A DNA stretch of 26,670 bases from a virus: IMG/VR virus record IMGVR_UViG_3300010371_000102, positions 1-26,670 of that record; one strand, 5' to 3'. Shown in pieces: positions 1-26,670 of the stretch (its first letter is position 1; each line of letters begins with the position of its first letter). A model generated the notes under the pieces. That model did no database searches and was not told the DNA's origin. It worked only from the letters and a program-made list of their open reading frames with translations. A program made the translations under genes and the position numbers.

Positions 1-123
1 ACAGTTCGAGATATACTCTTTCGAGTACAACGGTGAATCCACCTTGAAAAGCGATGGTACGGAGTATCGGATTGTCCGTACAGCCGGTAAAGGGGACAAG
101 CTCAGGATTATCTGTGAGAGGGT
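1..123. repeat. Terminal direct repeat, left copy (circular overlap)
   Basis: These 123 bases are identical to 26548-26670. The reading frame of the head-closure gene passes through the join without a break. The most economical reading is an assembly overlap of a circular or circularly permuted molecule, not a true terminal repeat, because the repeat sits in the middle of a coding sequence and has no special structure. Confidence 0.93.
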
Positions 124-139
124 GGTCGGTAATGGCTAG
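1..139 (+). CDS. Head closure protein, C-terminal part (continues from the right end)
   Basis: Codons are in phase from base 2 to the TAG at 137-139. This is the tail of the protein that begins at GTG 26384; joined across the circle it is 100 aa. The visible C-terminal part contains the pattern Y.FEYNGES..LKSDGTEYRIVRT typical of phage head-closure (head-tail joining, SPP1 gp16-like) proteins, which seal the portal/connector before tail attachment. It overlaps the next gene by 8 nt, as expected for translationally coupled head-tail genes. Confidence 0.8.
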   Translation, partial: QFEIYSFEYNGESTLKSDGTEYRIVRTAGKGDKLRIICERVVGNG

Positions 140-500
140 TGTCGATATTGGTCGGGAGATAGCCGCTATCCTACAAGAGTACGCCGAGGAAATAGAGGAC
201 GGATTAGCAGATGCCGAGAAGAAGGTAGCCCAGAATGGCGCGGCGGAATTGCGTAAGACGAGTCCAAAAGGGAAGTACAAAGGCGGCGGCTCTTATGCGA
301 AGAACTGGTCAGCTAAGAAGTTGAAAGATGGCGGCTATGTCATTTATAACAGAAAACGATACCAACTCACACACCTATTGGAGAAAGGTCACGCTAAAGT
401 CGGTGGGGGTCGGGTATCGGGTATCCCTCACATTCAGCCAGTGGAGGAACAAGTGATTAGAGAGTTTGAGAGAGAAGTAGAAAGGGTGATTCGAGGATGA
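132..500 (+). CDS. HK97 gp10-like head-tail/tail component
   Basis: A 122-aa protein starting at ATG 132, preceded by a GAGAGGGTGG ribosome binding site at 116-125. An upstream in-frame start at 54 would lie inside the previous gene and has no such site. The N-terminal half is acidic and helical (EYAEEIEDGLADAEKKVAQNG), then comes TSPKGKYKGGGSYAKNW and a basic stretch, the standard architecture of the HK97-gp10 family, followed by GHAKVGGGRVSGIPHIQPV near the C-terminus. Members lie between the head-closure and tail-completion proteins, as here. The next gene overlaps by 4 nt (ATGA). Confidence 0.85.
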   Translation: MASVDIGREIAAILQEYAEEIEDGLADAEKKVAQNGAAELRKTSPKGKYKGGGSYAKNWSAKKLKDGGYVIYNRKRYQLTHLLEKGHAKVGGGRVSGIPHIQPVEEQVIREFEREVERVIRG

Positions 501-826
501 CGCTAGTTGAGTTTGTGAATCAATTGAAAAGTCTAGGTTATCCGGTCGCCTTTTCACACTTTCGAGTGGATGGAGACAATCCGCCACCCCTACCGCCGTA
601 CATCACGTATTTCACACCGGATGACACGACATATAAGGCTGATGACACAGTGTACCACACATCTATTGATATAGATGTTGAACTTTATACGTATAACAAA
701 GATTTAGCGGCTGAGAAAGCCATCGAGGACATGCTCAAGCGAAATAGCATTCCGTACGACGCATCACAAGCGTGGATTGAATCGGAACAAGTGTTCCGAA
801 AATTATATGAAATGAGGTTGATGTAG
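497..826 (+). CDS. Tail completion / tail terminator-like protein
   Basis: A 109-aa protein starting at ATG 497 in an ATGA overlap. It has the shape of the small gp11-like minor structural proteins that follow HK97-gp10-like genes in Firmicutes siphoviruses: a short N-terminal helix, a proline-rich turn (PPPLPPYITYF) at about residues 30-42, then an acidic beta-rich middle (YHTSIDIDVELYTYNKD) and a C-terminal helix. Such proteins cap the tail tube at its head-proximal end. The call rests mainly on gene order and fold pattern; the exact role is inferred. Confidence 0.7.
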   Translation: MTLVEFVNQLKSLGYPVAFSHFRVDGDNPPPLPPYITYFTPDDTTYKADDTVYHTSIDIDVELYTYNKDLAAEKAIEDMLKRNSIPYDASQAWIESEQVFRKLYEMRLM

Positions 827-827
827 T

Positions 828-1391
828 ATGGCTAACAAAGTGAAATACGGTCTACGAAACGTATACTATGCCAAATTGATTGAAACAGCGGGAGTTATCA
901 CCTTCGACAAACCGAAACGTATTCCCGGTGCGGTATCGCTGACGCTAGACCCGGAGGGGGAAATCCTACCGTTCTATGCCGATGACATGGTTTATCATCA
1001 GACTGTGACAAACCAAGGGTACACAGGGACGCTTGAAATCGCTATGATTCCAGAAGAATTCGCTACGGATATTCTAGGAGAAACATTGACTGATAGTAAT
1101 GTCATAACAGAATCATCTGATGATAAGAGTAGCGCATTCGCTCTGATGTTCGAGCTACAAGGCGACAAAAAAGCGACTCGTCATTTGTACTACAATTGCA
1201 CAGCTAGTCGTGCTGGCGTGAATGCTGGAACAACTGGTGACAACAACGACCCACAAACGGACGAGCTATCATTCTCTGCTACGTCACACCCGGAAACGCG
1301 AAACATCAAGACGAAAACGACAGCTACAACAGAAGCCGATGTATACAACAACTGGTTTAATGAAGTATTCGAGGAACCAACACTTCCGTAA
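828..1391 (+). CDS. Major tail tube protein (phi13 family type)
   Basis: A 187-aa protein starting at ATG 828, one base after the previous stop. The opening NKVKYGLRNVYYAKL, then KRIPGAVSLTLDPEGE and FYADDMVYHQTVTNQGYTG, is characteristic of the phi13-type major tail proteins that polymerise into the tail tube of siphoviruses infecting low-GC Gram-positives. The second half (ALMFELQGDKKATRHLYYNC and ELSFSATSHP) also matches this family. Length is normal. The stop codon lies in the loop region of a long hairpin (1374-1408) that may set this gene's expression apart from the lower-copy genes downstream. Confidence 0.9.
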   Translation: MANKVKYGLRNVYYAKLIETAGVITFDKPKRIPGAVSLTLDPEGEILPFYADDMVYHQTVTNQGYTGTLEIAMIPEEFATDILGETLTDSNVITESSDDKSSAFALMFELQGDKKATRHLYYNCTASRAGVNAGTTGDNNDPQTDELSFSATSHPETRNIKTKTTATTEADVYNNWFNEVFEEPTLP

Positions 1392-1408
1392 TTACGGGGT
1401 GTTGGTTC
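1374..1408 (+). promoter_or_regulatory. Long hairpin over the stop codon of the major tail gene
   Basis: GAACCAACAC (1374-1383) pairs perfectly with GTGTTGGTTC (1399-1408). Inside it CCGTAATTACGG (1386-1397) is a second palindrome. The TAA stop is at 1389-1391. No T-run follows on the + strand, so it is not a standard intrinsic terminator. It could stabilise the 3' end of the abundant tail-tube message, mark RNA processing or attenuate read-through. Confidence 0.6.
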
Positions 1409-1444
1409 TAACTAAAATACGGCAATACATGGAGGTAATTGGAG

Positions 1445-1831
1445 ATGGAGAAAACACTAACAATTGACGGTCGTAAAGTTAGGTTCAAATCAACAGCGGC
1501 AGTATCAAGACGATATAAAGCACAATTCGGTACGGATTTCTTCGGTGACTTGTTTAAAATGCTACCCATGCTTAAATCATTCGAGAGTGGGTTAGACCTC
1601 GACAATATGAATTATGAAGCATTGAAAACCATCAACTTCACCGTGTTTGAGAATGTGATTTGGGTGTTGGCTAAAACTGCCGATACGTCGATACCGGAGC
1701 CGCTCGATTGGTACGATACATTCGATGAGTTCCCAATGATGGAGATTTTACCGGAACTACAAGACATGATGATGTCGAGTTTCGGTCAGACGAATCAAAA
1801 AAAAAGCAACCATCCGGCAATAAACCGATAA
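1445..1831 (+). CDS. Tail assembly chaperone, short form (gpG-like)
   Basis: A 128-aa protein. ATG 1445 is chosen over TTG 1439 because GGAGG at 1431-1435 is 9 nt upstream of it. It begins EKTLTIDGRKVRFKSTAAVSRRYKAQFG, typical of the short tail assembly chaperones that keep the tape measure soluble during tail assembly. The C-terminal end is rich in Met and acidic residues (EFPMMEILPELQDMMM). It lies between the major tail protein and the tape measure, where all siphoviral chaperone pairs lie. A slippery run of nine A residues near its end makes a longer second product. Confidence 0.85.
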   Translation: MEKTLTIDGRKVRFKSTAAVSRRYKAQFGTDFFGDLFKMLPMLKSFESGLDLDNMNYEALKTINFTVFENVIWVLAKTADTSIPEPLDWYDTFDEFPMMEILPELQDMMMSSFGQTNQKKSNHPAINR

Positions 1832-2010
1832 GTGACGACACCTTCTTATATTTATGTAAGAAGGTAGGGCTGACAGGCGACGACATGGAAACCATGACCA
1901 TAGGTATGTGTCTCGATTATATTGATGAGTATATCGAACAGAATGACCCTAACAAAGTTAAGAAGGTTCCTGTTCGGGAGGCGTCACAAGCAGAGATTGA
2001 TAATTTCTAA
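1445..2010 (+). CDS. Tail assembly chaperone, long form by -1 frameshift (gpGT-like)
   Basis: At 1796-1806 the zero-frame codons CAA AAA AAA AGC give a classic A-run slip site. A -1 shift enters a frame open to TAA at 2008-2010 and adds about 68 residues. The extension (DDTFLYLCKKVGLTGDD, then ETMTIGMCLDYIDEYIEQNDP) is the usual T domain, with the common TIGM..DYIDEY signature. There is no independent start or ribosome binding site for this segment, which supports expression by frameshift. In well studied phages the ratio of G to GT matters for tail assembly. Confidence 0.85.
1796..1806 (+). promoter_or_regulatory. Programmed -1 frameshift slip site
   Basis: C followed by nine A (1797-1805) and G. 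In the zero frame it is read CAA AAA AAA AGC, so tandem Lys-tRNA slippage by -1 keeps pairing. No strong downstream stem was evident; the A-run alone can be efficient. It links the short and long tail assembly chaperones. Confidence 0.85.
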
Positions 2011-2029
2011 CAATTAGGTGGTGTGACCC

Positions 2030-2206
2030 ATGAGAGAATACCGGTGCGCAAACTGTAACAAGTTGCTAATGAGAATCGGGGAATCAACAACCGGACAAAT
2101 TCAAGTTAAATGTGAGCGATGTAAGCAAATAACAGACGAATACGTATACCCGTCAATCACAACCCATGAACCTGTGATGATTGAGATGGAACTAGGAATT
2201 AAATAA
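2030..2206 (+). CDS. Com-like zinc-ribbon protein (Mu Com family)
   Basis: A 58-aa protein, ATG 2030 to TAA 2204-2206, preceded by TAGGTGGTG. It carries CANC (from residue 6) and CERC about 26 residues later, a four-cysteine zinc ribbon. The segment RCANCNKLLMRIG...GQIQVKCERCK matches phage Mu Com as I recall it (RC.NCNKLL, then an I-E/Q-I/V-[RK]C.RCK tail). In Mu, Com is an RNA-binding translational activator that opens a hairpin hiding the start of the adjacent mom gene. Here no mom is present; instead the next gene is the tape measure, whose ribosome binding site lies in a hairpin (2219-2250). Family assignment is strong; the target is inference. Confidence 0.85.
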   Translation: MREYRCANCNKLLMRIGESTTGQIQVKCERCKQITDEYVYPSITTHEPVMIEMELGIK

Positions 2207-2218
2207 CGAGAGCCATCG

Positions 2219-2250
2219 AGCACCCCACTACATAACAAGAGAGGGGTGCT
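2219..2250 (+). promoter_or_regulatory. Hairpin covering the tape-measure ribosome binding site
   Basis: AGCACCCC (2219-2226) pairs perfectly with GGGGTGCT (2243-2250), leaving a 16-nt loop. The 3' arm and loop edge hold the only Shine-Dalgarno-like purine stretch (GAGAGGGG, 2239-2246) of the tape-measure gene, whose TTG start is at 2255; an alternative GTG start (2246) would be in the stem itself. The four T residues after the stem also make it resemble a weak terminator. Either role would lower tape-measure output. Confidence 0.65.
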
Positions 2251-2254
2251 TTTA

Positions 2255-4924
2255 TTGTCTAAACGTGTAAAAGGGATAACGATTGAGATAAACGGTGAAA
2301 CGAAAGGTTTAGATAAAGCACTAAAAGGTGTGAACAGTACAGCGTATAAGCTGAACAGTGAACTAAGAGATGTCGAAAAACTTCTCAAATTCAGTCCGGG
2401 AAACGCTGAACTTGTCGCTCAGAAGCAAAGATTACTAGCTGAACAAGTCACAAACACGACAGAGAAATTAGACCAATTGAAACAAGCGGAGGCTCAAGTT
2501 CAGGCTCAATTCGAACGAGGGGATATATCCGAGGCGAAGTATCGGGAGTTCCAGCGAGAGATTATAGAGACTGAATCGAGGTTGCGCCACTTCGAGGACC
2601 AGTTGGATTCCACACAGTCAGGGTTCGACCGTATGGCTGAGAGTGCGGCTAAAGCTGGCGAAAAGATAAAGTCAGCCGGAGAAAAGACGACAGCTATTGG
2701 TAAAAAGATGACGAAAACTGTCACAGCACCAATCGTAGGCGCGGGAGCCGCGGCTCTAAAGATGGCAATAGATTTCGAATCAGCCTTTGCTGGTGTGAAG
2801 AAGACAGTTGATGCCACAGAGGAAGAATACGAAGAATTACGTAAAGGCATCTTGGAGATGACGCAGAGTCTTCCGGCAAGCGCTGAGGAAATCGCCGCGG
2901 TTGCCGAATCAGCCGGACAACTAGGGATAGCAAAGGAAAACATATTAGCCTTCACCCGAACGATGATTGACCTCGGTGAATCCACAAATATGACATCCGA
3001 GGTAGCGGCGACACAGCTCGCTCGATTCGCAAACATCGTAAATATGTCACAAGGTGATTTCGATAGGTTGGGTTCAAGCGTCGTGTCACTAGGTAATAAC
3101 TTCGCCACAACGGAGGGCGAAATTGTAGCAATGGCTATGCGTTTAGCCGCACAGGGTAACATTGTCGGTATGTCCGAAGCTCAAATCACAGCTTTATCTG
3201 CCACGATGAGTTCTCTTGGGGTAAATGCGGAGGCTGGCGGTACAGCAATGACGACCATCCTCAAGAAGATAAATGCCGCTGTTGGTGAGGGTGGGGCTTC
3301 ACTTAAAGGATTTGCCGATACCGCGGGCGTTAGTTCTGCCGAATTCGCCAAGTTGTGGAAAGATGAACCTGTTGCCGCACTAGATGCTTTTGTTAAAGGT
3401 CTAGCTGAATCAGGAGCCGCTGGTGAGAACATGGCTTCCATATTGGCTAACTTAGGAATTAAAGGTATCCATGAATCCGACGTATTGCAACGTATGACTG
3501 GTAACACGAAGCTATTATCTGATGCGGTAAACCTATCAACAAAAGCGTGGGAGGAAAACACAGCATTATCTAATGAGGCGGCTCAGAGATATGAGACTAC
3601 CGCATCACAAATGAAAATATTGTGGAACAACATAAAAATCCTAGCGATTGAGATTGGCGATGTGTTAATTCCGATGCTCGTTGACTTGATTGAGTGGTTG
3701 ACACCAATCATTCAGAGTTTCTCAGGTATGAGTGACAGTACGAAACGACTAATTGTCGTTATCGGGGGTATCGCCGCCGCCATAGGACCATTACTGATAG
3801 TCTTGGGTATGATGGCTCAAGGATTGGGCGCGATACTCACGATGGCTCCGGCGATAGGGGCGGCGCTCACAGTGATGACGGGTCCTATTGGTCTAGTGAT
3901 TGCCGCCATAGCCGCACTCGTTGCCATTGGTGTGATTCTTTATAAAAACTGGGATTCAATCAGTGAGTGGTTTGTTGAATTGTGGGACTCCATAACAGAA
4001 ACATTCACATCAGCCATTGAAGGTATCGCCGAGTTCTTCTCTGGTGTATGGGATAACATGAGTTCTGTGGTGTTTGCGGTGTGGGATGTCATCAAACAAT
4101 ACCTCGGTAATGTCTGGACGATTATCAAGAATATATTCGTTGGCGGATTCGCTATCATCCTTGCCTTATTCACAGGACAGTGGGAAGAAGCGTGGAATAT
4201 CACCAAGCAAGTATTCATGAACATCGTTACGGCGGCGGCAGAGAACCTGTTATTATTGAAAGACTTGTTCACGTCTGGTCTAACGGCAATCGCTGACTTC
4301 TTCAAGTTCATCTGGGGTGGCATCAAGACATTCTTCACAGAAACAATCAAAGAGATTGTTGTGAATGGTCTCACTCAGTTCGGACATTTCGTATTAAACA
4401 TCATCAAAACAGTATCCGAGTTACCGGCTAAAATACGTGAACTCTTAGGTGAAGTATTATCATTTTTAGCGAATATCGACCTCAAACAAATCGGTATTGA
4501 TATGATTATGGGTCTCATCAAAGGTATCGTGTCAATGGCTAAAGCTGTGGTGGATAGCGTCAAGGGTGTTGTCGATGGAGCCATCAAGGGTGCTAAAGAC
4601 ATCCTCGATATTCACTCCCCATCACGAGTATTCCGAGAAATCGGTATATTCACAGGTGAAGGGTTAGAACAAGGGTTGCTATCTATGGGTGGTCGTGTGG
4701 AAAGAGCTAGTGAGAAAATGGCAAGTTTCACTATTCCTGAGAATACACCACAAATAGACACACCAGAACCATCCGGTTCACAGCGTGACTCTGGTGGGGA
4801 TTCACAACATCAAGGTCCACTCATCTACATCGAAAACATGAATGTTCGTGACGAAGAAGACATCCAGCGATTAAGCAGAGAGCTGTATGCTTTAATAGAA
4901 AGAGCGAAACGAGGACGAGGGTGA
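2255..4924 (+). CDS. Tape measure protein
   Basis: An 889-aa protein from TTG 2255 (a GTG at 2246 would add three residues but overlaps the hairpin and lacks spacing to a ribosome binding site). A coiled-coil N-terminus (repeated Q/E/R-rich heptads, residues 20-125) leads into a TP901-type core (about 125-480, with ESAFAGVKKTVDATEEEYEELRKGILEMTQSLPAS). Hydrophobic segments follow at about 500-570 (LIVVIGGIAAAIGPLLIVLGM and similar), then amphipathic Trp-rich repeats and a C-terminal DIHSPSRVFREIG motif found in many tape measures. It sets tail length; at the usual 0.15 nm per residue it predicts a tail near 130 nm. A terminator-like hairpin overlaps its stop. Confidence 0.93.
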   Translation: MSKRVKGITIEINGETKGLDKALKGVNSTAYKLNSELRDVEKLLKFSPGNAELVAQKQRLLAEQVTNTTEKLDQLKQAEAQVQAQFERGDISEAKYREFQREIIETESRLRHFEDQLDSTQSGFDRMAESAAKAGEKIKSAGEKTTAIGKKMTKTVTAPIVGAGAAALKMAIDFESAFAGVKKTVDATEEEYEELRKGILEMTQSLPASAEEIAAVAESAGQLGIAKENILAFTRTMIDLGESTNMTSEVAATQLARFANIVNMSQGDFDRLGSSVVSLGNNFATTEGEIVAMAMRLAAQGNIVGMSEAQITALSATMSSLGVNAEAGGTAMTTILKKINAAVGEGGASLKGFADTAGVSSAEFAKLWKDEPVAALDAFVKGLAESGAAGENMASILANLGIKGIHESDVLQRMTGNTKLLSDAVNLSTKAWEENTALSNEAAQRYETTASQMKILWNNIKILAIEIGDVLIPMLVDLIEWLTPIIQSFSGMSDSTKRLIVVIGGIAAAIGPLLIVLGMMAQGLGAILTMAPAIGAALTVMTGPIGLVIAAIAALVAIGVILYKNWDSISEWFVELWDSITETFTSAIEGIAEFFSGVWDNMSSVVFAVWDVIKQYLGNVWTIIKNIFVGGFAIILALFTGQWEEAWNITKQVFMNIVTAAAENLLLLKDLFTSGLTAIADFFKFIWGGIKTFFTETIKEIVVNGLTQFGHFVLNIIKTVSELPAKIRELLGEVLSFLANIDLKQIGIDMIMGLIKGIVSMAKAVVDSVKGVVDGAIKGAKDILDIHSPSRVFREIGIFTGEGLEQGLLSMGGRVERASEKMASFTIPENTPQIDTPEPSGSQRDSGGDSQHQGPLIYIENMNVRDEEDIQRLSRELYALIERAKRGRG

Positions 4925-4940
4925 AATATCCCTCGTCTTT
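4914..4940 (+). terminator. Terminator/attenuator at the end of the tape measure gene
   Basis: GACGAGGG (4914-4921) pairs with CCCTCGTC (4930-4937), loop of 8 nt containing the TGA stop, followed by only TTT. The T tract is short, so partial read-through is likely. A promoter for the next genes lies just downstream. Confidence 0.65.
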
Positions 4941-4965
4941 GATACATAGCAGTTATGATTTTTAA

Positions 4966-4993
4966 TTGTATAGTGTTGCATTTGTGGTATAAT
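4966..4993 (+). promoter_or_regulatory. Promoter for the Dit-Tal-lysis unit
   Basis: TTGTAT (4966-4971), 16-bp spacer, TATAAT (4988-4993) with an extended -10 (TGTGG before it). It lies in the only gap between the tape measure and Dit and follows a terminator-like hairpin, so it probably gives the tail-tip and lysis genes their own transcript. Confidence 0.7.
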
Positions 4994-5029
4994 AGAATGA
5001 AAGATTCATATGAACGGAGGCGTGAAATT

Positions 5030-5749
5030 ATGCACATTATGTCAGCTAAAGAGATGGACAACCGTGATTTCGGTTTAATCATAATAGATTGGGATAGACC
5101 TCTATTACCAGAGCAAGATGACGAATACCGGACGATAAGCGGTAGAGACGGACGAGAGCATTTTTCTAAAGAGCTTGGTAATAAAGAAATCCGAGTCCGG
5201 TTTCTAAAGCACAACGATAATGTCAAACAGTGGATGAGCGACCGCAAAGAAATTGTGAAATGGTTATATTCGAAAGACGAAATATGGTTCACATTCGATG
5301 ATGAGCCGGCTACGTTCTATATAGGTAAAGTGACCAATGTTGATTTACCTGTGAACTATAAACCGGATGTCAGCTTTTGGATTACCATTACCGTCCATCC
5401 ATTCACGTACCGTCTAGCCATAGATGCTTTCTTATCGTTTTCCGATGGTGTAGCAACAGTTGAAAACATCGGTAACTATGACACACCGTACATTCTCTCT
5501 GTGACTTCTGGTAGTAGTGTTTCAGGATATAGATTCAGTATGAACGGTGCGGAATTAACTTACGATGGACAAGTTAATATGGGTGACGTAATTACGATTG
5601 ATACCGAAGAAATGGAGTTCAGGTTGAACGGTAATCTGAAAGTCCTCGAAGTGGATGGATACTTCACATTCCTTGAATCAGGCTCAAACACAGTGACAAG
5701 TAATGTCACAGGGGAACACCGTATTAAATATACGGAGAGAAACCTATGA
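5030..5749 (+). CDS. Distal tail protein (Dit)
   Basis: A 239-aa protein. ATG 5030 has CGGAGG at 5015-5020; longer in-frame starts upstream would place the promoter inside the gene. N-terminal segment (NRDFGLIIIDWDRPLLPEQDDEY), RFLKHNDNVKQWMSDRKEIVKWL and the middle YIGKVTNVDLPVNYKPDVSFWITITVHPFTYRL are typical of siphovirus tail family/Dit proteins (SPP1 gp19.1 type), which form the hub joining tail tube to tail tip. The C-terminal half is a beta-sandwich-like galectin region. It overlaps the next gene by ATGA. Confidence 0.85.
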   Translation: MHIMSAKEMDNRDFGLIIIDWDRPLLPEQDDEYRTISGRDGREHFSKELGNKEIRVRFLKHNDNVKQWMSDRKEIVKWLYSKDEIWFTFDDEPATFYIGKVTNVDLPVNYKPDVSFWITITVHPFTYRLAIDAFLSFSDGVATVENIGNYDTPYILSVTSGSSVSGYRFSMNGAELTYDGQVNMGDVITIDTEEMEFRLNGNLKVLEVDGYFTFLESGSNTVTSNVTGEHRIKYTERNL

Positions 5750-7245
5750 GTAAGGTTAGAGTCAGAGATAATGTCTACCTGTTGGACCTGAGAGGGAATC
5801 CGGTGAGAAGTATCCAAAAACGAAGCGGTTTATCCATTGAACACATACACAATGAATCTAGCATCCTAACTTTCACCACATCTATTCGTGAAACTATAAA
5901 TGTCGAGGAACAATTAATCTATCGTGGGAATCGGTATACGGTCATTGAAACGGAGCGTCGTAAGAATGACAAGCTACAAACCATCACGGCTGAAATCGCT
6001 TACCTGAGCCTTGCTGACGAGTTACAGTCGATAGACCGTGAAGTCACATCCATACGGACATTGGCGATGGATGCGGTAGCCGGAACAGATTGGACAGTGG
6101 ATAGGGTAGACAGCGATGACCGCAACCACAGCTTATTACTCGAACGCGAAACAGCATTGTCGATTCTACGTATGTTGGCGACGCTATCTAATTTGACGCT
6201 TGTATTCGATACAATTCACAAAACGGTATCATTCGTAACGGATACAGGTCGTGATGTCGGATTCCTGCTACGATACCGTAAAAATATCCAAGAGATAAAG
6301 AAACGCGTATACAGCCCTAAGACGACAGTTATTTATCCATACGGCAAAGATGGATTAACCATTGAATCTGTGAATAACGGGAAGGAATACGTTGAGAACT
6401 TCGATTGGTACGTGGTTCACGAAGGCTTATCGCTTGAGGAAGCAAGACGGATGTATACCAAGACGAAAATGTTTGAAGATGAACGCTTCGTTTACCCCGG
6501 AAACCTCAAGAAAGAAGCGGAGAAGCGTTTATTAGCAGAGGCTTTCCCACAGATACAATACGATGTAGACGTATCGTACCTCGATAAAGATGTAAATGTC
6601 GGAGATTACGGTTACGTGGTGGACGAAGAACTAGACATCAAGGTCAACACATACATCGTTCGATTGATAGAGTATGAGGATTCACAGGATAACAAAGTGG
6701 AGTTATCGTACCTTGTTCCTGACTTGTCGAACATGTCATTCGACGGTTCGATGTCTGGTGGTGGCGGTAGTGGCGGTCCTGTCACAGTTGTGGGGAAGAA
6801 CGTCGCTGAAAGAAAGGTTCGTCCGAAACCGGAAGAAACATCGGTTGTAGATGTATCATTCACAGCAACATCCGACACGAATGTTCAAGTCGGTTTACAC
6901 ATCATGGGTCGTTCGTTAGGTACAGGGTTGTTCGAAGCGTATTATTCCATCAACAACGGTAGAGCTGAAACAATCATTATGCAGGACCTCAACTTCGGAC
7001 ATCACACTATCTCAGACACGTTCATTTTGTCTCAGATTCCAGCCGGCACACACACGTTGAGATTGATGGCAGCATTCAGCGGCGGTGATTTCACAATCAA
7101 TGAAAGAATGGCTGAGTTATATATCATCGGTTCTGATTTAGCCGGTGGAATGGATTCATCAGTCCCAGTTATCAATGTGACTGAGCGAGTCGAATACCCG
7201 AACCCATATCTGATTGAAGATTCAGCAACTATTATATTAGGATAA
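5746..7245 (+). CDS. Tail-associated protein (Tal / prophage endopeptidase tail family)
   Basis: A 499-aa protein starting at ATG 5746 in an ATGA overlap with Dit. Residues 1-330 fit the baseplate hub fold of Tal proteins (VRVRDNVYLLDLRGNPV; LTFTTSIRETINVEEQLIYRGNRYTVIETERRK; MLATLSNLTLVFDTIHKTVSFVT; PYGKDGLTIESVNNGKEYVENFDWY). A glycine/serine linker (SMSGGGGSGGP, about residues 330-342) leads to a C-terminal beta-rich domain of about 155 residues (VVDVSFTATSDTNVQVGLHIMGR) resembling carbohydrate-binding beta-sandwiches. Tal sits at the tail tip and helps wall penetration or receptor contact. No catalytic motif of a lytic domain is visible. Confidence 0.82.
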   Translation: MSKVRVRDNVYLLDLRGNPVRSIQKRSGLSIEHIHNESSILTFTTSIRETINVEEQLIYRGNRYTVIETERRKNDKLQTITAEIAYLSLADELQSIDREVTSIRTLAMDAVAGTDWTVDRVDSDDRNHSLLLERETALSILRMLATLSNLTLVFDTIHKTVSFVTDTGRDVGFLLRYRKNIQEIKKRVYSPKTTVIYPYGKDGLTIESVNNGKEYVENFDWYVVHEGLSLEEARRMYTKTKMFEDERFVYPGNLKKEAEKRLLAEAFPQIQYDVDVSYLDKDVNVGDYGYVVDEELDIKVNTYIVRLIEYEDSQDNKVELSYLVPDLSNMSFDGSMSGGGGSGGPVTVVGKNVAERKVRPKPEETSVVDVSFTATSDTNVQVGLHIMGRSLGTGLFEAYYSINNGRAETIIMQDLNFGHHTISDTFILSQIPAGTHTLRLMAAFSGGDFTINERMAELYIIGSDLAGGMDSSVPVINVTERVEYPNPYLIEDSATIILG

Positions 7246-7263
7246 CTTGGAGGTGGATACCAA

Positions 7264-8499
7264 ATGAACGATAAAGTAGTGATGGACACTCTCACACCTA
7301 AAGGACGCGTCGGTATTAAACTATACGACGCATCCGGTGAACTACAACAAGAAGTCGAGACGGATAACTTCATAAGTAAAGGGATGGAAGCCGTCATGAA
7401 GTTGGCGATGGCGAATGCGTTCAAACGTAGCAAAGCGAGAGGTGCGACGGGAGACCCTATCGTGGACATTCTCGGTAACGCAACTCAACTAATCACACTC
7501 ACAACGGCAGAACATGATGAATCGCCACAAACCGAGTGGTACGCTAAAGGTGATTTAATCGGTATGTGTCAAACAGACCTAGCCATTCCGGGAGATACGC
7601 TTAACGGTACATATAATACCGTCGAGAGTTATATCACAGAAAACAAGGTTCATATAGTGTGTGACTTTGCAACGAGTGCCGCGAACGGAACAATCGGTAG
7701 TGTATATGTTGGGACAACCTATATGAACAACATCATAAAGAACCGAGCGGGTGCTGGACTCAAACGAATATGGAAGCATAACATTCGTATTCTACATTTC
7801 ACAGAATACAAGGGTAAATACTACGCCATGTTAAATGTCGCAGATATTCAAGGTAATCCAACACCAACAGTCGTCGCTGTATTCAACGGTACGCTGAACA
7901 CGGTATCGGGTGAACTCACAGAATTAAAGCGGTATAACATCCCTGACTTATACGCTCAAGATATGACCATTCGTAATGACATCATGTACTTTGCAACGAC
8001 TGATACAATCACAGGTTATACACTGGCTCAGTTGGATGATGACATCCATACGAACCCTATTGTGACAGATGTACCCATGATAGGTAACAGAATCGGTCTG
8101 ATTCACAACCAAAAGACAGACCAATTCGTACGAGTGTCAAACGGTAAAGGTGAAATTATGGATAAGGATTTCGGTTTGCTGTCCGTATTCAACATATTCA
8201 CCGAGAGAATCATCTATTTCCTAAACAACTACTGCATCGCACACGTCGATGGCGACACGGTCATCATGAGCCAGATAACATACAGCACATCAGATACAGC
8301 TAAAAACATCGGAACTCCACAGGGTAGTGGGATTACGATTGTTGGTGTTATTGGTGACAACATCATAGACGAAAACGGATATGTTTACCCGAAGATGGGG
8401 TTCACATCCAGAGCTAAGATGTCATCACCGGTTACGAAAACATCAGTGAACACCATGAAGGTTACGTACGATTATGAACTACCGAGCATTTACGGTTAA
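7264..8499 (+). CDS. Tail tip / receptor-binding protein candidate
   Basis: A 411-aa protein with GGAGGTGG 6 nt before ATG 7264. Its N-terminus (GRVGIKLYDASGELQQEVETDNFISKGMEAVMKLA) resembles the tail-anchoring part of Gram-positive phage tail-tip proteins. The remainder is beta-strand rich with repeated short units such as KGKYYAMLNVADIQG, IRNDIMYFATTDTITGYTL and NRIGLIHNQKTDQFVRVSNGKG, a spacing that looks like a beta-propeller. Position after Tal and before the lysis genes is where receptor-binding proteins lie. No family was recognised with certainty, so host recognition is inference. Confidence 0.6.
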   Translation: MNDKVVMDTLTPKGRVGIKLYDASGELQQEVETDNFISKGMEAVMKLAMANAFKRSKARGATGDPIVDILGNATQLITLTTAEHDESPQTEWYAKGDLIGMCQTDLAIPGDTLNGTYNTVESYITENKVHIVCDFATSAANGTIGSVYVGTTYMNNIIKNRAGAGLKRIWKHNIRILHFTEYKGKYYAMLNVADIQGNPTPTVVAVFNGTLNTVSGELTELKRYNIPDLYAQDMTIRNDIMYFATTDTITGYTLAQLDDDIHTNPIVTDVPMIGNRIGLIHNQKTDQFVRVSNGKGEIMDKDFGLLSVFNIFTERIIYFLNNYCIAHVDGDTVIMSQITYSTSDTAKNIGTPQGSGITIVGVIGDNIIDENGYVYPKMGFTSRAKMSSPVTKTSVNTMKVTYDYELPSIYG

Positions 8500-8519
8500 T
8501 ACAAGAGGGAGTGGTGACA

Positions 8520-8894
8520 GTGGGTGATAACAATGTGAATTTACACGAACAAAGCGTAGTGAACAGCGTCGAGGACATTCGTATACTCAAGAAGAAAGTG
8601 GACTATATCGAGCGTGACCTGAACGACATCAAGACCCGACAACAACTGACTGACCACATCTTAGGTCAGTCAATGGCGTCACTGGATACGCTCAACGGTG
8701 ATTTCAGGGCGATGGATAACAAGATGGAAGCAAACATCAAAGAAATACAGAACGAAATTAAGAAAAGTAACGAAAAGCTATATGAACACCAGATTGAACA
8801 ACTAAAACAATACAAATCAACAATGTGGACAGTAGGTGGCGGCGTTATCTTGTCGATAACAGGAGCCGTCATTACACTACTGTTTGCATTATAG
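8520..8894 (+). CDS. XhlA-like membrane-anchored coiled-coil lysis protein
   Basis: A 124-aa protein; GTG 8520 is preferred because GAGGGAG (8505-8511) is 8 nt upstream, while GTGs at 8511 and 8514 overlap that site. A long coiled coil (VVNSVEDIRILKKKVDYIERDLNDIKTRQQL to about residue 95) ends in one transmembrane helix (MWTVGGGVILSITGAVITLLFAL). This matches the haemolysin XhlA family, which works with a holin and an amidase in Bacillus lysis cassettes. It lies directly before both here. Confidence 0.78.
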   Translation: MGDNNVNLHEQSVVNSVEDIRILKKKVDYIERDLNDIKTRQQLTDHILGQSMASLDTLNGDFRAMDNKMEANIKEIQNEIKKSNEKLYEHQIEQLKQYKSTMWTVGGGVILSITGAVITLLFAL

Positions 8895-8906
8895 GAGGAC
8901 AACTAT

Positions 8907-9170
8907 ATGGAAAATCTATTAGACTACATTATCAATGATGCACTGATTGTGATTCCCGTCCTGTTAGTTCTGGGTAAGATTATGAAAGATACACCGGGTG
9001 TGAAAGATTGGTTGATTCCGTACATGGTTCTGTTATTCGGTACAGGTATCACATTGGTCATGATAGGGTTCAACGTGGATGCTTTCATCCAAGGAGTTCT
9101 TGTGAGCGGCGCGGCGGTATTCGGTAATCAGCTATGGAAACAAACGATGGAAGGAGTCGATAAGAAATGA
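8907..9170 (+). CDS. Holin
   Basis: An 87-aa membrane protein with AGGAGG upstream of ATG 8907. Hydrophobic segments cover about residues 10-25 (ALIVIPVLLVLGKIM), 36-54 (LIPYMVLLFGTGITLVMIGF) and 58-76 (IQGVLVSGAAVFGNQLW), with a charged C-terminus (EGVDKK). Size, topology and the 4-nt overlap with the amidase gene are those of the small phage holins (Hol44-like) that permeabilise the membrane at the end of infection. Confidence 0.82.
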   Translation: MENLLDYIINDALIVIPVLLVLGKIMKDTPGVKDWLIPYMVLLFGTGITLVMIGFNVDAFIQGVLVSGAAVFGNQLWKQTMEGVDKK

Positions 9171-10102
9171 GCGAACTTAAAATCATCAAACAGCTTGTCC
9201 CGGATACGAAGTTCAAGAACGGGAAGAATAACAAGAAATTATACATCACGATTCACACAACAGATAATACGAGAATCGGAGCGAATGCTCAGGCTCATGC
9301 GAACTTACAATCGAACGGTAACTCTCGCGATGCCGCTTGGCATTGGCAAGTAGATGACACCGCGGCATATCAATCTTTCAGTCACGACTTCCAATTGTGG
9401 CAATCAGGTGATGGTAAAGGGAATGGTAATAGCAATTCCATCTCGATTGAGATTTGTGTGAACCGTGATGGGAATTATACAAAGGCTATCGAGAATGCGG
9501 CGAAGTTGGTTCGTTTCATTCAAGATATGGAGCGAATCTCGACAAACAACGTCGTACAACACAACAAATGGAGCGGAAAGAACTGTCCGTCAAACCTGAG
9601 AGCCGGTCAAGCCGGGATTACGTGGTCAAAATTCATCGCGATGCTTGGTGGACAAGCACCGGTAGTCACACCAACAGCACCAAGCACTAAACCTGTGAAT
9701 ACTCAATATACTGGGGATTCCATTGTGATGTACTTACAGACGCTAGGGATTGATTCGAGCTTCGATAGTCGAGCGAAGTTGGCGGTGCAGTACGGCGTTA
9801 AAGGATATACGGGTACGGCTCAACAGAACTTGTTCTTACTGGGACAAATGCGTAGCGGCTTGCCAGCCACACCGAATAAAGTGGTTGTTCCGCCCGCACC
9901 AAAACCAGTTGTACCGGCTAAACCAGTTGCTCCGGTAGTCGGACAAGTGGTCACACTCAAAAAGACGGCGACTACGTATGCGACGGGTCAGACCATTGCT
10001 ACATTCGCTAAAGGTGAGAAATACAAAATCCTTCAAGTGAAAACGGACAGAGTGTTGCTAGACAAGATTATGTCATGGGTGAGACGCACAGATATTGAAT
10101 AA
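9167..10102 (+). CDS. Endolysin: N-acetylmuramoyl-L-alanine amidase
   Basis: A 311-aa protein starting at ATG 9167 (ATGA overlap with the holin). Residues 1-165 are an Amidase_2 domain: zinc ligands H30 (ITIHTTDN), H132 and C140 (QHNKWSGKNCP), with ISIEICVN in the core. A linker rich in Pro/Thr follows (about 166-183), then a segment DSIVMYLQTLGIDSS..SRAKLAVQYGV.GYTGTAQQN (186-235) common in Bacillus and Listeria-type endolysins, a second Pro-rich linker, and a C-terminal SH3-like domain (about 258-311) presumably binding the wall. It cleaves the amide bond between muramic acid and the stem peptide. A terminator follows. Confidence 0.95.
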   Translation: MSELKIIKQLVPDTKFKNGKNNKKLYITIHTTDNTRIGANAQAHANLQSNGNSRDAAWHWQVDDTAAYQSFSHDFQLWQSGDGKGNGNSNSISIEICVNRDGNYTKAIENAAKLVRFIQDMERISTNNVVQHNKWSGKNCPSNLRAGQAGITWSKFIAMLGGQAPVVTPTAPSTKPVNTQYTGDSIVMYLQTLGIDSSFDSRAKLAVQYGVKGYTGTAQQNLFLLGQMRSGLPATPNKVVVPPAPKPVVPAKPVAPVVGQVVTLKKTATTYATGQTIATFAKGEKYKILQVKTDRVLLDKIMSWVRRTDIE

Positions 10103-10112
10103 GAAATCACGT

Positions 10113-10139
10113 AAAGCAGGGTCTATGACTCTGCTTTTT
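10113..10139 (+). terminator. Terminator of the lysis cassette
   Basis: AAAGCAG (10113-10119) pairs with CTGCTTT (10131-10137), with an inner GTC/GAC pairing and TAT loop, followed by a T-run to 10139. Typical intrinsic terminator 11 nt after the amidase stop. Confidence 0.88.
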
Positions 10140-10191
10140 CATTTATCACACAAATCTATCGACAAATTAGTCTATTATTCTATCTCTTGTG

Positions 10192-10228
10192 TTGACATAT
10201 CATAAAGTATGGTATAGTATGGTATAAA
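10192..10228 (+). promoter_or_regulatory. Strong promoter of the accessory block with tandem 10-mer
   Basis: A perfect TTGACA -35 (10192-10197) is followed by TATAGT (10213-10218, 15-bp spacer) or TAGTAT (17-bp spacer). The 10-mer AGTATGGTAT occurs twice in tandem (10206-10215 and 10216-10225), so two extended -10 elements overlap. The arrangement suggests a strong, possibly regulated, early promoter for the MBL-fold gene. Confidence 0.75.
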
Positions 10229-10262
10229 CTATTAAATATTACTAGAATCGAGGGGAAGACAT

Positions 10263-10928
10263 ATGTACTATGAAATCATAGCATCAGGTAAAGGGAATTG
10301 CGTCATCATCAACGATGTCATGGTAGATTGCGGAGTGGAGTTCGGTGAAATTCGCACAAAGCTATTCGACATCAAGTATCTACTATTGACGCATCGACAC
10401 GGAGACCACATCAATCTGTTTACACTCCATTGCATCAAGCGCATCTTCCCGAACATCGTCATCATTGGGAACAGCGATGTGAATGAGTATGTAGGTGTGG
10501 ATAAAGTAGCCACACATCGCTTCGGTGTGACTACGGACGATTATGTATTCGAACCGTTTGATTTAAAGCACAGCGTACAGACGACAGGTTACACATGGCG
10601 TTTTCAAGGCTCAACAATCATCTATGCGACAGATACGTATTGCTTGGGTAACGCACCGGAGGGTAGGAAGTACGACTATTTTTTTTTAGAAAGTAACCAT
10701 GACATCTATGCGTATCAAAAGGCGAAACAGTGGGCGGCAAGGGAAGGTCGGCTCCCGTTCACTGAATGTGATAATCACTTGAGCCGTCAAGAAGCCTATG
10801 CGTTTTATGAATACTACCAAAACAATGAAGACTCAACGATGATAGAGTTGCACAAATCACTGATGTTTTACGACAGGGATTCATTCGAGAAACGCACAAA
10901 AAAACATGAAGGGATGGTTGCCATATGA
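10263..10928 (+). CDS. MBL-fold metallo-hydrolase
   Basis: A 221-aa protein with GAGGGGAAG before ATG 10263. It contains a complete two-metal metallo-beta-lactamase-fold site: THRHGDH (H44, H46, D48, H49), then H103 (LKHS), D124 (YATD) and H172 (NHLS). The N-terminus (YYEIIASGKGNCVII) matches the SGKGNC/SSKGNC start of YycJ/RNase Z-like MBL proteins. These are nucleases, phosphodiesterases or cyclic-nucleotide hydrolases; phage anti-Pycsar proteins (Apyc1) belong to the same superfamily. As the first gene after the strongest promoter of an accessory block, a counter-defence or nucleotide role is plausible but unproven. A phage DNA-repair role is also possible. Confidence 0.85.
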   Translation: MYYEIIASGKGNCVIINDVMVDCGVEFGEIRTKLFDIKYLLLTHRHGDHINLFTLHCIKRIFPNIVIIGNSDVNEYVGVDKVATHRFGVTTDDYVFEPFDLKHSVQTTGYTWRFQGSTIIYATDTYCLGNAPEGRKYDYFFLESNHDIYAYQKAKQWAAREGRLPFTECDNHLSRQEAYAFYEYYQNNEDSTMIELHKSLMFYDRDSFEKRTKKHEGMVAI

Positions 10929-10960
10929 ACATGCAGTATATGATGGAGAGGGTCATCAAG

Positions 10961-11206
10961 ATGAACGAGAGCGCTAACACGTACATTCAGTACACCGTTC
11001 GCTACGACATCGCTGGGCGTACGCTGGATAGCGTGTACGGGGAGTATAAGTCGTGGGCGACACACAACAGTCGTGAAATAGCAGAACCGGAAATGCTGGC
11101 TAGAGTTATCGAGATGACTCACAAGTTGTTACTCATGAGAGTGCATGACAAAGAAGTATTTGTCACAGAGGAAGGGATGACGATTCAATGGTTACTACTA
11201 CCGTGA
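10961..11206 (+). CDS. Small protein of unknown function
   Basis: 81 aa from ATG 10961, chosen for GGAGAGGG (10944-10951) 9 nt upstream; an ATG at 10925 overlapping the MBL stop would add 12 residues (93 aa) and is also possible. Mixed alpha/beta pattern (YIQYTVRYDIAGRTLDSVYGEYKSW; PEMLARVIEMTHKLLLMRVHDKEVFVTEEG), no cysteines, no membrane segment, no family recognised. Its C-terminus overlaps the next gene by 19 nt, so the two are probably co-translated within the MBL operon. Confidence 0.7.
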   Translation: MNESANTYIQYTVRYDIAGRTLDSVYGEYKSWATHNSREIAEPEMLARVIEMTHKLLLMRVHDKEVFVTEEGMTIQWLLLP

Positions 11207-11823
11207 AGGTTGTCGATTGTGAATTAATAGATGTAGCGATTCAGGATGACAAAGCAGTAATGACGTTTAAGCACCCGTCAGACGACGTGACGTACGACGT
11301 GGTGTTCGATAAGAGAGTGTTCGATACAAAGCTCAATCGTTACCGCGAAGACGATAAGAAGGCACGTAGCGTCGATATGTGGTGTGTATCCTATTTCAAC
11401 ACCTCATTTAATAACCTACACTCAGCAATTGGTATGAAGCGTGACGTATACGCTTACAAGTCATTCAATTCTTTGTGGGAGATTACCAGAGTAGACAAGT
11501 ATCAAAGTGGAGATGTAGGTCGTACGTTCACAACGGAAATCCTCGAAGTTATCGAAGATGATGTGGGTATCAAGATTCGATTCGAAGATAACGGTTTAAG
11601 AGAAAGTAATATGTCGTGTACCGATTACGACCCATCTACTCGGAAATACAAACCAAATGCAAAGAAGCGACAAGCTCAATGTTCTCGATTTACAGAAAAG
11701 TTCGGCATATCCATCACCAATATGCACCAGTTGGCAGGACGGAGCATAGATGTTACGATTAAGTCGTACAGTGGTCACGCCTATGCAACAGTTGAATTGT
11801 CGAATGGTTGGTGCAATGGTTAG
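11188..11823 (+). CDS. Protein of unknown function, early operon
   Basis: A 211-aa protein at ATG 11188; GAGGAAGGG lies 11 nt upstream inside the preceding gene. The first half is acidic with Asp-rich beta segments (DDVTYDVVFDKRVFDTKLNRYREDDKKARSVDMW), then SYFNTSFNNLHSAIGMKRDVYAYKSFNSLWEI. The last 70 residues (KKRQAQCSRFTEKFGISITNMHQLAGRSIDVTIKSYSGHAYATVEL) look like a compact domain with a basic entry, perhaps nucleic-acid binding. I recognise no family. It is the last gene before a strong terminator, thus the end of the MBL operon. Confidence 0.75.
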   Translation: MVTTTVKVVDCELIDVAIQDDKAVMTFKHPSDDVTYDVVFDKRVFDTKLNRYREDDKKARSVDMWCVSYFNTSFNNLHSAIGMKRDVYAYKSFNSLWEITRVDKYQSGDVGRTFTTEILEVIEDDVGIKIRFEDNGLRESNMSCTDYDPSTRKYKPNAKKRQAQCSRFTEKFGISITNMHQLAGRSIDVTIKSYSGHAYATVELSNGWCNG

Positions 11824-11825
11824 CC

Positions 11826-11885
11826 AAAACAGATATTCGGGCATATGTACTGTACGACGTACGCCTTGAATATCTGTTTTTATTT
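11826..11885 (+). terminator. Strong intrinsic terminator
   Basis: AAAACAGATATTC (11826-11838) pairs perfectly over 13 bp with GAATATCTGTTTT (11868-11880), followed by T, A, TTTT. A secondary GTAC palindrome lies in the loop. It closes the MBL-fold operon. Confidence 0.9.
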
Positions 11886-11897
11886 TGCCGATTTAGG

Positions 11898-11913
11898 TAT
11901 GGTCTTTACCATA
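11898..11913. promoter_or_regulatory. Inverted repeat upstream of the deoxyribosyltransferase-like gene
   Basis: TATGGT, CTTT, ACCATA forms a perfect 6-bp inverted repeat. It lies between a terminator and the next gene, next to TTGCAT (11914-11919), a possible -35. No good -10 at standard spacing was seen, so the promoter here is unclear. The repeat could be an operator and shares TATGGT with the phage's promoter motif. Confidence 0.4.
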
Positions 11914-11973
11914 TTGCATATACTAATAATAGGATATGGTTGTGTGGGTCACACAAATAAGGGAGGTCATACA

Positions 11974-12435
11974 ATGAAGAAATTATACTTGATTCATCCA
12001 GTAACGAACACCGTGGAGTTTACCGATACGTTACGACTCACAGAGGAATTGGAAGATATGGGGTTCGGTGTGTACTCACCCATCAACATTCTCGACGTCA
12101 AAGACGATGTACCGCTAACACCAAGTAAAGCGTACATGAAGGATATATCGGAAATGCTGGACTCCGACATCGTAATCATCAAGTATGATGGAAGTGTAGC
12201 AAACGGGGTGGAACTTGAAATCGGTATCCTGCTCGGTCTATACGAAGCGCGATACCAAGCACCGGAAGTGTATATCTACACAGCATGCCGCAAAGAAATT
12301 CAGTATCGTTCAGCCGACACATCAGCCATTGGTAAATTCAATCGTATGGCTCTAGGTGGCATCGAGCGGTACTTTAACATATGTGATGATGAAGCGACCA
12401 TGATGGATATGATATATGATGAGTCGTCGAATTGA
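11974..12435 (+). CDS. Nucleoside 2-deoxyribosyltransferase-like protein
   Basis: A 153-aa protein; ATG 11974 has GGGAGG (11961-11966) 7 nt upstream, whereas the longer frame start (11845) would lie inside the preceding terminator. LYLIHPVTNTVEF..TLRLTEELEDMGFGVYSPINILD, then AYMKDISEMLDSDIVIIKYDG.VANGVELEIGILLGL follows the pattern of the nucleoside 2-deoxyribosyltransferase family: a Rossmann-like core with an acidic residue in D.GT-like position and a catalytic Glu in the E.EIG segment. Such enzymes exchange or remove bases on deoxynucleosides or nucleotides; phages use them in nucleotide metabolism. Family is likely; the substrate is unknown. A terminator follows. Confidence 0.72.
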   Translation: MKKLYLIHPVTNTVEFTDTLRLTEELEDMGFGVYSPINILDVKDDVPLTPSKAYMKDISEMLDSDIVIIKYDGSVANGVELEIGILLGLYEARYQAPEVYIYTACRKEIQYRSADTSAIGKFNRMALGGIERYFNICDDEATMMDMIYDESSN

Positions 12436-12450
12436 ACAGTAATCACACCC

Positions 12451-12479
12451 AAAAGGGTCGGCATTTGCCGGCTCTTTTT
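12451..12479 (+). terminator. Intrinsic terminator
   Basis: AAAAGGGTCGGC (12451-12462) pairs, with two wobble pairs, with GCCGGCTCTTTT (12467-12478); loop ATTT and a T-run to 12479. It lies 15 nt after the preceding stop. Confidence 0.88.
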
Positions 12480-12503
12480 CTATTAATCTATTCGTGCTTT
12501 ATG

Positions 12504-12532
12504 TTGTATCGTCATGTATCGTATGGTATAAT
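12504..12532 (+). promoter_or_regulatory. Promoter of the dUTPase_2-like gene
   Basis: TTGTAT (12504-12509), exact 17-bp spacer, TATAAT (12527-12532) preceded by TATGG (extended -10). It stands directly between a terminator and the next gene. Confidence 0.8.
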
Positions 12533-12587
12533 TAGTAAGAATACTCGAACTATAAAAATATACGTAGAAAGCGTGGTAGATGAAATC

Positions 12588-13169
12588 ATGAACATTAACG
12601 AACTACTATCCGTACAAAAACGAGTAAACAACCTGTTGAATCCTCGAATTGCTTTTAACAAGGCAGACGTCACGGGTCTCAAGACATTGGCAATCAACGA
12701 ACGATTAGCCAGTATCGCGAAGATGTACGGTAGTTATGTCTATGGGTTAGCTGATTTATCACTCAACCCGGCGGTCTTCGAGTTCGACCCATCACCGAAG
12801 TATGAAGACGAGTATCATTATGTTGTATCGGAAAGAAGCGGCTTCTCCAACTTACGTGACTACACAGAGGGTCTGTTCCTCGTATTGAGTTTCGCGGCGG
12901 ACAATGTAGACAGTATCGACATGTCAGGCTCATCCGGTAATCCACAAGTAAATGCTCGAATCACTTGGTTATACGATGCGGTATCAAAAGCAGCTAATGG
13001 GTATGAAGGTGCTTTCGACAATCTGGTGAGGCAATATGTCGAGCTGGGAGCTGTCCTCGGATTCACGGATGAAGAAATCGAAAATGGATACAGAACGAGA
13101 GTCGATGAATCATTGAAAGATGTATCGCTCCCAGAATTGCTTTGGTTCGGCAATTATATGTTCAGTTGA
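12588..13169 (+). CDS. Divergent dimeric dUTPase (dUTPase_2 / all-alpha NTP hydrolase)-like protein
   Basis: A 193-aa protein from ATG 12588; this start is downstream of the promoter, but the ribosome binding site is weak, and GTG 12573 is an alternative. Earlier in-frame starts would precede the promoter. The layout resembles the dimeric dUTPase family: INELLSVQKRVNNLL, ERLASIAKMYGSYVYGLADLSLNPAVF, then SNLRDYTEGLFLVLSFAADN (compare the family's EYVDGLHFLLS) and a C-terminal DEEIENGYRTRVDESL. However, the usual ELGELANE acidic cluster is missing, so it may be inactive or have changed function. The family call is tentative; an unrelated helical protein is possible. Confidence 0.5.
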   Translation: MNINELLSVQKRVNNLLNPRIAFNKADVTGLKTLAINERLASIAKMYGSYVYGLADLSLNPAVFEFDPSPKYEDEYHYVVSERSGFSNLRDYTEGLFLVLSFAADNVDSIDMSGSSGNPQVNARITWLYDAVSKAANGYEGAFDNLVRQYVELGAVLGFTDEEIENGYRTRVDESLKDVSLPELLWFGNYMFS

Positions 13170-13172
13170 ATT

Positions 13173-13331
13173 CTAACCAAGAAAGTCCCGATTGCACTCG
13201 GGGCTTTTTTTATGTTCATTTGTTTCGATTTCTTTTAGACGTTGCGCCACGGATTCTCTCTCATCTATACAATAGATAAACCCTCTCCGTTTAGCCTCAC
13301 CACAAGTCACACAAAACATTGCACCTATCAT
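13173..13331 (-). CDS. Possible small zinc-finger protein (tentative, minus strand)
   Basis: A 52-aa frame on the minus strand, start at 13331 or 13319. The translation contains FCVTCGEAKRRGFIYC followed by a charged helix (DERESVAQRLKEIE) and one further Cys, which looks more like protein than chance. Against it, the 3' end runs through the terminator of the convergent gene and there is no clear promoter. The adjacent upstream minus-strand frame (13353-13547) ends in VVCIHCV and may be a decayed or frameshifted part of the same gene. Confidence 0.28.
   Translation of the reverse strand: MIGAMFCVTCGEAKRRGFIYCIDERESVAQRLKEIETNEHKKSPECNRDFLG
13182..13211 (+). terminator. Intrinsic terminator
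   Basis: AAAGTCCCGA (13182-13191) pairs with TCGGGGCTTT (13198-13207, one G-T wobble), loop TTGCAC, followed by a run of seven T from 13205. It ends the dUTPase_2-like transcription unit. Confidence 0.9.
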
Positions 13332-13745
13332 ACTCCGACATTATCTCACAGTCTAAACACAGTGTATACAGACTACACGGGATTTAGCCGCGTATTTAGC
13401 TACCAATTTAGACCAGTTACTTATCGCTGAATACCGGAGCGTAGGCTTGTCTGTTGGAGCCGTATTTAGAGTGACGATTAGCCGTCGAATTGGTCGTTCT
13501 TTTCGTTTATCATAACCCACATAATAGTGAGTGTTGGATGTGACCACCCACGGGACTTATCACGATATACGATACGGTATACATATCGAATGTGTACTGT
13601 TTTGCTTATCATATGAGTATGGTATGCACATGTAATGATTATTAAATGTGATACGTGATGAGTATGGTATGTCACACAGAGTACGTACCGTATACCACAC
13701 CATATGTCACACATATAAGGCACACTGTGGTTAGTCACAGGTATA
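13332..13745. other. Gene-poor stretch with TATG/CACAC repeats
   Basis: I find no convincing gene. The first 200 bases may hold decayed minus-strand coding sequence. From about 13560 the sequence becomes a patchwork of related short words: AGTATGGTAT at 13616-13625 and 13661-13670, GTATGTCACAC, CATATGTCACAC and CTGTG..CACAG (13725-13729/13736-13740). The words GGTATGTCACAC here have reverse-complement relatives (GTGTGACATAC) at 14298-14308, beyond the folded element, so the two flanks can pair with each other. Confidence 0.6.
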
Positions 13746-13762
13746 AATGGGTTGGGTTGTCA

Positions 13763-13886
13763 GGGGAGAGCAGTCCGAAGGACCAAGGAGCGGTACGCGA
13801 CGCAGTAAGAAGTGTGGTCGGCTATGCCGACTGACAAACGTAGCGAAGCGAGGCTTGTCATACACACTTCTTATGCTCTTCTCCCC
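13763..13886 (+). ncRNA. Highly structured element, candidate noncoding RNA or single-strand DNA signal
   Basis: Five nested or adjacent stems fold almost every base: GGGGAG (13763-13768) with CTCCCC (13881-13886), continued by AGCA/TGCT; hairpin GTCC-GAA-GGAC (13773-13783); hairpin GCG-GTA-CGC (13790-13798); TAAGAAGTGTG (13806-13816) with CACACTTCTTA (13863-13873), 11 bp perfect; and inside it two back-to-back hairpins, GTCGGC-TAT-GCCGAC (13817-13831) and TGACAA/TTGTCA (13832-13837/13855-13860). The inner part is a tight three-way junction with only two unpaired bases. No reading frame here is protein-like. It could be an RNA or, folded as DNA, an origin or packaging signal. No known RNA family recognised. 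Confidence 0.6.
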
Positions 13887-13964
13887 GGTGTTCCTAGAAT
13901 ATATGTCTGGGGGAGGTTCATGTACCGTAAATGCTGTCAGAATACGGTTTATAACATACTACGA

Positions 13965-14127
13965 AATACCGGGGTGAAATACGCCACGTATTCGGGCTGT
14001 CATAAAAGGCGTTGTTACGGGATTCCTCAAATACGTCCGGTACGGTATTCGTCCAGACGTGTATGTCAACGTATTCGGGGCATTTTCGTACGGTATTGGC
14101 TCGAATAGCGGGGCGAAATACGCCGCG
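13965..14127 (+). repeat. Diverged 24-bp hairpin repeat, two copies
   Basis: Copies at 13965-13988 and 14104-14127 match at 21 of 24 positions. Each forms CG-N-GGYG-AAATA-CGCC-N-CG: one copy has GGTG/CGCC with a T-G pair, the other GGCG/CGCC with a C-G pair, so the one change in the stem keeps pairing. Related words (TACGGTATT, CGTATTCGGG) are scattered between the copies. This suggests a selected structure in a gene-free region. Confidence 0.55.
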
Positions 14128-14364
14128 GTTGCCAACAGAAGGTCCAATCAGTCGATTGAAGTCTGTCGTGTCGAGTGGCGGGTGTGTGCCGCTCGGTACG
14201 ACGTGCTGTCATTATCGGTATATCATACGCACCGTATGCGCATGCCGTACGTATGGTATAATCCCTGCATATGAGTTACGTATATGGTTTGATATGCCGT
14301 GTGACATACTATGCGTATGTGATACGTATACTATATATTTCCTGTGTAACACCCGGTGTGAAAC

Positions 14365-14434
14365 CCTGTGCAGTATCCTGTGCGACATACGGTGTGTGAC
14401 CTGTGCAGTATTCTGTGTGGTATACGGTGCGTAT
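14365..14434 (+). repeat. Tandem 35-bp repeat, two copies plus a partial
   Basis: Units 14365-14399 and 14400-14434 both begin CCTGTGCAGTAT and contain ATACGGTG near the end; they agree at roughly three quarters of positions. A partial third relative starts at 14341 (CCTGTGTAACAC). No gene overlaps them. They lie just upstream of the promoter at 14465. Confidence 0.65.
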
Positions 14435-14464
14435 TCTTTTATGTATGAACCCTAAAAGATTTTC

Positions 14465-14493
14465 TTGGCTTTACCATCAAAGTATGGTATAAT
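14465..14493 (+). promoter_or_regulatory. Promoter of the small-gene unit
   Basis: TTGGCT (14465-14470), 17-bp spacer, TATAAT (14488-14493) with TATGG before it; the 10-mer AGTATGGTAT is at 14481-14490. A further extended -10 (TATGGTATAAT, ending 14262) without a clear -35 lies about 230 bp upstream, next to the palindrome CATACG-CAC-CGTATG (14224-14238). Confidence 0.78.
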
Positions 14494-14535
14494 GAATACA
14501 AACATACAATTATAGATAGAGAGGTGGCGTTCGTC

Positions 14536-14844
14536 ATGAGGATGGATGGACGACTTGCTGACTTTATGGAGATACTCGATAAGCCACGGTTAAGTTTCCC
14601 TGTCCCCAAACCACTAGACGTAACGAGCGATGTTCGGTTCGACCCACCTAAAAATATAGACATTCTGATAGTAGATAAGAAAGCTATGTGTGTGGATACG
14701 TATTTAGAGGAATACCCGAAGCGGTATTTCTGGACAAAACACATACAGACAGAAGGTATCGAGGGTGATAATATTCGATACCATTACGTGACACCCATAG
14801 ATAAGAGAGAAATAGAACGATTGATTTCAGAGTCATTGGTCTAA
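14536..14844 (+). CDS. Small protein of unknown function
   Basis: A 102-aa protein from ATG 14536, with GAGAGGTGG (14519-14527) 8 nt upstream; a GTG at 14524 overlaps that site. Mixed charged sequence: ADFMEILDKPRLSFPVPKPLDV, KNIDILIVDKKAMCVDTYLEEYPKRYFWTKH and a C-terminal helix DKREIERLISESL. No membrane segment, signal or recognised family. It begins a three-gene unit of small proteins that ends at the terminator at 15354, immediately before the origin region. Confidence 0.72.
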   Translation: MRMDGRLADFMEILDKPRLSFPVPKPLDVTSDVRFDPPKNIDILIVDKKAMCVDTYLEEYPKRYFWTKHIQTEGIEGDNIRYHYVTPIDKREIERLISESLV

Positions 14845-14890
14845 TTTATGCACCTGTATGACAAATAATAATAGAAGGAGTTGTTGCTTT

Positions 14891-15064
14891 ATGAAAGTAG
14901 TTGAATTTCTAATACTTCATATCAATCAATTCTTCGAAGGATTCGGGATTGATACAAGTCCGGTAGCGGGTGCAAGCATCGGTGAGTTTGTCATATTGTT
15001 CGTTGTGATTGTCGTTGCTGTCTTATTACTGAAACGGAATAACAAGGATAGTTTGTTACGATAA
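14891..15064 (+). CDS. Small single-pass membrane protein
   Basis: A 57-aa protein from ATG 14891, with GAAGGAG 10 nt upstream. An N-terminal amphipathic stretch (MKVVEFLILHINQFFEGFG) precedes one strong transmembrane helix (IGEFVILFVVIVVAVLLL) and a basic C-terminus (KRNNKDSLLR). This predicts a protein with its C-terminus in the cytoplasm. Its function is unknown; superinfection exclusion or membrane takeover are typical roles for such early membrane proteins but nothing here proves them. Confidence 0.65.
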   Translation: MKVVEFLILHINQFFEGFGIDTSPVAGASIGEFVILFVVIVVAVLLLKRNNKDSLLR

Positions 15065-15091
15065 AAAACCAACAAAAGGAGATGCTGCTCT

Positions 15092-15337
15092 ATGAAAGGA
15101 GTCGTAGAGATGGAAGCGAAAGTCAAAGCATTGGGTCTGTGTGAAGTATATGAAGGAATTAGGATGTCGAGCTGGGAGTACGACACCCCATTAAAGGTAC
15201 TAACCAACCGCGAAGGTGAACCATTCGTATACTACAAGGATTTCGGTCCAAAATGCAGAGTTTTCTACACAGAGAAATACTTAAACGAAACAAGTCTTGG
15301 GGTACTGGTCGCTAAACACAAAAGCTATAACGTATAA
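15092..15337 (+). CDS. Small protein of unknown function
   Basis: An 81-aa protein at ATG 15092, with AAAAGGAG (15074-15081) 10 nt upstream; ATG 15110 is a possible later start (75 aa). Sequence EAKVKALGLCEVYEGIRMSSWEYDTPLKVLTNREGEPFVYYKDFGPKCRVFYTEKYL suggests a small beta-rich domain. No family recognised. Its ribosome binding site region AAAAGGAGATG is exactly complementary to 11 nt of the candidate small RNA at 18319-18450. Confidence 0.68.
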   Translation: MKGVVEMEAKVKALGLCEVYEGIRMSSWEYDTPLKVLTNREGEPFVYYKDFGPKCRVFYTEKYLNETSLGVLVAKHKSYNV

Positions 15338-15353
15338 CAAACAACGAATGTAA

Positions 15354-15385
15354 ACACGGTGCGTAATCAGCATCGTGTTTTTTTT
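15354..15385 (+). terminator. Intrinsic terminator before the origin
   Basis: ACACGGTGC (15354-15362) pairs with GCATCGTGT (15370-15378, one wobble pair), followed by eight T. It insulates the origin from upstream transcription. Confidence 0.9.
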
Positions 15386-15741
15386 GTGTGATTATCCCTC
15401 TATATATTTTCTCTATAATTTTCTGAATAGTTTGCACTTAGTGGTACATAACCGTCACAAATCGAGAAGTTGCCGTTTTTGTGACAGTCGAGCATTATGG
15501 GGTCCAAAACGCTATACGCTCAGGTATTCGAGTGGTCAATGAGCGACACAAATAGTGTCACAAATATATTTGTGACGTTTTTAGCGTTATTTGTGACGTT
15601 TCGTCTCAAACCATTGATACATCAGCGTTTTGGTGGAAAATGAGTGTCACAAATATGAGTCGAAATGTCACAAATCCGAGCCGAAAATAGCCATTTGTCA
15701 CAAATATAAGCCCCCTTTTAGCTGTTTTCGTGCATTTATCC

Positions 15742-15750
15742 TGTGGATAA
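15742..15750 (-). promoter_or_regulatory. DnaA box, perfect consensus
   Basis: TGTGGATAA, the exact complement of the consensus TTATCCACA. It sits in the AT-rich core between the two iteron groups, in a short palindrome (TTATCC-TGT-GGATAA). Confidence 0.75.
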
Positions 15751-15813
15751 CTTTTTATAATTATACGGTAAGATGTATGAATATAACCACTAAATATATA
15801 CGAATCAAGGGAA

Positions 15814-16167
15814 GTCACAGAAAAAAGGGGGTTTGTCGTCGTAACCGATGATATATTTGTGACACTTCGGGTGATTTTTGTGACGTTTCGCTTTGTATTT
15901 GTGACAAATCGCCCTATATTTGTGACGTTTTCGTTCTTTTTGTGACACCTCTTTCGCATAACACCGGGCTTTGTAAGGTCTTTTCTCTTATTTGTCACAA
16001 ATATAAATGAGAAATATATAGAACAATGCAGTACCCTATCGTATATATACATGTGGATAAGGGAGCGCCCACATATAATGTTGTTGTTTTAATTTGTGAC
16101 ACATAAAAACGAATGGATTTACGAAGCGATTTATTTAGGCTACGACAGCTCCCCTTTTTTCTGTGAC
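15814..16167. repeat. Inverted repeat bounding the right half of the origin
   Basis: GTCACAGAAAAAAGGGG (15814-15830) and CCCCTTTTTTCTGTGAC (16151-16167) are exact reverse complements, 17 bp. The pairing continues with gaps: GTCGTA (15838-15843) and TACGAC (16141-16146). The arms enclose six iterons and one DnaA box. They could form a cruciform, or allow the enclosed part to invert. Confidence 0.75.
16052..16060 (-). promoter_or_regulatory. Second DnaA box, perfect consensus
   Basis: TGTGGATAA again, in the same orientation as the box at 15742-15750 and 310 bp away, between two widely spaced iterons. Confidence 0.72.
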
Positions 16168-16210
16168 CACCCACTTTGGTAAAGTTTAGAAAAATAATGA
16201 GAGATAACAC

Positions 16211-16239
16211 TTCCCATTTTGATTAGGGTATGCTATTAT
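16211..16239 (+). promoter_or_regulatory. Probable promoter of the replication genes
   Basis: TATTAT (16234-16239) with a TATGC extended -10, and a weak -35 TTCCCA (16211-16216) at 17 bp. It is between the last origin repeat and the HTH gene, so initiator binding could control it. Confidence 0.5.
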
Positions 16240-16277
16240 AGATTCATAGCTTGAAAGATAGAAAGGGGTTGGACGAA

Positions 16278-16484
16278 ATGAGAACACTGAGAGATTACAG
16301 GAAAGCATCGAAGTTACGGGTTAAAACGATTGCTGAACACATGAATGTATCTACTCGGACAGTTCATCAGTGGGAGACAGGGGAATGCCGAATTAGCGCA
16401 CACACCCTGATGCAACTCATGGAGCTATATGGCGTAGACGCTCCAATATCACAGATTGCAACACTCATACCGTTAAAACAATAA
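16278..16484 (+). CDS. HTH_3 (Cro/CI-type) DNA-binding protein
   Basis: A 68-aa protein from ATG 16278, with GAAAGGGG (16261-16268) 9 nt upstream. Nearly the whole protein is one helix-turn-helix domain: LRDYRKASKLRVKTIAEHMNVSTRTVHQWETGECRISAHTLMQLMELYGV, the classic XRE pattern, with a short tail and no multimerisation or cleavage domain. Located between the iteron array and the helicase, it may bind the iterons as an origin-recognition or copy-control protein, or repress the replication promoter. There is no divergent partner repressor, so a usual lysogeny switch is not evident. Confidence 0.85.
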   Translation: MRTLRDYRKASKLRVKTIAEHMNVSTRTVHQWETGECRISAHTLMQLMELYGVDAPISQIATLIPLKQ

Positions 16485-16499
16485 GGGGGAATGGACACT

Positions 16500-18167
16500 A
16501 TGGCGAACTTATACAAACAGGATGTTGACAAATGGCTTGAGGAATTACTAAAGGATACACCGAAACCTGATGTACCTACATTAGAAGTATTAGAAACTGT
16601 AAAAGAAGCGGCATTGAATGCGAAGATAGCGAATGTTGAAGAATATAACATGTCAGTCAGTTCACGAATGAGACGACGAGTACCTGAGAACTTGAGCGAG
16701 TTAGATGTGGCGGCAATCTTACTTCATCTGTTCACGTTTAGGAAAATCAAGATGTCGAACGCGTCAGACGGTGAATTACTAACTGTATACGTTCCGGGAA
16801 GCACAGATATATGGAAATTAGTCACAACGCGTAATGGTACAGCAGAAGGAATCTATACATCTAGTACAACATTGCTTGAGTACCTACCGACACGCCTGAC
16901 GATTCACAAGACAAGAGAAATCGAAGAAGTCCTTTCGATGGTTGCACGTTATGCTCCAATCGTAGAAACGACGAACGACAGCCACCTGTTTCCTGTGAAT
17001 AACGGTGTGTTCAATCAGAAGACAGGTATCCTAGAGTCATTCACACCCGATTACGTGTTCATGTCGAAGATTGGGATTGATTATGAGAAGGGTCTGACAA
17101 ACCCGGTTATACAGAATCCTGACGGCACACAGTGGGATGTGGAATCAGGGTTACGAGAACTAGCTGTCAGTGATGACGTAAACGCCTTGTTCTGGCAAGT
17201 TATCGCGGCATCACTACAACCAAACCGCGGGATGAACAAGTCGATTTGGTTTTACTCAGAGTCCGGTAACAATGGTAAAGGAACAATCGGTCAACTCATC
17301 AAGAATCTACTTGGTATAGGGAATTACGCATCGTTATCCGTAGTGGATTTCAAGCATGAATTCCACAAGCAAGCACTAATCGGTGTAGCGGCTAACATTG
17401 CTGACGAGAACGATGTAGATGAATATATTGATTCCGTCAAAGATTACAAGGCTAGTATCACAGGTGACGACATTCTAATCAACCGTAAACATAAAGACCC
17501 GATTCGGTTACAGTTCAGAGGACTGAACATCCAAATGATGAACGGACTACCGAAAACGAAAGATAAAACAGGTTCCTTCTATCGACGAATCATCATCGTA
17601 CCGTTCACCAAGAGCTTCACAAACAACGGAGAGCGAACGTACATCAAGGATGACTACATCGGCAGACGCGACGTACTAGAATATGTATTATCTAAAGCGC
17701 TATCGTTACAGTTCGATGAGTTCATCGTACCGATGGAATCGGCAATGGTACTCGACCAGTACAAAGAGAAGAACAATCCAGTGTTGAACTTCTGGAATGA
17801 AATCAAAGAGGAATTGAAGTGGGATTTAGTACCGAGCAAATTCCTGTATGACCTGTATCGTAAATGGTTCGAGCGTACGAATCCAAGTGGAAAAGTTATC
17901 GGTCAAGGTGTATTCTACGAACACCTATCCCCAATCATCGACAGTGATGGTGAATGGGAGAACCGAATCGGAAGCGATAAGTCGAATGTACGAACGGGTA
18001 CAAAGATGGATGCTGATGAGCCACTCATCACGGAATACGGATTAGATAAAGACGAAAAAAATGGCTCACCCTCACCGTGGGTGAACCAAAGCTATACCGG
18101 TAACAATAATTCGATGAAGCGAGACTTCGCTAGAAAGAATGCTTACAAGGGCATTCTGAGAAACTAA
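16500..18167 (+). CDS. SF3 / D5-type replicative helicase
   Basis: A 555-aa protein; ATG 16500 has AAGGGGGA (16483-16490) 9 nt upstream, better spaced than ATG 16491. The segment HLFPVNNGVFNQKTGILESFTPDYVFMSKIGIDY matches the D5_N domain, then SESGNNGKGT (about residue 253-262) is Walker A, VAANIADENDVDEY motif B, and ITGDDILINRKHKDPIRLQFRGLNIQMMNGLP with FYRRIIIVPF complete a superfamily 3 helicase. The first 150 residues show no recognisable archaeo-eukaryotic primase motifs, so priming may depend on the host. It would unwind DNA at the adjacent origin. A run AAAAAAAT followed by a hairpin occurs near the end (18055-18087). Confidence 0.92.
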   Translation: MANLYKQDVDKWLEELLKDTPKPDVPTLEVLETVKEAALNAKIANVEEYNMSVSSRMRRRVPENLSELDVAAILLHLFTFRKIKMSNASDGELLTVYVPGSTDIWKLVTTRNGTAEGIYTSSTTLLEYLPTRLTIHKTREIEEVLSMVARYAPIVETTNDSHLFPVNNGVFNQKTGILESFTPDYVFMSKIGIDYEKGLTNPVIQNPDGTQWDVESGLRELAVSDDVNALFWQVIAASLQPNRGMNKSIWFYSESGNNGKGTIGQLIKNLLGIGNYASLSVVDFKHEFHKQALIGVAANIADENDVDEYIDSVKDYKASITGDDILINRKHKDPIRLQFRGLNIQMMNGLPKTKDKTGSFYRRIIIVPFTKSFTNNGERTYIKDDYIGRRDVLEYVLSKALSLQFDEFIVPMESAMVLDQYKEKNNPVLNFWNEIKEELKWDLVPSKFLYDLYRKWFERTNPSGKVIGQGVFYEHLSPIIDSDGEWENRIGSDKSNVRTGTKMDADEPLITEYGLDKDEKNGSPSPWVNQSYTGNNNSMKRDFARKNAYKGILRN

Positions 18168-18209
18168 TACTATCGTAGAGACGAATCCCACATCACTCTA
18201 CTCGTAATC

Positions 18210-18236
18210 ACCCGGCGTCCCACACGTCGGGTTTTT
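18210..18236 (+). terminator. Terminator of the replication unit
   Basis: ACCCGGCG (18210-18217) pairs with CGTCGGGT (18225-18232, one wobble), followed by TTTT. It closes the HTH-helicase transcript. Confidence 0.88.
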
Positions 18237-18283
18237 ACATGTCCTTTATTGTGTGACTAAACCTACAAAATGACATATATTAC

Positions 18284-18312
18284 TTTCATTTGGTTGTTAA
18301 ATATGGTACAAT
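18284..18312 (+). promoter_or_regulatory. Promoter of a candidate small RNA
   Basis: TACAAT (18307-18312) preceded by TATGG (extended -10); TTTCAT (18284-18289) at 17 bp is a weak -35. No gene follows before the terminator at 18410-18450. Confidence 0.6.
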
Positions 18313-18318
18313 AGAATC

Positions 18319-18450
18319 AATACAGTAGGAGGCTGACCCCTTACTCTTATTGTATTCTCATCTCCTTTTCCTTATTATATAACAACACACTAACGCCATA
18401 GTGCCACAGCGGAGTATTTGTCCTAACCGACAAATGCTCCGTTTTGGTTT
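18319..18450 (+). ncRNA. Candidate small RNA gene (promoter plus terminator, no frame)
   Basis: About 130 nt lie between an extended -10 promoter and a strong terminator: CGGAGTATTTGTC (18410-18422) pairs with GACAAATGCTCCG (18429-18441, one wobble), loop CTAACC, then TTTTGGTTT. The transcript begins near 18319 with a hairpin AGTAGGAGG-CTGA-CCCCTTACT (one mismatch). AGGAGG is not followed by a plausible start at normal spacing. A pyrimidine-rich single-stranded part, CATCTCCTTTTCC (18359-18371), is complementary to Shine-Dalgarno sequences, with an 11-nt perfect match to 15074-15084. Function inferred: a trans-acting translational regulator. The TSS is estimated, not seen. Confidence 0.55.
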
Positions 18451-18457
18451 AATCTAT

Positions 18458-18486
18458 TATATGCCGTAATTTATAACTATATGCCG
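18458..18486. repeat. Direct repeat TATATGCCG, 20-bp spacing
   Basis: TATATGCCG at 18458-18466 and again at 18478-18486, each followed by one variable base and AAT. It lies between the small RNA terminator and the minus-strand terminator, in a gap with no gene. Two-turn spacing suggests a protein site, but nothing else supports that. Confidence 0.35.
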
Positions 18487-18494
18487 GAATACAT

Positions 18495-18524
18495 AAAAAA
18501 AGAACCTATCCGATGATAGGTTCT
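18495..18524 (-). terminator. Terminator of the ribbon-helix-helix gene
   Basis: AGAACCTATC (18501-18510) and GATAGGTTCT (18515-18524) form a perfect 10-bp stem with loop CGAT. On the minus strand it is followed by a T-run (A-run at 18495-18500). It overlaps the stop codon of the minus-strand gene. Confidence 0.88.
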
Positions 18525-18664
18525 AACTTTTCTAAACGTTCGAGTTCTTTTAAGATGGCTTGCTCGACAATTCGAGCTTGAGCCATATGTTGACGCTTCG
18601 ACTCCGCCTGCAACCTCTCGACTGTCTCCGTATCAAATGTGAACGTCACGCGCTTCTTCTTCAT
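18506..18664 (-). CDS. Ribbon-helix-helix (Arc/CopG-type) regulator
   Basis: A 52-aa protein on the minus strand; the start at 18664 is fixed by AAAGGAGTGG upstream. KKRVTFTFDTETVERLQAESKRQHMAQARIVEQAILKELERLEKLEP is a complete RHH fold: a basic beta-strand (RVTFTFD) and two helices. It is the only well supported minus-strand gene. Its promoter is back-to-back with that of the plus-strand nuclease gene, so it is placed to repress itself and that promoter. Arc- and CopG-like proteins control phage decisions or plasmid copy number; which applies here is unknown. Confidence 0.85.
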   Translation of the reverse strand: MKKKRVTFTFDTETVERLQAESKRQHMAQARIVEQAILKELERLEKLEPIIG

Positions 18665-18711
18665 ATATGACCACTCCTTTTGTTTGTGATTTATGCTTGT
18701 AATATGTAGTA

Positions 18712-18758
18712 AGTGTAACACACATACGGTTGTCTATGCAACACATTTATGGTACACT
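18712..18758. promoter_or_regulatory. Overlapping divergent promoters with candidate operator
   Basis: Plus strand: TTGTCT (18730-18735), 17 bp, TACACT (18753-18758) with TATGG. Minus strand: TTGCAT (complement of 18736-18741), 18 bp, TACACT (complement of 18712-18717). The two -35 elements abut. Within the overlap, GTTG-TCTATG-CAAC (18729-18742) is an inverted repeat and AACACA words recur on both sides, a natural site for the RHH protein. Confidence 0.68.
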
Positions 18759-18803
18759 GAATACATAACATCATAGATTAGTATAGAGGACGTGTACCTA
18801 ACA

Positions 18804-19580
18804 ATGAGAGATTATGGAACTACTACTTGTCGCTTATGCGGAGATGACTTCACAAAATCCGCACCGAACCAGTTATATTGCCAACCAACATGCCGGTACA
18901 AAATCATCCACTGTTTATTCTGTGATAAACCGAAACGGATAGAACAATCGAGAAACAATGTATACTGCTCACTGGAATGCCGCCACGACCATATGCGAAA
19001 ACCGCACAGCGAATACGTCAGCGAATTAACAGTCGCACATATGGGAACTATCACACCTCTTGAATTGTATCGAGGGATGGATTATACCATACGATGTAAG
19101 TGTTTAGAGTGTGGATATGAGATGGAGCGATTGGCATACACCTATATCGGTGTGACATCCCGTGGATGTACCGGATGTAGCGGAGCGAGTAGTGGGGAGA
19201 CATTGGTGATGCAATGGTTAGAAACACAAGGGATAGATTATAAAAGGGAATTCACATTTGCTGACCTACGATACAAAGGACCATTACGTTACGATTTTGC
19301 TCTATTCAAGGATGGACAACTTACTATGTTGATAGAGTATGACGGAGAGCAACACTATGAACCTGTCGAATATTTCGGTGGGGAAGATGCCTACCAACAA
19401 GTTGTTATGCGGGATGCCATGAAGGACGCATATGCGAAACGATGTAAGATACCGTTATTGCGTATCGGCTATATGGACAAGCCTAACATAAATGAAATAC
19501 TAAACAATGATGTATTGGAAAGATGGGGTGTGAATCATGTTAGCACATACGAAAGTCGCGAAGAAGTTCTACAAATCTAA
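18804..19580 (+). CDS. Zinc-ribbon plus PD-(D/E)xK (Vsr/EDxHD-like) endonuclease, likely homing type
   Basis: A 258-aa protein from ATG 18804 (GTG 18792 would add four residues; AGAGGAC at 18784-18790 does not decide). The N-terminal 120 residues carry four Cys clusters: CRLCGDDF, CQPTCRY, CLFCDKP, CSLECRH, then CKCLECGYEME and CTGCSG, typical of DNA-reading zinc ribbons. The C-terminal domain has SSGETLVMQWLETQGIDYKREFTF, then LRYDFALF and LTMLIEYDGEQHYEPVEYF, the E/D/D-H pattern of Vsr-like nucleases such as phage-encoded EDxHD homing endonucleases. It would make a sequence-specific DNA cut. It overlaps the HNH gene by 44 nt. A host-takeover nuclease role is an alternative. Confidence 0.75.
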   Translation: MRDYGTTTCRLCGDDFTKSAPNQLYCQPTCRYKIIHCLFCDKPKRIEQSRNNVYCSLECRHDHMRKPHSEYVSELTVAHMGTITPLELYRGMDYTIRCKCLECGYEMERLAYTYIGVTSRGCTGCSGASSGETLVMQWLETQGIDYKREFTFADLRYKGPLRYDFALFKDGQLTMLIEYDGEQHYEPVEYFGGEDAYQQVVMRDAMKDAYAKRCKIPLLRIGYMDKPNINEILNNDVLERWGVNHVSTYESREEVLQI

Positions 19581-19836
19581 AGCGTGGCGGGATTGTCGTG
19601 CCTCGTATATTACGAAAGTATATGGGTTGTGTGAACGATGTGAAGCACCGGGTGATATTGTTCACCACAAAGAACACATCAATGCTGACAACATGAATAA
19701 CTCATGGGTGTTACTGAATCACGAAAACCTAGAATTACTATGTATCGCATGTCACAACAGAGAACACTTCAAGACCCGTAAGGCGATGCGGGATGGATAT
19801 GGATTCGATGAGAATGGAAATCTGATAGAACTATAA
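19537..19836 (+). CDS. HNH endonuclease of the terminase module
   Basis: A 99-aa protein from ATG 19537, with GGGGTG upstream. It reads KKFYKSKAWRDCRASYITKVYGLCERC, then IVHHKEHINADN and NHENLELLCIACHNREH: a complete HNH site with two CxxC zinc pairs. Small HNH proteins of this exact form lie just before the terminase genes of HK97-like cos phages, where the HNH protein and TerL act together in cutting the cos site. Here a GC-rich repeat region follows one gene later, consistent with that role. Confidence 0.92.
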   Translation: MLAHTKVAKKFYKSKAWRDCRASYITKVYGLCERCEAPGDIVHHKEHINADNMNNSWVLLNHENLELLCIACHNREHFKTRKAMRDGYGFDENGNLIEL

Positions 19837-19860
19837 TCTTAACCAAAGGGGTGTGACGAT

Positions 19861-20229
19861 ATGTTTAAGATTCTTGATTTGCGAAATCCAATTTGGGGAG
19901 TAAGTAAACAAAAAGAGTGGGATGACATCCAGCGAGAGAAAGAAGCGGAGAAGTCAAGGTTTCGGAAAATACCGGACATTCCACCAAACATGAATCTAAA
20001 TCGTTCAACGGTTTCTTTGCAGGAGTATCAGGCTACACAGGCTAAGATGCGGAAGGAATTATCACTTGGACCAAACAAGAAGTATGGGACGTGTGATTAC
20101 GTGAAGCGTAACGGTCTCAATATTCGTGTGACTGGACAAACCGTTTTGGACAAGTTGGAGCATGAACGAAGCATTCATCGTAGCAATCAGATGGACGCCG
20201 AAAATGAACAGGTTGGTCCTGAAAGGTGA
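19861..20229 (+). CDS. Protein of unknown function before the packaging region
   Basis: A 122-aa protein at ATG 19861, with AAAGGGGTG upstream. Highly charged and helical (KQKEWDDIQREKEAEKSRFRKIPDIPPNMNLN; LQEYQATQAKMRKELSLGPNKKYG), with a C-terminal coil DKLEHERSIHRSNQMDAENEQ. No cysteines, no membrane segment and no family recognised. It sits between the HNH nuclease and the packaging repeats, so a packaging accessory role is possible. Its stop codon adjoins the first copy of the 31-bp direct repeat. Confidence 0.7.
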   Translation: MFKILDLRNPIWGVSKQKEWDDIQREKEAEKSRFRKIPDIPPNMNLNRSTVSLQEYQATQAKMRKELSLGPNKKYGTCDYVKRNGLNIRVTGQTVLDKLEHERSIHRSNQMDAENEQVGPER

Positions 20230-20600
20230 ACCGGAGAGGGGAGGTTAAATATACTCCGTGTCATATTTTATGTATCCTCCCCCACCCTTTCACCGACAGC
20301 ACACCGCGGCGTAAACACCGAACAAATACCGCGGCGACAATGTTTTGAACCACTACGGGTCATTTGGTGTGACTTGCGGTGAGCTGTTCACATTACCACA
20401 GAGAACACTCAACATATGAACAGTCACACATAGATAATGATAGTTAAAGAATTGGGTGGAACACCGCGGCGGTATAACAATCGAAAATGGTGAGTAAGCC
20501 GCGCCGTTATCGGGTTCAACTACGCCGCGGGATGCCCCCCATCGAGATATAAAGACGGGGCGCACAGGGACCGGAGAGGGGAGGTTAAATATACTCCGTG
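20230..20600 (+). repeat. Perfect 31-bp direct repeat at both ends of the packaging gap
   Basis: The same 31 bases, starting ACCGGAGAGGGGAGG, occur at 20230-20260 and 20570-20600. Within each, CGGAG pairs with CTCCG (20232-20236/20254-20258). Each copy can also pair with different downstream sequence: GGGGAGG (20238-20244) with CCTCCCC (20276-20282), extended by GGTGAA/TTCACC (20225-20230/20289-20294); and GGGGAGGTT (20578-20586) with AACCT-A-CCCC (20614-20623), extended by ACAG/CTGT (20564-20567/20624-20627). The alternative folds are conserved although the 3' arms differ. Confidence 0.8.
20303..20530. other. Probable cos / terminase recognition region with CCGCGG repeats
   Basis: No gene fits between 20230 and 20652. 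ACCGCGGCG occurs at 20303-20311, 20328-20336 and 20463-20471, with variants GCCGCGCCG (20498-20506) and an inverted CGCCGCGGG (20523-20531), followed by a GC-rich stretch CGGGATGCCCCCCATC. These stand out from the surrounding sequence of about 44 percent GC. Lying between the HNH gene and the terminase genes, with short repeats like the R sites of lambda-type cos regions, this is the best candidate for the packaging site. The exact nick is not identifiable. Confidence 0.55.
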
Positions 20601-20652
20601 ATGAATTTAGGACAACCTACCCCCTGTTTTCACGTAAAAGGAGGACTGCACA

Positions 20653-21099
20653 ATGACGAACGAAAAAGATGACAAAAACAATCAAAATATCGACAATTTG
20701 GACGATATTGATATTGACACGTACGACGATTTGATAATTATGTATCCTTTCGACCCTGATGTGGAGGAAGGGGTCGTTTTCACCGAATTGACTAAAATAT
20801 TCACACAACTCAAAGGGAAAGAAAAGAAAATAGCACACTCCTTATGTCGTGAACTAGCTTCTGTGATTGTGGATATGAGAATATCGAAATGGGAATACAG
20901 ACGAATGGGATTAGTCGAAGAAATGCAACAAGGTACGTATTCAGTACGTAGAACAAACGTGAGTTTCACCAACTACCTCTCCCTGTTAAAAGAATACAAG
21001 TCGCTACACAAGCAGATTCTCGATTTGTACCCGAAAGAAATTCTGGATGATAAAGAAAAGATGAACGGGTTGTTGGCGTTCATGAAGAAGTATAGCTGA
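20653..21099 (+). CDS. Terminase small subunit (putative)
   Basis: A 148-aa protein at ATG 20653, with AAAAGGAGG (20636-20644) 8 nt upstream. The N-terminus is very acidic (NLDDIDIDTYDD), and the rest helical; the end, FTNYLSLLKEYKSLHKQILDLYPKEIL, resembles the C-terminal helix pair of P27-family small terminases. It overlaps the large subunit by one base (TGATGA). DNA-binding subunits of this kind recognise cos or pac and load the large subunit. The call rests on position, size and the C-terminal pattern. Confidence 0.72.
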   Translation: MTNEKDDKNNQNIDNLDDIDIDTYDDLIIMYPFDPDVEEGVVFTELTKIFTQLKGKEKKIAHSLCRELASVIVDMRISKWEYRRMGLVEEMQQGTYSVRRTNVSFTNYLSLLKEYKSLHKQILDLYPKEILDDKEKMNGLLAFMKKYS

Positions 21100-22751
21100 T
21101 GAAGAATTACATCTTGGAGTATTGGGAGAAGATTGAGAGTGGTGAAATTATTGTATGTAGCAAAATTAGACAACAATATGCGATGCTTGTTGATGACTTA
21201 CACAACCCGAAAGACCCGTATGTATTCGATATTAAACTAGCGACAAAACCAATTGAGTTCATCGAAACGTTCTGTTTCATGTCTCAAGGTAAAAACAGAG
21301 GGAAACCTTTGATTTTAGAACTATTCCAGAAAGCGAAGTTTCAAGCGATGTTCGGATTCGTACACAAGGATACAAGGTTGCGCCAATACACCGAGGTATT
21401 AACCATCGAAGGTCGTAAGAATGGTAAAACCACAGAGAATGCTGCACTTGCCGCATTCATGCTTGTGGCTGATGGCGAAGGAGCCGCTGAGTGTTACTTT
21501 GTGGCGACGAAGAAAGAACAAGCGAATATCGGGTTCGATGAGGTACGGCGAATGGTTAATCAAAACCCTGAGCTGAATGCACACATTCGTAAAAGACAGA
21601 CCGATTTATACTTCGATGCCACAGAGAGCAAAATACAAGCTCTTGCTAGTGATGCTAAGAGTATGGATGGTTTGAATAGCCATTTTATCACACTAGATGA
21701 AATGTCAGAGATTAAGAACCGTAACGTTTATGATGTGATGAAACAATCCATATCATCGCGTGACCAACCCGTACTTAGCTGTATTACGACGAATGGGTAT
21801 GTTCGAAATGGTGTGTTTGATGACCAATATGCGTACGCTAGTTCGGTACTTGACGGCAAAATCGAAGACAAATCATTATTGGCGTTCATTTACGAGTTGG
21901 ACCACCGTGATGAATGGCAGGATGAGGATATGTGGGTGAAAGCGAATCCCGGATTGGACACAATCAAGAAGCGTCGCTTTTTGAAAGATTTGGCGAATAA
22001 GGCGAAAACGTCCGAACCGTCAAAGATTGCTCTGCTTGTGAAAGATTTTAACAATTTCGAGTCTGATTCCGCGTCGTGGTTGAGTATGGAAACGCTTGAT
22101 AATCCGGCTACGTTCGATATAGCGAATATGGGATTCAAATACGGTATCGGTGGAATTGACTTGTCGTATACGACTGACTTAACCGCCGCGGTATTGCTGT
22201 TACGTCGAAAGGATGACCCTAATTTTTATATTGAATCAATGTTCTGGTTGCCGCGTGACAAAGTGGTTGAGCGAACAAAAGAAGATGGTGTACCATACGA
22301 TTTGTTCATGAAGCAAGGCATACTCCGAGCGTCGGGCGATACTGTTATTGATAATCGAGATGTTTTACTGTGGTTCGCTGAAATGAAGAAAAAATACGGA
22401 ATTATTATACCGTATTTCGGTTACGATATGTACCGCTTCGACGAATCTCTGAAAGAAGACTTCAAGAAGCAATTTGGACAAAACTCATTAGAGGTCGTAA
22501 GACAAGGTGCGATAACATTTAGTAACCCAATGTACCTGATAGAGAGCGACCTTGAAGCAAAACGGATTAATTATAACAACAACCAGTTGATGAAGACATG
22601 CTTAATCAACACAGGGTTCAAGTTGGACGACAATGACAACATCAGACCTGTGAAGATAGACCAGTTGAAGCGAATCGACGGAACGATGGCACTACTTAAC
22701 GCGTATACGGTGTATCTCGACAAACAGAATCGTTATCTATCTCTGGTTTAA
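21099..22751 (+). CDS. terL: Terminase large subunit
   Basis: A 550-aa protein at ATG 21099. N-terminal ATPase: EGRKNGKTT (residues 104-112) is Walker A and HFITLDEMSE (D200, E201) Walker B, with an adjacent coupling motif SCITTNGY. The C-terminal RNase H-like nuclease begins with GIGGIDLSYTTDLTAAVLL (D354) and includes YFGYDMYRFDESL and a final Asp before GTMALLNAYTVY. This is the Terminase_1/HK97-like TerL that pumps DNA into proheads and makes the packaging cuts. Length is standard and no part is missing. Confidence 0.96.
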   Translation: MKNYILEYWEKIESGEIIVCSKIRQQYAMLVDDLHNPKDPYVFDIKLATKPIEFIETFCFMSQGKNRGKPLILELFQKAKFQAMFGFVHKDTRLRQYTEVLTIEGRKNGKTTENAALAAFMLVADGEGAAECYFVATKKEQANIGFDEVRRMVNQNPELNAHIRKRQTDLYFDATESKIQALASDAKSMDGLNSHFITLDEMSEIKNRNVYDVMKQSISSRDQPVLSCITTNGYVRNGVFDDQYAYASSVLDGKIEDKSLLAFIYELDHRDEWQDEDMWVKANPGLDTIKKRRFLKDLANKAKTSEPSKIALLVKDFNNFESDSASWLSMETLDNPATFDIANMGFKYGIGGIDLSYTTDLTAAVLLLRRKDDPNFYIESMFWLPRDKVVERTKEDGVPYDLFMKQGILRASGDTVIDNRDVLLWFAEMKKKYGIIIPYFGYDMYRFDESLKEDFKKQFGQNSLEVVRQGAITFSNPMYLIESDLEAKRINYNNNQLMKTCLINTGFKLDDNDNIRPVKIDQLKRIDGTMALLNAYTVYLDKQNRYLSLV

Positions 22752-22782
22752 TCTGTGACTCTATCAATATGGTATATAATGC

Positions 22783-22812
22783 TTGTACTATGACTCATAT
22801 TCATGGTATAAT
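22783..22812 (+). promoter_or_regulatory. Promoter for the head genes
   Basis: TTGTAC (22783-22788), 18-bp spacer, TATAAT (22807-22812) preceded by CATGG. A second AT-rich box TATGGTATATAAT lies at 22769-22780. It is in the only gap within the morphogenesis genes, between terminase and portal. Confidence 0.65.
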
Positions 22813-22868
22813 AATGTATAATTACAAATATTTATGAATGTGATAGATTAATAGTGAGGTGATGCAGT

Positions 22869-24095
22869 TTGGGCTTATTCGACAAGATATTCCCCAATAA
22901 AGCGAAGAACGAGAAAGCGCGTGAGGTGAGAGAGTATTTCAAATCCATGAATGCTTACACTCCGGCTTTCACAACTTTCGATGGTGGAGTCTACGAGATG
23001 GAACTTACCCGAGCCGCTATCCATGCGTTTGCCACAGCGGTTAGTAAGTTGAAGCCTGAATTCATCGGTTCAGCTTATCAATCACTAGGGAAACGGATGC
23101 AGTTTAAAGCGAATGATTTTATGTCCACCCCCAATTTCTTATATCGAGTAGCGACCATTTTGTCTGTGAATACCACAGCGTTCATCATACCTGTATATCA
23201 TGATGACTTGGTAACAATCAAAGGGTACTACCCGTTGTTGCCACAAAATGCTGAGGTGATGGAGCTGGATGGTGAGGTGTGGCTTAAATATTCATTCCCT
23301 AATGGAGATGTGACGGCTATCGAGTGGGACAAGGTTGGTATTCTCACACAATACCAATTCCAGAATGAGTTCTTCGGTGATGGTAACGGACCACTTCTCA
23401 ATACATTGGCGCTCATGGATATGCAGAGACAGGGTATGATGGATGCAATACAACAGGCTCCTGTGATTCGATTTATGGCTCGACTTAATATGGATTTACA
23501 TGACGATGACCTAAAAACACAGCGAGACGTGTTCACCAAACAGAACCTAAGCGCTGAAAACAAAACAGGAGTCATGATGTTTGACGCTAAATATACTGAC
23601 GTTAAACAAATCGACAGTAAATCATACATCATTGATAAAGACCAAATGGCTCTCATCGAGAAGAACATCTATAACTATTTTGGGACAAGCGAAGCGATTC
23701 TACAAAATAAGTTCGATGAAGACACATGGAATGCGTACTACGAAGGTAAAGTTGAACCTTTCGCTATTCAGTTGGGTACGGCTATGACGAACATGACGTT
23801 CACCGATAACGAGGTCGCACACGGGAATCAAATCATGTTCACATCCAGTCGTCTACAATATGCTAGTAATCGTACAAAACTAGCGGTTTCAGTTCAGTTG
23901 TTTGATAGAGGTGTTCTATCAACCAACGACGTCATGGAGATATGGAACAAGAAGCCTGTACCTGACGGCGACCAACGATACATCCGAAAAGAGTACGGAA
24001 AGGTAGGTGAGGGTGAATATGCCTCAGAAAAACACGAGAGAATATCGGAATCTGACGGACTTGACAACGACGACGGATTCGACAAAACGTATTGA
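22869..24095 (+). CDS. Portal protein (HK97 family)
   Basis: A 408-aa protein starting at TTG 22869 after GTGAGGTGATG; the nearby ATG (22863) is out of frame. GLFDKIF at the start, ELTRAAIHAFATAVSKLKPEF, then FFGDGNGPLLNTL and QAPVIRFMARL, followed by the clip/stem region (KNIYNYFGTSEAILQNKFDEDTWNAYYEGKVEPF) and the C-terminal PVPDGDQRYIRKEYG are all HK97-type portal signatures. Twelve copies form the DNA entry ring at one capsid vertex. Its end overlaps the protease gene by 77 nt. Confidence 0.94.
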   Translation: MGLFDKIFPNKAKNEKAREVREYFKSMNAYTPAFTTFDGGVYEMELTRAAIHAFATAVSKLKPEFIGSAYQSLGKRMQFKANDFMSTPNFLYRVATILSVNTTAFIIPVYHDDLVTIKGYYPLLPQNAEVMELDGEVWLKYSFPNGDVTAIEWDKVGILTQYQFQNEFFGDGNGPLLNTLALMDMQRQGMMDAIQQAPVIRFMARLNMDLHDDDLKTQRDVFTKQNLSAENKTGVMMFDAKYTDVKQIDSKSYIIDKDQMALIEKNIYNYFGTSEAILQNKFDEDTWNAYYEGKVEPFAIQLGTAMTNMTFTDNEVAHGNQIMFTSSRLQYASNRTKLAVSVQLFDRGVLSTNDVMEIWNKKPVPDGDQRYIRKEYGKVGEGEYASEKHERISESDGLDNDDGFDKTY

Positions 24096-24630
24096 TAGTG
24101 AATACTACGTCGAAGGTTACGCCGCGAAGTTCGCACCGTATGTTCTCGGTGAGAGTGACGGCGTTAAGATTTACGAACAACTCGACAGAGACGCTCTGAG
24201 TGGAGCTGATATGTCCGATGTGATTATGCTCTACGACCACGAAGGTAAAGTTGTCGCCCGAACCTCTAACGGTTCGCTCATCATCGAAGTTGATGATACT
24301 GGTATTTTCGTAGCCGCTGACTTAGGTGGTTCGATAGCCAGTCGTGAGTTGTATAGCGAAATTAATATCGGACTTGTCACAAAGATGTCTTGGTCATTCA
24401 CAGTCGGCGATGAGGTATATGACCGCTCGTCCCGAACGCGGCTTATAAAACGTATTAAGAAAGTATATGACGTATCAGCCGTAAGTATTCCTGCAAATGA
24501 CGATACAGACATCAATACCCGTTCTCTTGTGACTGGATTAGTCGAAGACGACCTAACAAGAGACGCGTCGGTGGAACGACGTAAAAAGGCTATGAAACTA
24601 AAAATCAGATTGTCAGAAGGAGATATGTAA
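24019..24630 (+). CDS. Prohead maturation protease (HK97 family)
   Basis: A 203-aa protein. ATG 24019 is preferred to GTG 24007 because AGGTGAGGG (24005-24013) is 5 nt upstream. Catalytic residues of the HK97 U35 protease are visible: H74 in MLYDHEGKVVART and S124 in KMSWSF; VYDVSAVSIPANDDT is also standard. It cleaves the delta/scaffold domain from the capsid protein during maturation. It overlaps the portal gene and stops 1 base before the capsid gene. Confidence 0.92.
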   Translation: MPQKNTREYRNLTDLTTTTDSTKRIDSEYYVEGYAAKFAPYVLGESDGVKIYEQLDRDALSGADMSDVIMLYDHEGKVVARTSNGSLIIEVDDTGIFVAADLGGSIASRELYSEINIGLVTKMSWSFTVGDEVYDRSSRTRLIKRIKKVYDVSAVSIPANDDTDINTRSLVTGLVEDDLTRDASVERRKKAMKLKIRLSEGDM

Positions 24631-24631
24631 A

Positions 24632-25768
24632 ATGCCGAAAACATTGGACGAAATTCAGAAACGTATGGCTCAAATTGCAACAGAGGTTGACCATGAGGAT
24701 GCAGACCTAGACAAGTTAGATGAAGAATTGACAGAACTGCGTTCGAAGCAGACTGTCATTTTGGACAAGGCTGAAAAGCGTAAGAAAATGCTTGAGGATA
24801 TTGCTAACGACCCCAATGCAACAGTGTTGGAATCACAGAAAAAAGAGGAGCGAGGCGGCATGACGGATAAACTCGGAATTGACTCGGTTGAATACCGAAA
24901 CGCATACCTGAAAACGCTTTTAGGTGAAGAACTAACAGATATTGAACAACGTGCGTACACTCACACGACAGCAAATTCAGGAGCCGTCGTACCAACAAAA
25001 CTTGTGGATAAAATCTACTCAAATATGGAAGAAGCACACCCTTTGCTGAAAGACGTACAAGTTCTACGTACGGGTGCTGTGCTAACAATCGCGAAGCATG
25101 TATCCATTGATGCTGGTGATGCCAAAGAGGTCGCCGAAGGTGTAGCAAACGACGATGAGAAGAACACATTCGTCGATGTAACACTTGCTGGTAAGGATTT
25201 CTCTAAACATGTGGATTTCTCTTACCGTCTAGGTAAAATGTCCATTCCGGCGTTTGAGCAATACCTAGTGAATGAGATTGGTGAGCGTATCGGTTCAGCT
25301 ATGACTCGTGACATTGTGGCTCAAATTTATAAAGACGTCAATGCCGCTAATAAGACAGATTCAGTGGATGCTGATGCGTTCAAAATCACAGACGTGTCAA
25401 AAACGCTTGCTAAACTAAAAGGTGCTGGTAAAGTATACGCGTACATGAACAGCACAACATTCTACGGTGATGTCACAACAATGGATAACGCTGATAACAG
25501 ACTATCATTCGTACCTAATTACGAACAAGGCATCTCTGGTCAGTTGATTGGTAAAGGGATTAAACAAGAGGACGCATTAGCTGACGGTGTGATTCTATTT
25601 CTAGCTCCTGATAAATTCATCTACAACGTAGTGCAAGATGTTCTGATTGAGCGAGATAAAGACATCAAGAAGCACGTTCACACAATTGCTGGTTTCGCGA
25701 TTGCCGAAGGTACACTGACTCACGACAAAGCGGCGGCTATCTTGTCTATCTTACCGCCTAAACCCTGA
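24632..25768 (+). CDS. Major capsid protein (HK97 fold)
   Basis: A 378-aa protein with AGAAGGAGA before ATG 24632. Residues 1-75 are a coiled-coil scaffold domain (LDEIQKRMAQIATEVDHEDADLDKLDEELTELRSKQ) expected to be removed by the protease. The mature part begins near DSVEYRNAYLKTLLG and contains TTANSGAVVPTKLVDKIY, the standard HK97 N-arm/E-loop start, and VLFLAPDKF-like C-terminal strands. It ends ILPPKP at a CCC-TGA context that fits a +1 frameshift site giving a longer form. Confidence 0.95.
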   Translation: MPKTLDEIQKRMAQIATEVDHEDADLDKLDEELTELRSKQTVILDKAEKRKKMLEDIANDPNATVLESQKKEERGGMTDKLGIDSVEYRNAYLKTLLGEELTDIEQRAYTHTTANSGAVVPTKLVDKIYSNMEEAHPLLKDVQVLRTGAVLTIAKHVSIDAGDAKEVAEGVANDDEKNTFVDVTLAGKDFSKHVDFSYRLGKMSIPAFEQYLVNEIGERIGSAMTRDIVAQIYKDVNAANKTDSVDADAFKITDVSKTLAKLKGAGKVYAYMNSTTFYGDVTTMDNADNRLSFVPNYEQGISGQLIGKGIKQEDALADGVILFLAPDKFIYNVVQDVLIERDKDIKKHVHTIAGFAIAEGTLTHDKAAAILSILPPKP

Positions 25769-26054
25769 TAATCCCGTAGCGTTACCTACGGGTATCGAGG
25801 TTAGACCAAAATCTAACAACTTGACGATTGGTAGTGCTGACCGAAAATTAACGGTTACGACGACACCACCAGACGCTACTATCGTAAATCAGGTGTGGGA
25901 GTCAGAGGATGAAATTGTAGCGAAAGTTATCATCAATGATGACGGAGTACCTTACCTCCGAGCTATCAGTTCGGGTGGAGTCATCATCTCACTAACAACA
26001 CAGGGTGAAAACGGACCGATTACCGATTCAATTGGAGTAAACGTAACACCGTAA
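24632..26054 (+). CDS. Major capsid protein, long form with Ig-like domain (+1 frameshift product, inferred)
   Basis: The +1 frame is open from inside the capsid gene past its stop to TAA 26052-26054. A +1 slip of the Pro codon CCC (25763-25765) onto CCT would skip the TGA and add 95 residues, for a total of about 473. The extension contains GIEVRPKSNNLTIGSADRKLTVTTTPPDATI, a bacterial Ig-like (Big_2) fold. No ribosome binding site precedes the first ATG/TTG of that frame, so frameshifting is the simplest way to express it. The Ig-like domain would decorate the capsid surface and perhaps bind carbohydrate. Listeria phage PSA is a known precedent for +1 frameshifted capsid protein. Confidence 0.72.
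25760..25817 (+). promoter_or_regulatory. Candidate +1 frameshift signal of the capsid gene
   Basis: Zero-frame codons AAA CCC TGA: overlapping Pro codons CCC and CCT at a poor stop context. Five bases after the stop begins a perfect hairpin, CCCGTAG (25773-25779) with CTACGGG (25786-25792), loop CGTTAC; a second, GTTAGA/TCTAAC (25800-25805/25812-25817), follows. Neither is followed by a T-run, so they are not terminators; stimulating structure is the natural reading. Confidence 0.72.
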
Positions 26055-26080
26055 TTGATTGGTGTGACTTATAACAGAAT

Positions 26081-26108
26081 AGCCCCGCTATATCGGGGCT
26101 TTTGTTTT
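26081..26108 (+). terminator. Terminator after the capsid gene
   Basis: AGCCCCG (26081-26087) pairs with CGGGGCT (26094-26100), loop CTATAT, followed by TTTGTTTT. Partial termination here would make capsid message more abundant than that of the connector genes downstream. Confidence 0.88.
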
Positions 26109-26130
26109 ATACGAAAGCGAGGTGTTCTGA

Positions 26131-26394
26131 ATGCTCGAAGATGTTAAGGTTGCCCTTCGTGTGACCGCACCTGAAATGAACGGAGAAGTCCAAGACCTGA
26201 TTGATGCGGCGTTACTAGATTTAACGATTTCAGGTGTTGTGACCACATCCGAAGATGCACTTATCAAACGAGCTGTCATCTCATATTGTCGAGCGTACTT
26301 CGGTTACGATAATCCCGAAGCGGAACGGTTCGAGCATACCTACCGAACGCTTAGGCGAAAATTATCCGTGAGTGGTGATTATCGTGCGACATAG
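26131..26394 (+). CDS. Head-tail connector protein (gp6-like)
   Basis: An 87-aa protein at ATG 26131, with GCGAGGTG 8 nt upstream. LEDVKVALRVTAPEMNGEVQDLIDAALLDLTISGV, then DALIKRAVISYCRAYFGYDNPEAERFEHTYRTLRRKLSVS is the complete pattern of the phage_connect_1/gp6-like family, a helical ring protein attached below the portal. It overlaps the next gene by 11 nt. Confidence 0.92.
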   Translation: MLEDVKVALRVTAPEMNGEVQDLIDAALLDLTISGVVTTSEDALIKRAVISYCRAYFGYDNPEAERFEHTYRTLRRKLSVSGDYRAT

Positions 26395-26670
26395 TGCTGT
26401 GATTTACCTACTGTCTAAAAAGATTGATTATGACGAGTTGGCTCAACCCATTATCACAAAGACTGAACGCATGGTATTCGCCAACCCAATGACTGTGAGT
26501 ATGAAAGAGTTCTATGAAGCCGGAAACAGCGGAATTAATCCAGAGAAACAGTTCGAGATATACTCTTTCGAGTACAACGGTGAATCCACCTTGAAAAGCG
26601 ATGGTACGGAGTATCGGATTGTCCGTACAGCCGGTAAAGGGGACAAGCTCAGGATTATCTGTGAGAGGGT
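26384..26670 (+). CDS. Head closure protein, N-terminal part (runs off the window; completed at 1-139)
   Basis: Starts at GTG 26384, in phase with the frame that ends at base 139 of the left end; the joined product is 100 aa. FANPMTVSMKEFYEAGNSGINPEKQFEIYSFEYNGES is the typical opening of head-closure (phage head-tail joining) proteins. The ribosome binding site AGTGGTG is moderate. Overlap with the connector gene suggests coupled translation. Confidence 0.82.
   Translation, partial: MRHSAVIYLLSKKIDYDELAQPIITKTERMVFANPMTVSMKEFYEAGNSGINPEKQFEIYSFEYNGESTLKSDGTEYRIVRTAGKGDKLRIICER
26548..26670. repeat. Terminal direct repeat, right copy (circular overlap)
   Basis: Identical to 1-123. See the left copy; together they show that the molecule is circular or circularly permuted as assembled, with a unit of 26,547 bp. 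Confidence 0.93.

Follow-up and report, generated by a model that had tools for sequence, protein, structure and literature searches.

Organization of the tail gene locus

The DNA analyzed here (the window) is IMG/VR virus record IMGVR_UViG_3300010371_000102, positions 1 to 26,670, to which all window coordinates refer. Its first 123 bases are repeated as its final 123 bases, and it is therefore probably a circularly complete phage genome of ~26.5 kb. The following features were identified among its tail genes:

828–1391, major tail protein gene
1439–2010, plus strand, tail chaperone gene: ORF 1439–1831 with an overlapping second-frame extension to 2010 (PHROG 709, E 1e-39; homologues in the same order)
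2030–2206, plus strand, com-like gene encoding a CCCC zinc ribbon of 58 aa (PHROG and Pfam profiles)
2208–2226, plus strand, Com-target-like sequence GAGAGCCATCGAGCACCCC, with 14/19 identity to the Mu 19-mer GAATGCCTGCGAGCATCCC
2212–2221, plus strand, putative Com-site hairpin GC[CAUCGA]GC, loop C-N3-GA, its loop and closing C-G pair being those known from SELEX
2219–2226, plus strand, 5' arm of the hairpin hiding the Shine-Dalgarno (SD) sequence, sharing bases with the Com-site hairpin
2243–2250, plus strand, 3' arm of the SD-hiding hairpin, with the SD core of the tape-measure gene
2251–2256, plus strand, T-rich, terminator-like tract TTTATT directly 3' of the stem
2255–4924, plus strand, tape-measure protein (TMP) gene with a TTG start at 2255 (PHROG 1272, E 4e-132; PF10145, E 4e-18; starts of homologues)

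A run of A near 1797–1805 is the probable slippage site of the tail chaperone gene, the frameshift itself being inferred. Only 19 nt separate the chaperone ORF from the com-like gene, which leaves no room there for a promoter. An earlier note on this DNA had taken the gene downstream of com to encode the TMP, and the PHROG 1272 match bears this out; its closest annotated relative is the TMP of Exiguobacterium phage vB_EauS-123 (57% identity), and the next gene in the window stands where the distal tail protein would be encoded. The proposed TTG start is likewise supported, homologues starting at the same residue with the N-termini MSKRIKG (vB_EauS-123) and VSKRVKG (locus L014).

The Com-like protein

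The product of ORF 2030–2206 is MREYRCANCNKLLMRIGESTTGQIQVKCERCKQITDEYVYPSITTHEPVMIEMELGIK. It had been described as a 58-aa zinc ribbon with the motifs RCxNCNKLL and KCxRCK, and both are present. Its assignment to the Com family is backed by PHROG 6417 ("translational regulator", E 5e-9) and PHROG 13819 ("gpCom", E 3.7e-6), but the match to Pfam PF10122 (E 1.8e-4, 21.3 bits) lies 1.6 bits under the cut-off of 22.9 bits. The Com homologue of L014 matches the PHROG gpCom profile with an E value of 1.3e-7. Residues C6, C9, C28, and C31 (CxxC...CxxC, with a CNKLL-type first knuckle) are invariant in 24 aligned sequences and would make up the expected zinc-binding set, with zinc binding itself inferred. 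In an AlphaFold model built from a 22-sequence alignment (mean pLDDT 79), confidence is good for four strands and low for the C-terminal tail, which agrees with Mu Com having been described as a zinc module with a disordered C-terminus (PMC6483171). The RNA-contact candidates proposed for Com of H. sputorum are also present in the window protein as R5, N10, K11, and R30, a correspondence resting on our own alignment. We interpret the protein as a Com-type RNA-binding zinc ribbon, RNA binding being inferred from Mu in the absence of binding data.

Searches of a phage collection by tblastn using this protein and two short Com homologues returned no matches, the proteins being very short and diverged, and a viral scan with the single com-like protein as query found no relative. 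Regulation by com of a mom or methylase gene elsewhere in the genome was considered and rejected, as no such gene was found among the ten window proteins scanned.

Two overlapping hairpins at the tape-measure start

The stem formed by AGCACCCC (2219–2226) and GGGGTGCT (2243–2250) has eight perfect pairs and one G-U pair (2218/2251), and begins 12 nt after the com stop codon, as the earlier note had stated. The same note had placed the TMP ribosome binding site in the 3' arm, and the sole SD-like sequence for TTG 2255, AGAGAGGGGTG, does lie there; GTG 2246, which is in frame with the TMP, also falls within the stem. Folding alone sets the hairpin only moderately apart from chance (z -1.9; 7 of 200 shuffles did as well), and its significance comes from its overlap with the Com site and from comparative data. 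A chance structure was considered and rejected.

The stem runs into TTTATTG, which passes the T-run count used on leaders and fails a standard terminator scan (loop limit 8). It resembles a weak intrinsic terminator as well, a feature that had gone unreported, and is on its sequence a hybrid with both SD-hiding and terminator-like features. With this tail, control in the window by translation, by termination or by both remains possible.

The target of Mu Com is 5'-GAAUGCCUGCGAGCAUCCC-3', in which the motif CC(N)2-3GAG is recognised in a hairpin loop; the closing pair is C-G, the GA is crucial, and the target partially overlaps the inhibitory structure hiding the mom start (PMC6483171). Positions 2208–2226 are the best match to the Mu 19-mer on either strand of the window (next best, 13/19), and the 17-base core is the only window match at three or fewer mismatches (0.03 expected by chance). 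A CC(N)3GAG instance, CCATCGAG, lies at 2213–2220, and CCN2-3GAGN2CC has a single occurrence on the plus strand of the window. The stem of the putative site has only two closing pairs, plus one past an A-A mismatch. As in Mu, the target match extends into the inhibitory hairpin, here into the 5' arm (2219–2226) of the SD hairpin, and since the two hairpins share bases they are predicted to be mutually exclusive. Judged by its sequence, the window thus matches the Mu switch in protein, target and overlap but not in the gene that is regulated. Position was the sole argument of the earlier note; what decides the matter is the predicted exclusion of the SD hairpin by the Com-site hairpin. No gathering-level match to Rfam was found in 15 loci, the window giving only a chance-level match.

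Com-like genes ahead of other tape-measure genes

Further com loci (labelled L followed by a number, L014 being an IMG/VR record) were found through genome searches with com alignments and through viral scans; searches of genomes from the class of a Clostridiaceae bacterium (391) and from that of a Companilactobacillus (389) added little new. Com-like genes stand directly ahead of TMP genes in at least 26 non-redundant loci, and the gene 3' of com matched TMP profiles in all ten cases tested, with several TMP families represented. The order of com, hairpin and TMP gene, whose survey in relatives the earlier note had put forward as a check, recurs, with a Com site and with a hairpin of the SD-hiding kind, in several unrelated TMP families.

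Closer to the window, L014 has the order chaperone, com, SD-hiding hairpin without T-run, TMP. It is the only one of ~36 related-TMP loci (fetched by chaperone or TMP) to carry com, and the device is therefore not shared by this TMP lineage as a whole; L085, found later via com, carries a TMP similar to that of the window. Most of the ~36 have no gene between chaperone and TMP. At the same spot, the com-less loci L005, L008, L017, and L026 have another inserted gene with a terminator, and the com-less loci L006, L018, L025, L030, and L032 have a terminator alone ahead of the TMP. Such arrangements, together with the T-rich tail on the window stem, could be taken to mean that com is a moron, an accessory insert among the late genes with its own terminator, and that the hairpin just ends a transcript and is unrelated to Com. 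Most SD-hiding loci have no T-run whatever, however, the Com site is all but missing ahead of com-less TMP genes (1/34), their terminators included, and the window offers no promoter space ahead of com, so that we give this explanation very little weight.

As an observation in its own right, a terminator-like hairpin is frequent ahead of com-less TMP genes (L005, L006, L018, L025, L030, L032, and L044), hinting that transcription is commonly thinned ahead of the TMP.

A recurring two-hairpin element

The element shared by the com loci combines a short hairpin, with a C-N2-4-GA loop and a variable stem, and a second hairpin whose 5' arm begins with the 3' strand of the first. This second hairpin is either an intrinsic terminator or one that hides the SD of the next gene. 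The stems of the short hairpin are as follows:

GC/GC: window, L072, L091, L107
GGGU/ACCC: L014, L104, L128
GGCU/AGCC: L073, L077, L123
GACU/AGUC: L059, L063, L064, L067
GUGC/GCGC: L134, L140, L153, L156
ACUC/GAGU: L178
AUGC/GCAU: Mu

Of 54 elements, 36 have the loop GA as the exact starting point of the second hairpin's 5' arm, and 47 have an overlap of at least 4 nt between the second hairpin and the site. The second hairpin ends in the SD of the next gene in L014, L060, L072, L073, L091, L095, L104, L107 and others, and a T-run in L059, L063, L067, L077, L085, L123, L134, L140, L153, L156 and others. Several com-TMP loci are among those in which the second hairpin is an intrinsic terminator and the SD is free. 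Similar TMP N-termini can be found with all of these forms, each with a Com site: the second hairpin is a hybrid in the window, hides only the SD in L014 and is of terminator type in L085.

In the discovery set of 78 non-redundant com loci, C-N2-3-GA loops with four paired flanking bases occurred 47 times near com, vs. 8.6 in shuffles (maximum 13) and 5 on the minus strand. Paired loops made up 10% of C-N2-3-GA loops near com and 2.2% in other parts of the loci. When a second hairpin was also required, 27 remained vs. 1.9 in shuffles (maximum 5), and with a T-run added 14 remained vs. 0.025. By a composite rule, whose thresholds were chosen after viewing the discovery loci but not the held-out ones, the element was present in 16 of 20 com-TMP leaders (shuffle mean 0.2 of 20, maximum 1), and four of the 20 were without it; two members of this list, L072 and L094, are close to others in it. 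In com-less TMP leaders the same rule gave 1 of 34, a weak match with a CAAAAGA loop in L044.

The first site rule, which allowed perfect pairs only, misses the subtype of the window, and a relaxed rule was then applied unchanged to 29 non-redundant loci not used before. The element was found in 18 of these, with a shuffle mean of 1.1 (maximum 5) and 3 on the minus strand. Its rate in other windows of the held-out loci (26/486, 5.3%) indicates that the composite rule has a modest false-positive rate. Six new com-TMP loci were included, with TMP identity judged by N-terminal similarity; five (L191, L202, L206, L211, L243) have an SD-type element and L195 has none by the composite rule.

Covariation, which the earlier note had proposed to look for in the SD-hiding stem, was seen in the Com-site stems, which vary with compensatory changes. 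Across 34 sites, 92.9% of outer-stem cells are paired, and the covariation score is 0.82, compared with 0.22 for shuffles and no more than 0.16 for slid controls. Many of these sites were picked with pairing in view, and the covariation is thus supporting, not independent, evidence. A MAFFT alignment of whole leaders placed the 3' arms wrongly; loop-anchored counting was used instead and whole-leader pair counts were dropped.

SD hairpins between neighbouring genes often serve translational coupling. Ribosomes finishing com could in the same way open the hairpin and expose the TMP start, with the Com protein unneeded there and having some other job. The com stop and the 5' arm are no farther apart than a ribosome footprint, and leaders are short (~40–60 nt) in most SD-hiding loci, as such coupling would have it. 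What it leaves unexplained is the recurrence of a C-N2-4-GA loop on varying stems, the match to the Mu Com target and the terminator-type loci with leaders of 90–130 nt, and we regard plain coupling as unlikely.

Proposed mechanism and relation to known systems

Com-like genes are not limited to the tape measure: they also lie ahead of portal genes (L118, L123, L135, and L153) and ahead of scaffold (L097), major head (L111) and head protease (L116) genes.

The window resembles the phage Mu com/mom switch in having a small CCCC zinc ribbon whose gene is directly upstream of the regulated gene, a hairpin with a CC(N)2-3GAG loop that overlaps the inhibitory structure masking the start of that gene, and a non-ATG start of the regulated gene (PMC6483171). 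The differences from Mu are that a tape-measure gene takes the place of the DNA-modification gene mom, that com does not overlap the gene it would control, that the relatives are found in Bacillota phages and prophages, and that the second hairpin in these relatives is often a terminator. A further parallel is found in LicT and SacY of Bacillus, protein-dependent antiterminators that act at RAT elements through mutually exclusive hairpins. There too the hairpin that the protein binds shares bases with the 5' arm of an intrinsic terminator; the fold (a zinc ribbon here), the RNA motif and the genes controlled (phage late genes, not sugar operons) differ, and our terminator class is known from sequence only.

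The earlier note had read the com-like gene ahead of the TMP-hiding hairpin as a Mu-type device. This is supported by the best Mu-target match lying on the 5' arm, by the recurrence in unrelated TMP families and by the low count (1/34) in com-less leaders, but purely translational control is too narrow, some loci being of terminator type. In the mechanism that we propose, the TMP start in the late mRNA would sit behind the hairpin 2219–2226/2243–2250, the same 5' arm also contributing to the small hairpin matching the Mu Com target. Com, made from the preceding ORF of the same message, would bind the small hairpin, as inferred from Mu, and because bases are shared this binding would prevent or open the SD hairpin; where that hairpin acts as a terminator, RNA polymerase would also be let through. 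TMP expression would then be delayed and Com-dependent relative to the upstream tail genes. The same module has the same architecture ahead of other TMP, portal, scaffold and capsid genes, where its function is inferred.

Com might instead act as a repressor, its binding keeping the leader closed or blocking the ribosome as a feedback limit on the TMP. Small RNA-binding proteins can block ribosomes, and the sign of the effect is not fixed by position alone. A stabilised Com site would nevertheless disfavour the closed state, bases being shared, and Com of Mu is an activator (PMC6483171); repression by Com accordingly seems to us very improbable. The activating direction that we prefer is itself inferred from Mu and from the shared bases, and the suggestion that Com doses the TMP is an inference, protein binding and direction of effect being untested. 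Taken as a whole, the explanation that Com captures its own hairpin, dissolves the SD/terminator hairpin and turns on the TMP is one that we consider probable, without binding or expression data. We lean, with less assurance, towards a wider view, in which Com-type zinc ribbons would form a general class of RNA switch for phage late genes, encoded directly ahead of structural genes (tape measure, portal, scaffold, capsid), binding a C-N2-4-GA hairpin that overlaps an SD-hiding hairpin or terminator and working both as antiterminators and as translational activators; com/mom of Mu would be a special case of this class.

The logic of the switch is that of Mu com/mom; the new part, not found in the searchable literature or Rfam, is its use ahead of TMP and other virion genes and its coupling to terminators. 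The only literature found on com was that on Mu, apart from a Rhodococcus phage for which a Mu-like com protein is mentioned in passing. The earlier note knew of no description of Com controlling a tail gene, and the searchable literature held none, nor any com switch ahead of other virion genes or coupled to a terminator; subscription literature was outside the scope, and a prior description is not excluded. If the proposal is true, Com would be a common regulator of virion genes, beyond DNA modification in Mu. The TMP fixes tail length and few copies are needed per virion. How phages control its amount and timing is poorly known, and a dedicated RNA-binding switch would be directly testable with a reporter. 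The recurring RNA element, absent from Rfam, could be used to annotate phage late operons.

Other features of com loci and of the window

Com-like genes also occur directly before, and often overlapping, methylase-like genes (L122, L143, L144, L145, L147, L157, L158, L164, L168, L169 and similar loci), the latter called by eye from N-terminal sequences. In L144 and L158 a Com-type hairpin lies within the 3' end of com and overlaps a hairpin near the next start codon. L090 is a prophage remnant in which com and TMP are frameshifted and a degenerate element, GAGAGCCAACGATCCCC...GGGGTG, is still kept.

Between com and a scaffold-type gene, L097, L100, L105, L114, L115, L124, L125, and L133 have between one and three hairpins in tandem, spaced by ~30 nt, in which the hexaloop AGAGAA is invariant and the perfect stems are unrelated to each other. 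AGAGAA is enclosed by a perfect stem of 4–6 bp in 19 of 20 occurrences in the leaders of these eight loci and in 0 of 13 elsewhere in them, and the hairpins are possibly an array of variant Com sites.

Elsewhere in the window, positions 14284–14444, where no gene is convincing, contain short imperfect repeats built around CCTGTGYRGYATNCTGTG. In 15550–16110, just ahead of a D5-like primase gene (16491–18167), TTTGTGAC(A) is repeated many times, with copies in either orientation, making this region a candidate replication origin.
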